Below are positions 1 to 64,000 of a stretch of DNA of 64,000 nucleotides, in pieces. The DNA lies in the NCBI RefSeq assembly GCF_001429165.1, contig NZ_LMIR01000002.1, positions 612,810 to 676,809 of the forward strand, read 5' to 3'. The position numbers and the translations under genes were made by a program. Position 1 is the first letter of the stretch, and each line of letters starts with the position of its first letter. Under the pieces are notes generated by a model, which searched no databases, was not told where the DNA came from, and saw only the letters and a program-made list of their open reading frames with translations. The DNA comes from Agromyces sp. Root81 (GTDB lineage: Bacteria > Actinomycetota > Actinomycetes > Actinomycetales > Microbacteriaceae).

Positions 1-1
1 G

Positions 2-637
2 ACCGCCCTGCGCTTCGTGCGGGCGCTCAAGAACCGGTTCGGGCCGACCGACGAGGTCGGTTGCTTCGAGATGACGGGCGAGGGCATCGCCGAGGTGCCC
101 GACCCGTCGGGCCTGTTCCTCTCGAGCGGCCGCAGCGCCGTGAGCGGCACGTGCGTCACCGTGGCCCTCGAGGGCCGTCGGGCGCTCCCGGTCGAGGTGC
201 AGGCCCTCGTGGTCTCCACGAAGGCCCCGCAGCCGCGCCGCGTCGTCAACGGGGTCGATCCCTCGCGCGTCGCCATGATCATCGCGGTGCTCGAGCGTCG
301 GGCGGGGCTGAAGTCGCTCGGCGAGCACGACGTCTACGTCTCAACCGTCGGCGGTGTGCGGCTCGCCGAACCCGGCGCCGACCTCGCCATCGCCGTCGCG
401 ATCGCCTCCGCCATGCGCGACCGCGCAGTCCCCCACGAGCTCGCGGCGTTCGGCGAGATCAGCCTCGCCGGCGAGGTGCGCCCCGTCACCGCGGCCAAGC
501 AGCGCAGTGCAGAGGCCAAGCGCCTCGGCTACACGACGATCCTCGACGTCGAGGCGGGCAGCGTGCACGCGGCCGTGCAGCGCGCCATGATGGCTGCCAC
601 CGGCCCGCGCGAGCGCGAGCTCGACGCCGCCTTCTAG
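2..637 (+). CDS. radA: RadA/Sms DNA repair protein, C-terminal part
   Basis: This is the 3' portion of radA; the reading frame is open to the window edge, so the start lies outside. RadA is a RecA-like helicase that promotes branch migration of recombination intermediates in the cytoplasm. Visible are the hallmark KNRFG motif (residues KNRFGPTDEVG near the left edge) and then a Lon-protease-like C-terminal domain, including VSTVGGVRLAEPGADLA. The N-terminal zinc finger and Walker A are not in the window. The gene ends 40 bases before the convergent MerR-family gene. The identification is firm; only length and start are unknown. Confidence 0.95.
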   Translation, partial: TALRFVRALKNRFGPTDEVGCFEMTGEGIAEVPDPSGLFLSSGRSAVSGTCVTVALEGRRALPVEVQALVVSTKAPQPRRVVNGVDPSRVAMIIAVLERRAGLKSLGEHDVYVSTVGGVRLAEPGADLAIAVAIASAMRDRAVPHELAAFGEISLAGEVRPVTAAKQRSAEAKRLGYTTILDVEAGSVHAAVQRAMMAATGPRERELDAAF

Positions 638-676
638 GGCGCCCGCCCGCCGGCACCTCAGCGCACGGGCGGCCGC

Positions 677-1102
677 TCAGACGATGGCGTCGATCACCGG
701 GCACGTCGGATGCACCGGCCCGGTCTCGACGAGCAGGGCGAGCGCCGCCCGCACACCTCGCAGGTCGGCGATCCGCTGGTCGAGTTCGGCGAGCTTGTCG
801 GAGACCTGTTCGGCGACGTCGTCGAGCACGATGCGGCCGGGCTCGTCGGAGAGCGCCAGCACCTCGCGGACCTCGCGCAGGGTGAACCCGAGCTCCTGGG
901 CGCGACGGATGAACCGCACCCGCCGCACCGAGTCGGGCGAGTACTGGCGATACCCGCCGTCCGAGCGCCCGTCGGGCTCGAGCAGCCCCTGTCGTTCGTA
1001 GAACCGCAGGGTGCTCACGGCGACGCCCGACGCGCGAGCGAGCGGACCGGTCGTCAGCGGCGACGCAGGCGGAGCAGTCCGCTGAGCTGCAGGATCAGCC
1101 AT
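677..1102 (-). CDS. MerR-family transcriptional regulator
   Basis: This encodes a 141-residue MerR-type regulator. A winged helix-turn-helix near residues 20-60 (GPLARASGVAVSTLRFYERQ) is followed by a coiled dimerisation helix and a short C-terminus, ETGPVHPTCPVIDAIV. That tail has one cysteine, with no paired metal or redox cysteines, so the signal is not evident. I chose the ATG at 1102 because GGGGAGGTGAC sits just upstream; a longer open frame exists but has no ribosome site. The start lies 49 bases inside the upstream membrane-protein gene, so the two are probably co-transcribed and translationally coupled. The 19-20-bp-spacer promoter ahead of the pair suggests autoregulation. Confidence 0.85.
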   Translation of the reverse strand: MADPAAQRTAPPASPLTTGPLARASGVAVSTLRFYERQGLLEPDGRSDGGYRQYSPDSVRRVRFIRRAQELGFTLREVREVLALSDEPGRIVLDDVAEQVSDKLAELDQRIADLRGVRAALALLVETGPVHPTCPVIDAIV

Positions 1103-1497
1103 GTCACCTCCCCGATCAGGAACACGACGATCGTCGCGCTCTGCCCATTCAACAGCGCCCAGATCATCCAGAGCGAGAACACCGCACGCCCGGCCGTGTC
1201 GATCGCGATGAATCGCGCCTCGGGCCGCAGGATGCGGGCGATCGCCCACATGGTCACCGCGGTGCCGAACATGCTCGTGAACATGAGCGCGGTGGGGTCG
1301 AGTTCGGGGAGCTGGGCACCCGGCAGATTCAGCGCATCGTGGAGCGATCGGGTCAGGGCGAGCAGGAGCGGCGCGGTGAAGGGCGTGGCGAACCCGACGG
1401 TCACGATGAGGTCGTAGACGGCGCCGGCACGCCCCCATCGGACGCGCTGGTAGGAGTCATCGGAAGAGGGGCTGAGCAGGGCGGAGGTTGCGGTCAT
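1054..1497 (-). CDS. Small multi-pass membrane protein, function unknown
   Basis: The 147-residue protein has about four hydrophobic segments (residues 30-50, 70-90, 100-120 and 120-140) and a basic LLRLRRR tail. I do not recognise the family with certainty. It is first in an operon with the overlapping MerR regulator, so it is probably that regulator's main target, perhaps an inducible transporter or stress membrane protein. I chose the ATG at 1497 because it follows directly on the MerR-type promoter; a longer frame to 1746 would read through that promoter. Confidence 0.75.
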   Translation of the reverse strand: MTATSALLSPSSDDSYQRVRWGRAGAVYDLIVTVGFATPFTAPLLLALTRSLHDALNLPGAQLPELDPTALMFTSMFGTAVTMWAIARILRPEARFIAIDTAGRAVFSLWMIWALLNGQSATIVVFLIGEVTWLILQLSGLLRLRRR

Positions 1498-1503
1498 GCC
1501 GCC

Positions 1504-1535
1504 AGTGTCGACCGTGAACCACGGTGCAGGGTCAA
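1504..1535 (-). promoter_or_regulatory. MerR-type promoter/operator with long spacer
   Basis: Read on the minus strand, a TTGACC -35 is followed by a 19-20 bp spacer and a GACACT -10. The spacer contains the perfect inverted repeat ACCGTG-GTT-CACGGT (plus-strand 1511-1525). An overlong spacer carrying a dyad is the classic MerR/SoxR arrangement, where the regulator distorts DNA to align the two boxes. It lies 7 bases before the membrane-protein start. Confidence 0.7.
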
Positions 1536-1649
1536 GCGGTCGAGCGGTCGAGCCCGCTGTTGCCGATACCGTTGAACGCTGCATGCGACGCGAAGGAGCA
1601 GGATGAACGACCACACCGAGAGCACGGGCGGCCCCCGTGGAGCGACCCG

Positions 1650-2114
1650 ATGAGCACGCTGCTCGAACCGAGCCTCGCCTTCGTCTTCGAGCTGCGGGTC
1701 GAGGTCGACGGCGAGCGCCACATCGGCCGCGGGGCATCCGAAGCACTGGGCTTCACGCCGATCACGGGCGGGACCGTCAGCGGGCCTCGACTGAACGGCC
1801 GCGTGCTGCCCGGCGGCGGCGACTGGTGGGTCGCGCGCGGCGACGTCACGCAGCTCGACGCGCGCTACCTCGTCGAGGCCGATGACGGCGCGGTGATCGA
1901 TGTCGTGAACCGCGGCTACTACGTCGCCGCCGACGAGCTCGAGCGGCGGCTGGCGGCCGGTGAACCGGTCACCGAGGAGGAGCTCTACTACCGGACCGCG
2001 CCGGTCTTCCAGACGGATGCCCCGGCCCACCGATGGCTCGCCGAGCGGCAGTTCATCGGCATGGCGAGGCCGGAGCCCGGGTTCGTCTGCATCCGGATCT
2101 TCGAACTGCGCTGA
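1650..2114 (+). CDS. DUF3237-like protein
   Basis: The 154-residue protein has the compact beta-barrel sequence pattern of DUF3237 proteins: an N-terminal FELRVEVDG strand, then GGTVSGPRLNGRVLPGGGDW, and a C-terminal region ending in an FVCIRIFELR strand. Members have no established biochemical role. The ATG at 1650 has GGAG seven bases upstream; a longer in-frame start at 1524 would overlap the divergent promoter region and looks non-coding. It stands alone on the plus strand. Confidence 0.75.
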   Translation: MSTLLEPSLAFVFELRVEVDGERHIGRGASEALGFTPITGGTVSGPRLNGRVLPGGGDWWVARGDVTQLDARYLVEADDGAVIDVVNRGYYVAADELERRLAAGEPVTEEELYYRTAPVFQTDAPAHRWLAERQFIGMARPEPGFVCIRIFELR

Positions 2115-2138
2115 ACGGGAGTCGAACTCCGCGTCGGG

Positions 2139-2549
2139 CTACGCCTCGAGCGCCTTGAGCAGCTCGGCCGGCGAGGCCTGCATCGGATGCGGCCCCGCGA
2201 TGTCGAGGAACACCGTCGTGATGGTCGACTCGTGCCGCTTCAGGAAGGTGCGCAGCCACGCGGGGCTCTGCAGCCCCACCGCGGGCGGCAGGTTCTCGGG
2301 CTTGTTCGCGGCGTCGCTGAAGAGCAGCAGCGCGACGTCACCCGTCTTCGGGTCGCGGTAGGTCCACACCTCGCCACCGTCGAGCGGCTTGTCGCGCGGG
2401 CCCGGCTTCACGAGCGGCACCACGGTGTTGCCATGACGCAGCGCCAGGGCGACCGCCGCGATGTCCTGCCGTTCGAGCGCCTCTGCGAGCGCCTGGGAAC
2501 GGAACTCCACGGGCTCCGCCGCCTGCTTCCGTCGTGCCTTTCCTGCCAT
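2139..2549 (-). CDS. SseB-like domain protein
   Basis: The 136-residue cytoplasmic protein resembles the SseB N-terminal domain: a helical start, then VWTYRDPKTGDVALLLFSD, a leucine/proline segment and a C-terminal VFLDIAGPHPMQASPAELL. SseB-like proteins are widespread, mostly uncharacterised and sometimes linked to secretion or ESX functions. It is convergent with the DUF3237-like gene (24 bases apart) and appears monocistronic. Confidence 0.6.
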   Translation of the reverse strand: MAGKARRKQAAEPVEFRSQALAEALERQDIAAVALALRHGNTVVPLVKPGPRDKPLDGGEVWTYRDPKTGDVALLLFSDAANKPENLPPAVGLQSPAWLRTFLKRHESTITTVFLDIAGPHPMQASPAELLKALEA

Positions 2550-2853
2550 TCCTCAAGGGTACCGAGCGGATGCCGCGGGGCCCGCCACGTCCGCCCACGG
2601 CGCACTCCGCGGCATCCGAATGCCGGCTTCCGGGCTTCACCGAAATCGGATGTGGACTTCCCGGGAAAGCGTCCTAGGATGTCTGTGCCGGACCGTGAGG
2701 GTCCGAGGTGTCGACGAAGACGACGGCGTTCTCGTAGACCCCACGGCGCCGGCGCATTCACCCGAATCCTGCCCTGCGATCATGTCGCCGGGCGCTCAGA
2801 GCATCGAAGCAACACCGCGCGGGCCGGCGCGCTCCTCTCCGAAGGAGCCCCCA

Positions 2854-3153
2854 ATGGCAAGCAGCCTCCCGAAACCGATCCGGTTCGACGGCGACACCTG
2901 GTTGTGCGTGCGCAACGACCCGGCCCTGCCGAAGGCCGTCATCCGCCGCTACCGCGACGTGAAGCGCGGCGATGTGTACCTCGTCGTCAAGTGGGCGCTC
3001 GACCCCGCAGAGCAGCAGCTCATGTCATCGGCGCCGTCACTCGAGGCGGCCAACGAACTCGTGCGCTTCGACCCGCCGGCGGGCTCGACTCCGGCGTTCG
3101 CCGGCTACCCGCACAGCACGCAGGGCGAGGGCCCGAAGAGCACGGGTCAGTAG
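2854..3153 (+). CDS. Conserved hypothetical protein, 99 aa
   Basis: A small soluble protein without signal peptide or membrane segment. Its first 60 residues look folded (DTWLCVRNDPALPKAVIRRY); the C-terminal 30 are Pro/Gly/Ser-rich and probably disordered. I do not recognise it. The start is well supported: GAAGGAGCC lies six bases before the ATG. The 3' end overlaps the convergent gene by 7 bases. Confidence 0.7.
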   Translation: MASSLPKPIRFDGDTWLCVRNDPALPKAVIRRYRDVKRGDVYLVVKWALDPAEQQLMSSAPSLEAANELVRFDPPAGSTPAFAGYPHSTQGEGPKSTGQ

Positions 3154-3779
3154 AGCAGGAACTGCCGCTGCTCGGCGGATTCGAAGCCGTCGACCGTCAC
3201 CGCGAGGTGGTACGAGGCGCCGCCGGCGGGCACTGTCTCACGGGCGCCGCTGCAGGTCTCGGGGGTGGAGCGAGTACGGTCCCAGATGATCGGCACGCTC
3301 GAGCTCACCGGGGTGCCCGGCGTCAGCGAGACCTCCGCGTCGATGGCGTCGACCTGGCAGTCGGTGGAGGTCCAGTACGTCTCCGTGCCGCTCGTGATCG
3401 TGAAGACCTGCGCGGCCGTGCCGGCGTTCAGCACGCACACGTTCTTGCCGACGTTGGTGATCGTGACCGACAGCTGAGGCTGCTCCCCTGGCTCGTACGA
3501 GGACTTGTCGGTGATCGCCTCGACCACGACCTTCTCGGGCGCGCACGGGTCGCCGTCGGCCGCGGTCGGCTCCGTCGGGATGGAGGTCGTCTCGGGGGCC
3601 GACGTCGGCTCGGTGCTCGGTGAGGCTCCAGCGCCGCCCTCGCCGCCCTGGCTCGAACCCGGTCGCACGATGATCAGGACGATCGCGATGATCACCGCGA
3701 GGAGTCCGATCAGCACGACGATGCGCCGACGGCGGTACACCTGCGGTGACTGCCGCCCGGCCGGTGTGTTCGTCGACAT
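3147..3779 (-). CDS. Membrane-anchored extracellular beta-sandwich protein
   Basis: The 210-residue protein has a short cytoplasmic N-terminus with RRRR, one transmembrane helix (about residues 18-38), and a Gly/Ser/Thr/Pro linker rich in acidic residues. An outer domain follows with four cysteines (DPCAPEK, NVCVLN, TDCQVD, ETCSGA), suggesting two disulfides. The pattern ITDKSSYEPGEQPQLSVTIT is typical of Ig-like or DUF4232-like extracellular domains. It is probably a cell-surface protein tethered to the membrane; function unknown. I prefer the ATG at 3779 (MSTNTP) over the upstream in-frame ATG at 3809. Confidence 0.7.
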   Translation of the reverse strand: MSTNTPAGRQSPQVYRRRRIVVLIGLLAVIIAIVLIIVRPGSSQGGEGGAGASPSTEPTSAPETTSIPTEPTAADGDPCAPEKVVVEAITDKSSYEPGEQPQLSVTITNVGKNVCVLNAGTAAQVFTITSGTETYWTSTDCQVDAIDAEVSLTPGTPVSSSVPIIWDRTRSTPETCSGARETVPAGGASYHLAVTVDGFESAEQRQFLLY

Positions 3780-3841
3780 GCACACAGGGTACGACCGGGC
3801 CGCCCCCACCAGCGGTATGCGCGCGGCGTGCCGGATCTCGT

Positions 3842-3937
3842 CTCAGAGAAGCTTCAGCATGCGCGTGTTGCCGAGCGTGGGATCTGGGCAGCGTCGACCC
3901 TCAGAGCAGCTTCAGCATGCGCGTGTTGCCGAGCGTG
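3842..3937. repeat. Duplicated 3' end of the argA-like gene
   Basis: Positions 3842-3879 and 3900-3937 are 38-base direct copies differing at one base. The second copy is the real 3' end of the acetyltransferase gene (codons NTRMLKLL plus stop); the first lies just downstream and repeats the same codons and stop. It looks like the remnant of a local duplication. Confidence 0.85.
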
Positions 3938-4404
3938 TTCTGCTTCACCCGCGCGAGGTCGAGGAACTCGGCGACACCCTCGTCGTGCGAACGCACGAGC
4001 TCGGCGTACACGGCGGGGTCGACGGTCTCGTCGCCCATGTCGACGAAGCCGTTCCGGCCGAAGAAGCCGGTCTCGAACGTCAGGCAGAAGAGCCGCTGCA
4101 GGCCGAGCTCCCTGGCCTCCTCCTCGAGCGTGGCGAGCAGGGCGTGGCCGACGCCGTGACCGAGCCAGGCATCGTCCACGGCGAGCGTGCGCACCTCGCC
4201 GAGGTCCTCCCACATGACGTGCAGCGCACCGGCGCCGACCAGGCGGCCGTCGACGGTCTCCGCCACGCGGAACTCCTGCACCGAGCCGTAGAGGTCGACA
4301 CGCTCCTTGCCGAGCAGGATGCGTCGTTGCACGAGTGGTTCCACGAGCTCGATGATCTTCGGCACATCGCTCGTGCGCGCCCGGCGCACGTGGAACTCGG
4401 TCAT
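3901..4404 (-). CDS. argA: N-acetylglutamate synthase, short actinobacterial type (GNAT)
   Basis: The 167-residue GNAT acetyltransferase matches the short single-domain N-acetylglutamate synthases of actinobacteria in length and in lacking the amino-acid-kinase domain. It would transfer acetyl from acetyl-CoA to glutamate, the first step of arginine synthesis. Visible are an N-terminal HVRRARTSDVPKIIELVEPL, the acetyl-CoA loop LAVDDAWLGHGVGHALL, and CLTFETGFFGRNGFVDMG, characteristic of this subgroup. It is separated from clpC by a strong terminator. A partial copy of its last codons lies just downstream. Confidence 0.85.
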   Translation of the reverse strand: MTEFHVRRARTSDVPKIIELVEPLVQRRILLGKERVDLYGSVQEFRVAETVDGRLVGAGALHVMWEDLGEVRTLAVDDAWLGHGVGHALLATLEEEARELGLQRLFCLTFETGFFGRNGFVDMGDETVDPAVYAELVRSHDEGVAEFLDLARVKQNTLGNTRMLKLL

Positions 4405-4433
4405 GCAGACATCGTATTGCCGCGCGACGGCGG

Positions 4434-4480
4434 GAACGACGAAGGGGCGGATGCCGCAGCATCCGCCCCTCGTGTCGTTC
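4434..4480. terminator. Strong hairpin terminator, clpC 3' side
   Basis: The inverted arms 4434-4454 and 4459-4480 (core GGGGCGGATGC/GCATCCGCCCC) have one bulge and a four-base loop. It lies between the clpC stop and the argA start, both on the minus strand. There is no long T tail, as is common in actinobacteria. Confidence 0.85.
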
Positions 4481-4484
4481 TCGG

Positions 4485-7013
<2,529 letters not shown>

Positions 7014-7163
7014 CTCTACTCCTCACGACCCCGCTGGGTAGGGGCGCCGTTAAGAAGAGCGTAAACAAGGCGGATGCCCCGTGGGGCCCTGTTCGCCGTG
7101 GGCGCAGCGTCGCAACGGCGGGAACACCTCGCCGCAGCCCGCCGAGATCGGCAGCGGCGCACG

Positions 7164-7202
7164 GAGAAGGCCGTCGGTCCGAACTCGACCGACGGCCTTC
7201 TC
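7164..7202. terminator. Hairpin terminator after the giant surface protein gene
   Basis: A perfect 16-bp inverted repeat (GAGAAGGCCGTCGGTC and its complement) with a 7-base loop lies 12 bases beyond the stop of the minus-strand surface-protein gene and upstream of clpC. It would stop transcription entering the clpC promoter region. Confidence 0.85.
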
Positions 7203-7213
7203 TCTGTGGTGCG

Positions 7214-10200
7214 TTACGCGCCGAGTTGTCGGCGACGGCGCATCAGCATCAGCACCCCGCCCGCTCCGGCCAGCAGCAGACCGGCCCAGATCGCGCCGAG
7301 CTCGATACCGGTGACCGGCATCGGCGGTGCCGGCGGCACCTTGACCGGGGCGCACGCCTCGGCGTCGTCGGTGCCGCTCCAGCTGGTCAGCTCCGCGGTG
7401 TTCAGCAGGCCGGTACCGGTGTCACCCGATCCGAGCGTGCAGTCGGCCTGCGCCGAGGTGATCGACGACCCGACCCGCACCGTGACCGTGACGAGGTACT
7501 CGTGCATGCCGAGCGCCGGGATCGCGACATCGGTCGCGACGACCAGGTCGTCGAGCCCGTTCCAGCCTTCGTTCACCGTGATTCCGTCGAGCGAGACGAT
7601 GTCGGAGGTGAGCACGGTGATGTTGCCGCCGTACTTCAGCTCGTCGGAGAGGTCGTAGAGCTCCTCGATGTGCGAACTGCTCGTCGCCGTCAGGAGGTAC
7701 TCGATCGACCAGGTGCCGTCGCCGTGGTCGACGACGCTGTCATCCTTCACCACCTTGTCGAGCACGACGGGGCCGCGCTTGGCGTTGGTGAACGTGCAGG
7801 TGACGACCATTCCGGGCTCGAGCGCGACGACCGTCCGCAGTTCGGCCAGATCGACCTCGCCGCAGTCGATGTCGGTCAGCGCCCATCCTTCGAGTGCCGC
7901 TTCCTCGACGGTGTACTCGCCGGCCGGCAGCCAGCCCGAGTCCCAGGGCCCGGCTTCGTCGTCAGTGGCGTCGTTGAGCGTGAACTCCACGCCCGCCTCG
8001 CCACCGCCGAAGAGGAAGTCGAAGTCCTGATCGAACTCGTCGGGCACGGTCTCCTTGTCGACCAGCACCTTGACACGCTGCGTGTTCGTGTAGGTGCACT
8101 CGACGATCTCACCCGGATCGAGGTCGATCGTCGCGACGAGGTGGGCTTCATCGGCCACCGTTCCCCCATCGGGGTCGGCACACACGAGGTTCGTGGTGTC
8201 GTAGCCCTCGATCGGCAGCTCGGTGACGGTGTACTCGCCCCCGGCGATCTGCGTGAAGGTCGCGGTACCCCGGTGGATGCCCTCTTCGTCCGTCTCGGTC
8301 TCGATCGCGAACTCCGACGGCTCGGGCAGCCAGGTGCCCGTGTAGTCGAACGTCGCGTTGTCGAGGCCCTCGACGACCTTGTGGATGATGATCGTGCCCT
8401 TCTTCTCGTTCGTGATCTCGCACGAGATCGAGTCGCCCGGCTGGATCGTGAAGTCGCTCGTGTCGAGCGTCTCCTCGCTATCGTCGGCGTGGGTCACGGT
8501 GCAGGTCAGCCCGCCGGCGATCCAGTCTCCACCGGGGTCGACCTCGCTGAGCGAGAAGCGCGAACCCGGAAGCAGGTTCTCGAACGTGGCGACGCCGGTC
8601 CCCTGCTCGGTGTCGACGGACGCGATCATCGCATCGCCGACCGGCTCGCCGTCCTCGTCGAGCGGCTGCAGCGCGAACTCGAAGGTGCCGTCGCCGCCGA
8701 CCGCCGACTTCGTCACGTCGATGTCGACCGGCACGGCGCGGTTCGTGACCGTGCACGTGATCGAGATGCCGACACCGGCGACGAACTCGAAGCCCGGGTC
8801 GTCTCCGTTGAGGTCCTCGAGGGCGGATTCATCGACCCAGCAGGCGATGTCGCTCTGGACCCAGCCGCCCACGACCTCTTCCGTGATCGTGTAGTGCGCA
8901 CCGGGAACCAGGTCGCTCCAGCTCACCGAGTCGTCACCGGGGCCGGTGCCTTCCGCGGTCTGGGTGGCGTCCTGCTCGGCGGGCACCGGGTCGATCGTGA
9001 AGTCGAAGGCCCAGTCGAAGTCGTCAGAGACCCCGCTCGTCGTCTTCGTCACCGTGACGTCACCCGGCTCCGCCGTGTTCGTCACCATGCACTCGACCAC
9101 GAGGCCCGGAGTGACCTCGAACTGGAACCCCGGGTCATCCGACAGGTCTTCGAGTTCGCCGGCGTTGCAGACGATCTCGCCGATGGTCCAGCCGTCGGGC
9201 ACATCCTGCTCGATCAGCGTGTAGGTCGAACCGACCTCCAGGTCGGACCACGTGACGGTGGCGCTGCCCGGCAGTGCCGAGCTGTCGACCGTCTGCACGT
9301 CGGGATCGCCGTCGGGCTCCTCGATCAGCGCGAAGTCGAACTCCCACTCGAAGCCGTCAGCGACGCCCTCGACCGACTTCGTGAGCGACACCTCGCCGGG
9401 CTCGGCCCGGTTCGTGACCTCGCAGTCGATCGAGACACCGACTTCGGCCACGAACTCGAAGCCCGGGTCGTCGCCGTTGAGGTCGACGAGCGCCTGGTCA
9501 TCGGCCGAGCAGCTGATCGCGCCCTGCGCCCAGCCTCCGACGACTTCCTCGGTCACGGTGTAGTGCGTTCCCGGAACGAGCTGGTTCCAGCTCACGGTGT
9601 CGGACTCTTCGCCGGTGCCGGATGCCGTCTGAGTGGCGTCCTGCGCGGCGGGCACGGGGTCGATCGTGAAGTCGAACTCCCACTCGAAGCCGTCTGCGAC
9701 GTTGCTGACCGTCTTGGTCACGTCGACGTCGGCAGGCGAAGCCGTGTTCTCCACGGTGCAGTCGAGCACGAGTCCGGGCGTGACCTCGAACTGGAAGCCC
9801 GGGTCATCCGACGCGTCTTCGAGTTCGCCGTTATTGCAGACGATCTCTCCGATGTCCCACCCATCGGGCACATCCTGCTCGATCAGCGTGTAGGTCGAAC
9901 CGACCTCGAGTTCGGACCAGGTGGCCGTGGCACTGTCCGGCAGCGCCGAGTTGTCGACCGTCTGCACGTCGGGATCGCCGTCGGGCTCCTCGATCAGCGC
10001 GAAGTCGAAGCTCCACTGGTACGAGGGATCGACGCCGGTCACGGACTTCGTCAGCGACACCTCGCCCGTGTGTGCGATGTTCTGGAACACGCACGTCACG
10101 ACCTGGCCGGGGGCGAGCTCGATGGTCGTCGTCGCTCCATCCCGGTCACCGCAGCTGATGCTGGTGAGACTCCAGTGATCCACAAGCGTCTCGGTCACCG

Positions 10201-12382
10201 TGTAGGTGCCGGCGACGATGTACCCCGATGTCCACGGGTTCGCCTCGTCGTCGGTGGCGTCGTTCAGAGTGAACGGAGTCTGGAACTGTCCGTTGCTGAA
10301 GACGAATTCGAAGTCCTGGTCGTACTCGTCCGGCACGGTCTCCTTGTCGACGAGCAGCTTCGCCCGTTGCGTGTTCGTGAACGTGCACTCGACGGTCTCA
10401 CCTGGATCGAGCTGGATCGTGGCTTCGAGGTCGTCGACCGTCGTCGGCTCGCCGTTGTCGTCGCTGTCGGAGCAGACGAGCATCGTCGTGTCGTACCCCT
10501 CGAGGTCGTCCTCGGTGAGGGTGTACTCGCCAGGCGTGACGTTCTCGAACGGATCGTGCGATCCGGTCCCGTTCTCGGTCGTGATCTCGAACTCGTCATC
10601 GGGCGTCAGCCAGCTGCCATGGTAGGTGAAGGTCGCGTCGTCCTCGCCGACCACCGACTTGTGCACGATGATCCGGCCGTCCTGCCGGTTCGTGAACGTG
10701 CACTCGGTGGTCTGGCCGGCGACGGTCGTCACGGTAACGGACGTGTCGACTTCCTCACCGGCGGTCGAGCAGGTGATGTCGACGAGGTCCCAGTCGGCGG
10801 CGAGCGTCTCCGAGATCTCGACCTCGGTGCCCGGCGCGTATTGGAACGTCGCGCTCGCCCCGTCGGTGAGGGTGTAGTCGTCCTGGCCGGTGGTCTCGAA
10901 GGGGAACTCCACAATGGAGCCGTCGGGCAGCGTCTGCTTCGTCACGGTGACGAAGGAGGTCGCGTTCGTGTAGGTGCAGTTCACCGTCTCGCCCGCGACC
11001 GTCGCGATCGTGGTCGTGCCCAGTGCGAGGTCTTCAGCCGTCGGCTCGACCTCCTGGCCGTCGACGGTGCAGACGATGTCGGCGAGGGTCCACTGCGCAT
11101 TGGGGGTCTCGGCGATCGTGACCTCGGTCCCGGGAGCGAACTGGATCGGGGGCGAGGTCTCACCGTCGCTCAGCGCGTCGATCGGGGTGCCGTTGACCGT
11201 GAAGGCGAAGTCGCCCTCGGCTCCGGCCGGGTTCGTGATCTTCGACACGTCGAGGTACGAGGTGGCATTGGTGATCACGCACGACGTCGTCGTCGCCGTC
11301 TCGACCGGGAAGGTGTCGGTCGGGTCGTCGAGTACGATCGGGTCGCCGTCGCCGACGGTGCAGACGATCGAGTACTGCGACCACGGGGCGCCGTCGGGGA
11401 TCGACTCGGTGAGGGTGAAGTCGTCACCCGGGTCGACATCGGTGTAGCTGTCGGTCTCGTCAATGAGGAGATCGCCGGTCGCCGGGAAATTCGCGCTGTC
11501 GACCGCGTAGCCGAAGAGCGTCGGGTCGTCAGTGGCGAGGTCGTTCAGCGACTCCTTCGTCACCTCGAGTGCGCCACACGTCGACGGCGGCGTCACGGTG
11601 AGGGGGGCGACATACCCCTTGAGGTTGCCGGCGCCGCTGCCTCCGGTGATCGAACGCATGTAGACCGTGGCGAGGTCGGTGACGGGCGGGCAGCCCGGGG
11701 CGACGTCGGCGAGTTCGGTGAGATCGAGGCCCACCTCGAAGAAGCTGCCCTCCTCGCCGTCGATCTCGATGGTGCCGACCGCGCTCGCGAACCCGGTCGT
11801 GTCGGTCGTGCAGTCACCCGGATCCGAGTTCACGTCGTCGGGGTAGTCGGCCTGATTGTCGTAGGGGCAGAGCTGGCCCAGCTCCGGGTCGTCGCCGCCG
11901 TTCATGTTGATGTAGGCGACGATGCCGCCTTCTTCGTGGAGCGGCCGCGGTGTGTTGTTCGGCCCCAGATTGGCGCCGGCGAACGAGAGGTCGATCGCAT
12001 ACTTGCCCGTGCCGCTCTCACCGGTGCGCTCCCACGCCACGTAGAGGTAGTAGTGCCCGTCGGCGCCGACCTGCGCGTACGAGTACACCCTCGCGAAGTC
12101 GCCCTTGTCGGGGGTGCTCCCCGCCGAGGTCCAGGTCGTCGGGCTGTCGACGTCCTTGGACGAGGCGCTGTACGTGCCGCCCTGAGTGGTCGTCGTCTCG
12201 TCGACGTTGTCCCAGTCGAGCACGCCAGGTGGACAGTCGACGGGCTTGTCGCCGTCGATCTCGAAGCCACCGAGGTCGCAGTCGGGTGCGGCTGCGGCCG
12301 GTGATGCGAGGACGATCGGGCTGAGTAGCGCGGTCAACAATGCGGATATCGCGACGACAACGCCGCCCTTGCGTGAGAACAC
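7214..12382 (-). CDS. Giant sortase-anchored surface protein with about 13 CnaB-like repeats
   Basis: The 1722-residue secreted protein starts with a signal peptide (about residues 1-32, ending ASPAAAAP) and a unique head domain (33-250, with CDLGGFEIDGDKPVDCPPG). A serial array of about 13 prealbumin/CnaB-like (DUF5979-type) domains follows. Each begins with a V-x-x-x-K strand, has Y-T-(L/V)-x-E in the middle and ends C-x-x-T-N: the Lys/Glu/Asn set that forms intramolecular isopeptide bonds, plus a probable disulfide. The end is MPVTG (LPXTG-like), a transmembrane helix and RRRRQ, so a sortase should attach it to peptidoglycan. The GTG start at 12382 follows AAGGAAA. It is paralogous to the gene at 17040-20156. 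Likely an adhesin or surface fibre; ligand unknown. Confidence 0.88.
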   Translation of the reverse strand: MFSRKGGVVVAISALLTALLSPIVLASPAAAAPDCDLGGFEIDGDKPVDCPPGVLDWDNVDETTTTQGGTYSASSKDVDSPTTWTSAGSTPDKGDFARVYSYAQVGADGHYYLYVAWERTGESGTGKYAIDLSFAGANLGPNNTPRPLHEEGGIVAYINMNGGDDPELGQLCPYDNQADYPDDVNSDPGDCTTDTTGFASAVGTIEIDGEEGSFFEVGLDLTELADVAPGCPPVTDLATVYMRSITGGSGAGNLKGYVAPLTVTPPSTCGALEVTKESLNDLATDDPTLFGYAVDSANFPATGDLLIDETDSYTDVDPGDDFTLTESIPDGAPWSQYSIVCTVGDGDPIVLDDPTDTFPVETATTTSCVITNATSYLDVSKITNPAGAEGDFAFTVNGTPIDALSDGETSPPIQFAPGTEVTIAETPNAQWTLADIVCTVDGQEVEPTAEDLALGTTTIATVAGETVNCTYTNATSFVTVTKQTLPDGSIVEFPFETTGQDDYTLTDGASATFQYAPGTEVEISETLAADWDLVDITCSTAGEEVDTSVTVTTVAGQTTECTFTNRQDGRIIVHKSVVGEDDATFTYHGSWLTPDDEFEITTENGTGSHDPFENVTPGEYTLTEDDLEGYDTTMLVCSDSDDNGEPTTVDDLEATIQLDPGETVECTFTNTQRAKLLVDKETVPDEYDQDFEFVFSNGQFQTPFTLNDATDDEANPWTSGYIVAGTYTVTETLVDHWSLTSISCGDRDGATTTIELAPGQVVTCVFQNIAHTGEVSLTKSVTGVDPSYQWSFDFALIEEPDGDPDVQTVDNSALPDSATATWSELEVGSTYTLIEQDVPDGWDIGEIVCNNGELEDASDDPGFQFEVTPGLVLDCTVENTASPADVDVTKTVSNVADGFEWEFDFTIDPVPAAQDATQTASGTGEESDTVSWNQLVPGTHYTVTEEVVGGWAQGAISCSADDQALVDLNGDDPGFEFVAEVGVSIDCEVTNRAEPGEVSLTKSVEGVADGFEWEFDFALIEEPDGDPDVQTVDSSALPGSATVTWSDLEVGSTYTLIEQDVPDGWTIGEIVCNAGELEDLSDDPGFQFEVTPGLVVECMVTNTAEPGDVTVTKTTSGVSDDFDWAFDFTIDPVPAEQDATQTAEGTGPGDDSVSWSDLVPGAHYTITEEVVGGWVQSDIACWVDESALEDLNGDDPGFEFVAGVGISITCTVTNRAVPVDIDVTKSAVGGDGTFEFALQPLDEDGEPVGDAMIASVDTEQGTGVATFENLLPGSRFSLSEVDPGGDWIAGGLTCTVTHADDSEETLDTSDFTIQPGDSISCEITNEKKGTIIIHKVVEGLDNATFDYTGTWLPEPSEFAIETETDEEGIHRGTATFTQIAGGEYTVTELPIEGYDTTNLVCADPDGGTVADEAHLVATIDLDPGEIVECTYTNTQRVKVLVDKETVPDEFDQDFDFLFGGGEAGVEFTLNDATDDEAGPWDSGWLPAGEYTVEEAALEGWALTDIDCGEVDLAELRTVVALEPGMVVTCTFTNAKRGPVVLDKVVKDDSVVDHGDGTWSIEYLLTATSSSHIEELYDLSDELKYGGNITVLTSDIVSLDGITVNEGWNGLDDLVVATDVAIPALGMHEYLVTVTVRVGSSITSAQADCTLGSGDTGTGLLNTAELTSWSGTDDAEACAPVKVPPAPPMPVTGIELGAIWAGLLLAGAGGVLMLMRRRRQLGA

Positions 12383-12642
12383 GGCTCGGTTTCCTTACGT
12401 GTCGGGTCCGCCGCCCTCGGGATGGGCAGTGGCACGTAGCACGCACGTTAGTCCTGAGCTTTCATCACGGACATGGCCCAAAACGGGGGACAACCGAACT
12501 CCCCCTCGACAGCCCGCCCAGCAGCCGGCACCTCGAACACCCTGATCCGACAGGAGATACCCGGAAGTACGCGGATGCACGCGGAACCGTGCCGCTCGAA
12601 TCGCCGAGAGGCGGCCTCGCAATTGCAACCCAGAGCGACCTG

Positions 12643-12659
12643 CCGTTACCGAATCGTGA
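12643..12659 (-). promoter_or_regulatory. Shared upstream box, MtrA-like direct repeat
   Basis: CCGTTACCGAATCGTGA here is identical to 20449-20465, upstream of the paralogous surface-protein gene. On the minus strand it reads (A)TCAC-N6-GTAAC, resembling the GTNAC-N6-GTNAC direct repeats bound by the response regulator MtrA in actinobacteria. The regulator assignment is inference; the shared sequence is observed. Confidence 0.5.
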
Positions 12660-12730
12660 TGTTCGCGCTGTCCCCCATCCACGCGACGACCGCATCGCCG
12701 AGCCGGGCGCCCGCGCGCCGAGCGCTAACA

Positions 12731-12760
12731 TATCGATATTCGATGTATCGTTCTTCGATA
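12731..12760 (+). promoter_or_regulatory. Tandem 15-bp operators of the DUF2975 operon
   Basis: Two abutting imperfect dyads of the form TATCG-N5-CGAT(A/G) occupy 12731-12745 and 12746-12760, 30 bases before the DUF2975 start, in otherwise GC-rich DNA. They are probable binding sites for the Cro/C1 regulator encoded downstream. Confidence 0.6.
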
Positions 12761-12790
12761 CGACAGTTCGTTCGAACCCGGAGGATCGCA

Positions 12791-13411
12791 ATGACCACCA
12801 CCACCAACACGTACCGACCCAGCAGGACCGACATCGTCGGCATGTGGGCCTTCCTCGGCGCCGGGGTGGTGATCGCCGGCGGGGCCGTCGCCGCCGCGGT
12901 CCTCCGCATCATCGAGGTGCTGCCCAATCAGGATGTACAGGTGGCCGCCCGGTTCTCCGACACCGTCGCCGAGGCGCCGATCGGCCCCGACGGCGCAGCG
13001 CTGCCGGTGATCCTGGATCGTGCGATGATCACCGCCGAGTCGCTCCCCGCTGCGTCACTCGTCGCCCTCGTGATCGAGCAGGTCGTCGCGGCGCTCACGA
13101 TCGTCGTGGTCGTCACCTGCCTCGTGCTCCTGAGCCGTTCGGTCATGCGAGGCCAGGTGTTCAGCCGACGCAACACGCGCCTCGTGACGACCGCCGGTTT
13201 CACCGGCCTCATCGGTTTCGCGGCAGCGCCCTTCTTCGGCAACATGGCCGCCAACGGTGCCTTCGCCACGCTCAGCGACGGCACCTTCGACAACGTCGTG
13301 ATGTCGGTCGAACTGACACCGCTCATCCTCATCGCATTCGTCGCCGCCATGGCCGGCGTCGTGTTCGCGATCGGCGACCGCCTGCAGCGCGACACCGAGG
13401 GGCTCGTCTGA
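12791..13411 (+). CDS. DUF2975-family membrane protein
   Basis: The 206-residue protein has four predicted transmembrane helices (about 18-40, 85-110, 125-145, 170-195) with an extracytoplasmic loop between the first two. Proteins of this family are typically encoded just before a small YozG-like Cro/C1 regulator, exactly as here: the stop and the next ATG share a base (TGATG). The role of DUF2975 is unknown. The ATG at 12791 is preceded by GGAGG at the usual distance; upstream in-frame ATGs lie in non-coding-looking DNA. Confidence 0.8.
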   Translation: MTTTTNTYRPSRTDIVGMWAFLGAGVVIAGGAVAAAVLRIIEVLPNQDVQVAARFSDTVAEAPIGPDGAALPVILDRAMITAESLPAASLVALVIEQVVAALTIVVVVTCLVLLSRSVMRGQVFSRRNTRLVTTAGFTGLIGFAAAPFFGNMAANGAFATLSDGTFDNVVMSVELTPLILIAFVAAMAGVVFAIGDRLQRDTEGLV

Positions 13412-13659
13412 TGGCGCCGGCGGAGCCCGACGAGGCATCCGATGTGCACTGCAGGCTCGACGAGCTGCTCACGGCTCGCGGCATGACGCTCGCACGCCTC
13501 GCCGAACTCGTCGGCGTCACCGTGGTCAACCTCAGCGTGCTGAAGAACGACCGCGCCCGCGCCATCCGCTTCTCGACCCTGCAGGCGATCTGCGAGGTGC
13601 TCGAGTGCGAGATCGGAGAGCTGCTCGTGCTCCGGCGCTCCCGGCCGGAGGCTACTTGA
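13411..13659 (+). CDS. YozG-like Cro/C1 helix-turn-helix regulator
   Basis: The 82-residue DNA-binding protein is mostly one helix-turn-helix domain: LDELLTARGMTLARLAELVG, then NLSVLKNDRARAIRFSTLQA and IGELLVL. This is the small autoregulator partnered with DUF2975 proteins. It is translationally coupled to the upstream gene and probably binds the tandem TATCG-N5-CGATA sites ahead of the operon. The 3' end overlaps the convergent lipoprotein gene by 8 bases. Confidence 0.85.
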   Translation: MAPAEPDEASDVHCRLDELLTARGMTLARLAELVGVTVVNLSVLKNDRARAIRFSTLQAICEVLECEIGELLVLRRSRPEAT

Positions 13660-14134
13660 CGGGAACCTCGACCTCGGCGCCGAAGACCTCGACGATGAGC
13701 GGCTCGGTCGTCGTGACGGTCGTCGGCGTCCAGAAGAGCGTGGTGTGCGGCACGAAGTCCATCGTGCAGATCTCGTCTTCGGACCGCTGGACGAGATCGA
13801 TCGCGACGCGGTTGCCCTCGCCGGCCTCCTCCAGCACGCGGATCTGCTCGCCCACGACCGGGCACGTCGAGCTGCCGGAGATGGTGAGCGCGAGCTGGCC
13901 GCCGTCGGCCCACCACACGACCACGGGGCCATTCTCGGAGGACTGCGTCTCTTCTTCGTCACCGGCCGGATCGGTACCCGAATCGACGTCGACCACGTCG
14001 GCGTCGGCCTCGGTCGGTACCCCTGGGAAGTCCTCGGCGGGGGTCGACGGCGGGTTGCATCCCGACAGCAGGAACACCGACGAGACCGCAAGGGCGAGGA
14101 GACCAGCACGACGGAGCCGCATCGAGGGAGCCAT
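13652..14134 (-). CDS. Lipoprotein, function unknown
   Basis: The 160-residue exported lipoprotein has a signal peptide ending in the lipobox LLSGC (cysteine near residue 26), an acidic low-complexity linker (about 35-65) and a beta-rich C-terminal domain. The outer domain contains two cysteines (STCPVV, EICTMDF), perhaps a disulfide. No family is recognised. Transcribed alone, divergently from the pirin gene. Confidence 0.75.
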   Translation of the reverse strand: MAPSMRLRRAGLLALAVSSVFLLSGCNPPSTPAEDFPGVPTEADADVVDVDSGTDPAGDEEETQSSENGPVVVWWADGGQLALTISGSSTCPVVGEQIRVLEEAGEGNRVAIDLVQRSEDEICTMDFVPHTTLFWTPTTVTTTEPLIVEVFGAEVEVPVK

Positions 14135-14180
14135 ACCGTCATGCTAATGGTCGCCCCTGCTCCATGGGCGGGTGCCGGCG

Positions 14181-14194
14181 TAGAATTTCGCGCA
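14181..14194 (+). promoter_or_regulatory. -10 box giving a leaderless pirin transcript
   Basis: TAGAAT at 14181-14186 lies seven bases before the ATG at 14194 and there is no ribosome-binding sequence, so transcription probably begins at the start codon itself. Confidence 0.5.
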
Positions 14195-15222
14195 TGAGCA
14201 ACCTCGAGCGCGATCCGGTCGAACTGCTCTGCGCCGCCGAGGAGCCGGCCGGCCCCCTGGTGCAGGTCCTGTCGGCCCGCGACGTGCCGCTCGGCGGCCC
14301 CCGCGCGATGAACGTCCGACGCACCCTCCCCCAACGCGGACGCACGACGATCGGCGCCTGGTGCTTCGCCGACCACTACGGTCCCGACGAGGTGCAGCTC
14401 ACGGCCGGCATGGTCGTGCCCCCGCACCCGCACACCGGGCTCCAGACCGTCAGCTGGCTCTTCGAAGGCGAGATCGAGCACCGCGACTCCGCCGGCAGCC
14501 ACGCCATGGTGCGGCCCGGCTCCGTCAACCTCATGACGGCGGGGCGCGGCATCTCGCACTCCGAGGTCTCGACGCCCGAGACCACCCGACTCCACGGCGT
14601 GCAGCTCTGGGTGGCGCTGCCCGACGCATCCCGGCATGTCGGCCCGTTCTTCGAGCACGCCGACACGCTTCCCGTCGGCATCGGCGACGCGACCGTGCGG
14701 GTGTTCGTCGGTTCCCTCGCGGGCGGCGTCGCGCCCGACGCATCCGTCACCGTCTTCTCGCCCCTGCTCGGCGCCCAGATCGACCTGCCGCCCTTCGGCA
14801 CCGTCGACCTCGAGCTCGACCCGACGTTCGAGCACGGCGTGCTCGTCGATGCCGGACCGGTCGAGATCAGTGCGACGGATGCCCCGCCCGGCGGCGTCTC
14901 GAACGGCGGCGTGTCGGCAACGGCCACGTGGAGCGAGCTCGCCTACCTCGAGACCGGGCGCCGCAGCATCCGCCTCTCGGCCGAGGCGCAGGCCGTGCGG
15001 GTGATCCTGCTCGGCGGCGTGCCGTTCGGCGAGGAGATCGTGATGTGGTGGAACTTCATCGGCCGCGACCACGATGAGATCGTCGAGTTCCGCCGGCAGT
15101 GGCAGGCCGACGTCATCGGCCGTGACAACCCCGACGGGCGCTTCGGCACCGTCGACGGGTACGACGGCGCGGCGCTGCCCGCGCCCGAGCTGCCGACCGT
15201 GCGCCTGAAGCCCCGCAAGTAG
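14194..15222 (+). CDS. Pirin-family cupin protein
   Basis: The 342-residue bicupin has pirin signatures in the first domain: HPHTGLQTVSWLFEGEIEHR, which supplies metal-binding histidines and glutamate, then GRGISHSE. The second cupin (about 190-300) lacks an obvious metal set. Some bacterial pirins oxidise flavonols (quercetinase), others bind metabolic enzymes; the substrate here cannot be told. The gene ends directly against the convergent cls stop with no spacer. Confidence 0.9.
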   Translation: MSNLERDPVELLCAAEEPAGPLVQVLSARDVPLGGPRAMNVRRTLPQRGRTTIGAWCFADHYGPDEVQLTAGMVVPPHPHTGLQTVSWLFEGEIEHRDSAGSHAMVRPGSVNLMTAGRGISHSEVSTPETTRLHGVQLWVALPDASRHVGPFFEHADTLPVGIGDATVRVFVGSLAGGVAPDASVTVFSPLLGAQIDLPPFGTVDLELDPTFEHGVLVDAGPVEISATDAPPGGVSNGGVSATATWSELAYLETGRRSIRLSAEAQAVRVILLGGVPFGEEIVMWWNFIGRDHDEIVEFRRQWQADVIGRDNPDGRFGTVDGYDGAALPAPELPTVRLKPRK

Positions 15223-16689
15223 CTACTGCAGCGCCGACGAGAGGCGCGCGAGGTTGTCGAGCACGGTCGAGCCCAGCGGCTGCTTCATCCACTCGTCGAG
15301 CGTCAGCTCGCGGCTGTCACGACGGTAGCCGTCTTCGACGGCGCGCATCTCGCGCACGAACGAGGCCCCGCGCACGAGGAGCGAGATCTCCATGTTCAGC
15401 TCGAACGAGCGGATGTCCATGTTGCTCGACCCGATCACCGCGACGTCGTCGTCGATCGTGAAGTGCTTCGAGTGCAGGATGTAGGGCGCCTTGAACATGA
15501 AGATCTTCACGCCGGCGCGCAGCAGTGCCTCGTAGTACGAACGCTGCGCGTGATAGACGAGCGCCTGGTCGCCGATCTCCGAGACGAAGAGCTCGACGTG
15601 GACGCCCCGTTGGGTGGCACCGCTGATCGCCCGCAGCATCGCCTCGTCGGGCACGAAGTACGGGCTCGTGAGGATGATGCGCTCCTCGGCCGCGTAGAGC
15701 AGCGCGAGGAAGAGCTTCAGGTTGTTCTCGTTCGGGAACCCGGGCCCGCTCGGCACGACCTGGCAGTCGAGGTCCTGCGCCTCGCCGGGCTGGTCGAGGG
15801 AGTCGGAGAGGTCGCGCACCGGTTCCTCGCCGGTCTCGAGGTACCAGTCGGTCGCGAAGATCGCGTCGAGTCCGGCCACGATCGGCCCCTCGACGCGAGC
15901 CACGAGCTCTTTCCACTTGAGACCGCGACGGATGTTGCCCGGCTTGTTGTAGCTGCGATCGATGATGTTCTGCGACCCCATGAACCCGACCTCGCCGTCG
16001 ACGACGAGGATCTTGCGATGGTTGCGCAGGTCGGGCCGCTGGTACTTGCCCTTGAGCGGCTGCACCGGAAGCATGAGCTGCCACCGCACGCCCATCGCGG
16101 TGAGTCGCTTGAGGGTCTTGCGGTAGCCCTTCACCCGGAGCGATGCGACGTGGTCGAGCATGAGGCGAACGTCGACCCCGCGTGCGACCGCCTCACCGAG
16201 GGCGTCGAAGAACGGCGCTGTCGTGGCGTCGAGGGCGAGGATGTAGAACTCGACGTGCACGTAGCGCTTGGCACCGCGCACCGCGGCCGTCATCGCGTCG
16301 AGCGAGCCCTGGTAGTCGCCGATGAGGCTCGCACTGTTGGAACCGATGAGCGGCATCGACCCGAGGTTGCGGTTCAGCCGGACGACCCCCTCGAACCATG
16401 CGGGCCAGTGGCCGGGGTCGCTGACCCGTTCGACACCGTGCGTCGACTCGCGGATGTACCGGTCGACCTCGGCCTGCTTCGCGCGCCGGTGCTTCGGCAG
16501 CTTCGGATTGCCGATGAGCAGGAAGAAGAACACCCCGATGAACGGGAGGAAGAAGATCGCGAGCAGCCAGGCCATGCCCGCGGTCGGGCGGCGGTTGCGC
16601 GGCACGACGATGATCGCGGTGACACGGATGACCATGTCGATGACGACGACGATGCCGGCGAAGAGGAGCGCCGTCTGCTCCGAGGTCAT
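15223..16689 (-). CDS. cls: Cardiolipin synthase (phospholipase D family)
   Basis: The 488-residue membrane enzyme condenses phosphatidylglycerol (or uses another donor) to make cardiolipin. Two N-terminal transmembrane helices (about 8-28 and 37-58, PLDc_N) precede two catalytic HKD motifs: HRKILVVDGEVGFMGSQN near residue 225 and HSKHFTIDDDVAVIGSSNMD near 405. The length is typical. A 58-residue membrane protein ends four bases upstream, so they form an operon. A frameshifted remnant of a second cls 5' end lies at 20510-20592. Confidence 0.93.
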   Translation of the reverse strand: MTSEQTALLFAGIVVVIDMVIRVTAIIVVPRNRRPTAGMAWLLAIFFLPFIGVFFFLLIGNPKLPKHRRAKQAEVDRYIRESTHGVERVSDPGHWPAWFEGVVRLNRNLGSMPLIGSNSASLIGDYQGSLDAMTAAVRGAKRYVHVEFYILALDATTAPFFDALGEAVARGVDVRLMLDHVASLRVKGYRKTLKRLTAMGVRWQLMLPVQPLKGKYQRPDLRNHRKILVVDGEVGFMGSQNIIDRSYNKPGNIRRGLKWKELVARVEGPIVAGLDAIFATDWYLETGEEPVRDLSDSLDQPGEAQDLDCQVVPSGPGFPNENNLKLFLALLYAAEERIILTSPYFVPDEAMLRAISGATQRGVHVELFVSEIGDQALVYHAQRSYYEALLRAGVKIFMFKAPYILHSKHFTIDDDVAVIGSSNMDIRSFELNMEISLLVRGASFVREMRAVEDGYRRDSRELTLDEWMKQPLGSTVLDNLARLSSALQ

Positions 16690-16693
16690 GCCG

Positions 16694-16870
16694 TCAGGCT
16701 GCCGGTCGCTGCTTGGCGAGCTTGGCCCGCTCCTCCGCCTCGACTCGGGAGTACGCCTTGCGCTCGTTGCGATCGGCGTGGATGACGGCGCGCATCACGA
16801 ACCAGAAGATGAGCCCGATGAGCACCGTCGGCGCGAGCGACCAGATCGCATTCGCCCAGAAATCGTCCAT
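16694..16870 (-). CDS. Small membrane protein upstream of cls
   Basis: The 58-residue protein has one transmembrane helix (LAPTVLIGLIFWFVMRAVI) and a charged Arg/Lys/Glu C-terminus (RNERKAYSRVEAEERAK). The ATG at 16870 has CTGGAG five bases upstream. It ends four bases before the cls start, implying co-expression; a role near cardiolipin synthase is plausible but unproven. Confidence 0.7.
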   Translation of the reverse strand: MDDFWANAIWSLAPTVLIGLIFWFVMRAVIHADRNERKAYSRVEAEERAKLAKQRPAA

Positions 16871-16950
16871 AGTCACTCCAGACTACGTTGTTCCTCCTGG
16901 AAACGGGCACTGGCTGCGCACCCGCCTCGGGAGGACCTCGGAATCCCCCA

Positions 16951-16996
16951 GGACACGATGACGGCCCGGTCGATCGACCGGGCCGTCATCGTGTCC
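16951..16996. terminator. 46-bp perfect palindrome
   Basis: A fully palindromic 46-base sequence (23 + 23, centre GGTCGATCGACC) with no unpaired loop base lies between the second giant surface-protein gene and the cls operon start. As RNA it would fold into a very stable hairpin; it probably acts as a terminator for the surface-protein transcript. Confidence 0.75.
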
Positions 16997-16999
16997 CGT

Positions 17000-17032
17000 C
17001 GCCGGGCCCGAACTTCAGGTTCGGACCCGGCG
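17000..17032. terminator. Hairpin just after the second giant surface-protein gene
   Basis: Inverted arms CGCCGGG-c-CCGAAC and GTTCGG-a-CCCGGCG with a five-base loop lie eight bases past the stop at 17040. With the 46-bp palindrome this makes a tandem terminator. Confidence 0.8.
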
Positions 17033-17039
17033 AGGGCCG

Positions 17040-20000
17040 TTACTCGGCGATCTGGCGCCGGCGACGGAGGAGGAACAGCATCCCGCCACCCAGCAGCAGG
17101 AGGAGGGCGATGCTCCCACCGGCTGCGAGGTTGACACCGGTCACCGGCATCGGCGGTCGCAGCGTGTTCGTGATCGCACACGCGACCTCGTCACCGGGCG
17201 AGACGACGAAGTCCGCGGCGTCGATCGCGACGGCGTCGCCGCCGGCGGCCGACACGACCGTGCAACTCAGGCTGCCGGCCTCCCAGCCGCTCGGGACGTT
17301 CGTCTCGGTGATCGAGTAGCTGGCGCCGGGCAGGACGCCGTCGAACTCGACCGAGCCGGTGCCGCCGACGGTGGTGACCGAGTCGGAGACCGCCTCGCCG
17401 CCGTCCTTCGGGGTGAGGGTGAAGGCGAAGGTGCCGTCACCGCCCTTTGCGGACTTCGTCACCGTGATCGCACCGGGCAGGGCCTCGTTGTCAGCCGAGC
17501 AGTCGAGCACGAGGCCGGGCCTCGCGAGGAACTGGAACCCGTCGGCCTCGGGGTCGAGGTCGTCGAGCGGCCCGCCCTCGGGAACATCCGCGATGCAGGT
17601 GATGTCACCGTTCACCCAGCCGGGCGTCGCCGTCTCGGTGATGGAGTACTCGACGCCCGGGAGGAGGTCGCTCCATCCGATGGCCGGTGCTTCGTTCGTC
17701 GCGGTCTGGGTATCGCTCTCGCTGTCGGGACCGGGCGTGATCGTGAAGTCGAACGACCATGCCGCGCCATCGGCGAGGCCGGTGACCGTCTTCGTGAGCG
17801 TGACCTCGGCGGGGGTCGCCGTGTTCAGCGCGGTGCACTCGAGCTCGAGCCCGGGGGTCACGGTGAACTGGAAGCCGTCGGCGTCGCTCTCGTCCTCGAG
17901 GCCCGTGCAGACGATGTCATCAGCGGTCCAGCCGAAGGGCAGCTCCCCCTCGATCAGGGTGTACTGATCGCCGACCGTGAGGTCGCCCCACACTGTGGTC
18001 GCCGAGTCGGGCAGTGCCGAGCTGTCGACCGTCTGCGTCACCGGGGCTCCATCTGGCTCCTGGGTCAGCGTGAAGTCGAAGCTCCAGTCGTAGCCGTCGG
18101 CAACGCCCTCGACCGACTTCGTGAGGCTCACCGAGCCGGGCGCCGCGACGTTCGTGAACACGCAGGTCACGACTTCGCCGGGCGCGAGCTCGATCGTCGT
18201 GCCGTCACCCTCACGCGCTCCGCAGTCGATGTCGTCGAGCGTCCAGTGCTCGGGCACCGTCTCGACGACCGTGTACGTGCCGGGAACGATCAGGCCGGAG
18301 TCCCAGGGGTTCTCCTCATCGTCGCTGGAGTCGTTCAGGGTGAACTCCTCGTGCGAGTCACCGCCATCGAAGACGAAGCCGAAGTCCTGGTCGTAGTCGG
18401 CCGGAACCGTGTCCTTGTCGACCAGGATCATGCCGCGCTCGGTGTTGGTGTACGTGCACTCGACCGTCTCGCCCGGGGCGAGCTCGATCGCAGCCGACCA
18501 GTCGCTCTCGTCGGTCGTCGTGTCATCCGTCGGGTCGTCGCAGACGAGGTTCGTCGTGTCGAAGGGCAGATCCTGCGACTCCGTCACGTCGTACGAGCCC
18601 GGCTCGAGGTTCTCGAAGGTCTCGGTGCCCGTGCCGTCTTCAGCGGTCGTGATGGTGAAGTCGCCCAGCGTCTCGCTCGTGAAGCCGAACTCGGCGGCCT
18701 GAGCGGGGTCGACCACCTTGTGGATGATGATCGTGCCGCCCTGGGTGTTCTCGAACACGCAGGAGACCGTCTCGCCGGCGATCGTCGTGACGTTGGTGCC
18801 GTTGTCGATGTCCGACTGTTCGGTGTCGCACAGGACACCCGTCAGGGTCCAGCCATCGGGTACGGTCTCGACGATGTCGACCGCGGTCTCCGGAGCGAAC
18901 TGGAAGGTCTCGCTCTGGCCGTCGGACAGGTCGAACTCCGCTCCGTCGATCGTGAAGTCGAAGAGCTCGGGGGATCCGGCGGGCAGCGTCAGCTTCTCGA
19001 CCGTGACGAACGACGTCGCGTTCGTGATCACGCACGACGTGGTCTCACCGGTGACGACGGGGAAGGTGTCCTCGGGATCGGTGAGGGTGTACTCGACGCC
19101 GTCGACGGTGCAGACGATTGAATGCTGCGCCCAGGGTGCGCCGTCGGGGATCGTCTCGGTGAGGGTGTAGTCGTCACCGGGCTCGACCTGGCTGTCCGAA
19201 TCGGTCTCGCCGATCAGCAGCGAGCCGTCGAGCTCAGCGGAGACGAGCCCTGCGATGTCGTACTCGAACACCGTGGCGCTCGGGTCGGCGAGGTCGTTGA
19301 GGGACTCCTTGGTCACCTCGAGCGCGCCGCAGGTGGACGGGGGCGTGACACTCAGGGGTGCCACGAATGCCTTGAGGTTGCCGGCTGCGCTGCCGCCGGT
19401 GATCGAACGCATGTAGACCGTGGCGAGATCGGTGACGGGCGGGCAGCCCGGAGCCACGTCGGCGAGCTCGGTCAGGTCGAGTCCGACCTCGAAGAAGCTG
19501 CCTTCCTCGCCGTCGATGGTGGTGCTGCCGACCGCGCTCGCGAACCCGGTGGTGTCCGTCGTGCAGCCCGGATCAGATTCCACGTCATCGGGATAGTCGG
19601 CCTCGTCGGTGTACGGGCAGAGCTGGCCGAGCACCGGGGGGTCGCCGCCGTCCATGTTGATGTAGGCGACGATGCCGCCTTCGTTGCGGAGCGGCTGCGG
19701 GGTGGGGAGGTCGTTCGGCCCGGTGGGCACCACGTTGGCCCCGGCGAACGAGAGGTCGATCGCGTACTTGGCCGTACCGCTCTCACCGGTGCGATCCCAC
19801 GCGACGTAGAGGTAGTAGTGCCCGTCGGCGCCGACCTTCGCGTACGTGTACACGGTCTTGAAGTCCGCCTTGTCCGGAGTGCTTCCGGACGCGACCCACC
19901 CGGTCGGGCTGTCGATGTCCTTGCCCGCGGAGCTGTACGTGCCGCCCTGCGTGGTGGAGTCGAAGTCGACGGGGGTGTCCCAGTCATCGAAGCCGGGTGG

Positions 20001-20156
20001 ACAGTTCATCGGCGTCTTGTCGCCGTCGATCTCGAATCCGCCCAGGTCGCAGTCCTCGGCCGCGTACGCGGGAGCGGCGACCGCGAACGGCGTCAATAGT
20101 CCGGCGAGCAGTGCTCCGGAAGCGAGCAGCGCTGTGCGCTGGCGTCGTGAAAACAC
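17040..20156 (-). CDS. Second sortase-anchored surface protein with about 7 CnaB-like repeats
   Basis: The 1038-residue paralogue of the 1722-residue protein has a signal peptide (1-33, ending APAYAAE) and the same head domain (CDLGGFEIDGDKTPMNCPPG; YMRSITGGSAAGNLKAFV). About seven CnaB-like domains follow with the V-x-x-x-K / Y-T-x-x-E / C-x-x-T-N pattern, then MPVTG, a transmembrane helix and RRRRQ. I chose the GTG at 20156 because AGGGG lies seven bases upstream and the protein then begins MFSRRQ, matching the paralogue's MFSRKG; the longer frame to 20216 lacks this support. Likely anchored by a sortase not in this window. It differs from its paralogue mainly in having fewer repeats. Confidence 0.88.
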   Translation of the reverse strand: MFSRRQRTALLASGALLAGLLTPFAVAAPAYAAEDCDLGGFEIDGDKTPMNCPPGFDDWDTPVDFDSTTQGGTYSSAGKDIDSPTGWVASGSTPDKADFKTVYTYAKVGADGHYYLYVAWDRTGESGTAKYAIDLSFAGANVVPTGPNDLPTPQPLRNEGGIVAYINMDGGDPPVLGQLCPYTDEADYPDDVESDPGCTTDTTGFASAVGSTTIDGEEGSFFEVGLDLTELADVAPGCPPVTDLATVYMRSITGGSAAGNLKAFVAPLSVTPPSTCGALEVTKESLNDLADPSATVFEYDIAGLVSAELDGSLLIGETDSDSQVEPGDDYTLTETIPDGAPWAQHSIVCTVDGVEYTLTDPEDTFPVVTGETTSCVITNATSFVTVEKLTLPAGSPELFDFTIDGAEFDLSDGQSETFQFAPETAVDIVETVPDGWTLTGVLCDTEQSDIDNGTNVTTIAGETVSCVFENTQGGTIIIHKVVDPAQAAEFGFTSETLGDFTITTAEDGTGTETFENLEPGSYDVTESQDLPFDTTNLVCDDPTDDTTTDESDWSAAIELAPGETVECTYTNTERGMILVDKDTVPADYDQDFGFVFDGGDSHEEFTLNDSSDDEENPWDSGLIVPGTYTVVETVPEHWTLDDIDCGAREGDGTTIELAPGEVVTCVFTNVAAPGSVSLTKSVEGVADGYDWSFDFTLTQEPDGAPVTQTVDSSALPDSATTVWGDLTVGDQYTLIEGELPFGWTADDIVCTGLEDESDADGFQFTVTPGLELECTALNTATPAEVTLTKTVTGLADGAAWSFDFTITPGPDSESDTQTATNEAPAIGWSDLLPGVEYSITETATPGWVNGDITCIADVPEGGPLDDLDPEADGFQFLARPGLVLDCSADNEALPGAITVTKSAKGGDGTFAFTLTPKDGGEAVSDSVTTVGGTGSVEFDGVLPGASYSITETNVPSGWEAGSLSCTVVSAAGGDAVAIDAADFVVSPGDEVACAITNTLRPPMPVTGVNLAAGGSIALLLLLGGGMLFLLRRRRQIAE

Positions 20157-20280
20157 GTTGAACCCCTCTGATGTGTTCGGATTCGCAGGCACCTCGGGAT
20201 GCGGTGCCGCGGCCACATAGTCCGGACAGTATCCGAATCGAGGGGTCCTCGAAATGGCTCAGAACGCCGGAATACAAGGG

Positions 20281-20294
20281 TGAGAGCGCTCTCA
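20281..20294. promoter_or_regulatory. LacI-family-type operator palindrome
   Basis: TGAGAGCGCTCTCA is a perfect 14-bp palindrome of the form bound by LacI/GalR-family regulators in actinobacteria (compare the CebR box TGGGAGCGCTCCCA). It lies 125 bases upstream of the minus-strand surface-protein start. The regulator is unknown. Confidence 0.5.
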
Positions 20295-20448
20295 TGAATC
20301 GGCCGATCCCGCCTTCTGCGCCCAATGGGGGACACGCCTGGAATCGAGCCCCGATTACCGGGCGGAGACGGCCGGAATGAAGCGCATCGCGAGTGTCGTC
20401 ACCCGTTCGGGGGGCACGCGCGAGTCCTCGATTCGGGGGACACGACGC

Positions 20449-20465
20449 CCGTTACCGAATCGTGA
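20449..20465 (-). promoter_or_regulatory. Shared upstream box, MtrA-like direct repeat
   Basis: This is identical over 17 bases to 12643-12659. On the minus strand it reads GTCAC-GATTCG-GTAAC, a perfect GTNAC-N6-GTNAC direct repeat. It lies about 290 bases before the surface-protein start. Regulation by an MtrA-like response regulator is inferred. Confidence 0.5.
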
Positions 20466-20509
20466 CGAAACCTCACCCCCCAAAGGGGGGACCCCGCCGT
20501 GTTCGATAG

Positions 20510-20592
20510 GCGCTTCGGATTCCGCGGCAGCAGGATGATCGCCGCGATACGGATGATGAGGTCGACGACGCCGACAGCGAAGTGCCGTCTGC
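20510..20592 (-). pseudogene. Frameshifted 5' remnant of a second cardiolipin synthase gene
   Basis: Translated on the minus strand, this stretch gives QTAL, a one-base frame change, then FAVGVVDLIIRIAAIILLPR, closely matching the start of the intact cls protein (QTALLFAGIVVVIDMVIRVT, then AIIVVPRNRR). Nothing beyond the first transmembrane segment survives. It is the relic of a duplicated or replaced cls gene, with the surface-protein gene now between the two. Confidence 0.7.
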
Positions 20593-20695
20593 CGGTTGGG
20601 ACCGTGAGGCAGGCGACCGTGATCGACCCGATCCGTTCACGAGATCGTCGCCCGATGTCTCGCTCCGCGTGACCGAGGGGCGATTGACTGCGCGC

Positions 20696-21715
20696 ATGCC
20701 ATCCACATCACACACGCTCGGGCGCGTCACCGCCGTCTGCGCCGCCGCCACCCTCGCCTTGCTCACCGCGTTCGCCGCCGCCTCGCCCGCCGCCGCCGCG
20801 CCCGCGGAGACGACCGAATCGGCTCCCGCGGGCTCCGCCTCGGTGCCCCCGCTCGATGTGCTGTCGTACAACGTCTTCCTCATGAGCAAGCACCTCTACC
20901 CCAACTGGGGCCAGGACCACCGTGCGGAGGCCATCGCAGCCGCGGACTTCTTCCAAGGCCACGACGTGGTCGTGCTGCAGGAGGCGTTCGACAACGGCGC
21001 ATCCGATCTCCTGGCCTCCCGGGCCTCCGCTGCCTACCCCTACCAGACACCCGTCGTCGGACGTTCGATGAGCGGCTGGGATGCCACGGGGGGCAACTAC
21101 AGCGCAGCAACTCCCGAAGACGGCGGCGTCGCGCTGTACAGCACGTGGCCGATCATCCGTCAGGAGCAGTGGGTCTTCAAGGAGGCCTGCGGCGCCGACT
21201 GGTTCGCCAACAAGGGCTTCGTCTACGCCGAGCTCGACGTCGACGGACTGCGGACCCACGTGATCGGCACCCACCTGCAGTCCACCGACCCGGGCTGCAG
21301 CACCGGCCAGCCCGCCACTGTTCGTGCAGCCCAGCTGCAGACCATCACGCGCTTCATCGACTCGAAGAACATCCCCGCCGACGAGCCCGTCGTGATCGCC
21401 GGCGACCTCAACGTCGACTCGCGCAGTTCCGAGTACCCCTCGTTGCTCGCCAACGCCGTCGTCGCGCCCGCCACCGAGCGCACCGGGTGGCCGTACTCCT
21501 TCGACACCGCCGAGAACTCGATCGCCGCCTACCGGTACCCCACCGACCCTCGCGAGGACCTGGACTACATCCTCTACCGGGCCGACCACGCTCGCCCCGC
21601 GGAGTACACGAACGAGGTTCGCCGGGCCGAGACCGCCCCGTGGACGGTCACGAGCTGGTTCACGGACTACACGTACGACGACCTCTCCGATCACTATCCC
21701 GTGATCGGGCGATAG
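20696..21715 (+). CDS. Secreted sphingomyelinase C-type phosphodiesterase
   Basis: The 339-residue exported enzyme has an Ala-rich signal peptide (about 1-37, ending AAAAPAE) and a DNase I-like (endonuclease/exonuclease/phosphatase) fold. Conserved stations: YNVFLM (Asn), VVLQEAFDN (metal-binding Glu), GTHLQSTD (His), GDLNVDS (Asp-Asn) and SDHYPV (catalytic Asp-His). The loops match bacterial neutral sphingomyelinases, which cut sphingomyelin to ceramide and phosphocholine; another phosphodiester substrate is possible. The ATG at 20696 begins the signal peptide. Monocistronic, followed by a hairpin. Confidence 0.85.
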   Translation: MPSTSHTLGRVTAVCAAATLALLTAFAAASPAAAAPAETTESAPAGSASVPPLDVLSYNVFLMSKHLYPNWGQDHRAEAIAAADFFQGHDVVVLQEAFDNGASDLLASRASAAYPYQTPVVGRSMSGWDATGGNYSAATPEDGGVALYSTWPIIRQEQWVFKEACGADWFANKGFVYAELDVDGLRTHVIGTHLQSTDPGCSTGQPATVRAAQLQTITRFIDSKNIPADEPVVIAGDLNVDSRSSEYPSLLANAVVAPATERTGWPYSFDTAENSIAAYRYPTDPREDLDYILYRADHARPAEYTNEVRRAETAPWTVTSWFTDYTYDDLSDHYPVIGR

Positions 21716-21729
21716 CCGCCGACGCCGCT

Positions 21730-21765
21730 GCCGCCGGTTCCCCGCGACCACGGGGCACCGGCGGC
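21730..21765. terminator. Hairpin terminator after the sphingomyelinase gene
   Basis: Arms GCCGCCGGT-t-CCCCG and CGGGG-c-ACCGGCGGC with a six-base loop lie between convergent genes (sphingomyelinase on plus, small lysS-operon protein on minus), so it serves both directions. Confidence 0.8.
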
Positions 21766-21781
21766 ATCGCGCTGCCGGCGC

Positions 21782-21940
21782 TCAGTTCCCGGCGACGAGT
21801 CCCCAGATACCGGAGACCACGAGGTACAGGCCGATCGCGCCGACGACGAGCCAGATGCCGAGGCGCGTGTTCGACGGCCGCTTCGGATCCTTCTCGGGTT
21901 CGAGCTCGTCCTTCGGCAGGTAGTCGTTCATGCGCGGCAT
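21782..21940 (-). CDS. Small single-pass membrane protein after lysS
   Basis: The 52-residue protein has an acidic/basic N-terminal half (LPKDELEPEKDPKRPSN) and one transmembrane helix (LGIWLVVGAIGLYLVVSGIW). The ATG at 21940 has GAGAG at good spacing; a second in-frame ATG at 21931 would remove three residues. It begins 16 bases after the lysS stop, so it is the last gene of that operon. Unknown function. Confidence 0.65.
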   Translation of the reverse strand: MPRMNDYLPKDELEPEKDPKRPSNTRLGIWLVVGAIGLYLVVSGIWGLVAGN

Positions 21941-21956
21941 CCGCTCTCTCGTCGAC

Positions 21957-23474
<1,518 letters not shown>

Positions 23475-23625
23475 CGTTCTCTCTCGTCGTGCGAAAAGGT
23501 GCGAACACCAGCCTACTTGGGCGCGCGTCGCGCCCGACTCTCGACCGTGACCTCGGAGATCTGCGGGACTTCGGCGGGAATCCGCCCTCTCGCTCCGCGG
23601 TTCTGCAGATGTCCGATGCCCTGGC

Positions 23626-23720
23626 GGGGCGGGGTGAGGCGAGGCGGGGCGGGGTGAGGCGAGGCGAGGCGAGGTGAGGCGAGGCGAGGTGAGGCGAGGC
23701 GGGGTGAGGCGGGGTGAGGC
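23626..23720. repeat. Pentanucleotide tandem array (GRGGY)19
   Basis: There are 19 in-phase copies of a five-base unit fitting GRGGY (GAGGC, GGGGC, GGGGT, GAGGT). The array ends five bases before the panC stop codon, in the panC-lysS gap. The plus strand is a continuous G-rich tract able to fold into G-quadruplexes; the number of copies is likely to vary between strains. Confidence 0.95.
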
Positions 23721-23724
23721 GATA

Positions 23725-24591
23725 TCAGCCGAGTGCGATGGCGGCGTTGTCGATGAGGCGGGTCGCGCCGACGCGAGCGGCGACGAGCACCACGGCCGGG
23801 CCCCGCGCATCGTCGGCGACGGGCAGGAAGGTCTCGGGGTCGACGACCACGAGGTAGTCGAGGGTGACGTCGTCGTGGTCGCCGAAGGCGGCCGCCCCCT
23901 CGGCGAGCACCTCGGCGAGGCCGTCGGACGCCGCGGCATCCGCTGCCCTGAGGGCTTCGATCAGGGTGAGCGCCGCCTCACGCTGCGCCGGAGCGAGGAA
24001 GCGGTTGCGGCTCGAGAGCGCGAGCCCGTCGGCCTCGCGCACCGTCGGCACGACCTCGATGGAGGTCGGCACGTCGAGGTCGTCGACCATGCGACGCACG
24101 AGGAAGACCTGCTGGGCGTCCTTCTGGCCGAAGACCGCGACGTCGGGGCGCACGATGTTCAGCAGCTTGCCGACGACGGTCAGCATGCCGTCGAAGTGGC
24201 CAGGACGCGACGCGCCCTCGTAGAGCGAGCCGACCCGGCCGGCGGTGAGTGTCGTGCCGACGGCGCCCTTCGGGTACATCTCGGCCACGGCGGGCGCGAA
24301 CACGAACTCGACGCCGAGCCCGGCGAGCGCCGCGACGTCGGCGTCGAGGGTGCGCGGGTAGCGATCGAGGTCCTCCCCCGGGCCGAACTGCAGCGGGTTC
24401 ACGAAGATCGACACGACGACCACGTCGGCGAGCTCGCGAGCACGCGCGACGAGCGCCAGATGGCCCGCGTGCAGTGCGCCCATGGTCGGTACGAGGGCGA
24501 CGGATGCCCCGGCCGCCCGCCGCCCGGCGAGGAACCCGCGCAGCTCGTCGATGGTCGGCACCACACGTGCGCCCGACGTGGACCCGGTCAC
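23725..24591 (-). CDS. panC: Pantothenate synthetase
   Basis: The 288-residue enzyme ligates pantoate and beta-alanine with ATP, the last step of vitamin B5 synthesis. It shows the nucleotidyl-transferase motif VPTMGALHAGHLALV (HAGH as the HIGH equivalent), FVNPLQFGPGEDLDRYPR, FGQKDAQQVFLVRRMV, and LALSSRNRFL (the KMSKS equivalent). The start overlaps the preceding DUF2520 gene stop by four bases, so the two are coupled. Normal length. Confidence 0.96.
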   Translation of the reverse strand: MTGSTSGARVVPTIDELRGFLAGRRAAGASVALVPTMGALHAGHLALVARARELADVVVVSIFVNPLQFGPGEDLDRYPRTLDADVAALAGLGVEFVFAPAVAEMYPKGAVGTTLTAGRVGSLYEGASRPGHFDGMLTVVGKLLNIVRPDVAVFGQKDAQQVFLVRRMVDDLDVPTSIEVVPTVREADGLALSSRNRFLAPAQREAALTLIEALRAADAAASDGLAEVLAEGAAAFGDHDDVTLDYLVVVDPETFLPVADDARGPAVVLVAARVGATRLIDNAAIALG

Positions 24592-25346
24592 GCGCCACCC
24601 CCAAGCGGCCAGTCGGAATCGGCCTCGTCGATCGTATCGGCACCCTCGACGCCGGCACCGCTGTCGTGCCGCGCGAGCGCGTTCTCGACGGTGCTGCGCA
24701 CGAGCGGGGCGAGCACCGCGCCCGGCCGGCCCACGCCGATGCCGTCGAGGAGTCCGCTCGCCTGGTCGACGATCGCGCTCGAGAAGGAGACGGCCGTGTC
24801 GATCGCCTCGCCGTATGCCGCACGGTCGCGCTCGGCGACGATGAACGGTTCGCCGCCCATCTCGACGACGAGCGCCTGTCCGATCGGCAGCACCGGAGCG
24901 GGCGCGGTGACGGCGAACCAGGTGCCCGGGAGGCGCGCGAGATCGATGCTCGTGCCCGTGAAGCTCATGGCCGGGTGCACCGCGAGCGGAATCGCCCCGG
25001 CGAGGCGTGCGGGGTCGAGCACGCCCGTGCCGAACCGCGCGACGGTGTGCAGCACGAGCTGGCCCGGCTGCCAGGCGCCGGCTTCGGCGAGGCCGGCGAC
25101 GAGCGGGCCGAGTTCGGCTTCCGGCACGGCGAGCAGCACGAGCTCGCTGCGCTCGATGATCTCGGGGATCGGCAGCACGGGCACCGAGGGCAGCATGGTC
25201 GCCGCCCGCTCACGGCTCTCGTCGGAGACCGCGGCGATGCCGGTGAGGGCGTGCCCGGCGCCGGCGAGGGCCGAGGCGAGCACGGCGCCGACGCGTCCGG
25301 CTCCGATGGTGCCGACACCGAGCCGGCCCGGACGGTCAGCCGACAT
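24588..25346 (-). CDS. Rossmann-fold DUF2520 protein
   Basis: The 252-residue protein has an NAD(P)-binding N-terminal motif (VGTIGAGRVGAVLASAL) and a C-terminal helical DUF2520 domain with HPAMSFTG. It resembles ketopantoate- or prephenate-type dehydrogenases and usually sits directly before panC, so a part in pantothenate or pantoate metabolism is likely; the reaction is not established. The ATG at 25346 is 11 bases inside the upstream PH-domain gene; the stop overlaps the panC start (ATGA). Confidence 0.85.
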   Translation of the reverse strand: MSADRPGRLGVGTIGAGRVGAVLASALAGAGHALTGIAAVSDESRERAATMLPSVPVLPIPEIIERSELVLLAVPEAELGPLVAGLAEAGAWQPGQLVLHTVARFGTGVLDPARLAGAIPLAVHPAMSFTGTSIDLARLPGTWFAVTAPAPVLPIGQALVVEMGGEPFIVAERDRAAYGEAIDTAVSFSSAIVDQASGLLDGIGVGRPGAVLAPLVRSTVENALARHDSGAGVEGADTIDEADSDWPLGGGA

Positions 25347-27201
25347 GTCGGGGTCCCGTCTCGTCGGCAGGGGCGGCGGACGCCTCGGCCGGCGGTTCGA
25401 CCGGGGCGACCGGGGTGCTGACCGGCGCGACCTCGGTGCTGACCGGCGCGACCTCGGTGCTGACCGGCTCGACCTCGGCCGGGCTCGCGCCCCAGTGGTG
25501 CGAGGTGTCGCTCGCCGCACGTTCGATCGCCTCGTGCGCGAGCCGCTCGAAGAGCGCCGTCGCGGCCGAGCGATCGGCCACGGGCAGCATGGCGGTGACC
25601 GGGCCGGTGACCGTGTGCAGGCGCAGGCTCGCGAGGTCGAGCGCACGTTCGATCGGGCCGACCGACAGGGCGACCGACTGCATGCGCGCGAGCGGCACGA
25701 GACTGAGGCTGCGGATGAGCGCGCCTCGGCGCACGACGGCCACGCCCGAGGTCTCGGCGAGTCCGATGCGCCGCCACGAGAACGGCCGCAACCACGCGGC
25801 GCGCTTCGGCGTGACGGAGAACCCGCCGTCGTCGCCCCGGCCCACGAGTCCGGCGTCGACGAGCCGCTCGCCGTGAGCCGCGGCATCCGGAATCAGCAGG
25901 GCGAGCACCCGGTGCACATCGGAGGCCGTACCGACCGGCAGCACGATCGTGCGCTGCGCCGCGTCGCCCGACGCGGAGACCGACTGCCCGGCGACGTTGA
26001 TGCGCACCGACCACCAGCCGAACGGCCGCCAGAACACCCACTGGGTGGCTTCGACGGCGTGCACGCGTCCCGGCGGGATCGTCTGGTTGCCGGTCGAGAG
26101 CAGGCCGTGGCCGATGCGCACGCCGTCGGGCGTGCCCGCGATCGAGTAGCGCAACGACTTCGTGATGCGCGACCACGTGTAGCTCACGAGACCGATGGCC
26201 GCGGGCACGAAGCTGAAGAGCACCCACATCTGGCCGCTCGTCACGCCGACCACGATGATCGCGACGATGATGATCGCCCAGATCGTGGAGCCGCCGAGCA
26301 GGGTCGAGCCGATCACCCGTCCGAGCGGGAGGTGCACGACCGACTCCGGCGGGGCGAGGTCTGGGTCGAGCTCGGGGGCCAGGAACTCGTCGACGCGCTG
26401 CGTGACGATCGCTCCGGCGCGTGCGGTGACGGGCGTGCGCGGGGCGGCGGCACCGGCGGCAGCGGCGGCGCCAGCGGCGTCGGAAGCTGCACCGGGTTCG
26501 GCCACTGCGCCGGGGACCGCCACGGCTCCGGGCATGACGACCGCCGCGGCATCCGCTCGTGTCTCAGCCGGCCCGGCCGGAGCCGTGCCGCTCTGCGCCC
26601 GCTCGGCCCGCGCCCCCGACGCGAGGCGCAGCACATCGGCGCGCAGTGCGTCGGCCAGCGTCGAACCGAGGTACGCGAGCTGCACGTTCGCCGACTGCCC
26701 GGCGACCGAGATCTCGAGCTTCGCGGTGCCGAAGAGCCGCGCGAAGAGCGGCCGGTTGACGTTGATGCCCTGGATGCGATCGAGTCGCGCGCTGCGGTGC
26801 GAGCGGAAGAGGATGCCGCTGCGCACCTCCACCGCCTCGTGCGTGACCCGGAAGGTGTGCATGCGCCACGACAGCCAGAACCCGATGACGACCGCGATGA
26901 TGACCGCGCCGACCGCGAGCAGCGCCCAGCCCACGAGGCCGTTCGTCACGATGCCGCCGACGGGATCGTTCGCCCAGTCCTGCTGCCATTCGCCGTACTC
27001 GACGTCGATCTGCCCGTTCGACTCCGGAGCGAAGATCGTGAGGAAGATGTCGATGACCCGCTCACGCAGGTTCGCGATCACGAAGCCCAGCACGGCGATG
27101 AACACCAGGCCGCCGCGCAGCAGCGGGCTCGCCGGGTGGAGCCGGTGCCACTCACCGTCGGCGAGGTTCACCACTCCCTGCTGGCGGGCGACTGCGCTCA
27201 C
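25336..27201 (-). CDS. Membrane protein with several bacterial PH (YdbT-like) domains
   Basis: The 621-residue protein alternates pairs of transmembrane helices (about 30-50, 85-110, and two near 315-365) with bPH2 domains (about 110-190, 370-450, 480-560; for example GILFRSHRSARLDRIQGINV). Alanine-rich disordered segments lie at 190-270 and in the tail, which carries a seven-residue repeat STEVAPV. bPH2 membrane proteins (YdbS/YdbT type) are implicated in envelope processes; the exact role is unknown. The GTG start at 27201 overlaps the stop of the preceding single-PH protein (GTGA), implying a complex of the two. Confidence 0.85.
   Translation of the reverse strand: MSAVARQQGVVNLADGEWHRLHPASPLLRGGLVFIAVLGFVIANLRERVIDIFLTIFAPESNGQIDVEYGEWQQDWANDPVGGIVTNGLVGWALLAVGAVIIAVVIGFWLSWRMHTFRVTHEAVEVRSGILFRSHRSARLDRIQGINVNRPLFARLFGTAKLEISVAGQSANVQLAYLGSTLADALRADVLRLASGARAERAQSGTAPAGPAETRADAAAVVMPGAVAVPGAVAEPGAASDAAGAAAAAGAAAPRTPVTARAGAIVTQRVDEFLAPELDPDLAPPESVVHLPLGRVIGSTLLGGSTIWAIIIVAIIVVGVTSGQMWVLFSFVPAAIGLVSYTWSRITKSLRYSIAGTPDGVRIGHGLLSTGNQTIPPGRVHAVEATQWVFWRPFGWWSVRINVAGQSVSASGDAAQRTIVLPVGTASDVHRVLALLIPDAAAHGERLVDAGLVGRGDDGGFSVTPKRAAWLRPFSWRRIGLAETSGVAVVRRGALIRSLSLVPLARMQSVALSVGPIERALDLASLRLHTVTGPVTAMLPVADRSAATALFERLAHEAIERAASDTSHHWGASPAEVEPVSTEVAPVSTEVAPVSTPVAPVEPPAEASAAPADETGPRHVG
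25415..25477 (-). repeat. Three 21-bp tandem repeats in the PH-protein gene
   Basis: Three copies of a 21-base unit (one base different in the third) encode the repeated seven-residue motif in the disordered C-terminal tail. The length of the tail probably varies between strains. Confidence 0.9.
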
Positions 27202-27728
27202 AGTCCCGCCCGGCGCGATTCGGCGAGGGCGACGAGCTCGTCGCGCAGCCGATCGGCCTCCGCCATCGGCAGCCCGGGCACGGTGACCGCGGTCGACGCG
27301 GCCGCCGTCACGAACTTGAGATCGGCGAGGCCGAGGGCACGGGCGACCGGGCCGCGCGTGATGTCGACGAGCTGCATGCGCCCGTAGGGCACGGCCACCT
27401 GACGCTGGAACATGATGCCGCGACGGAAGAGCAGGTCGTCGGCTCGCAGCCGGTACTGGATGGACCGCACGCGGCGCGGCTCGAAGGCGATGCCGATGAT
27501 CGAGACCACGGCGATCGCGATCGCGATCCAGAGCGCCCACTGCCACTCCAGGAGGAAGTACGCCGCGAGGCCGATGCCCACGAAGATGAGCATGCCGATG
27601 ATCGAGCCGATCACCTCGACGACGACGTACTTCGGCGACACGCGCTGCCATCCGGCGTCGGATGCCTCGGCCTGCTGCGGCTCGACGTGCTCGGTCTCTT
27701 CGGGCTGGAGGCCGGGCGCCTCAGGCAT
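27198..27728 (-). CDS. YdbS-like PH-domain membrane protein
   Basis: The 176-residue protein has a Glu/Gln/Pro-rich N-terminus (1-30), two transmembrane helices (about 38-60 and 62-82) and one bPH2 domain with YRLRADDLLFRRGIMFQRQ and PYGRMQLVDITRGPVARALG. It is the short partner of the following multi-PH protein; stop and next GTG overlap by four bases. Its start overlaps the DUF3180 gene by 8 bases. A conserved part of the fol-pan operon. Confidence 0.87.
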   Translation of the reverse strand: MPEAPGLQPEETEHVEPQQAEASDAGWQRVSPKYVVVEVIGSIIGMLIFVGIGLAAYFLLEWQWALWIAIAIAVVSIIGIAFEPRRVRSIQYRLRADDLLFRRGIMFQRQVAVPYGRMQLVDITRGPVARALGLADLKFVTAAASTAVTVPGLPMAEADRLRDELVALAESRRAGL

Positions 27729-28194
27729 GTGCGTGCTCTTTCTTCTCGGTGTCGGTGTCGTCGGGCGGAAGCGTGCAGAAGAACTCCGCGACGAGCCCGC
27801 CGGCCATGAGGAGCGCCGCGCCGATCGCCGTGGCGATGGCGAGCCAGATCGTCGCGGCCGACGGAACGACGCTGCGGGTCAGCAGGAACAGCGTGATGCC
27901 GAGCCCGAAGCCGAGCATGAGCGAGCCGCTCAGGCTGCAGGCCTTGGCGAGCACGGCGGTGCGCATGGCCCGGAACGGGTCGAGGTGCTTGGTCGCCTTG
28001 CCCTTGACTGCACGGCGGATGGGCCAGGCGAAGGCGATGACGAGCGCTGCGACGCCGGCCAGCGTGATCGGCAGCGAGATCGGCGGCACGATGGCCTTCG
28101 CCCCGTTCGAGACGATCGCGAGGTCGATGAGGTACCCGGCGACCAGTCCGGCGAGCACGAAGGCGATGATCGTTGACGCGTGCGTGCGCTTCAT
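27721..28194 (-). CDS. DUF3180 membrane protein
   Basis: The 157-residue protein has four transmembrane helices (about 8-28, 38-58, 85-108, 115-138) and a charged tail (DDTDTEKKEHAHA). DUF3180 proteins are actinobacterial, of unknown function, and regularly follow folK, as here. The ATG at 28194 overlaps the folK stop by four bases. Confidence 0.87.
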   Translation of the reverse strand: MKRTHASTIIAFVLAGLVAGYLIDLAIVSNGAKAIVPPISLPITLAGVAALVIAFAWPIRRAVKGKATKHLDPFRAMRTAVLAKACSLSGSLMLGFGLGITLFLLTRSVVPSAATIWLAIATAIGAALLMAGGLVAEFFCTLPPDDTDTEKKEHAHA

Positions 28195-28676
28195 CGGCGC
28201 TCCACCTCGTCGGAGGCCGCGGCGCGCAGGGGGGCGATCGGCCCACGGCCGGCGAGCACCGCGGCGGGCTCGACGTCGAGCCACGGCTGCAGCACGAACG
28301 CCCGCTGCCATGCCCGGGGATGCGGCAGCACGAGCCGCTCGTCGTCGAGCATCATGCCGTCGACGTCGATGAGGTCGAGGTCGAGTGTGCGGTCGCCCCA
28401 GTGCTCGGTTCGCACGCGGCCGTGCTCGAGCTCGATGCGCTGGAGCAGGTCGAGGAGCGCAAGCGGGTCGAGGCTCGTCTCGACGACGACGACGCCGTTC
28501 AGGTATCGGGGCGCGCCGTCGTCGACGCCCGCGTCCTTGATCGCGGCCGTCTCGTAGACCGGCGACACCGCTGCGAGGTCGATGCCGTCCGCCTCGGCGA
28601 TCGCGCGCACCGCTGCGGCGATCGTCGCCTCGCGGTCGCCCAGATTCGCCCCGAACGCGATGACGGCGCGGGTCAT
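28191..28676 (-). CDS. folK: HPPK, 6-hydroxymethyl-7,8-dihydropterin pyrophosphokinase
   Basis: The 161-residue enzyme transfers pyrophosphate from ATP to hydroxymethyl-dihydropterin for folate synthesis. Motifs: FGANLGDREATI at the N-terminus, RYLNGVV, and the HPPK signature RTEHWGDRTLDLDLIDVDG with the Mg-binding DLDLID, then LPHPR. It overlaps folB (start side) and DUF3180 (stop side) by four bases each, a tightly coupled operon. Confidence 0.95.
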   Translation of the reverse strand: MTRAVIAFGANLGDREATIAAAVRAIAEADGIDLAAVSPVYETAAIKDAGVDDGAPRYLNGVVVVETSLDPLALLDLLQRIELEHGRVRTEHWGDRTLDLDLIDVDGMMLDDERLVLPHPRAWQRAFVLQPWLDVEPAAVLAGRGPIAPLRAAASDEVERR

Positions 28677-29059
28677 GCCCGGCCCCGCACGATCGTGACG
28701 GCGACGTCGTCGAACGGCACGGTGATGGGTGCCTGCGGCTTGTGCACCGTGACCTCGACCTCGTCGACCGCGGGGAAGCCGAGTGCGACCGCGGCGACCC
28801 GCTCGGCGACGGTCTCGATGAGATCGACCGGGTCGCGTTCGACCGCAGCGACGACGGCTTCGGCGAGCTCGCCGTAGTGCACGGTGCGCTCGAGTTCGTC
28901 GGATGCCGCGGCGGCGGCCAGGTCGACGGCGACCGTCACGTCGATCACGAACTCCTGCCCCTCGGCCCGCTCGAAGTCGAAGACGCCGTGGTGCGCGCGC
29001 ACGCGAAGCCCGGTGAGGGTGATCCGGTCGCCCCACCCGCGATTGCGCAGTTCAGTCAC
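28673..29059 (-). CDS. folB: Dihydroneopterin aldolase
   Basis: The 128-residue enzyme makes 6-hydroxymethyl-dihydropterin from dihydroneopterin. Motifs include GLRVRAHHGVFDFERAEGQE and TVHYGELAEAV, ending VHKPQAPITVPFDDVAV. The GTG start at 29059 lies 8 bases inside folP; longer frames to the left are folP shadow. Normal length. Confidence 0.95.
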   Translation of the reverse strand: MTELRNRGWGDRITLTGLRVRAHHGVFDFERAEGQEFVIDVTVAVDLAAAAASDELERTVHYGELAEAVVAAVERDPVDLIETVAERVAAVALGFPAVDEVEVTVHKPQAPITVPFDDVAVTIVRGRA

Positions 29060-29864
29060 GTCGTCCACTCTGCCATGCGCCGAGCACGTCGAGTGCGCGG
29101 CGCGTGCCCTGCACGTCGTGCACCCGCACCGCCCAAGCGCCGGCCTGCGCCGCGAGCACGCTGACGACCGCGGTCGGCAGGTCGCGGTCGGTGACGGATG
29201 CCTCGTCCGGGAGCATCGCGCCGAGGAACCGCTTGCGCGACGCGCCCACGAGGATCGGCAGGCCGAGCTCGCCGAGCACGTCGAGACGGCCGAGGAGCTC
29301 CCAGTTCTGGTCGCCGCGCTTGGCGAAGCCGAGCCCGGGGTCGAGGATGAGCTTCTCGGCGGCGACTCCGGCGGCGGTGAGCGCGTCGACCCGCTGCGCG
29401 AGCTCGTCGCGCACCTCGACGGCGACGTCGGCGTATTCGGCGAGCGAGTCCATGCGGTCGGAGTGGCCGCGCCAGTGCATGGCGACGTATCGTGCGCCCG
29501 TCTCCGCCGCGATCGATCCCATCGCGGCATCGGCGAGCCCCGCCGAGACGTCGTTGATGATCTCGGCGCCCGCCTCGACGGCGGCCTGCGCGGTCGCGGC
29601 GCGCATGGTGTCGACGCTGACGCGGATGCCGCGGCCCGCGAGTTCGCTGATGACAGGCACGACCCGCCGCAGTTCCTCCTCGGGCGCGACCCGCGCGGCG
29701 CCCGGCCGGGTGGACTCGCCCCCGACGTCGAGGATGTCGGCGCCGTCGGCCACGAGTTCGAGGCCGTGCGCGATCGCGGCCTCGGCGTCGAACCAGCGCC
29801 CGCCGTCACTGAAGGAGTCGGGCGTGACGTTCACCACACCCATGACGAGCGTGCGATCAGGCAT
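29052..29864 (-). CDS. folP: Dihydropteroate synthase
   Basis: The 270-residue TIM-barrel enzyme joins the pterin pyrophosphate to p-aminobenzoate; sulfonamide target. Motifs: VNVTPDSFSDGG near residue 11, DVGGESTRPGA near 45, ILDPGLGFAKR near 170, VGASRKRFLG near 205 and RVHDV near 245. Start ATG overlaps the folE stop by eight bases. Confidence 0.96.
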   Translation of the reverse strand: MPDRTLVMGVVNVTPDSFSDGGRWFDAEAAIAHGLELVADGADILDVGGESTRPGAARVAPEEELRRVVPVISELAGRGIRVSVDTMRAATAQAAVEAGAEIINDVSAGLADAAMGSIAAETGARYVAMHWRGHSDRMDSLAEYADVAVEVRDELAQRVDALTAAGVAAEKLILDPGLGFAKRGDQNWELLGRLDVLGELGLPILVGASRKRFLGAMLPDEASVTDRDLPTAVVSVLAAQAGAWAVRVHDVQGTRRALDVLGAWQSGRRD

Positions 29865-30453
29865 TCGCCTGCGCCCCGATGAGCGTGATGATCTCGCTCC
29901 GGGCCGCAGGCTCGGAGAGCGCGCCGCGGCTCGCGATCGTGATCGTCGAGCTGCGCTCCTGCCGGGAGCCCCGGGTCGTCACGCAGCGGTGCTGGGCGTC
30001 GAGCACGACGAGAACTCCCCTCGGGTCGAGCCCGGCCACGAGGGCGTCGGCGATCTCCTCGGCGAGCCGCTCCTGCAGCTGCGGACGGCGAGCGAGCGTG
30101 TCGACGACCGCGGGGATGCGGCCGAGCCCGACGACCCGGTCGCCCGGCAGGTAGGCCACGTGCGCGGTGCCGACGAACGGCAGCAGGTGATGCTCGCAGA
30201 CGGAGCGGAAGGCGAGGTCGCGCAGCACGACCGCGTCGCTCGTCGCGGGCACACCGGCATCCGTCGCCCCGATCGGAACCGAGTCGGCGAGGTGACTGAG
30301 CGGATCGACGTCGAGACCGCCGAAGAAGTCGGCGTAGGCCTCGGCGACGCGCTGCGGCGTGCGCTCGAGACCAGGTCGCGACGGATCTTCACCGATCGCG
30401 AGCAGGATCTCGAGCACGGCGCGCTGGATGCGCTCGACGTCCACTCCGGCCAT
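29857..30453 (-). CDS. folE: GTP cyclohydrolase I
   Basis: The 198-residue enzyme opens GTP to dihydroneopterin triphosphate, the first folate step. Zinc and active-site features: SVCEHHLLPFVGTAHVAYLP (Cys-Glu-His-His) and the later CVTTRG (second zinc Cys), plus GLGRIPAVVD. It starts 41 bases after the ftsH stop in the same operon. Confidence 0.96.
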   Translation of the reverse strand: MAGVDVERIQRAVLEILLAIGEDPSRPGLERTPQRVAEAYADFFGGLDVDPLSHLADSVPIGATDAGVPATSDAVVLRDLAFRSVCEHHLLPFVGTAHVAYLPGDRVVGLGRIPAVVDTLARRPQLQERLAEEIADALVAGLDPRGVLVVLDAQHRCVTTRGSRQERSSTITIASRGALSEPAARSEIITLIGAQANA

Positions 30454-30494
30454 GGCTCCCCTTCTTCGGGTCGACGGTCTCGCTGCGACCGCGA

Positions 30495-32513
<2,019 letters not shown>

Positions 32514-32593
32514 GGTGCTCACAGGCTACATTGCGGTTGCCGAATGCCGGCCGAGTGTTCGCTGTGGGCTGTGCCGCTGTCGCGGGCGGCGCC

Positions 32594-33310
32594 TCACCGA
32601 GCGGTTTCGGCGCTGCGCATGCTTCGCAGTCCGAGCATGTACGGCAGCCCCGGGCCCACCGCGGCGAACGTCTGCCCCACGCGCTTCGGCCACGAGGGCG
32701 ACAGCAGCGGAGCGGGCGAATTCTCGAGATCTCCGACGTCGACGAAGTACGCGCGGACGGTGCCGAACCCCTCGAGCTCGGGAGACACCTCCTGCACGGG
32801 AGCCGCAACCGTGTGCTCGCCGGTGCGGTAGAGCTCTTCGGAGAGCAGCACGTACTCGGGGATGCCGACCGGGTTCTTCAGCATGCGGTGCACCTGGATG
32901 ACGTCGATGCCGACGAGCTTGATCCGGTCGCGAATGGTCTGGGTGGCGACCTCGCCGACGTGGGCGACGAACTTCAGCTTGAGGTCGGCTGCGCCCTTGC
33001 AGCCCTTGCACGGGCAGAGGTTCGCCGTCACGTACTGGCGCTCGAGATGGAAGGCGCGGTGCATGGCGACCGCGGCGTCGAGGATCTCTGGGATCGAGGC
33101 ATCCGCTTCGCCCTCGTCGACCGGCAGCGAGAGGAACGCGGCATCGCCCTCGATCTCGATGAGGTCGAAGCCAGGGGCGGCGTCGATCATCCGCTCGAGC
33201 ATCCGCCCGGTGTTGACCTCGGCGTGCGCGAGGCTCATGCGGTGCGCGCCCATGTAGTCGGTGTAGCCACCGATGTCTGCGATCAGCAGGACGGCGCGGC
33301 CGGAGGTCAT
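32594..33310 (-). CDS. DUF2652 protein with class III nucleotide-cyclase-like motifs
   Basis: The 238-residue protein of the DUF2652 family is usually called unknown. Its layout follows class III cyclase domains: LLIADIGGYTDYM (the DI-x-G-[FY]-T metal site, Asp near 12), IEIEGDAAFL (second Gly-Asp metal site), KLKFVAHVGEV (like the IGIHTGEV strand) and DVIQVHRMLKN (the position of VNxAARL, where the usual Asn is lost). Unlike standard cyclases it has an inserted CPCKGCKG cysteine cluster. It follows an MFS transporter carrying a cyclic-nucleotide-binding domain (42-base gap). Catalytic activity is uncertain. Confidence 0.75.
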   Translation of the reverse strand: MTSGRAVLLIADIGGYTDYMGAHRMSLAHAEVNTGRMLERMIDAAPGFDLIEIEGDAAFLSLPVDEGEADASIPEILDAAVAMHRAFHLERQYVTANLCPCKGCKGAADLKLKFVAHVGEVATQTIRDRIKLVGIDVIQVHRMLKNPVGIPEYVLLSEELYRTGEHTVAAPVQEVSPELEGFGTVRAYFVDVGDLENSPAPLLSPSWPKRVGQTFAAVGPGLPYMLGLRSMRSAETAR

Positions 33311-33352
33311 GCCTCACGATCCCATCAAAGCGAGAGGTTCTCAACACCCCCG

Positions 33353-35044
33353 TCAGGAGGGCGGCGGCGAGTCCCCGAACGGGTCCTTCGGCGAGTATCG
33401 GCCCAACTGCCCTTCGACGACGACCTCCGCCTCCTGCGCGCTCGCCGTGTAGCCGAGCACGACGGGGAGGAATCGATCCGAGCCGAGCGCCCGCAGCGCG
33501 AGCGCGCTTCTCGCCACGACCGAGGCCGTTCGACGCGTGCGGCGCAGCAGCGCGATCTCACCGAACCCCTCCCCCGGGCCGAGCGTCGCGACGACCCGGC
33601 CGTCGCCCACGACGTCGGCGTCGCCCGCCTCGATCACGTAGTACCGGTCGCCGATATCCCCCTGCGAGAACACGGCCGTGCCGGCGGGAACGGCGACGGG
33701 ATCGAGGCCGCGGGCCAGCTGCTCGATCGAGGGCAGCGGCAGGGGGCGGAACATCGGCACCCGCTGGAGCAGGCCGATGTCCTCGTCGAGCACGTCGACC
33801 GAGCGGTCCATGCCCCGCAGTCGCGGCAACGACACGAGCGCGAGCACGGGGCACACGAGGCCGATCACCACGAGCGCCGTCTGCACGCCGAACCACTCGA
33901 CGAGCGCCGACGTGACGACGGCGCCGATGCCGATGAAGACGGCGACGAGGCTCTCGAGCACCCCGAATACCCGTGCGAGCACCTCGTCGGGAGCCATGCG
34001 GGCGATGAGCGTGAACCCGGCGACATCGACGAGGGCGTTGCCGACGCCCACGAACGCGAGCAGCCCGAGCGCCGGCACCTCGTAGGGCGCGAGCCCGACG
34101 AGGGTGAACGGCAGGCCCCACAAGCCGACTCCGACGGCGAACCACGCCCCCAGCCGCCCGGTGCCGACGAGGAGCGAGGCCGCGAGCGAGCCCAGCACCG
34201 CCCCCACGCCGACCGCGGCCATCAGAGCGCCGACCCCCGGCTCCCCGGTGCCGAGCAGCTCGATCGCGACCACGACGGAGAGCACGGTGAGCGCGCCGCG
34301 GGTCAGGGCCTGCGCCGCCGCGAGGCCGAGGATGAGCGTCAGGTCGCGGTTCGCCGCCACCGCCCTGACGCCCTCGACCGCCTCCCTGGCCAGGTTCGGC
34401 CGCTTCGGCGCAGGCGGGCGGGGCGGGGCGTCGTACCGGAGCCGCACCAGGAGGGCCGCCGCCCAGAACGACGCGGCCGCGGCGACCGCGAACACGACGT
34501 CGACGCCGGTGAACTGCAGCAGCACCGCCGCCAGCAGCGGCCCCACGAGCGTCGCGGCCGAGTCGAGGAGACCTCGTACCACGTTGGCGCTCGCGAGCTC
34601 GTGCCCGGTGCGGCAGAGCGAGGGCAGGAGTGCGGAGTGCGCCGGCCGGTAGAGGGTGGCGGCGATCGTCGAGAGCACGGCGAGCACGTAGATGACCACC
34701 ACCGGCCCGGACAGCGCCGCGACGACCGCGGCGGCGGCGGTCGCGAGCCCGCGCACGATGGAGACGAGGACGAGCACCCGCTCACGGCGCCCCCGGTCGG
34801 CGATGGGCGACAGCAGCGGGGCGAGGATCGCCGACGGCAGCATGCGCAACAGCCCGACGATCCCGAGCGCTACGGCGCCGCCGTCTCGGTAGGCCACGAT
34901 GCCGAGTGCGACGGTGAACGCCCACTCGGCGGTCCATGCTCCGAGGAAGCTGAGCTGGGCTCGGCGGAGGTTGGGATTGCGCCAGTTGCTCGTGAAGGCG
35001 GCGGCAGCGTCGCGCACTCTGCTTCGGCGCTGCCCTTCGCCCAT
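33353..35044 (-). CDS. MFS transporter fused to a cyclic-nucleotide-binding domain
   Basis: The 563-residue protein has about 12 transmembrane helices of a major facilitator (1-415) and then a soluble domain (about 430-545) with the CNBD phosphate-binding cassette FGEIALLRRTRRTASVV, including the Gly-Glu and Arg that hold the cyclic phosphate. Preceding strands (FSQGDIGDRYYVIEAGDADV) also fit. cNMP-gated MFS fusions exist in mycobacteria. The transported substrate is unknown. The DUF2652 gene follows, suggesting a sensor-effector pair. Both interrupt the usual hpt-ftsH adjacency. Confidence 0.85.
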   Translation of the reverse strand: MGEGQRRSRVRDAAAAFTSNWRNPNLRRAQLSFLGAWTAEWAFTVALGIVAYRDGGAVALGIVGLLRMLPSAILAPLLSPIADRGRRERVLVLVSIVRGLATAAAAVVAALSGPVVVIYVLAVLSTIAATLYRPAHSALLPSLCRTGHELASANVVRGLLDSAATLVGPLLAAVLLQFTGVDVVFAVAAAASFWAAALLVRLRYDAPPRPPAPKRPNLAREAVEGVRAVAANRDLTLILGLAAAQALTRGALTVLSVVVAIELLGTGEPGVGALMAAVGVGAVLGSLAASLLVGTGRLGAWFAVGVGLWGLPFTLVGLAPYEVPALGLLAFVGVGNALVDVAGFTLIARMAPDEVLARVFGVLESLVAVFIGIGAVVTSALVEWFGVQTALVVIGLVCPVLALVSLPRLRGMDRSVDVLDEDIGLLQRVPMFRPLPLPSIEQLARGLDPVAVPAGTAVFSQGDIGDRYYVIEAGDADVVGDGRVVATLGPGEGFGEIALLRRTRRTASVVARSALALRALGSDRFLPVVLGYTASAQEAEVVVEGQLGRYSPKDPFGDSPPPS

Positions 35045-35085
35045 GCGAAGACTCTAGGCCCGAGGCCCGGCGCAGCGCGAGGGAA

Positions 35086-35637
35086 TCAGCTGTAGACGTG
35101 CGGTGCCAGGATCGCGACGTCGCGGAGGTTGCGGTAGTTCTCGGCGTAGTCGAGGCCGTAGCCGACGACGAACTGGTTCGGGATGTCGAAGCCGAGGTAC
35201 TTGACGGTCACGTCGACCTTCGCCGCGTCGGGCTTGCGGAGCAGCGCGCAGATCTCGACCGAATCGGCGCCGCGCGACTCGAGGTTGCCGAGCAGCCAGC
35301 TGAGGGTCAGACCGGAGTCGATGATGTCCTCGACGATCAGCACGTGCCGGCCGGTCAGGTCGGAGTCGAGGTCCTTCACGATGCGCACGACGCCGGACGA
35401 CTGGGTGCCCGCGCCGTACGACGAGACGGCCATCCAGTCCATGTTCACGTGGGGCCGGAGCTCCCGCGCGAGGTCGGCCATGACCATGACCGCCCCCTTC
35501 AGCACGCCGACGAGCAGCAGGTCCTTGCCCGCGTAGTCGGCCTCGATGCGGCGGGCGAGCTCGGAGAGCTTCGCGTGGATCTCGGCTTCGGTGACGAGGA
35601 CCTCAGTGAGGTCGGCCTCGATCTCGCGCGCGTACAT
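35086..35637 (-). CDS. hpt: Hypoxanthine phosphoribosyltransferase
   Basis: The 183-residue purine-salvage enzyme makes IMP/GMP from hypoxanthine/guanine and PRPP. The PRPP-binding motif VLIVEDIIDSGLTL is near residue 105, with LVGVLKGAVMVMADL at the N-terminal half. The ATG at 35637 (MYAREIEADL) has AAGGAG six bases upstream, so the longer frame to 35670 is rejected. Located between tilS and the MFS-CNBD gene. Confidence 0.95.
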   Translation of the reverse strand: MYAREIEADLTEVLVTEAEIHAKLSELARRIEADYAGKDLLLVGVLKGAVMVMADLARELRPHVNMDWMAVSSYGAGTQSSGVVRIVKDLDSDLTGRHVLIVEDIIDSGLTLSWLLGNLESRGADSVEICALLRKPDAAKVDVTVKYLGFDIPNQFVVGYGLDYAENYRNLRDVAILAPHVYS

Positions 35638-35694
35638 GCCTGCTCCTTCTGTGACGGCAAACGGATGCAACGAGCCTACGCCGCGCCGGAGCGC

Positions 35695-36750
35695 TCAGTG
35701 ATCGTGCGGCAGCACTTCGGTCGAGCCGATGGTGCTCAGCACGACGTGCGCACCGGCCCGGGTCGCACGAACACCCCCTGGCAGGTCGATCGACCCCTGC
35801 CCGTGCCAGTCGGTGACGAGACGCGCGATCTCGAGCGTCTGCGCTCGCGAGAGCGAGACGCCGAACTCGCTGCCGACGACGTGCCGGATGATGCGCTGGC
35901 GCAGCGCGGCCGGGTTCGCCGCGAGCGCTCCCGATGAGATCGCGATGCCGGCCTCGGCGGGTTCGCAGATCTCCTCGATGACCTCCTCGATCTGCTCCGA
36001 GAACGCCCCCTCGTCCTCGCGCAACTGCTCGGCCGTGCGGGCGAGCGCCTCGGCGATGCCGGGGCCGAGCTCGGCCTCGAGCACCGGCAGCACCCGCTCG
36101 CGCACCCGCACGCGGGCGTACGCGGGGTCGAGGTTGTGCGGGTCGTCCCACGGGGCGAGGCCCGCGTCGAGGCACGCCTGGCGCGCCGCGGCCCGGCGGA
36201 TGCCGAGGAGCGGCCGGGCGTAGCGGCCGGCGCGCGCGGGCATGCCCGAGAGGCTCGCGGCGCCCGAACCGCGGGCGAGGCCGAGCAGCACGGTCTCGGC
36301 CTGGTCGTCGAGCGTGTGGCCGAGCAGCAGGAGCGCGGCACCGGTCTCGGCGGCGGCCGCGTCGAGCGCGGCGTAGCGCGCATCGCGAGCGGATGCCTCG
36401 GGGCCGCCCTCCCCCGTCACCTCGACGCGGCGCACGATCACGGGGTCGAGTCCGAGTTCGCGCGCGGTCGCCGCTGCGGCGTCCGCGACCTCGGCGGATC
36501 CGGGCTGCAGCCCGTGGTCGACGATGACGGCGCCGGCGCGGCATCCGGCCCTCGGCGCCTCGAACGCCGTGGCCGCAGCGAGGGCGAGCGAATCGGCACC
36601 GCCCGAGAGCGCGACGAGCACGAGCGGGCTGCGAGACGCATCGGAACCGACCGGGAGCACGCCGCGCACGGCCCGGCGCACGTCGGCGATCTGAGGTGTC
36701 AATCGCGGGCGGCGCGGTGCCGCGGCATCCGTCTGCTGGTCAGGAGGCAT
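35695..36750 (-). CDS. tilS: tRNA(Ile)-lysidine synthase
   Basis: The 351-residue enzyme converts cytidine-34 of the CAU tRNA-Ile to lysidine so that it reads AUA; normally essential. The PP-loop LVALSGGADSLALAAAT is near residue 47, followed by HGLQPGS and LLGHTLDDQAETVLLGLARG. The C-terminal domain is short, as in actinobacteria. The ATG at 36750 shares a base with the stop of the prophage repressor (TGATG), and the att core is four bases upstream. On the minus strand that core supplies TAAGGT, six bases before the ATG, the spacing of a leaderless -10 box. Expression in the lysogen may depend on phage transcription. Confidence 0.94.
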   Translation of the reverse strand: MPPDQQTDAAAPRRPRLTPQIADVRRAVRGVLPVGSDASRSPLVLVALSGGADSLALAAATAFEAPRAGCRAGAVIVDHGLQPGSAEVADAAAATARELGLDPVIVRRVEVTGEGGPEASARDARYAALDAAAAETGAALLLLGHTLDDQAETVLLGLARGSGAASLSGMPARAGRYARPLLGIRRAAARQACLDAGLAPWDDPHNLDPAYARVRVRERVLPVLEAELGPGIAEALARTAEQLREDEGAFSEQIEEVIEEICEPAEAGIAISSGALAANPAALRQRIIRHVVGSEFGVSLSRAQTLEIARLVTDWHGQGSIDLPGGVRATRAGAHVVLSTIGSTEVLPHDH

Positions 36751-37073
36751 CAAGTAACCTTATTTGCCGACCTCCGGCGGGACTGGGTCGGGTGGCTCGA
36801 AACCGCTGCACGCACGGGCACGTCGCTGCCTGTCAGCCAGTCGAACGCGACGCCGGTCGCCATCGCCCACATGCGGAGCGTGGCGCGAGACGGCACTCGG
36901 TGGCCGTTCTCGGCCGAAGAGATCGTTGCGCGCGAGATCCCCGCGCGGTCTGCAAGTTCTGCCTGCTCGAGGCCAGCGAACTCACGCGAGAGCTGGAGCC
37001 GCCAATGGAGATCGAACTGCGGACGTGCACCGGCGTCCGGTGCGGGCATCAGGGGTGTGGTTGCCGTGCTCAT
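36750..37073 (-). CDS. Prophage Cro/C1-type repressor, 3' end created by integration
   Basis: The 107-residue helix-turn-helix protein (HTH about 37-62: QAELADRAGISRATISSAEN) is the probable immunity repressor. Its last codons read S-A-N-K-V-T-stop: NKV lies in the att core, while T and the stop come from host DNA, the TGA sharing a base with the tilS ATG. Joined instead to the phage right end (53510 downward), the frame would continue 31 codons (starting I-S-R-R-L-P-G) and stop at 53415, overlapping the next gene by four bases. So the free phage should encode a 137-residue form. A TGGACA/TAACTT promoter is seven bases from the ATG (leaderless). Confidence 0.85.
   Translation of the reverse strand: MSTATTPLMPAPDAGARPQFDLHWRLQLSREFAGLEQAELADRAGISRATISSAENGHRVPSRATLRMWAMATGVAFDWLTGSDVPVRAAVSSHPTQSRRRSANKVT
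36755..36764. other. attL core of the prophage
   Basis: TAACCTTATT, repeated exactly at 53510-53519. It overlaps the last codons of the prophage repressor and lies four bases from the tilS start codon. Confidence 0.85.
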
Positions 37074-37113
37074 GTGACCAAAGTTAGTCACACATGGCGA
37101 CACTTGTCCAGCG
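37073..37113 (-). promoter_or_regulatory. Prophage repressor promoter with operator dyad
   Basis: The inverted repeat TGTGAC-N8-GTCACA (37073-37092) overlaps the repressor's -10 box (TAACTT on the minus strand, 18 bases from a TGGACA -35). It is a likely autoregulatory operator between the repressor and the divergent early genes. Confidence 0.6.
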
Positions 37114-37212
37114 TCCACGCTGTTCTCAGTGCATTCCCTTAGGCGCAAGCTTCGTTCGACTCGCCGGACCAAGGTTTGACGTATGTCTTACCTTCGAGCC
37201 ATAGTTAGCGGC

Positions 37213-37449
37213 ATGGGGACTTTGACATTGCTGTCCACGCGCGACGTGGCCGATCGTCTTCGCATCACGCCTCGGAAGGTCTCGCGGTTGGTCGAGGCTG
37301 ACCGACTGAGGGCGGCAGCGAAGGCGCCGGGACCGCGCGGGGCGTTCATGTTCACCGCCGACGAGCTCGACCGATACATGCGCGATCGCGAGCACGAGCA
37401 CGTCGATGCTGACGAGCCTGCGGTCGATGACGACGAGGTCGCAGCGTGA
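37213..37449 (+). CDS. Phage small HTH (excisionase/MerR-like) protein
   Basis: The 78-residue protein has one winged-helix domain of the HTH_17/excisionase type: LLSTRDVADRLRITPRKVSR, then GAFMFTADELDRYM and an acidic tail. It is the first rightward gene, divergent from the repressor, so it takes the Cro-like or early-control position. CATAGT lies seven bases before the ATG with a TTGACG -35, suggesting a leaderless early promoter. Next gene starts by GTGA overlap. Confidence 0.7.
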   Translation: MGTLTLLSTRDVADRLRITPRKVSRLVEADRLRAAAKAPGPRGAFMFTADELDRYMRDREHEHVDADEPAVDDDEVAA

Positions 37450-37595
37450 GGGCGTGGCGGATCGGCGACGTGCCCGCGCGGTACCCGATCATCCTGCGAC
37501 ACGACGACGGCACCGCGGTGCTGTCGTCGACCTACGACCAGAGCAAGGCCGGCCTCTCGGTGCCCTGCCACTGCGACATGCAGGTCGAGGCGTGA
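37446..37595 (+). CDS. Phage protein of 49 aa, unknown
   Basis: Starts at GTG overlapping the previous stop (GTGA). It encodes MRAWRIGDVPARYPIILRHD, then a short Cys-x-His-Cys end (PCHCDMQVEA). The coupling and cysteine pattern suggest a real small phage protein. A 16-codon GTG frame (37592-37642) continues the coupled series to the next gene. Confidence 0.55.
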   Translation: MRAWRIGDVPARYPIILRHDDGTAVLSSTYDQSKAGLSVPCHCDMQVEA

Positions 37596-37638
37596 ATGCC
37601 GCCCACCGCACCGCGGCAGCCGTGCTGAGGGCGGCCGC

Positions 37639-38541
37639 GTGAGCATCATCTCGCCGCCGGGCGCGTACGAGGGCGTGCGACCGTGGTCGAGCCGTGACGC
37701 GTGGCTGCGGCAGGTCGAGACGCTGCTCGGTACCGACGCGGGTGACCAGGTGCGGCGTGAGCTGCGCGTTGCGGCCGACCGGGTGCGCGAGGTTGCTCGC
37801 TCTGACGCGGCTGTTGCGACGTCGACGTCGGGGCGCGATGTCGCGACCTCGAACCGGACGGTGGGTCGGCGTCTCGGGATCTCCTACCGGACGGTGCAGC
37901 GTGCCCGTGCGTGGCTCGAGCGCATGCGCCTGGCGCGCACGATCGAGGCCGGCCGCTACCTCACGACCGCCGAACGTGCGGCCGCCGGCGGACAGCTCCG
38001 CGCCGCGTCGACGCGGGCGCTCACGCCTGTGGACAACCACCCGCAGGCACACGCGGCCCGCCCCGCTGATCAGTCGAGTGTCGCACTACCCCGTAGGGGT
38101 GATCTCACCCCTGCTAGTCACCTACCTGAGACCAAGACAAGACGAGCTGTGAGTAATTCGGGGGCGCGGCCGGTCTGGGTGCAGCGACTCGCGGCCGACC
38201 TCGACCGGCGGATGCCGTGGCTCGTGCGGTACGTGCACATCGGCAGGCTGGTGAACGGGCTGCAGCAGCGGAACTTGCACCCGGCGACGACCGCGGGCAG
38301 CCTGCTCGGCGCGATCCACGCCCGGGGCCCGGTGCGCGAGCTCGCCGAGCAGCGCGACCCGCTCGCGTACTTCCTCGCCCTCATCGACGACGACCTCGTG
38401 CACGGCCTCGCTCGTGCCGCCGAGGCGACCAGGTGCAGCCGCGACGGGCACGACTGGCACGGCCAATGGCGCGAGGTCTGCAGGCGCTGCGATACCGATC
38501 GACCGGGCTGGCGCTACGAGCGAGACAGGAGCGCGTCATGA
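37639..38541 (+). CDS. Putative phage replication/HTH protein
   Basis: The 300-residue protein has an N-terminal helix-turn-helix (about 75-95, RTVGRRLGISYRTVQRARAW), a disordered middle (115-170) and a C-terminal region with RMPWLVRYVHIGRLVNGL. Its end has a Cys/His cluster (CSRDGHDWHGQ, CRRCD) like a zinc finger. Position and make-up fit a replication initiator of small actinophages, but I do not recognise it firmly. GTG start overlaps the preceding stop; the stop overlaps the next ATG. Confidence 0.55.
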   Translation: MSIISPPGAYEGVRPWSSRDAWLRQVETLLGTDAGDQVRRELRVAADRVREVARSDAAVATSTSGRDVATSNRTVGRRLGISYRTVQRARAWLERMRLARTIEAGRYLTTAERAAAGGQLRAASTRALTPVDNHPQAHAARPADQSSVALPRRGDLTPASHLPETKTRRAVSNSGARPVWVQRLAADLDRRMPWLVRYVHIGRLVNGLQQRNLHPATTAGSLLGAIHARGPVRELAEQRDPLAYFLALIDDDLVHGLARAAEATRCSRDGHDWHGQWREVCRRCDTDRPGWRYERDRSAS

Positions 38542-38744
38542 ACGGCCGGCATCCACTCGACTGCATGCCCGACAAGCGGCATCAGTTCCTGCCCGACAGC
38601 GGCTGGTGCATCCACGGATGCGGCAACCGCGACGACGGCCGAACCACCCTGCTCGGCGGCAAAGAGATCGTGGCCGGCCCCACCTACACCGACGACGAAC
38701 TCACCGCCATGTACACACACCTCACCGAACGGACACCCGCATGA
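38538..38744 (+). CDS. Phage protein of 68 aa, unknown
   Basis: A short hydrophilic protein with CMPDKRHQF and WCIHGCGNRD, a possible Cys/His metal site. Coupled on both sides by ATGA overlaps. No family recognised. Confidence 0.55.
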   Translation: MNGRHPLDCMPDKRHQFLPDSGWCIHGCGNRDDGRTTLLGGKEIVAGPTYTDDELTAMYTHLTERTPA

Positions 38745-39001
38745 CAACACCTGACATCACGCGCCGCGCATCGCCAACCGAAGTGCCCAGCGTCGTGCAC
38801 CTCCGCAAGGATCGCCCTGCCCTCGTGCAGCTCGTGAAGTGGAAGCCCGGCACCGACGAGTACGAACTCGTCGCCGGCTACCTCACCGGGCGCAACGCGA
38901 CGACCTGGTACCTCGTGACCGACGAAGGCCCGCTCGAACTGGACCGCGAGGCGTGGCTCGTCTGCGACGATGGCGAAGACGAGATGGCGGAAGCGGCATG
39001 A
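38741..39001 (+). CDS. Phage protein of 86 aa, unknown
   Basis: Acidic soluble protein beginning MTTPDI; the start codon is part of a 16-base box (ATGACAACACCTGACA) repeated at other prophage gene starts. Central strand-rich segment YELVAGYLTGRNATTWYLVT. Coupled by ATGA overlaps. Confidence 0.55.
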   Translation: MTTPDITRRASPTEVPSVVHLRKDRPALVQLVKWKPGTDEYELVAGYLTGRNATTWYLVTDEGPLELDREAWLVCDDGEDEMAEAA

Positions 39002-39321
39002 CGACACCTGTCGTCCGGTACCGCCACGTCTGTGGCATCGACTGCGCGTGGGGCTGCATCATCACGCCTACCGTGACAGCACCTGTCACGACACCTGACA
39101 TGCGCCGGTACCGTGTCGAGCGCTCGGTCGCGTCGGGCAAGTGGCTCGTGCTGAACCGCGACGGCGAGGTCATCGACTCGGCCGACAGCTGGCCTGACGC
39201 ATTCGCGGTCGCGAGCCTGATCGCCACCGTTCACACCGCGCAGGAAGACATGGCCGCGAGCCTCGGCCGTAGTCACGTCGACTTGGTGCACGAGCTGCTC
39301 GACGATCTGCTGAGCGCATGA
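38998..39321 (+). CDS. Phage protein of 107 aa, unknown
   Basis: Begins MTTPVV with the same start-codon box and contains two more copies of its core within codons (39073-39100). An early CGIDCAWGC cysteine cluster is followed by a domain RRYRVERSVASGKWLVLNRD and an acidic helix at the end. ATGA-coupled to the HNH gene. Confidence 0.55.
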   Translation: MTTPVVRYRHVCGIDCAWGCIITPTVTAPVTTPDMRRYRVERSVASGKWLVLNRDGEVIDSADSWPDAFAVASLIATVHTAQEDMAASLGRSHVDLVHELLDDLLSA

Positions 39322-39623
39322 GCGCCAAGCATGCGGATCCGGAGTACCGGAAGAATGCGCGCATCATCCGCGGGCAGGTGCAGCAGCGCCGCAAGCGCGA
39401 CGATGACGTGACGTGCTGGCGCTGCGGCCGGGCTATCCACGAGGAGCAGACGTTCGACGTGGGCCACATCAACCCGGACGGCGGGCACAGCCTCGACAAC
39501 CTCGCACCCGAGCACCGGTACAAGTCCGGTCGATGCCAAGGCAACCGTGCCGCCGGCGGCAGGCTCGGCGCAGCACGACAGCAAGCGCGCACCGCCGGCA
39601 CGAAGGGACTGTTGCCGTGGTGA
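39318..39623 (+). CDS. HNH endonuclease
   Basis: The 101-residue small HNH nuclease has the Cys-x-x-Cys zinc ligand CWRCG, then FDVGHINPDGGHSLDNLAPE (the H-N residues) and CQGNRAAGG. HNH nucleases next to the large terminase often help genome packaging at cos ends in HK97-like phages. It lies 91 bases before terL, and no small terminase gene is visible. Confidence 0.8.
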   Translation: MSAKHADPEYRKNARIIRGQVQQRRKRDDDVTCWRCGRAIHEEQTFDVGHINPDGGHSLDNLAPEHRYKSGRCQGNRAAGGRLGAARQQARTAGTKGLLPW

Positions 39624-39714
39624 ACCTCGGCGCTGACCGGGCTTTTTTTCGCGCTGCCGGTGCAACCCCCGCCAAGGCTCTTCAGACATCTCTCTCCCCG
39701 ACGGAAGCCACATC

Positions 39715-41346
39715 ATGACCGACGAGCTCGACCTCGACGACCTCCCCGAGGCCGTCCGCAAGCATCCGCTCCTCGAGGAGACGGCGTGGGTCGAGCTGCG
39801 CGACTCGGGCCTCGAACCGCTCGCCGATACCCCGATGGTCACCACGCTCAAGGACCGCGCCGCGTTCCTGATCGGTGCGTGGCTGCTCGACAAGACGAAG
39901 ACGAAGGACCGGTGCGGGCTGCTCGCGAATATCAAGCCGCAGATGCTCCGCGCGGTCGACGTGCTCGCCGCCGGCCGGTTCAAGAACGCGATCATCCTGC
40001 CCCGCCGATCGTCGAAGACGACAACGCTGTGGTGCGTGCTGCTCGGCCGGTGCTGGCTCGACGAGGCTCACATGGCCGGCTACTCGATGCTGACCACGCA
40101 GAAGAAGACCGCCGAGCGGTACCGGCTCGACGTGTACGGGCCGATCACGAGGCAGTGGCCCGACAAGGACGACCGGCCGGTGAAGCTCTACAAGGGCAAC
40201 GGCACCGAGCGCGTCGAGTTCGACAACGGCTCGGTCCTCACGATCCTCTCGCCCGACGGTGACGCGTTCCGCTCGGGCGCGTACGAAACGCTCGTCGCCG
40301 ACGAGGGCGGCGCATCCTCGATCGAGATGGGCGCCGACATCAAGGCCGCCGTGCTGCCCGCGTTCGACACGACAGACGGGCAGTTCATCGTGGCCGGCAC
40401 CGCCGCGAAGTACCGCGAGGGCAACGTGCTGTGGGAGATCGTGAACGACGCGAAGGCCGGCGTGCTCCGGTTCACCGTCGATGACACGATCGACCCCGAG
40501 CAGCTCGAAGCGTGGGAACCCGACGAGGACCACCCGCGCGCCCGCGTGCGCGAGCTCGTCGAGGGCATGCACCCCGGCATCCACAGCGGGCTCACCACGC
40601 TCGCGAAGATCGAGGAGAACTGGAACGGCCTCGACCGGGAGCAGTTCTTCGAGGAGTACCTCGGCCTGTTCGGCTCCGAAGGGTCGAACACGGGCCTCAT
40701 CCCGCCGGCGCACTGGGAGCGCAGCACTCTGCCCGGCGACCCGCCGCCGCCTCCGAAGCGCTTCACCATGGCGATCGCCATTCACCCCGACGGGCTCTGG
40801 GCATCCATCGGCGCCGCCTGGCACTACGACGAGACCGACGACGACCTCGTCGCCGCGGCGATGGCACTCGACGGGCAGGTGCCCGACCGGAAGCCCCGCA
40901 TCGGAGTCGGCCTGCTCTGGCACCAGCACGGCGTGCAGGGCTTCGCGACGAAGGCACTGACCCTCGCCCGGAAGTTCAAGACGCCGATCATCTACGACCA
41001 GCTCTCGCAGGCTGCCGGCGTCGAGGTCGAGACACTGACCCGCGCGAACCCTCGCCCTGACCTCACGCCCGCCGCGACCAGCGACGTGCGCCGCGGCGCG
41101 ACGAAGGTGCTCAAGCTCCTCGACCCGAAGGACGACACCCTGCGGCACTGGCGATCGCCGCAGCTCGACCAGGCCGTCACGATCGCCGTAAAGCGTGCGA
41201 TCGGCTCCGCCGGCGGCTTCGGATTCGGCCGACCCAAGGGTGACTTCGGCGCCGATATCACCCCGATCGAGGCGACCTCGCTCGCGCTGCAGTTCCTCGG
41301 CGACACGAACGAGAAGCCCGCGAAGGCCGAGATCGTCTTCGGCTGA
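39715..41346 (+). CDS. terL: Large terminase subunit
   Basis: The 543-residue packaging motor has an N-terminal ATPase with a Walker A-like RRSSKT (residues 97-102 in IILPRRSSKTTTLWCVLL) and a Walker B region ETLVADEGG. A C-terminal RNase H-like nuclease domain follows (acidic residues in AIAIHPDGLWASIGAAW and IIYDQLSQAAG). Length is normal. Ahead of the ATG is a T-rich stretch (GGGCTTTTTTT, about 39640-39650). Directly followed by a long hairpin. Confidence 0.88.
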   Translation: MTDELDLDDLPEAVRKHPLLEETAWVELRDSGLEPLADTPMVTTLKDRAAFLIGAWLLDKTKTKDRCGLLANIKPQMLRAVDVLAAGRFKNAIILPRRSSKTTTLWCVLLGRCWLDEAHMAGYSMLTTQKKTAERYRLDVYGPITRQWPDKDDRPVKLYKGNGTERVEFDNGSVLTILSPDGDAFRSGAYETLVADEGGASSIEMGADIKAAVLPAFDTTDGQFIVAGTAAKYREGNVLWEIVNDAKAGVLRFTVDDTIDPEQLEAWEPDEDHPRARVRELVEGMHPGIHSGLTTLAKIEENWNGLDREQFFEEYLGLFGSEGSNTGLIPPAHWERSTLPGDPPPPPKRFTMAIAIHPDGLWASIGAAWHYDETDDDLVAAAMALDGQVPDRKPRIGVGLLWHQHGVQGFATKALTLARKFKTPIIYDQLSQAAGVEVETLTRANPRPDLTPAATSDVRRGATKVLKLLDPKDDTLRHWRSPQLDQAVTIAVKRAIGSAGGFGFGRPKGDFGADITPIEATSLALQFLGDTNEKPAKAEIVFG

Positions 41347-41347
41347 T

Positions 41348-41397
41348 CTGTGGACATCCCACAATGCATTGGTTGTGAGCTTGTGGGATGTCCACAG
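41348..41397. other. Perfect 17-bp stem-loop between terL and portal
   Basis: CTGTGGACATCCCACAA and its exact complement, separated by 16 bases, begin one base after the terL stop and end 13 bases before the portal ATG. No T tract follows. It could be an operator, an RNA processing or translation-control element, or a weak terminator. Confidence 0.8.
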
Positions 41398-41410
41398 TAC
41401 GGTTTCGGTC

Positions 41411-42460
41411 ATGGGTTTCTGGCGCGAACTGCTCTTCGGACCGCCGGCGACGCCGGGCATCGTCTCGCCCTGGGCGCCGCCAACGGAGTTCGAGACCTTC
41501 GCCGCCGGCAAGCTGCTCGGCGAGATGCCCGACGTGATGACTCGCGAGAAGGCGCTCAAGGTGCCCGGCGTGAAGCGGGCGCATGGGTTGCACTGCTCGA
41601 TCGTGGCATCGTCGCCGTTCTTCCAGATGGACGGCGACAAGCGCGACACCGACCAGCCGGGCTGGCTGACGAGCTCGGCGTCCGGGGTCTCGCCGTACCA
41701 CCGAATGTGGGGCGTCGCCTCCGACCTGTTCATGAGCGCGTGGGCATGCGTCGGCATCACCGAGGATCGCGACGACGCCCTGCACATCCCGTTCGGGCTG
41801 TGGGGCGTGGACCAGCAGAGCGGCCGCGTCGTCGTCACCGACGAGCGCATCCCCGTCCAGTACCGTGCGCGGCTCGTGCCGATCAGCATGGGCTACGGCG
41901 AGAACGGGCTCCTCATCGACGCGAAGGACACCCTGACAGCGTCACGTGACATCGAGCGCGCATGGATGGAACGAGTCAAGAACCCAGCGCCCGCGACCGA
42001 GCTGCACATCGAGGACTCGAAGTACGACGGCCTCAGCCGCAAGGAGAAGCGGAAGATCGTCGACGACTGGAACGAGAACCGTCGCCGCGACGGCGGGCAG
42101 ACCGCCCTCACCCCGTCATTCATCAAGGTCAACGCGCTCGGCCAGACCTCGGCCGACCTGTTCGAGAAGGGTCGCAACGCGATCCGGCTCGACATCGCGA
42201 ACCACACCGCCGTGCCTGCGTCGATCATCGAAGGCGCCCGCGACGGCTCCGGCAGCGACATCCACTATTCCTCCGAAGCGGGCGCCGGCGGCGCCACTCG
42301 CAACGAGCTGTACGACTTCGGCACCAAGAGATTCGTGCAGGCGATCGAGGCACGCCTCTCGCTCGACGACGTGTGCGACCAGGGTAAGTCGATCCGCGCC
42401 GATCTGACCGGCCTCATGGCCGTCCCGACCCCGAACACCAACCCCACGAGTGAGGACTGA
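41411..42460 (+). CDS. Phage portal protein
   Basis: The 349-residue protein is of the HK97-type portal group. It contains GVKRAHGLHCSIVASSPF near residue 55 and the typical C-terminal part (NAIRLDIANHTAVPASIIEG, then GAGGATRNELYDFGTKRF). It forms the dodecameric DNA channel of the head. It is somewhat short for the family (usual about 400-450). The ATG at 41411 follows the hairpin. Confidence 0.75.
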   Translation: MGFWRELLFGPPATPGIVSPWAPPTEFETFAAGKLLGEMPDVMTREKALKVPGVKRAHGLHCSIVASSPFFQMDGDKRDTDQPGWLTSSASGVSPYHRMWGVASDLFMSAWACVGITEDRDDALHIPFGLWGVDQQSGRVVVTDERIPVQYRARLVPISMGYGENGLLIDAKDTLTASRDIERAWMERVKNPAPATELHIEDSKYDGLSRKEKRKIVDDWNENRRRDGGQTALTPSFIKVNALGQTSADLFEKGRNAIRLDIANHTAVPASIIEGARDGSGSDIHYSSEAGAGGATRNELYDFGTKRFVQAIEARLSLDDVCDQGKSIRADLTGLMAVPTPNTNPTSED

Positions 42461-42462
42461 TC

Positions 42463-42732
42463 ATGACGAAGACCACCGACCCCGCGACCGTGTCACCTGA
42501 CACGGCACCTGACACCGAGCCCGACCAGGACACCGAAACCGAGCAGCTCGTCGCCGACGACGCCTCGCTCGAAGAACGGCTCGCGGCCGGCATCGCGAAC
42601 CTCATCGAGGTACTGCTCGAGCTGCCCGCCGGGCACCCCGACACGCTGGGCGCGTACGCGCACCTCGAGGCGTTCGCCGAGCGCGCCGCCGCCGCACTGC
42701 CGATCCCGCCGGCCACCGCCGAGGACGTCTGA
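42463..42732 (+). CDS. Phage protein of 89 aa between portal and protease
   Basis: An acidic Thr/Asp/Glu-rich N-terminal half (PDTAPDTEPDQDTETEQ) and an Ala/Leu helical C-terminus. It starts two bases after the portal stop. The position suggests a head-assembly accessory or scaffold-like role, but the sequence gives no proof. Confidence 0.5.
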   Translation: MTKTTDPATVSPDTAPDTEPDQDTETEQLVADDASLEERLAAGIANLIEVLLELPAGHPDTLGAYAHLEAFAERAAAALPIPPATAEDV

Positions 42733-42734
42733 GC

Positions 42735-44402
42735 ATGGCCGAGAGCCTGATCCAGTACGAGGGCGGCGAGGTGCTCGCCTCCCTCGAAGACCGCACCATC
42801 ACCGGCCTGCTCATCCCGTTCAACGAGATCGGCCGCACCAACGCCGGCCGGTTCATGGTCGAGGCCGGCGCGATCGAGCTGCCCGCCGACCCCGCCGTGA
42901 TCGGCCTGAACCTCGACCACGAGCGCTCGCAACCCGTCGGGCGGGCGACACGGGTGTGGGCCGAAGCCGTCGGCATCATGGCAACATTCGCGATCGCGAA
43001 CACGCCCGCCGGCGACGCCGCCCTCGCCGACGCCCTCAGCCCGAGCGGAACGCGTCGCCGCCTCTCGGGCGAGTTCCACGCCGTCATCAAGGCTGCCAAG
43101 GCGATCGGCGGCAACCTCTGGGGCGCCGCCCTCGTCGGGCAGGGCGCGTTCCCCTCCGCGATGGTGCTCGCCGCCGACACCCCCGACGAGCCGACCGCCA
43201 CCTCGAGCTCGCGCTACGTGACCGAGTACACCGACGAGGCAGGCGACACGTGGCGCCGCGTCGAAGAAACCACGACCACTATCACCGAAACCAGCACCGC
43301 CGACGCCGAGGACGACCCCGACGCCGAGGACGACCCCGAAGGAGAAACCACCGTGACCGCCACCGCCACCGTGCCCGCCACCCAGATCGCCGGCGCTCCC
43401 GTCGCCGTCGAGGTGCAGGCCCGCCAGACCGACGCACGCGACGTGTTCGCCGCGCTCAACACGCTCCGCACCGACCGGCAGAACCCCGAGGCTCTCGCCG
43501 TGCTCGCCGCCCTCAACGACGTCACCACGACCACCCTCTCGGGTGGCGTGGAGCCGGCGCACTGGCTCGGCCAGATCAACCAGGGCATCGCCTACCAGCG
43601 CATGTTCCTGCCGCTCGGCACCGTCGGCACCAACATCTCCATCGCCGGCAAGAAGGGTTTCAAGATCAAGCGCGGCACCGAGGCCGCGCCCGTCGACAAG
43701 ATCGACGGCGCGTGGGCCGGCGACAAGACGGCGATCAAGTCGGGCAACGGGTTCGTGCAGACCGCGCAGTCGACCCGTCGGAACTGGGCGCTCGGCGAGG
43801 ACATCGGCCGCGAGTTCTACGACCTCCCCGGCGGCGCCGAAGTCGTGGCCTCGTTCCTCGCGCTGCTCGTCGAGGACTACCACCGCTGGTCGGACGAGTC
43901 CGCCCTCGGCGACTACGTCGCCGTCGCCGGCGCTGCTGTCGCCGCCGACACCACGAAGTACCCGGCGACCTACCCGAAGGCGCTCGGCATGCTCATCCAG
44001 GGCATGCTCGCCCTCGGCAAGATCAAGGCGGACGGCCGCCGCGACCTGCCGACGTTCGCGATCGCGAACGACGCCGCGTTCGAGGAGCTCGCGTACGCCT
44101 CCGGCGGCGAGCAGAACCTGCCCGCGTTCGTGAGCATCGCGATCAACAGCGCGATCGCCGGCGACGCCGGACTCGACAACAAGATCACGATCGTCCGCGG
44201 CGACGTGGGCGCCCCGATCACCGCTGGGAAGGGTGCCGTCATCGTCGGTGCGAACTACGGCATCGAGTTCGACGAGCTGCCCAACGGGCCGCTTCAGATC
44301 GACGCCCTGGAGATCGCCCGCGGCGGCATCGACAAGGCGCTGCACGGCTACCTGCAGACGTTCAAGGCTCGCTCCGAAGCGTTCGTCAAGATCAGCCTCT
44401 GA
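42735..44402 (+). CDS. Fused capsid maturation protease and major capsid protein
   Basis: The 555-residue two-part protein has residues 1-155 as an HK97-type prohead protease (IGLNLDHERSQPVG with His62; RRRLSGEFHAVIKAA with Ser111). Residues 156-205 form an acidic Thr-rich linker, and 207-555 an HK97-fold major capsid protein (MFLPLGTVGTNISIAGKKG, NGPLQIDALEIARGGID). AAGGAG at 43339-43344 lies eight bases before an in-frame GTG at 43353 (codon 207), so a free 349-residue capsid protein is probably made from the same gene. Confidence 0.85.
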   Translation: MAESLIQYEGGEVLASLEDRTITGLLIPFNEIGRTNAGRFMVEAGAIELPADPAVIGLNLDHERSQPVGRATRVWAEAVGIMATFAIANTPAGDAALADALSPSGTRRRLSGEFHAVIKAAKAIGGNLWGAALVGQGAFPSAMVLAADTPDEPTATSSSRYVTEYTDEAGDTWRRVEETTTTITETSTADAEDDPDAEDDPEGETTVTATATVPATQIAGAPVAVEVQARQTDARDVFAALNTLRTDRQNPEALAVLAALNDVTTTTLSGGVEPAHWLGQINQGIAYQRMFLPLGTVGTNISIAGKKGFKIKRGTEAAPVDKIDGAWAGDKTAIKSGNGFVQTAQSTRRNWALGEDIGREFYDLPGGAEVVASFLALLVEDYHRWSDESALGDYVAVAGAAVAADTTKYPATYPKALGMLIQGMLALGKIKADGRRDLPTFAIANDAAFEELAYASGGEQNLPAFVSIAINSAIAGDAGLDNKITIVRGDVGAPITAGKGAVIVGANYGIEFDELPNGPLQIDALEIARGGIDKALHGYLQTFKARSEAFVKISL

Positions 44403-44422
44403 TCGGCCCGGGGCGAAGACTC

Positions 44423-44791
44423 ATGACCGATTACGCCTGGTACGCCGGGGAGCCCGCCGAGCAGCTCGACCGGCTCATCGCAGCGTGGCCGGAAGCGCCG
44501 GCTACCGATCTCGAATCGCTCGCGATGCTCCTCGAGATCTCGGCCGATCAGGTCTGGGCCTTCGCCCCGGAATGCCTCGACGATGACAACGCCGCTGTGG
44601 CCCGCCCCGCGGCCGCGCCCGCTCGGCTCGTGTACGCGCAGATGCAGCAGGCGCAGAACCTCTGGAACGCCGGCCGCGCCGACTCGAACGGAGACGCCGG
44701 CCTCGACGGATTCAGCTACACGCCGCGCCCGCTCGACAAGACCGTGCGCGGCCTGATCCGCCCGACCGAAGGAGTCTTCGATGCCGGCTGA
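44423..44791 (+). CDS. Probable head-tail connector protein
   Basis: The 122-residue protein begins MTDYAWYAGEPAEQLDRLIA with a helical middle (ATDLESLAMLLEISADQVWA) and the tail FSYTPRPLDKTVRGLIRP. The position after the capsid gene and the size fit a gp6/gp15-like adaptor. The 3' end overlaps the next gene by 11 bases. Confidence 0.6.
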   Translation: MTDYAWYAGEPAEQLDRLIAAWPEAPATDLESLAMLLEISADQVWAFAPECLDDDNAAVARPAAAPARLVYAQMQQAQNLWNAGRADSNGDAGLDGFSYTPRPLDKTVRGLIRPTEGVFDAG

Positions 44792-45167
44792 AACGCTCCG
44801 CACGAAACTCACCGCCGCGGTGAAGGATGCCCTGCCCGCCGGGTGGCGGTTCATCCCGAACCAGAAGACACCCGAGAAGATCACGCGCGTGACCGTCACG
44901 CTCAAGCACCTCCGCATCAAGCCGCTCCCCGAGGCACCCGCGGCCGCGTTCACGAACTCTGTCGTGCTCACCATCGCGAGCCCCCTCACCGACGACGTGA
45001 AAGCCGAGAACGCCCTCGATGAGGACGTGCTCACCCTGCTCCACACGATCGCCGCGAACACGGCCGGATGGATGCAGCTCGACGAAGCCGAGAAGGTGCG
45101 TGTGCGCGACGGCGCGCCCTACCTCGGCTGGGACTGCAAGTTCGACGCCATCACCACCAAAGCCTGA
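44781..45167 (+). CDS. Probable tail completion/terminator protein
   Basis: The 128-residue alpha/beta protein (TLRTKLTAAVKDALPAGWRF at the start, GAPYLGWDCKFDAIT at the end) matches the size and place of siphovirus tail-terminator or stopper proteins, upstream of the tail tube. Not firmly recognised. Confidence 0.55.
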   Translation: MPAETLRTKLTAAVKDALPAGWRFIPNQKTPEKITRVTVTLKHLRIKPLPEAPAAAFTNSVVLTIASPLTDDVKAENALDEDVLTLLHTIAANTAGWMQLDEAEKVRVRDGAPYLGWDCKFDAITTKA

Positions 45168-45177
45168 GGAGGCACCC

Positions 45178-45585
45178 ATGACCACGATCGCCACCAAGCC
45201 ATTCTTCATCGGCGCATCCACGCTTACCGTCGCCGCCGACGACCACACCTCTGCCATCAACTCGGCCCAGCTCGACCCGACCACCCCGACCGCCCAATTC
45301 CGCGACATCGGCGGCGGCATCGTGAACATCGAGGGCACGCCCTCATGGGTGCTCTCCCTCGGGATCGCGCAGGACTGGGAAGACGACACCTCCACCGCGC
45401 ACTACATGCGCATCAACGCCGGCCAGACGAAGGCGATGAAGCTCACCCCCGTCAGCGGCGGGCGAGGCGTCACCGTCAATGTCATCTGCCGCGCGCCGAG
45501 CGTCGGCGGTGCCGCGGCCGCGATCGCGCAGAGCACCCTGCAGCTGCCTGTCAACGGTCAGCCCGTCTGGGACCCGGAAGCCTGA
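45178..45585 (+). CDS. Probable major tail tube protein
   Basis: The 135-residue protein has strong ribosome binding (GAGGAGG, six bases before the ATG), consistent with an abundant structural protein. Features: FFIGASTLTVAADDHTSAIN and IEGTPSWVLSLGIAQDWEDD, resembling tail-tube proteins. Directly before the gp10-like gene. Confidence 0.7.
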   Translation: MTTIATKPFFIGASTLTVAADDHTSAINSAQLDPTTPTAQFRDIGGGIVNIEGTPSWVLSLGIAQDWEDDTSTAHYMRINAGQTKAMKLTPVSGGRGVTVNVICRAPSVGGAAAAIAQSTLQLPVNGQPVWDPEA

Positions 45586-45588
45586 CCG

Positions 45589-46092
45589 GTGGGTCTCGGC
45601 CGGATCTCGCTGCTCGTCTCCGACGACCTGCGGCGACTCACTGAGGTCGCGCGCTCCCTCGAGCGGGAGCTAGCTGCGCGCGTCCGGAGTGAAACGAAGT
45701 CCGAGGCCCAACCTATCTTTCAGGAGTCCGTGCGGGCGAACGTCACCACTCGGCTGCAGACGAGGGTGCTGTCCGACACCGCCCGTGTCGCAGTATCGGA
45801 CTCGAACGTCACCCTGAAGTCGGCGACCATCGGCACGCTGTCGTCAGGTGTCAAGACAGGTGACATCGCTCATCTTGTCGAGTTCGGCGCCACACCGACG
45901 AAGCGCGTCGCGCAGCGCTCGAGCAAGGGGAACCGGTACACCCGGCAGCTCGGCCGCGTCGTCGGCCCGCCTCGCTCGCGCGGCTATGTGTTCCACCCGG
46001 CCGTGCGCGAGTCCATCCCCCGTCTCGCGTCCCTCTGGATGCAGACCGCCTACCGCACCATCGCCGAGACCTTCGAGAAGGGAGCCCCCTGA
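45589..46092 (+). CDS. HK97 gp10-like head-tail joining protein
   Basis: The 167-residue protein, GTG start, has IAHLVEFGATPTKRVAQRSS and GYVFHPAVRESIPRLASLWM, typical of the HK97gp10 group of head-tail joining proteins. It contains two copies of the prophage's recurrent CAGGTG-type repeat (45841-45867) in reverse orientation. Order after the tail-tube gene is unusual, as gp10-like genes normally precede it. Confidence 0.7.
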   Translation: MGLGRISLLVSDDLRRLTEVARSLERELAARVRSETKSEAQPIFQESVRANVTTRLQTRVLSDTARVAVSDSNVTLKSATIGTLSSGVKTGDIAHLVEFGATPTKRVAQRSSKGNRYTRQLGRVVGPPRSRGYVFHPAVRESIPRLASLWMQTAYRTIAETFEKGAP

Positions 46093-46093
46093 A

Positions 46094-47284
46094 ATGGCCG
46101 GCTACACCGTGGGCATCGCCGCCGACACCAAGGCGGCGAAGCAGGGCATCGAGACCGGGCTCATCAAGCCCCTCGGTGACGCCGCCGACGCCGCCGACCA
46201 GCTCGGCAAATCGCGCGGTCCCGACCAGCTCGAGCGCGGCCTCAAGGATGCGCAGGACGCCACCGAGCGACTGAAGCGTGAGACGAAGGAGACCGCCGAC
46301 GCGATCGACCGGGAGTATCGCGATGCCTACCGGAAGATGAGGCAGTCATCAGACGACGGAGTGCGCGGCGCGAAGGATGGATTCGACGAGATCAAGGCTG
46401 AGTCAAGCTCCACCGCGAAGGAGGCAGCGGCATCGTTCGATGGTTCGGCCGAATCGATCGGTGATGCGCTGCAGGAGGTCACGGCTAACGCGTTCGCCGG
46501 GTTCGGTCCAGCGGGCGAGTTGGCGGGCCTCGTCGCGGCGGCGGGTATCGGCCTCGCGATCAAGGGCTTCACCGACGTGGACGCCGCGAAGAAAGCTTCG
46601 GAAGAGGCTGCAGCCGAGTGGGCTGACGCCTATGTCGAGGCCGGCGGCAGGGTGCTCACCTCAGCTGTGACGACCGCGAAGGCGCTCGCGATCATCACCG
46701 ACACCGAAGGCAAGTTCAAGGAAGCAGAACAGAACGCGAAGAACTGGGGCGTCGGGATATCGACCGCAGTCGCGGCGATGGCCGGCGAGACCTGGGCGCT
46801 GGATGCTGCACGCACCTCACTCGCCGACAAAGAGGAGCGCTTGAACGAGCTCGTCGAGCAGGGTGGTGCGGGCCGAGGGAACCTCCGAGAAGAGACCAAC
46901 CGGCTCTCGGCGCAGACCCTCGAAGGCGCAGCCGCGTTCGAGAAACTGACCGGCGAGATGGAAGCCGGAGCCGAGCGCGCCGACGTCTACTCCAGGTATC
47001 TCGCCGACGTGGCGAAGAACACGGCTGGCGCGACGACTGAGGTCGATGCGTTCGGCGATTCCGTGACGACCCTTCCCGACGGGAAACAGATCTATATCGA
47101 CGCCGAGACCGGACAGGCAACACAGGACACGGACGCGATCGAGAAGAAGGTGTACGGCCTGCCGGACAAGACGATCCGCGTCACGGCCGACACGTCCGAC
47201 GCTGACCGCAAGATCCGCGGCCTGTCGAAGGACGTCACTGTCACGGTCAAGGGCGTCACTCGAACCGGAAATCAGGTGTGGTGA
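46094..47284 (+). CDS. Short tape measure protein
   Basis: The 396-residue protein begins MAGYTVGIAADTKAAKQGIE (typical tape-measure opening), then has long coiled-coil/helical runs and a hydrophobic segment (about 145-165, FAGFGPAGELAGLVAAAGIG). The C-terminus has the repeated ADTSDADRKIRGLSKDVTVT motif. Tape measure length sets tail length; 396 residues is far below the usual 800-2000, implying a very short tail or an unusual tail. No frameshifted chaperone pair precedes it. Confidence 0.75.
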   Translation: MAGYTVGIAADTKAAKQGIETGLIKPLGDAADAADQLGKSRGPDQLERGLKDAQDATERLKRETKETADAIDREYRDAYRKMRQSSDDGVRGAKDGFDEIKAESSSTAKEAAASFDGSAESIGDALQEVTANAFAGFGPAGELAGLVAAAGIGLAIKGFTDVDAAKKASEEAAAEWADAYVEAGGRVLTSAVTTAKALAIITDTEGKFKEAEQNAKNWGVGISTAVAAMAGETWALDAARTSLADKEERLNELVEQGGAGRGNLREETNRLSAQTLEGAAAFEKLTGEMEAGAERADVYSRYLADVAKNTAGATTEVDAFGDSVTTLPDGKQIYIDAETGQATQDTDAIEKKVYGLPDKTIRVTADTSDADRKIRGLSKDVTVTVKGVTRTGNQVW

Positions 47285-47643
47285 TGACGACGACACTCTC
47301 GAACGGCACCGACACGGTCACACCCGACGCCGTGAACGGGTACCAGACGAACCGCGAAGCTCGGACGATCGCGCACGACATCCTCGGGCGTGGAGACCCT
47401 GACATCACCCTGCGCCCGGCCAGCACCAGACGCGGCAGTCTCGAACTGCTCTTCGCCGATGAAGCGCCAGCCGCCGCGGCCGAGGTCGCGCACGCTGGCG
47501 CCCATGTGTGGACGCTCGCGAACACCGACCTCGGCACGATCGGCATGCTCTACGTCGTCGCCGAGGGCGGCATCACCCGGGCGCTTGACGACACGCGGGC
47601 ATGCTGGCTCGTCTCGATCCCGTTCCGTGAGGTGCTGCCGTGA
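47284..47643 (+). CDS. Phage tail-associated protein, 119 aa
   Basis: Starts on the last base of the tape-measure stop (TGATG). Contains RTIAHDILGRGDPDITLRPA and a beta-rich C-terminus (WLVSIPFREVLP). The size and position between tape measure and tail hub fit a distal-tail or minor tail protein. Next gene starts by GTGA overlap. Confidence 0.55.
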   Translation: MTTTLSNGTDTVTPDAVNGYQTNREARTIAHDILGRGDPDITLRPASTRRGSLELLFADEAPAAAAEVAHAGAHVWTLANTDLGTIGMLYVVAEGGITRALDDTRACWLVSIPFREVLP

Positions 47644-49385
47644 TCTCCGAGCACGAGTACACCGCGACCCTCCTCGAGGGAGCCGGCTACGAGCTCGCAC
47701 CGACAGGCGGCAAGGTCGGGATGGACGAGGGGTGGGCGCCCCATGTGCAGGCGACGCTCACGATCCCCGTCCCGGTCGAGGCTGTGCAGGAGCTCATCGA
47801 CGCCCGTGAGGCGCGCCGGATCGAGATCTCGTGCACGTCCACTCCTCACCCGCTCACCCCAGCACCGGCGCAGTCGCGAGTGTTCAACCTCGGATTGCGC
47901 GGCCGGAAGATCGGTCACCGGCCGGGGACTATCGAGATCACCCTCGCTTCCGATGAGGCGCTCGTGCAGGACGACGTCCTGCTCGCCGACACGCCGAACC
48001 GTGACGCGCTCGCCTACCAGCACTCCCTGCGCGCGATGATCAACGCCGTAATCCTCGCCCGAATCGGCGCCGCGCTCGAGCCCGGCACGGTCGATACTCC
48101 GTTCCGGGTGCTGTCGGATGCGACGAATCCGCTGAAGAATCCGACCGGCGCGGCGGCGAGTCCCATCGCCGGGTACACGACCAGCAGCGGTGGCACCGGG
48201 TCCATCGCCGGGCTCGCGGCGCAGATTCCCGGAGTCGAGCATCAGGGCAAGGTGATCCGCTCCACCCCGAACACCGCGACCGGCGGGTTCTGGTTCAACG
48301 GCAACACGGGCGCGGCCACCACGTACGGTCCCGACACGATCCCGCTCGCCGCGGGCAAGAAGGCGACCATCGCGGTCTGGGTGCGCGCATCCGTCGCGAA
48401 GACCGTCGCTCTGACCGCGCAGACACTCACCGCGGCCAATGCCACCGTGGCTGCAATCTCAGGCCCCGCGACGGCGCTTGCCGCGAACGTCTGGACGCGG
48501 CTCGTGCTCACGTTCGAGCAGCCCGCAACTGCCGCGAAGTACGGGTTCAACGTCTACAACACGGCCGGGTCGTGGGCGGCCGGGCAGACACTCGACTTCG
48601 GGGCAATCATCCCCGCCGAGGGCGACACTGCAGTCGACTACTTCGACGGCGCGACGGTTGACACCGAAGAGTATGCGTATGCGTGGACCGGTGCGGCGAA
48701 CGCTTCGACATCGACCCGGGCAGCCCTGATCGACCGGTCGCCGCAGATGCTCGACTGGGAGCCCGGCGAGTCGGCGTGGGATTTCATTCAGCCGATCTTC
48801 CAGACCGCTGGGCTGCGCCTCTACTGCAACGAGCAGCGGCAGTGGTTCCTCGTCGATGCTGGCTACATCGCCGACGGTCACACACAACTCGCCGTCGGCC
48901 TCAACACGACCGAAGCCGACGACACGATCTCTCGCGACGGCTCGGACTGGTGCGACGCCGCGCTCGTCGTGTACCGGTGGAACGACCAAACCGACACGCC
49001 CACCGTGCGTTACGACTGGTACGCCGAGCCGGACCATACCCGCGTGCGCGTCGTCGAGCTGCGCCGCGCCTACACCGGCACGGGGTTTGCCAAGTACATC
49101 GTCAAGCGCGCTGCCGGGATGGGGCGGCAGATCACCGCGTCGGCTGTCTCGCAGTACCAGGCGCAGCCCGGCCAGCCGATCACGATCACCCTGCCCGACA
49201 CCCCGATTCAGACGGGACTCATCGCCTCGGTGGAGTGGCGTCTCGACGACGACGAGATGACGGTGCAGTCTCGCGGGCTCACCGACACCCCGCCCGACGC
49301 GTGGATCTTCGGTGACCCCGGCATCTCGTGGCTCGAAATCCCGGTCGGCATGACCTGGAACACCTTTGATTGGAGTGGTATCTGA
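47640..49385 (+). CDS. Minor tail protein with an inserted carbohydrate-binding-like domain
   Basis: The 581-residue protein has an N-terminal tail-hub-like part (1-140), then a jelly-roll-like insert (about 200-360: GGFWFNGNTGAATTYGPDTI, ATAAKYGFNVYNTAGSWAAG) resembling carbohydrate-binding modules. The C-terminal part (370-581) returns to tail-hub character (SPQMLDWEPGESAWDFIQPI). It probably builds the tail tip and contacts the cell surface. GTG start by overlap with the preceding stop. Confidence 0.7.
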   Translation: MISEHEYTATLLEGAGYELAPTGGKVGMDEGWAPHVQATLTIPVPVEAVQELIDAREARRIEISCTSTPHPLTPAPAQSRVFNLGLRGRKIGHRPGTIEITLASDEALVQDDVLLADTPNRDALAYQHSLRAMINAVILARIGAALEPGTVDTPFRVLSDATNPLKNPTGAAASPIAGYTTSSGGTGSIAGLAAQIPGVEHQGKVIRSTPNTATGGFWFNGNTGAATTYGPDTIPLAAGKKATIAVWVRASVAKTVALTAQTLTAANATVAAISGPATALAANVWTRLVLTFEQPATAAKYGFNVYNTAGSWAAGQTLDFGAIIPAEGDTAVDYFDGATVDTEEYAYAWTGAANASTSTRAALIDRSPQMLDWEPGESAWDFIQPIFQTAGLRLYCNEQRQWFLVDAGYIADGHTQLAVGLNTTEADDTISRDGSDWCDAALVVYRWNDQTDTPTVRYDWYAEPDHTRVRVVELRRAYTGTGFAKYIVKRAAGMGRQITASAVSQYQAQPGQPITITLPDTPIQTGLIASVEWRLDDDEMTVQSRGLTDTPPDAWIFGDPGISWLEIPVGMTWNTFDWSGI

Positions 49386-50152
49386 TGGCAAACGGAGACG
49401 ACGCTGCAGCGGCCGGCATGGACGTCGTGCCTGGCACCGCGAGCGTGCGGCAGGGTTACGACGAAGACAACAAGACGCGCGACTACATCGCGCAGCGCAC
49501 GAACGCAGTCCAGCCGATTGCGAAGGGAGGCACCGGGTCGACGACCGCGGCCGACGCCCGTTCCGCGCTCGGCGTCCCCTCAACAACCGAGCTCACGACC
49601 GGGCTCGCCGGCAAATCGCCGGCCGGCCACACGCACAACGTGTCCGAGCTCGGCGCGGGAACCGTGAATGGAGATCTCGGCGCAACGGGCAAACTGTCGG
49701 CGCAGGGCAACATCGAGCACAACGGGCAGATCTACTCGCCCGGCACCCGAAACCGCACCGTGTCGACGAACTACGCGTCCGTGTACTCCGGCGACGGCGG
49801 ATGGATGGGCATCCCGCCCTCCTCACGTCGATTCAAGACTGAGATCCAGCCGTGGCAGGAAGATGCCGCCCGAATCCTCGGCATCATGCCCGTCACCTAC
49901 CGCCTCAAGAGCGACGTCGCCGAGCTCGGCGACGCCGCACCCGTCCGAGTCGGGTTCATCGCCGAGGATCTCATCGACGCCGGCCTCGAAGAGTTCGTGC
50001 CGACCAACATCGACCCCGACTCCGATGACTTCGGCCTACCGATCTCGATCAACTACGAGTTCTACGTCGTCGCATTGCAGTTGGTCGTCCGACACCAATC
50101 CGAACAGATGCAGGACATTCACACCCGGCTCGCGGCGGCAGGGATCGCCTGA
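49385..50152 (+). CDS. Tail fibre with S74 intramolecular chaperone
   Basis: The 255-residue protein has a collagen-like or coiled start with the fibre motif AKGGTGSTTAADARSALG and GHTHNVSELG, and ends in an S74 auto-processing chaperone domain. SSRRFKTEI (Ser146/147, Lys151) is the catalytic site that cleaves off the chaperone after trimerisation. FIAEDLIDAGLEEFV follows, as expected. Likely receptor-binding fibre. Confidence 0.85.
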   Translation: MANGDDAAAAGMDVVPGTASVRQGYDEDNKTRDYIAQRTNAVQPIAKGGTGSTTAADARSALGVPSTTELTTGLAGKSPAGHTHNVSELGAGTVNGDLGATGKLSAQGNIEHNGQIYSPGTRNRTVSTNYASVYSGDGGWMGIPPSSRRFKTEIQPWQEDAARILGIMPVTYRLKSDVAELGDAAPVRVGFIAEDLIDAGLEEFVPTNIDPDSDDFGLPISINYEFYVVALQLVVRHQSEQMQDIHTRLAAAGIA

Positions 50153-50844
50153 TGCTCAGCGTTGCCGAGTTCTACGCAGAGTCCCACTTCCGCGACCCGT
50201 TCGGCGCGACCGAAGGCCGCCCGAACCCGCACCGCGGCCTCGACGTCGCCGGGTGGCTGACCGGCACCATCGTGCCGGCGTGGACGGGCGGAACCGTCGT
50301 GACGTCGCAGTACGACTCCGCGCTCGGGTACGTCGTCGTCGTCGACAGCCCGTTCGGGTTCGCCGGCGTTTCACACCTCGACGTGCTCGGTGCACCTGTC
50401 GGCGCGTTCATCCCCGTCGGCGGCGCGTGGGGGGCGCTCGGCGACACCGGGCGTCTCAGCGAGGGTCCGCACGCGCACCTGACCCTCGCGCCCTCGTCTC
50501 GGTTCCCGTGGACTGGGCCGGTCATCGACCCGACACCCCACATCCGTGCCGCCCGAGAATCATCCAGCCTCGCAGGTGGCAGCACCACACCCATCACACA
50601 GAAAGGCATCAGCATGGCCGAAGCAGTCATGGTCGCACCCACCGATACGGTCGTCCACATGTACCCGGGAGTGAAGTCGCACTTCACGAGCCGAGAGGAC
50701 TACGAGGCGTACAAGGCGTCAATCGACACGATGCGTGCCGCCGGCAGCACCGATGCGATGGCGCTGCCCCCGCTTCACGATGTGACGAAGGTGTCGTGGG
50801 CGACGTACAAGCAGCTCTGCCGGCACTTCGGCGTCGCCGAATGA
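50152..50844 (+). CDS. Endolysin with M23 metallopeptidase domain
   Basis: The 230-residue lysin has an N-terminal M23 (LytM-like) domain with zinc ligands NPHRGLD (His27, Asp31) and HAHL (His107, His109), which cuts peptidoglycan cross-links. The C-terminal 76 residues are a separate module of unknown fold (HMYPGVKSHFTSREDYEAY), perhaps wall-binding. An in-frame ATG at 50614 (codon 155) has AAAGG seven bases upstream, suggesting that this module is also made alone. Confidence 0.82.
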   Translation: MLSVAEFYAESHFRDPFGATEGRPNPHRGLDVAGWLTGTIVPAWTGGTVVTSQYDSALGYVVVVDSPFGFAGVSHLDVLGAPVGAFIPVGGAWGALGDTGRLSEGPHAHLTLAPSSRFPWTGPVIDPTPHIRAARESSSLAGGSTTPITQKGISMAEAVMVAPTDTVVHMYPGVKSHFTSREDYEAYKASIDTMRAAGSTDAMALPPLHDVTKVSWATYKQLCRHFGVAE

Positions 50845-51065
50845 CCGAAGCCCTCGCGCTCGGCCTGCTCGCCGTGCTCGGCGGGCTCGGCGCGGCCGGC
50901 GTCACGCTGCTCGTGCATCTCATGCGCCGCGTATCAAGTCTCGAGGATCTCAACCGCAAGTTGTGGGCGTGGAACCGAGATCTCGTGGACCACATCTACA
51001 AGGGCAAGCCACCACCACCACCCGGCCCGCCCGACCTATCCGACCTCTTCGCCGAAGGAGCATGA
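50841..51065 (+). CDS. Phage lysis-cassette membrane protein, 74 aa
   Basis: One N-terminal transmembrane helix (ALGLLAVLGGLGAAGVTLLV), then a basic helical segment and a proline-rich tail (PPPPPGPPDLSDLF). Located between endolysin and holin with ATGA coupling; likely a holin accessory or second holin-type protein. Confidence 0.65.
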   Translation: MTEALALGLLAVLGGLGAAGVTLLVHLMRRVSSLEDLNRKLWAWNRDLVDHIYKGKPPPPPGPPDLSDLFAEGA

Positions 51066-51069
51066 CACC

Positions 51070-51360
51070 ATGACGACACCTGACACGACCAGCCCGAAGC
51101 ACGCCGCAGACGAACCGATTTCGTACGAGCTCGCGCCCGTTGCGTACGCCGAGCTCGCGCCCGTTGCGTACGCCGAGCTCGCGCCCGAACTGCTGCCTCT
51201 CAACGTGCGCCGCGTGCTCTACCTGCTCGGCATCGCCGCCCTCGTGGCCGGCCCTGTGGTCGCCGTTCAAATGCCGGAGTACGGCACGGCGATCATCAGC
51301 GCTGGCAACATGCTCGGTGCGGTCGGCCTGGGCACCGCCCTGGCTAACCCACGTCGGTAG
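51070..51360 (+). CDS. Putative holin
   Basis: The 96-residue protein has a soluble N-terminus with a tandem repeat (ELAPVAYA twice) and two transmembrane helices (VLYLLGIAALVAGPVVAV and AIISAGNMLGAVGLGTALA), the make-up of class II holins that release endolysin. Begins MTTPDT at the recurrent start-codon box ATGACGACACCTGACA. The 3' end overlaps the convergent lipoprotein gene by 17 bases. Confidence 0.7.
   Translation: MTTPDTTSPKHAADEPISYELAPVAYAELAPVAYAELAPELLPLNVRRVLYLLGIAALVAGPVVAVQMPEYGTAIISAGNMLGAVGLGTALANPRR
51127..51187 (+). repeat. 24-bp tandem repeat in the holin gene
   Basis: Two and a half copies of GAGCTCGCGCCCGTTGCGTA plus CGCC encode the ELAPVAYA repeats in the cytoplasmic N-terminus of the holin. 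Confidence 0.9.
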
Positions 51361-51703
51361 CGTCCTCGGCGACCCTCTGCGTGATGGCGTCCTTGACGGC
51401 GTCCACCTGCGCCTTCGTCATGTCGCCCTCGAAGTAGGTCAAGCACGTGACGTCAAAGGCGTACACGAGCGACGGGTCTTCCAACCCGACGCGGTACGGA
51501 TCAGAGCCGCACATCCCGTCCAGTGCATTGTCAGCGACACCCTCGGCGAGCTCAGCGATCATCGGGGTGTCGGCGGTGAGGAGGCCGTCGGTGGCGGCAT
51601 CCAACTCGATGAGGAAGCGATCGACCACCTCTTGCCGTGGCGGGGCGCTGCTGCATCCGGCGAGTAGCAGTGCGGCCGCAGCGATGGGGAGAAGCCTCTT
51701 CAT
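51344..51703 (-). CDS. Prophage-encoded lipoprotein
   Basis: The 119-residue lipoprotein has signal peptide MKRLLPIAAAALLLAGCSSA with lipobox LLAGC, then a helical domain with two cysteines (GMCGSDPY, VTCLTYFEG). Its start overlaps the integrase stop (ATGA), so it belongs to the lysogeny operon and is likely made in lysogens. A surface lipoprotein carried by a temperate phage suggests superinfection exclusion or lysogenic conversion, not proven. Confidence 0.75.
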   Translation of the reverse strand: MKRLLPIAAAALLLAGCSSAPPRQEVVDRFLIELDAATDGLLTADTPMIAELAEGVADNALDGMCGSDPYRVGLEDPSLVYAFDVTCLTYFEGDMTKAQVDAVKDAITQRVAEDATDVG

Positions 51704-52584
51704 GATCGCGAGCCTAACGGGGCGCGGCGCGGATACGTCGCGCCCCGCTTTCCGTTGCGCGGCACGTGCACGCGCGGCAGCGTCTCGATCGCAGCGCGCA
51801 GCGCATTCTCTGAGGGGAGGTAGTAGTACTTCATCGAGCTCGCGTCGGCGTGGCGCATGTTCGCCTGGGCGACGGGCCCGGAGACGCCGGCCTCGAGCTG
51901 CTGGGTCGCGAACCAGGCGCGGAGCTGGTGTGGTCGATGCCCGGTGATACCTGCACGCCGGAGGGCCCGTGCGAGCACGGTCGAGATGGTAGCCGGCCTC
52001 ACGTGCCCGTCCGAGACGCCGGGGAACAGGTTCCCGTCTCGTCGGTGGTACTGCAGCTCGTCCCAGACGATCGGGTGCAGTGGCCGCCACACGAGCACGT
52101 CGCCCTTCGCGTTCAGGGTGAGGATGCGTCGGCGTTGCCAGTCGATCGAGCCGGACGAGACGGCGGCTATCTCGGCCGCGCGCATGCCCTGGTACGCGTA
52201 GAGCAGGACGTAGAGCCGGGTGCGCTGGTGGATGCTCGACAGGAGGAGCGCCTGCAGCTCGGCGGTCGATACGGGGTGCGCCTCGCGCCGCGGCACGCGC
52301 TGCTTCGGCAGCCGCTCGGCGGGGTTGTCGGTGCGGTATTCCTCGTCCTGCAGGAACGCGTACACGCCTCGGTATGCCGACCGCATGAGCCGCTTGGTGT
52401 GCGGGGCGACATCGACCGCCAGCGCGCCGATGAGATCCTCGCGCGCCACCGTCATCAGCGTCTTGCCTGTCCGCACGAGCATTCGCCGCACCTGCCCCTC
52501 GGAGTAGGCGATCGAGGATCGCTTGTGACCGGATGCTGCGCGGAACGTCGCGTAGGCGGTGAGGAGCTCGTCGTCGGTGTGCAT
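51700..52584 (-). CDS. int: Prophage tyrosine integrase
   Basis: The 294-residue tyrosine recombinase catalyses attP x attB exchange. Core-binding domain about 1-95; catalytic residues Arg135 (GMRAAEIA), His219-x-x-Arg222 (HQLR), His245 (MRHADASS) and a tyrosine among 253-255 (KYYYLPS). No N-terminal arm-binding domain is obvious. Located about 0.9 kb from attR. In the lysogen it lies downstream of the right-end small genes and is cut off from the repressor promoter. Confidence 0.9.
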   Translation of the reverse strand: MHTDDELLTAYATFRAASGHKRSSIAYSEGQVRRMLVRTGKTLMTVAREDLIGALAVDVAPHTKRLMRSAYRGVYAFLQDEEYRTDNPAERLPKQRVPRREAHPVSTAELQALLLSSIHQRTRLYVLLYAYQGMRAAEIAAVSSGSIDWQRRRILTLNAKGDVLVWRPLHPIVWDELQYHRRDGNLFPGVSDGHVRPATISTVLARALRRAGITGHRPHQLRAWFATQQLEAGVSGPVAQANMRHADASSMKYYYLPSENALRAAIETLPRVHVPRNGKRGATYPRRAPLGSRS

Positions 52585-52649
52585 GCTTCGATAGAAGCCG
52601 AGAGCCCCACCTCCATTTGGGAGGCGGGGCTCACGGGCCTGTTTCGGGT

Positions 52650-53096
52650 CTACAGGCCGGCCAGCTCGCGCACGACGCGCTGAGGGACAACGAGCCCTCG
52701 CCCGATGCGGCGTACGTCGAACATGTCGCGGTTCGACTTGATCGAGTACTCCGACGTACCAAGCAGGCGCGCGGCGACGTCGAGCGGGAGCAGCGCGGGC
52801 TGCTCGTCGAGCAGGCTCGTGAGGCTGACAGGTGCTGTCACCTGACTGTCACCACCGATGCGAGCGACCTCGGCGGATCCCCCGACGCGGCGCACAGCGT
52901 CGGCCGGGATCATCCATGCGCCGTCGCGGAGCTCCGCACCGGGCAGCTCGCCCGCGGCGAGCCAGCGGCGCACGGTGCGCTCGGTCTTGCCCGTCGCGTC
53001 GACGTAGCCCTGCAGCGTGAGCAGGCTCGTCGGGGCTGCCGACGGGTCGAGCAGCGTGAAGACATCGATGTCAGGTGTCGTCATGGTCATTGTCAT
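52650..53096 (-). CDS. Phage protein with two excisionase-like HTH segments
   Basis: The 148-residue protein has two helix-turn-helix-like parts: TLQGYVDATGKTERTVRRWL (about 28-47) and LLPLDVAARLLGTSEYSIKS (about 103-122). Immediately upstream of integrase, so a recombination directionality factor is likely. Start by ATGA overlap at 53096; an in-frame ATG at 53084 coincides with the recurrent start box (ATGACGACACCTGACA) and may be the true start. Carries the 16-mer GTGACAGCACCTGTCA at 52826-52841. Confidence 0.7.
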   Translation of the reverse strand: MTMTMTTPDIDVFTLLDPSAAPTSLLTLQGYVDATGKTERTVRRWLAAGELPGAELRDGAWMIPADAVRRVGGSAEVARIGGDSQVTAPVSLTSLLDEQPALLPLDVAARLLGTSEYSIKSNRDMFDVRRIGRGLVVPQRVVRELAGL

Positions 53097-53272
53097 CCCT
53101 CGTTGGTTGTGTAGGCGTGGCGGTCTTCGATGGCTGCTGAGATCGCCTCATTCCAGGCGTCGACGGTGATTCGTCCGTCTCGCTCGATCGAGGCGTAGAG
53201 ATACCCGATGGTGAATGAGGCATCACCTCGACCGTCTAGCGGCATCGGCTCGACGGTCTTCGCGCGCCTCAT
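53093..53272 (-). CDS. Phage protein of 59 aa, unknown
   Basis: Encodes MRRAKTVEPMPLDGRGDASF followed by a helical end. ATGA overlaps on both sides tie it to the right-end lysogeny operon. No family recognised. Confidence 0.55.
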   Translation of the reverse strand: MRRAKTVEPMPLDGRGDASFTIGYLYASIERDGRITVDAWNEAISAAIEDRHAYTTNEG

Positions 53273-53418
53273 CGCGCGCCACCGCTGCGGTAGGTGCGCG
53301 CCCACGTCTTGTGGATCATCCCGTTGACGCCGCGTGCAATGTGTCGCCCGGCGTGGCCGCGATCCCGCGTGCAGCAGAATCCCTCGCGTGTCGCCTGGCA
53401 TCCGCCACGCTCGGTCAT
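53269..53418 (-). CDS. Phage protein of 49 aa with Cys/His residues
   Basis: Encodes MTERGGCQATREGFCCTRDR followed by GHAGRHIARGVNGMIH, a small basic Cys/His protein, perhaps metal-binding. Its ATG overlaps by four bases the stop that the extended repressor would use in the circular phage, showing it is the gene after the repressor in the free form. It is the outermost prophage gene on this side. Confidence 0.65.
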   Translation of the reverse strand: MTERGGCQATREGFCCTRDRGHAGRHIARGVNGMIHKTWARTYRSGGAR

Positions 53419-53509
53419 CGTGTACCACCGCCGCGGTGCTGGCGGCGACCGTCGTTGTCTCGGCCGTCGCGGCGTCGCACGTCATTCGTGCCGGGCAGAC
53501 GTCGAGAGA

Positions 53510-53519
53510 TAACCTTATT
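53510..53519. other. attR core of the prophage
   Basis: TAACCTTATT, identical to 36755-36764. Phage DNA lies to the left; the ppa upstream region lies to the right. Confidence 0.85.
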
Positions 53520-53599
53520 CCGCCGATCGCGCCCGATTCCGACCGGGTCGGCCGCGGGCCAAGCTTCGAGAAGCGCCTTCCAACACAAGGAGAACCAGC

Positions 53600-54085
53600 A
53601 TGGGCGAGTACGCCGCCATCATCGAGATCCCCAAGGGGAGCCGCAACAAGTACGAGGTCGACCACGAGACCGGCCGGGTCTTCCTCGACCGCGTGCTCTA
53701 CACGACGTTCGTCTACCCGACCGACTACGGCTTCTTCGAGAACACCCTCGGCGACGACGGCGACCCGCTGGACGTGCTCGTGCTGCTCGACTTCCCGCTG
53801 TTCCCGGGCGTGGGCGTGAAGGTCCGCCCCGTGGGCGTCTTCCACATGACCGACGACGGCGGCGGCGACGCCAAGGTCATCGCGGTGCCCGCCGGCGACC
53901 CGCGCTGGAACGGCATTCAGGACGTGAACGACATCCCCGAGTTCACCCGCAAGGAGATCGAGCACTTCTTCGAGCACTACAAGGACCTCGAGCCCGGCAA
54001 GTGGGTCAAGACCGAGGGCTGGGCGAACGCGGCCGAGGCCGAGGCGCTCATCCAGAAGGCGATCGAGGCGTTCCCCGGTCACTGA
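53600..54085 (+). CDS. ppa: Inorganic pyrophosphatase (family I)
   Basis: The 161-residue soluble hexameric-type enzyme hydrolyses pyrophosphate with Mg. The signature [10 protein letters not shown] supplies the catalytic aspartates; also [17 protein letters not shown] and [20 protein letters not shown] lies seven bases before the ATG. The prophage is inserted about 80 bases upstream, so the promoter region is now hybrid or shortened. Confidence 0.97.
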
Positions 54086-54096
54086 CCCGGCATGAA

Positions 54097-54142
54097 GCGA
54101 GCGGATGCCGCGAGCGGATGCCGCGAGCGGATGCCGCGAGCG
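54097..54142. repeat. 13-bp tandem repeat after ppa
   Basis: Three and a half exact copies of GCGAGCGGATGCC start 11 bases after the ppa stop. The core GCGGATGCCGC also recurs singly elsewhere in the window. Confidence 0.9.
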
Positions 54143-54159
54143 CACGATATCCGCGATGC

Positions 54160-54190
54160 AGAAGGGGCGGGCCTTTGGCCCGCCCCTTCT
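54160..54190. terminator. Bidirectional terminator between ppa and the NlpC/P60 gene
   Basis: A perfect 14-bp stem (AGAAGGGGCGGGCC and complement) with a TTT loop lies between two convergent genes. Confidence 0.9.
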
Positions 54191-54206
54191 CTGCGTGCGA
54201 TCCGGT

Positions 54207-55469
54207 TCAGCCGGCGGGACGCGCCGCGGCCGAGGGGCTGCCCCAGATGAAGTACTCGCGCACCGGTACGCCCTCGCGCGGCGCCTCGAGGATGCGTCCG
54301 CCGCCGAGGTAGATGGCGACGTGGTAGTAGTCGCCGCCCGAGCCCCAGAAGAGCAGGTCGCCGCGCTGGATCCGCGACAGTGACACGGCCTTGCCGCGGC
54401 CCGCGAGCGTGCGGTACTGGTTCGTGGCCGAGTGCGTGCCGATGCCGATGCCGGCCGCGCCGTATGCGGCGCGGGTGAGGCCCGAGCAATCCCAACGGTC
54501 GGGACCCGCTCCGCCGAGCACGTACGGCTCGCCGAGCTGCTGGCTCGCGAACCAGATCGCCGTCTCGACGGCGCTCGCGTTCGGCGGCGCCGGGTCGGGG
54601 TTCGGCGCGGGCGTGCCGCCGCCGTTGCCGCCGCCCCCACCACCGCCGGAGGGCGGGGTCGGAGCCGGGCGGCTCGCCTCGAGCGCGTCCTCGGCGGCCT
54701 CGCGCGCCTGACCTTCGACACGCTCGCGCTCGAGGTCGGCCGTCGTGTCCTTGAGCGTCGCGAGCTGCGCGTAGAGCTCGGCCGAACGCTGCTCCTGCAC
54801 CGCGACCGCTGCCATCGCCGACTCGGCCGCGGCCTGCGCCTCGATCGCCTTCGACTCGGCGAGCGCCGCGAGCCGCGTGCGCTCGGCAGCGGCCTGGGCG
54901 GACTGGGCTCGCAGGGCGTCGGCGGTGTTGCGGTCGGCGATCGCCTGCTCGTAGACGGCCTGCGACTGCTCGCCGAGCTTCGACGCCATGCCGAGCTGCT
55001 TCAGCAGGCCGTCGGCGTCGTCGCCCGAGAAGACGAGTTCGGAGGTCAGGTCGTTGCCTGCGGTCTTCGCGAGGTGGGCGGCGAGCAGGCCCGCTCGCAT
55101 CTTGGAGATCTCGGCGACGGCGTCGGCCTCGTCGGCCTGCTTCGCGAGCGTCTGCTCTCGTTCGGCCGCCCGATCGCGTTCGTCGATGGCGATGCGATAG
55201 GCCTCATCGGCCATCTGCGACGCCTGCACCGCGACATCCGCCACCTGCTGCAGGCCGGCCAGCAGGTCGCCGACGCGGGCGATCTCGGCCTGTTTCGTGG
55301 CCTCGTTGGTCTTCGCCTGCTCGATCTCGCTCCACGACGGGTAATCGGGCTCGGCCATGGCGGGGCCGCCGCCGGCCACGACCGACGCGGTGACGGCGCC
55401 GACGGCGACCGCCGAGAAGACGGTCGCGGGCTTGACCCGCGACACCGGCCTGGTGCGATTCTCAGCCAA
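54207..55469 (-). CDS. NlpC/P60 peptidoglycan endopeptidase (RipA-like)
   Basis: The 420-residue exported hydrolase has a signal peptide (about 15-40), a long coiled-coil domain (45-260, Ala/Glu/Gln rich), a Gly/Pro linker (270-300) and a C-terminal NlpC/P60 domain. Catalytic Cys in WDCSGLTRAAYGAAG and His in YHVAIYLGGG. It probably cleaves wall peptides during cell separation, autoinhibited or targeted by the coiled coil. Its start overlaps the M23 gene stop by 8 bases, so both are co-translated. Confidence 0.92.
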   Translation of the reverse strand: MAENRTRPVSRVKPATVFSAVAVGAVTASVVAGGGPAMAEPDYPSWSEIEQAKTNEATKQAEIARVGDLLAGLQQVADVAVQASQMADEAYRIAIDERDRAAEREQTLAKQADEADAVAEISKMRAGLLAAHLAKTAGNDLTSELVFSGDDADGLLKQLGMASKLGEQSQAVYEQAIADRNTADALRAQSAQAAAERTRLAALAESKAIEAQAAAESAMAAVAVQEQRSAELYAQLATLKDTTADLERERVEGQAREAAEDALEASRPAPTPPSGGGGGGGNGGGTPAPNPDPAPPNASAVETAIWFASQQLGEPYVLGGAGPDRWDCSGLTRAAYGAAGIGIGTHSATNQYRTLAGRGKAVSLSRIQRGDLLFWGSGGDYYHVAIYLGGGRILEAPREGVPVREYFIWGSPSAAARPAG

Positions 55470-56784
55470 GGTAGACCCCCCGGTCGGCCATGAACGACCA
55501 CGGGTCGATGCGGCTGCCGCCGCTGTACACCTCGAAGTGCAGGTGGCAGCCCGTCGAGGCGCCCGTCGAACCGCTCGAGGCGATGTTCTGCCCGGCCGAC
55601 ACCCACTCCCCGGTGCCGACGAAGCGGCCGCCGTCGCGAATGTGCGCGTAGCCGGTCGAGATGCCTCCGCCGTGGTCGATCTTGATGAAGTTCCCGTAAC
55701 TTCCCGAGTACCCCGAGAAGGTCACGACCCCGCTGTTCGCCGCGTAGATGGGCGCCCCGCATCCGGTCGCGATGTCCTGGCCGTAGTGGAACGGGCTCGT
55801 GCAGTAGCCTCCCTCGCAGATGACCGCGCGCGAGCCGTAACCGTCACTCAGCCAGCCACCTGCCGGCTTCGCCCAACCCGAACCCGCGACGGCCCCGGGC
55901 GATCCGTTCTTGATCGCCTCCTGCCTACGCAGCTCTTCCTCGGCCTTCTTGATGGCTTCGCCCTCTTCGTACGCGGCGGTCGTCTTCGCCTCCGTGTCTT
56001 TGAGGAAGGCGAGCTGCGCCTCGAGCTCGATCTTCTTCGCCTGCGACTCGGCGAGCGCCGCCTCGGCGGCGGCCTGCGCCTCCTGTGCTGCGACGAGGGC
56101 GGCCTCGGCCGCGATGCGCAGCTTCTCACGCTCGGCCTGCGCGACTTCGGCCTGGCCGCTCAGGGCCTCCGCCGTGTTCTTCTTCTCCTGCGCGCGGTCG
56201 TAGATGCTCGACGTGCGCTCGACCATCTTCTCCATGTTGCCGAGCTTGGAGAGCAGCTCGTCGGTCGCCTTGGCGTCGCCGGCGTCGAGGAAGAGGTTCA
56301 CGCCGGCGTCGCTGCCACCGGACCGGTAGAGCTGCGCAGCCACCTGACCGGCGTTCGTCTCGGCCGTCTGCGCCTCCGCTTCGGAGGCATCGGCCTGTGC
56401 CTGGATCTGGTCCGCCCGCGTCACGGCCTCGTCGTACTTCTGCTGGGCCACGAAGAGCTCGTCGGTGCGCCGCTCGGCCTCGGCCCGGGTGAACTCGACG
56501 TTCGCCTCGAGCTCTGCGATGAGCGTGGTGACCTGCTCGACCGCCGCAGCGCCGGCCGCGGTGTTCGCCTTCGCGGCCTGCAGTTCGTCCCAGCTCGGGT
56601 ACGTCGCGGCGAACGCGGGCTGCAGCGGCGTGACGACCGGGACGACGAGCGCGGCGGCGAGGATCGCGACGATCGCGACGAGGCGTCGCGCCGTGCGGGG
56701 TCGCCGGGTTCCCCCGGCGCCGCTCGCGGCCGGGCTCGTCCGAGCTCGGGCAGTGGGCGTTCGGTCTGCGGTGCGGTACATCAT
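55462..56784 (-). CDS. M23 peptidase with coiled coil (EnvC/PcsB-like)
   Basis: The 440-residue exported protein has an N-terminal transmembrane/signal segment (LVAIVAILAAALVVPVVTPL), a coiled-coil region (about 70-300) and an M23 LytM domain with zinc-site motifs FHYGQDIATG and CHLHFEVYSGG. The architecture matches EnvC/NlpD-type activators or hydrolases at the division site. The two adjacent ATGs at 56784/56781 follow GGGGA; the frame to 56892 has no ribosome site. Forms an operon with the NlpC/P60 gene. Confidence 0.9.
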   Translation of the reverse strand: MMYRTADRTPTARARTSPAASGAGGTRRPRTARRLVAIVAILAAALVVPVVTPLQPAFAATYPSWDELQAAKANTAAGAAAVEQVTTLIAELEANVEFTRAEAERRTDELFVAQQKYDEAVTRADQIQAQADASEAEAQTAETNAGQVAAQLYRSGGSDAGVNLFLDAGDAKATDELLSKLGNMEKMVERTSSIYDRAQEKKNTAEALSGQAEVAQAEREKLRIAAEAALVAAQEAQAAAEAALAESQAKKIELEAQLAFLKDTEAKTTAAYEEGEAIKKAEEELRRQEAIKNGSPGAVAGSGWAKPAGGWLSDGYGSRAVICEGGYCTSPFHYGQDIATGCGAPIYAANSGVVTFSGYSGSYGNFIKIDHGGGISTGYAHIRDGGRFVGTGEWVSAGQNIASSGSTGASTGCHLHFEVYSGGSRIDPWSFMADRGVYLG

Positions 56785-57006
56785 TCCCCGTCCACGCGGG
56801 CTCGGGTCCCCGCGCTCCTCATCTCTCGGTTCGGGCACTGGCAGCCCCACGATAGGCGGGAGTCCGGCGCATTCCGGGCATTTCGAGCGCATGTCCGCGG
56901 ATGCCGCGTGGCGGGCCCCGACGCATCCGCGACCCTCGTTTTGCCATCTGGGCAGACTGCACGTATGCTTGGCTGTCGGCGGGCGTGCCCCAGGTAACGC
57001 CCTCCG

Positions 57007-57079
57007 GCCCCATCGTTTAGTGGCCTAGGACACCGCCCTTTCACGGCGGCAGCACGGGTTCGAATCCCGTTGGGGTCAC
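57007..57079 (+). tRNA. tRNA-Glu (anticodon TTC)
   Basis: 73-base cloverleaf: acceptor GGCCCCA/TGGGGTC, anticodon stem CCGCC/GGCGG with TTC at 57041-57043, T-arm ACGGGTTCGAATCCCGT. No encoded CCA. Confidence 0.96.
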
Positions 57080-57132
57080 TGCACGACAGCACGACATACA
57101 ATTGAATACTCAGGTGTTGCAAGACACCACGA

Positions 57133-57206
57133 GGCCCTGTAGCGCAGTTGGTTAGCGTGCCGCCCTGTCACGGCGGAGGTCGCGGGTTCAAGTCCCGTCA
57201 GGGTCG
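57133..57206 (+). tRNA. tRNA-Asp (anticodon GTC)
   Basis: 74-base cloverleaf: acceptor GGCCCTG/CAGGGTC, anticodon GTC at 57167-57169, T-arm GCGGGTTCAAGTCCCGT, G discriminator. An imperfect hairpin with a T-rich end (57217-57247) follows and may terminate the Glu-Asp transcript. Confidence 0.96.
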
Positions 57207-57254
57207 CTCAGGCGACAAGCCCTTTCCCTTACGAGAGAAGGGGCTTTCTCCTTA

Positions 57255-57274
57255 TCAGGGCGCATGCGCCCTGA
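57255..57274. repeat. 20-bp perfect palindrome touching tRNA-Phe
   Basis: TCAGGGCGCATGCGCCCTGA ends on the base before the first nucleotide of tRNA-Phe. Function unknown; possibly a processing or terminator element. Confidence 0.85.
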
Positions 57275-57350
57275 GGCTCTGTAGCTCAGTTGGTAGAGCG
57301 CACGACTGAAAATCGTGAGGTCACGGGATCGACGCCCGTCGGAGCCACCA
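57275..57350 (+). tRNA. tRNA-Phe (anticodon GAA), element attachment gene
   Basis: 76 bases including an encoded CCA. Acceptor GGCTCTG/CGGAGCC, anticodon GAA at 57308-57310. The T-loop reads ATCGACG, with A in place of the usual T54. Its 3' end is the likely left attachment site of the element whose integrase lies 34 bases beyond. Confidence 0.95.
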
Positions 57351-57353
57351 TTG

Positions 57354-57378
57354 AAACCCCCGGGTAACCGGGGGTTTT
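57354..57378 (+). terminator. Terminator of tRNA-Phe
   Basis: The stem AAACCCCCGG / CCGGGGGTTT with a GTAA loop and a short T run follows the tRNA directly and precedes the convergent integrase stop. Confidence 0.9.
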
Positions 57379-57384
57379 CTGGTT

Positions 57385-58614
57385 TCAGCGGGCGATCTCG
57401 ATTGGATGCCGGTGAGGCTGTGCCATTAATGTGCCATTAAGGTCGGCAGGGGGCCGCCGTCCGGTTCGTTTCGGCGGTTCGTCGCCCGCACTCCTGAGGG
57501 CATCGTTCAGGACTGCGCCGGCACGAAGTGCAACGCCCTCGCGGGCACGCGAGTAGCGCTCGGTGACCTGCAGGCTCGAGTGCCCGAGCGTCGCCTGCAC
57601 GTCGGGAGCGCTTGCGCCGGCATCGAACAGGATCGTCGCGAACGTGTGCCGGAGGTCGTGGATGCGCAGATCGGGCCGACCGATCGCCTCGCGAAGCGTC
57701 TCCCAGTCGACGCCTCGTCGCGCGTTGTGGTTGGTGAGCCGGCCGCCGTCGGGTCCGGCGAACAGCAGGTCGCTCGCCTGCTTACCTCTCGCCGCGGTCA
57801 CGGCGTACGGGCGCAGCGCGTCGATCAACGGGACGTCGCGAGACTTGTGACTCTTGGGCGACTGCTCGATCAGCTCGCCATGCTGACCAGGACTCAGCGA
57901 GCGACTGACGTGGATGACACCTCGCTCGAAATCGACGTCGCCGACGCGCAGCGCGGTCGCCTCCCCCGCCCTCATCCCGGTGTAGACGAGCGCGGCGAGG
58001 TAGCCGCGGTAGGCGCCCTCGGGTACGAGGTCGAGGAGCGTTCCGATCTGGTCGAGCGTGAGGGCGCGCGAGACCGGTGAGATCGACTCGCGCATGCTCG
58101 GCCGCTTCACCTCGCGGGCCGGGTTGTGATCGATGAACCGGGAGCGCCGCGCGCCATCCAGCAGGCGTGAGAGCACGGCGAGTGCGTCGTTCTTCGCGGA
58201 TGCACCGCCCGACCACGCCACCATCGCCGACTCGATCATCGGCGAGGTGATGTCTTCGAGCCGGTGCCGGCCCAGGCTCGGCTTCACGCGGAGCCGCCAA
58301 CCCACGCCGTAGCTGCGCGCGGTCGCCGGCCGCACCGAAGATTCGATCGCCGGCCAGTACTTCTCGTGCCACTGCTCGAGCGTCATCGACCCGTTCGGGT
58401 TGCGGCCGGCAACCAGCTTCGCGAGCTCGCGCTTGGCTTCGGCGAGCGTCAGGAAGGTGCGGGAGCGTTCGGCCGCGCCCCCCTCGACACTCGGGCCGAC
58501 GACGCGGATCTGGTATTTCTGCCGGTCGGCGCGCCAGCGGATGCCCTCGGGGAGCGGACGGCCCGTTCTCGGATCAATACGGCTCGGGGTATCCCGGTTC
58601 GGCCGCCCGGCCAT
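57385..58614 (-). CDS. int: Tyrosine integrase of the tRNA-Phe element
   Basis: The 409-residue site-specific recombinase has an N-terminal AP2-like arm-binding part (1-60, GIRWRADRQKYQIRVVGPSV), a core-binding domain (about 75-180) and a catalytic domain with the Arg of TGMRAGEATALR, HDLRHTFAT (His-x-x-Arg) and LGHSSLQVTERYS (His and nucleophilic Tyr). The ATG shares a base with the stop of the excisionase gene (TGATG). Unrelated in detail to the prophage integrase. Confidence 0.93.
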   Translation of the reverse strand: MAGRPNRDTPSRIDPRTGRPLPEGIRWRADRQKYQIRVVGPSVEGGAAERSRTFLTLAEAKRELAKLVAGRNPNGSMTLEQWHEKYWPAIESSVRPATARSYGVGWRLRVKPSLGRHRLEDITSPMIESAMVAWSGGASAKNDALAVLSRLLDGARRSRFIDHNPAREVKRPSMRESISPVSRALTLDQIGTLLDLVPEGAYRGYLAALVYTGMRAGEATALRVGDVDFERGVIHVSRSLSPGQHGELIEQSPKSHKSRDVPLIDALRPYAVTAARGKQASDLLFAGPDGGRLTNHNARRGVDWETLREAIGRPDLRIHDLRHTFATILFDAGASAPDVQATLGHSSLQVTERYSRAREGVALRAGAVLNDALRSAGDEPPKRTGRRPPADLNGTLMAQPHRHPIEIAR

Positions 58615-58811
58615 CAGGGTTCCGTTCCACCCCGCGCGAGCAGGTCATCGATCGTGTCGGCGCTCCAGAGCAGGTGCTTGCCCATATGCGCGTCGGGCTC
58701 GGGGATCAGCCCGTCATGACGAAGCTTGTCGAACGTCGAGACCGGAACACGGCACCGCGCGGCCGCCTCGATGCGGTTCAGATACTCGACCCTCAGCGCG
58801 GTGTCGACCAT
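58614..58811 (-). CDS. AlpA/excisionase-like HTH protein
   Basis: The 65-residue single-domain winged helix protein has EAAARCRVPVSTFDKLRHDG and a C-terminal WSADTIDDLLARGG, typical of the small excisionases preceding actinobacterial integrases. Translationally coupled to int. Its promoter region carries the 13-base direct repeats. Confidence 0.8.
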   Translation of the reverse strand: MVDTALRVEYLNRIEAAARCRVPVSTFDKLRHDGLIPEPDAHMGKHLLWSADTIDDLLARGGTEP

Positions 58812-58880
58812 GGTGCATCCCTTCGGCTACTCCGCCTCCGTGCTGGCATCTGGTGCACGCCGACACAAGCGCGGCTATTT

Positions 58881-58930
58881 GCAAGTACCTGAGAATATCA
58901 TCACATCGCGCATTTCGGCAAGTACCTGAG
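58881..58930. promoter_or_regulatory. Two 13-bp operator-like direct repeats
   Basis: GCAAGTACCTGAG occurs exactly at 58881-58893 and 58918-58930, between the divergent excisionase gene and the plus-strand gene at 58952. A TAGACT -10 box at 58940-58945 is six bases from that gene's ATG (leaderless), so a bound protein could control both directions. Confidence 0.65.
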
Positions 58931-58951
58931 TTGAGTGGCTAGACTCGACGC

Positions 58952-59662
58952 ATGCCCGCTCCGACGCCCCGCCCCGGTGACCAGTCGTACGACGACCTGC
59001 TCGTCGCAGACGACCTGCCCGAAGGCTGGTACCTGCCCAACCGGTTCCCCGGCGAGCGCGACGACGACGCGAGCGAGCAGATCGACCTGGCGCTCGGATA
59101 CAACGACGGCGTGACCACTGAGTCGCAGCAGGAGGCGCAACGTGCCTCCGACAAGAACGAGACGATCGAGGGTCGCTGGCGATACATCGAGCACACGGCA
59201 ACACATACGAGGGTGATGATCCGGCTGCAGCGCCAGCTGTACGCCGTGCCGGAAGAGATCCGAATCACCGGAGTGATCTACTTACCGTGGCGCCCGGGCG
59301 ACCCTGTCACCAGCCAGCTTCTCCGTGAACTGCCGACCGCACGCATCGAGGCGGCGATCAACAAGCGCCTGTTCGCGATGAAACGCACCGAGACGATCAC
59401 GGGCGGCAAGATCGTGCTGCCGTCGGGACGGAAGGTGAGCGAGCGGGATCTACTCAAGCCGCTGGGTGATCCGAAGAAGGACCCCGACTTCTACGAGCTT
59501 GTCGCGCTGCAACACGGCCGGCTCACACAGCAGGGCGATTCGAATCCAAGCTCGACGATGGCGCAGATCAATGGCATCGCACTGTCGACGGCGCAGGGGT
59601 GGGTCACTAAGGCTCGGGATCGTGGACTCCTGCCACCTGGGCGACGGGGCAGGGCAGGATAG
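58952..59662 (+). CDS. Conserved actinobacterial element protein with C-terminal HTH
   Basis: The 236-residue protein has an acidic N-terminus (PGDQSYDDLLVADDLPEGWY), a middle domain (about 60-150: RWRYIEHTATHTRVMIRLQR) and a C-terminal helix-turn-helix (SSTMAQINGIALSTAQGWVT, then KARDRGLLPPGR). Proteins like this accompany integrases in actinobacterial mobile elements; no function is established. The DNA-binding end and the nearby direct repeats suggest it regulates the element. Confidence 0.7.
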   Translation: MPAPTPRPGDQSYDDLLVADDLPEGWYLPNRFPGERDDDASEQIDLALGYNDGVTTESQQEAQRASDKNETIEGRWRYIEHTATHTRVMIRLQRQLYAVPEEIRITGVIYLPWRPGDPVTSQLLRELPTARIEAAINKRLFAMKRTETITGGKIVLPSGRKVSERDLLKPLGDPKKDPDFYELVALQHGRLTQQGDSNPSSTMAQINGIALSTAQGWVTKARDRGLLPPGRRGRAG

Positions 59663-59879
59663 GGCCGCCGAGGCGTGTCAACCGCACTAGGTCATCTCGG
59701 TTCACGACAGCGTGGGTGTACGGGCAGGACTGACCGCGTTGGAGAGGCCGAGATCTAGCGTCGAGCGTCCAAAGGATGTCCCGTGTCGGCATTCACCGAA
59801 GGACCGTTGTCGTCGGATCTCTCTCCGTCTTCGGCGTGCCGACACCCGCGGGTGCATCCCGAGGCCGCAGGGTGATTCT
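59663..59879. other. Gap before the STAND NTPase gene
   Basis: About 217 bases with no convincing gene; the frame of the following gene stays open to 59712 but has no ribosome site and an Arg-rich, non-coding-looking composition. Confidence 0.5.
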
Positions 59880-62800
59880 GTGACGATAGAACGCTTCTGG
59901 GCCCCACCCATGCAGGAGGTCTCGTTCGATAGCGCGGGTTGGCTCGTTGATCCGCTCAGCGAATGGTTCGGTGGGAGAAGTCGCAACCCCGATGTGACAC
60001 AGTCCCAAGCGATTGATGAAGAGCAGGCGGTGGTACTTCTCGGCGAGCCAGGAATCGGAAAGTCATCAGAGTTGCGAGCCGGCACGCTAACGGGGGTTCG
60101 GGCCGGGGCTACTCAGGTCGCACGGTTCGACCTCTCAGACTTTCCAACTCTCGACCGAATGGAAGACGTGGTCTTCAAGGGGCCGGAAATCTCTGAGTGG
60201 TTGGCTTCCGAAGAGACCTTGTGTCTCATCCTGGACAGCTTGGATGAAGCGCGCACACAACACCGAACTGCACATCGGCTGATCCTCTCGTACCTGCGTC
60301 AATGGCCGAATGAGCGCCTCGTTCTAAGGGTGGCCTGTCGGACAGCTGACTGGCCGCCGTCGCTACTTGAGGGCCTTCGGTCCGCTTTCGGCGATGTCGG
60401 GATGTATGAGTTGCTTCCATTGCGACGCCATGACGCCGAGCAACTCGTCCCGGATGACCGACGCGCCCAGACCTTCTTATCGGCCATCGAAACCGCGCGC
60501 GTAGTACCGCTCGCTGCTCGACCGCTCCTCTTGAAGCTTCTCTGGCGCCAATACGAAGTCGATGGCGCCCTCCCCGATCAAGCCGTAGAAATCTACGAAC
60601 GGGGCCTCCTTGCCTTGGCCGACGAGTCCGATCAGAACCGACGCGACGCCTTCACCGAACCCATCTCAGCCAAGAGACAATTGGATGTAGCCGCTTGGAT
60701 CGCGGCGGTGTCGGTCTTTAGCGGTACCAACAGGTACTGGCTTGGAGCATTCGCTGAGGCCCCAGAAGATGCTGCTCTACCGGATGATCTAGTCGCGTCC
60801 AAGACTCCTCTTGGCGAGGTCCAGAACTCAGAGATCGCAGCAGCGCTGAGAACTGGACTGTTTGCAGGCAACGGTGCGGGTCAGTTGAGATGGGCGCACG
60901 CGACTTTTATGGAGTTCGCCGCCGCAAGCTGGCTTGCAAAGCTCGAGCTCGATCAGCGTCGGCTCCGCGAATTGCTCTGCTTCGAGGACGGTCGGATCTA
61001 CCCGCAGGTTCGCAATACGGCCGTCTGGGCCGCTGCACTAGACGGACCCGCATTCGAGTGGTTGATACAGGCGGACCCTGCTTCGTTCCTCGGAGGGATC
61101 AAGCTTCCGTCCGAGGGCCTTCGCGCTCTAGTCGTTCGCGGAGTACTAGTCGCCGTCAAATCAGGACGACTCGCACGCGACTTCGAATCTGATTACTCCA
61201 CGCTTCAATATGCCGGTCTCCAAGACGACCTAGAAGCAGAACTGCTCCGCGAACTGGATGACGTAGATCATGTGATCATCGACATCGCCCGCGGCACGCG
61301 AGAAACCTCGCTGGTACCAGCGCTGATTCGGCTGACTCAGGCACAGCATCGCGAAATCTACCTTCGCACGGCAGCGGCCATGGCCGTTTACGACCTAACG
61401 AAAGACCTTCCGGACGCAGTCGAAGATCTTCTCGACCTCTTACGGAGAGATACGACGATCGACGAGGAACTCCAGGCAGCTGCCCTCCTTGTTTCTTGGC
61501 CGAAGGCAATCTCGACCAGAGAGGTCTTCGACATTCTTGGGCCATTCGAGCGCAGGAGTAACTTCGGCCTCAAGTACCTGCTCCTCACGGAGCTCGCCGC
61601 TGGACTCCGCCCTGAAGATGTGCTCCCAGGCCTCCGTTGGCTAGCTGGACAGCCCGGCTTGGGAGACGACTCGCGCCTCGAACGATTCGCGAGTTCGCTG
61701 CTCGATCTCGCCTTCATTCAGCTCGACGATGATCTCGTCCTTGAGGCAGTTGCGAACATCTTCCAAGCGCTGCTCCAATCGCATGTTTCCTTGTTGGGCG
61801 AGCAGTTCGAGAGTCTGACGGAACGAGCAAGACTTCGCTTGGGACTAGCCGTCGTCGCGGCGCTTGCAGAGGAAGACAGCTTCTATGCACTGTATCCAAC
61901 CACCGGGAAACCCCTGTTCGTGCCGGATGACTTTCCATCACTTGTCCGTGCGTACCCGGACCTTGAGCCGCCTATGCGCCAGCGCGTGGGCGCAGTTATC
62001 ACTCATATCTTCAGACCAGATGATCTCAGCCATTCTGGGCTTCTCCTTTCGCTCCCGTTCGACCACCCGGTAGTGCATGAGGTGTTGGAACGTTGGACGG
62101 GCTCGATTGATCTCACTTCTCCCGAGGCGATTGCGGCGAGGGGCCTTCATACACGCTCGCGCCGGCGCATGGCACGGAAGAGCGATAACAAGAAGGATCA
62201 CTCGGGCTCGTGGATTGGGCCGCGGATCGAGGAACTTGCGGAGGCAGCTTCTCAGGGCGACCTCGAGGCCTTCTGGGTCGCCGCCCGACTCCTAACCGTC
62301 CGGCCTGGCACCGACCAATACTGGGACGAACACGAGCCCGACCTAACGAAACATCTACGGTGGGGCTCACTCACGGAGCGAACTAAGAAGTTCATGATCG
62401 CGGCGGCCACGCTGTACATCGCCGCTGGCGACCCAGAGCCAGAGAGATGGCTTGGAACAAACACCCTGTATTACCCAGCATTGGCGGGGTACCGTGCGCT
62501 TGTACTTCTTAACCATGAATCGCCAGGGGCGCTTGATGAGATGGATGGTCAGTCATGGCGGAAATGGGCCCCAATTGTCGTCGAATGGGCTGCGCTAAGC
62601 GATGAACATGCGCGGACCAACAAGGCCGAACTCTTGCGTAGGGCGAGTGTGCACGCCCGAACTGAGCTCGAGGCGTCGGCATTGGTTCTCATCGATGCAG
62701 CGTCTGCGTCTGGAAAACGGTCATTCCTAACGTTTGAGGCTGGCGAACTTTGGTCGTCGACACTCGAATTGCAGCTTCTTGATCGCGTAGTGGCCGGGCT

Positions 62801-63995
62801 TGCACACGAGACTGAGTCCGAACTTCTGGATCTATTCGACGCGAAAGCCCCAGCAGCAATTTCGAGCGTCCTGAACGAGCGCCTCTCTGATAGGGAACTA
62901 ACGCGACAAAGCAGAATCGACGCTGGTGCTCGGCTTCTTCGTCAGCAGGCGGACCACGCGTGGAACGCGCTGGCCCGCCTTATGGATGATGAGCCCGATC
63001 TGTTGGGCGACATCCTGTTGAGTCTCGGTCACCACGCGCCCGTTCCAGACCTCGATGAATCGAGACTTGCGATTCTGTTTATGTGGACTCTGCGTCGATT
63101 CCCGGTAGACGATGATCCAAGCTTCGACGGCGTGCACATGGTTGGGTCACACGAAGAACTGGCCAGATGGCGCGATTCACTCCTGAAGCGCCTTATCAAA
63201 AGTGGGACTCGAGCCTCCGTGGAGGCCGTCCGAACCATCGCCCGCGAACGACCGGACCTCGATTGGCTGTCAACGTCGCTCCTCCAAGCAGAGGCGAACT
63301 TCCGTCGCGAAAGCTGGAGCCCTCTGACCAGAAGCCAACTTCTGGACCTCGCCAGCCGAGCGGACGCATGGCTCGTTCGGAGTCCACACGACCTCCTGGG
63401 CTTGGTTCTATGGGGTCTCGAACGCATTCAATTGCGCTTGCAATCGGACACACCAGAGTCCCATCTGTTGTGGGATACGCATTCGCGACGCCCAAAAACA
63501 GAAGACGAGATATCTGACTACATCCGCGGTGCGCTGTTACAAGAGATTGGGACGAACGGCGTCGTCGTTAACCGCGAGGTGCAAGTGCGCCGCAATCAAC
63601 CTTCAGGCGTTCCAGAGCGAGCGGACCTTCGGATTGACGCGATCCGATCGGAGCACGCAGACCGCGGTGAGGGAACTCTAACCGTCGTTGTCGAAACGAA
63701 AGGATCTTGGAACGCCGAACTCCTCGACGCGCTCGAGACTCAATTGGTGAATCGCTATCTTCTAGATCATCCAGGAGCGGGCGGTGTATATCTCGTGCTT
63801 TGGTTCGATCGCGGCCGCTGGTCCGATCAGGATCCGCGCAAGAGGTCCGGGCTCGCGGTAGCGCGAGACGTAATCGAAGAGCGACTCGCTGCGGCGCACG
63901 ACGCGCTCGCCGATAGTGTCCGCGAAAGCGTTCGCGTGTTCATTCTGGATGCGAGCTATCATCGGCCCTCTGCTGGCGATTCCGGTGCCGTCTAG
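59880..63995 (+). CDS. STAND/NACHT-type NTPase with C-terminal PD-(D/E)XK-like nuclease
   Basis: This 1371-residue protein has a P-loop near its N-terminus: Walker A LLGEPGIGKSS (54-63), Walker B LCLILDSLDEAR (114-125, the NACHT-like acidic pair) and a sensor-like VACRTADW (151-158). A very long helical region (about 300-1200) of HEAT/TPR-like character would sense a trigger. The last about 140 residues contain RADLRIDAI and TVVVETKG: the Asp and Glu-x-Lys of a PD-(D/E)XK nuclease. The layout is that of STAND anti-phage proteins (sensor, NTPase, effector), here with the nuclease at the C-terminus. The GTG at 59880 follows CAGGGTGA. Lower GC and different codon use indicate transfer. No exact family match is claimed. 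Confidence 0.75.
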   Translation: MTIERFWAPPMQEVSFDSAGWLVDPLSEWFGGRSRNPDVTQSQAIDEEQAVVLLGEPGIGKSSELRAGTLTGVRAGATQVARFDLSDFPTLDRMEDVVFKGPEISEWLASEETLCLILDSLDEARTQHRTAHRLILSYLRQWPNERLVLRVACRTADWPPSLLEGLRSAFGDVGMYELLPLRRHDAEQLVPDDRRAQTFLSAIETARVVPLAARPLLLKLLWRQYEVDGALPDQAVEIYERGLLALADESDQNRRDAFTEPISAKRQLDVAAWIAAVSVFSGTNRYWLGAFAEAPEDAALPDDLVASKTPLGEVQNSEIAAALRTGLFAGNGAGQLRWAHATFMEFAAASWLAKLELDQRRLRELLCFEDGRIYPQVRNTAVWAAALDGPAFEWLIQADPASFLGGIKLPSEGLRALVVRGVLVAVKSGRLARDFESDYSTLQYAGLQDDLEAELLRELDDVDHVIIDIARGTRETSLVPALIRLTQAQHREIYLRTAAAMAVYDLTKDLPDAVEDLLDLLRRDTTIDEELQAAALLVSWPKAISTREVFDILGPFERRSNFGLKYLLLTELAAGLRPEDVLPGLRWLAGQPGLGDDSRLERFASSLLDLAFIQLDDDLVLEAVANIFQALLQSHVSLLGEQFESLTERARLRLGLAVVAALAEEDSFYALYPTTGKPLFVPDDFPSLVRAYPDLEPPMRQRVGAVITHIFRPDDLSHSGLLLSLPFDHPVVHEVLERWTGSIDLTSPEAIAARGLHTRSRRRMARKSDNKKDHSGSWIGPRIEELAEAASQGDLEAFWVAARLLTVRPGTDQYWDEHEPDLTKHLRWGSLTERTKKFMIAAATLYIAAGDPEPERWLGTNTLYYPALAGYRALVLLNHESPGALDEMDGQSWRKWAPIVVEWAALSDEHARTNKAELLRRASVHARTELEASALVLIDAASASGKRSFLTFEAGELWSSTLELQLLDRVVAGLAHETESELLDLFDAKAPAAISSVLNERLSDRELTRQSRIDAGARLLRQQADHAWNALARLMDDEPDLLGDILLSLGHHAPVPDLDESRLAILFMWTLRRFPVDDDPSFDGVHMVGSHEELARWRDSLLKRLIKSGTRASVEAVRTIARERPDLDWLSTSLLQAEANFRRESWSPLTRSQLLDLASRADAWLVRSPHDLLGLVLWGLERIQLRLQSDTPESHLLWDTHSRRPKTEDEISDYIRGALLQEIGTNGVVVNREVQVRRNQPSGVPERADLRIDAIRSEHADRGEGTLTVVVETKGSWNAELLDALETQLVNRYLLDHPGAGGVYLVLWFDRGRWSDQDPRKRSGLAVARDVIEERLAAAHDALADSVRESVRVFILDASYHRPSAGDSGAV

Positions 63996-64000
63996 GTCAA

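Follow-up and report, generated by a model that had tools for sequence, protein, structure and literature searches.

In BPs and the phages of Clusters G, I, N and P, which use integration-dependent immunity, attP lies inside the repressor reading frame (PMC4557955, PMC9262239). The repressor and integrase genes of such phages are on one strand with the repressor upstream in the phage circle, a Cro-like gene diverges from them, and the lysogen form of the repressor is shorter and takes its end from host bases; the two forms have 136 and 103 residues in BPs (PMC4557955). According to the accessible part of a 2022 review (PMC9262239), all phages with this type of immunity use an attB that overlaps a tRNA gene, both the repressor and the integrase are tagged, and the cores of the Int-Y phages are 25 bp or longer. 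Further cases of such systems have been described (PMC9934374, PMC6109161, PMC5559632). Non-tRNA sites are not unheard of, because three of the 13 Gordonia attB sites predicted in the accessible text of PMC5559632 are intergenic, and the phages concerned all have a tRNA site as well. Galaxy has a similar gene order, no tags and its attP elsewhere, as far as the available part of its report describes (PMC5513430). In tRNA-dependent lysogeny, exemplified by Fionnbharth, a tyrosine integrase is combined with cores of approximately 10 bp (PMC10865867). No case of integration-dependent immunity at the promoter of a protein gene was seen in the part of the open-licence literature that was covered.

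The prophage of Agromyces sp. Root81 has much of the BPs-type architecture. Its attP, which was obtained by joining the ends in silico at the core, is inside the repressor frame, the repressor forms have 137 and 107 residues, the shorter one being that of the lysogen with an end supplied by host bases, and a Cro-like gene diverges from the repressor. The likeness to BPs-type phages that the original prediction proposed is borne out in part, by the same-strand rep-attP-int order and by homology of both repressor and integrase. However, unlike the BPs-type phages as portrayed in the accessible literature, neither the repressor nor the integrase has an ssrA-like end, attB is not in a tRNA gene, the core has 10 bp rather than 25 bp or more, and three ORFs separate the repressor from the integrase; GMA5 likewise has an ORF between the two genes. 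The tyrosine integrase and the short core resemble those of Fionnbharth, and many near relatives of the integrase carry tRNA-Arg(TCT) beside int. In contrast to what is described for Fionnbharth, attB is outside a tRNA gene, no phage tRNA was found, no tRNA relic rises clearly above chance, and the site is promoter-like, with a -10 box kept by the core. Gordonia Cluster CW, Bifidobacterium Bb423phi2/689b-1 (PMC5559632, PMC6109161) and Gordonia phage Rahul (16.2 kb) also combine a small genome with a repressor-integrase cassette. However, the accessible Cluster CW and Bifidobacterium reports give tRNA attB sites, and the repressors of the Bifidobacterium elements (PMC6109161) and Rahul end ssrA-like or in AA. 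In the Microbacterium phage BonaeVitae group (17 kb), the gene that comes after the repressor encodes a homologue of the 148-aa HTH protein listed below, but an integrase is neither annotated there nor found by tblastn with the Root81 integrase. We judge the Root81 locus to be a variant of integration-dependent immunity, its architecture being evident from the sequence and its function as a switch being presumed.

The prophage is a 16.75-kb small siphovirus bounded by the 10-bp core TAACCTTATT, and it encodes terminase, portal, capsid, an M23 peptidase, a tyrosine integrase and a Cro/Xis-like protein. The features relevant here are as follows.

35695–36750, minus strand: host tilS (tRNA-Ile lysidine synthase), from its ATG
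36750–37073, minus strand: repressor, lysogen form, 107 aa, HTH_3
36755–36764: attL core TAACCTTATT, with the last repressor codons (minus strand) and the TAAGGT box (36762–36757)
37074–37212: control region, with P_R-like TTGACG-18-CATAGT (37176–37205, plus strand) and, by eye, P_rep-like TGGACA-18-TAACTT (minus strand)
37074–37091: inverted repeat GTGACCAAAGTTAGTCAC
37213–37449, plus strand: Cro/Xis-like HTH_17 protein, 78 aa, divergent from the repressor, ending DEVAA
51700–52584, minus strand: tyrosine integrase, 294 aa, catalytic R/HxxR/H/Y present, ending GSRS
52650–53096, minus strand: HTH_17-like DNA-binding protein, 148 aa (phrog_22141)
53093–53272, minus strand: 59-aa ORF with ATGA overlaps at both ends
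53269–53418, minus strand: 49-aa ORF with CCTRDRGHAGRH
53415–53509, minus strand: 3' remnant of the repressor frame at attR, the tail of the predicted 137-aa form
53510–53519: attR core TAACCTTATT
53600–54085, plus strand: host ppa (inorganic pyrophosphatase)

TAACCTTATT occurs only at these two places in the window (the whole 64,000-nucleotide stretch that was analysed), and twice on the forward and never on the reverse strand of the genome (4,158,469 bases). When genus genomes were searched with window positions 53420–53700, 56 of 60 matched, Root81 included. Host similarity begins at query base 91, which is 53510, in 22 of the 55 other genomes, and at base 88, three bases earlier, in one; the other long matches, among the matches listed, begin further inside the host part. 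The prophage ends are the true ends, as indicated by the relatives' matches that start at 53510. Each of the 14 uninserted relatives fetched has a single GTAACCTTATT between tilS and ppa, the rejoined flanks are ~93% identical to the two nearest empty sites over 367–368 bp, and 32 of 60 genus genomes, Root81 included, contain an exact copy of the 19-mer GGCATCAMGTAACCTTATT. A core of only 10 bp might suggest that the repeat and the frame crossing are coincidental or that the ends were mis-called; however, both core copies in 4.16 Mb are at att sites, and the 14 empty sites and the start of host similarity at the core make this extremely improbable. No free phage with this attP was identified, the 17-base attP pattern having no exact match in viral_contigs. 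One locus with a 100% integrase match (L050) looks like the same prophage, taken from a cellular genome. In the 500 bp around attP, the longest candidate arm-type repeat was 10 bp, a length reached by 126 of 200 shuffles.

It had been proposed that the att core lies inside the repressor gene, and the frame indeed crosses TAACCTTATT at 36755–36764. In the lysogen it encodes 107 residues ending NKVT, and its TGA (36752–36750) shares one base with the tilS ATG (36750–36748) in the sequence TGATG. In the in-silico circular phage the frame encodes 137 residues, of which 31 are new, including 10 Arg and 6 Gly; it ends GGGTR, and the predicted lengths, Arg/Gly-rich character, stop at 53415 and lack of an ssrA-like tag are all as found. 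The stop forms an ATGA overlap with the 49-aa ORF, from which the original prediction argued that the long form is real. The overlap stands as an argument, and the open length does not, since 55% of composition shuffles of the tail stay open over 31 codons. The codon score of the tail exceeds that of only 6% of true-frame windows, yet it exceeds that of 84% of non-coding windows, and it is lower than the score of frame 1 over these bases; codon statistics are therefore equivocal on whether the tail is coding. Better evidence for the long frame, to which we attach no probability, is the way it closes, exactly in an ATGA overlap that is followed by two others.

Of 60 related loci other than the Root81 prophage, 59 have a complete integrase end: 45 end in AA, 8 in a single A and 6 otherwise. 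Distinct integrases, compared over their last 60 residues (n = 51), give 39, 6 and 6, respectively. A repressor just upstream of int was sought at 33 loci and found at 14, of which 13 are distinct (L086 and L087 were counted once, and L093 was left out); 4 end in AA, 3 in a single A and 6 otherwise. Among the relatives whose ends were joined, as described below, the tail ends in AAA in G133 and G271 and in a residue other than A in G390 and G014. The Root81 prophage is thus not alone in having a tagless repressor tail, and a tagless integrase is rarer than a tagless repressor tail. The free Gordonia phages Doggs, with the same rep-int order as the Root81 prophage, and Rahul have AA ends on both proteins. 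The host tmRNA tag, ANAKRTDFALAA, ends ALAA. Because the Root81 tail lacks AA and its coding signal is weak, the switch may depend on a different mechanism, or it may have decayed. Under decay, attP would be in the repressor by descent, both forms would be active, the tail would be unselected and lysogeny would be ordinary. The missing AA ends of repressor and integrase, the weak codon score and the 6 of 13 relatives' repressors without a terminal A, which suggest that tags may be dispensable or lost, are consistent with this, but the long frame closes in an exact ATGA overlap that two more follow; we consider decay unlikely, though a serious competitor.

The original prediction placed attB at a protein-gene start and not in a tRNA gene. 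The latter holds, and the former is refined to a promoter-like element between the divergent tilS and ppa genes. The TAAGGT box in the attL core is six bases upstream of the tilS ATG. tilS is present in all 90 family genomes searched, and motifs were counted at the best 30 of the 90 loci. TAnnnT is found six bases before an in-frame tilS start at 26 of these 30 and in 1.2% of mononucleotide shuffles; the strict form TAA[CG]GTTA-N4-ATG is found at 20 of 30 and in 0 of 6000 shuffles. ppa diverges from tilS at 29 of the 30, the exception being the interrupted Root81 locus. Because TAACGTTA is palindromic, tilS and ppa can each use a TAnnnT box in it. attB is apparently a leaderless tilS promoter with a -10 region common to ppa. 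After integration the two boxes are still present in the core at attL and at attR, which may be read as the promoter counterpart of tRNA restoration. A search for another element at tilS/ppa found no ppa in 79 loci, the prophage's own L050 and the second Min1 piece included, and a literature search for prophages at tilS gave, by its listing, only an E. coli CRISPRi screen. In up to 2 kb of DNA upstream of each of 57 related integrases, 74,289 bases in all, neither TAA[CG]GTTA nor TAACCTTA is present. As evidence against a second element this is weak, because the upstream DNA available is short at many of these loci.

At attR the tilS-side box faces the gene series 53418–51700, which includes the integrase. 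Integration might therefore act mainly by rewiring transcription, with protein length secondary: the tilS upstream region and the core would face the integrase operon, and P_rep would run into tilS. The conserved TAnnnT box in the core, six bases before the tilS ATG, and its position at attR agree with such a promoter exchange; however, no good -35 hexamer was seen by eye at the tilS/ppa site, and relatives with tRNA sites do without such a promoter, so that we regard it as distinctly improbable. A broader reading, which we find doubtful but not remote, is that the core is triple-coded as the crossover site, the last repressor codons and two -10 boxes. Promoters would then be swapped along with the repressor end, the host tilS upstream region would drive the integrase operon at attR, and immunity would be tied to the expression of a host translation gene, since the repressor becomes the cistron before tilS.

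On balance we favor, with some reserve, an integration-dependent immunity cassette whose attB is the common -10 region of the divergent tilS and ppa genes. In the circular phage, P_rep would transcribe a single operon, as suggested by gene order and overlaps, comprising the 137-aa repressor (through attP), three small genes and the integrase. The Arg/Gly-rich tail would prevent the long form from maintaining repression, through instability or poor assembly. The integrase would recombine the 10-bp core with that of tilS/ppa, after which the repressor would end one residue on, at a Thr that is partly host-encoded, and the 107-aa form would repress P_R. Integration would also cut the integrase genes off from P_rep and make the repressor the cistron preceding tilS (TGATG overlap), and tilS and ppa could keep their own -10 regions and starts because the core carries the -10 boxes. 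The sites, frames, overlaps, homology, attB and conservation of promoter-like motifs are read from the DNA itself, and the difference in activity between the repressor forms and the changes in expression are what we infer from them. A phage of this class that has a promoter-like attB, a short core and untagged proteins would demonstrate that neither a tRNA attB nor tags are required for the switch, and how an integrase lineage rich in tRNA-Arg users can move to a protein-gene promoter with both neighbors still expressible. The prophage also offers a direct test of what inactivates the long repressor.

The repressor matches 231 phage records, and most of the 40 matches listed are annotated as repressors. 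The integrase matches 294, mainly from Mycobacterium, Gordonia and Arthrobacter phages, and is found at E <= 1e-30 in 14 of 398 genomes of the bacterial family, Root81 included. Both prophage ends of four family relatives (G133, G390, G271 and G014) were fetched and joined, and the anticipated attP inside a homologous repressor was found, e.g. in G271, G133 and G390. G133 and G390 have tRNA cores of 42 and 40 bp inside the repressor, whose joined tails end GAAA and RRAG, respectively. The G271 repressor has 92 residues before and 113 after joining (tail GAAA), and the joined G014 tail lacks AA; both cross at GATTA in tRNA-like sequence, with tRNA-Arg beside int. G271 (L033/L034) and G014 (L035–L037) thus combine attP in the repressor, tRNA-Arg beside int and a short GATTA core, where the phage frame reads D-Y and the lysogen frame D-stop.

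ARAGORN found tRNA-Arg(TCT) within 1.2 kb of the int start at 17 of 49 loci; the 49 include L050, and some prophages are represented twice among them, once from each of two collections. In the integrase tree (46 rows), Root81 clusters with three 15-kb phage contigs, L073, L074 and L076 (99/95), within a 13-row clade (100/94), where int has tRNA-Arg(TCT) next to it in 9 of the other 12 rows; the long Root81 end branch (1.09) makes its place less sure. The repressors of L073 and L076 can be read as containing a tRNA 3' half (RQ[ED]SNLRPRDY). As the likeliest history we infer that the lineage first used a tRNA-Arg site and moved to tilS afterwards. A candidate tRNA-Arg relic after int was rejected: in local alignment, the scores of eight of nine tRNA-Arg copies do not exceed the 95% point of 300 mononucleotide shuffles, and that of the ninth (L079) is 1 unit above it.

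ARAGORN found only three tRNAs in the window, at 57006–57350, outside the prophage. The 148-aa HTH protein matches 139 phage records, of which 138 are Microbacterium phages; int begins 65 bp beyond its gene. The 49-aa ORF (query 53272–53418) had no match at E 0.1 in the phage collection. In the control region, GTGAC-N6..10-GTCAC was considered as an operator series and rejected, because the prophage has only two copies, at 37074 and, with another spacer, at 39073. The Cro/Xis-like protein matches an excisionase family at 2.4e-5. Its DEVAA is the sole AA end among the 19 prophage ORFs listed, so that the ssrA-like end sits on the opposing regulator and not on the repressor or integrase. In BonaeVitae (L112, 1682–2482), the repressor ends LAGLAA and adjoins the 148-aa HTH homologue. 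A lipoprotein-like ORF (51344–51718, minus strand) overlaps the int 3' end and occupies the slot where many relatives hold tRNA-Arg(TCT); it is possibly lysogeny cargo.
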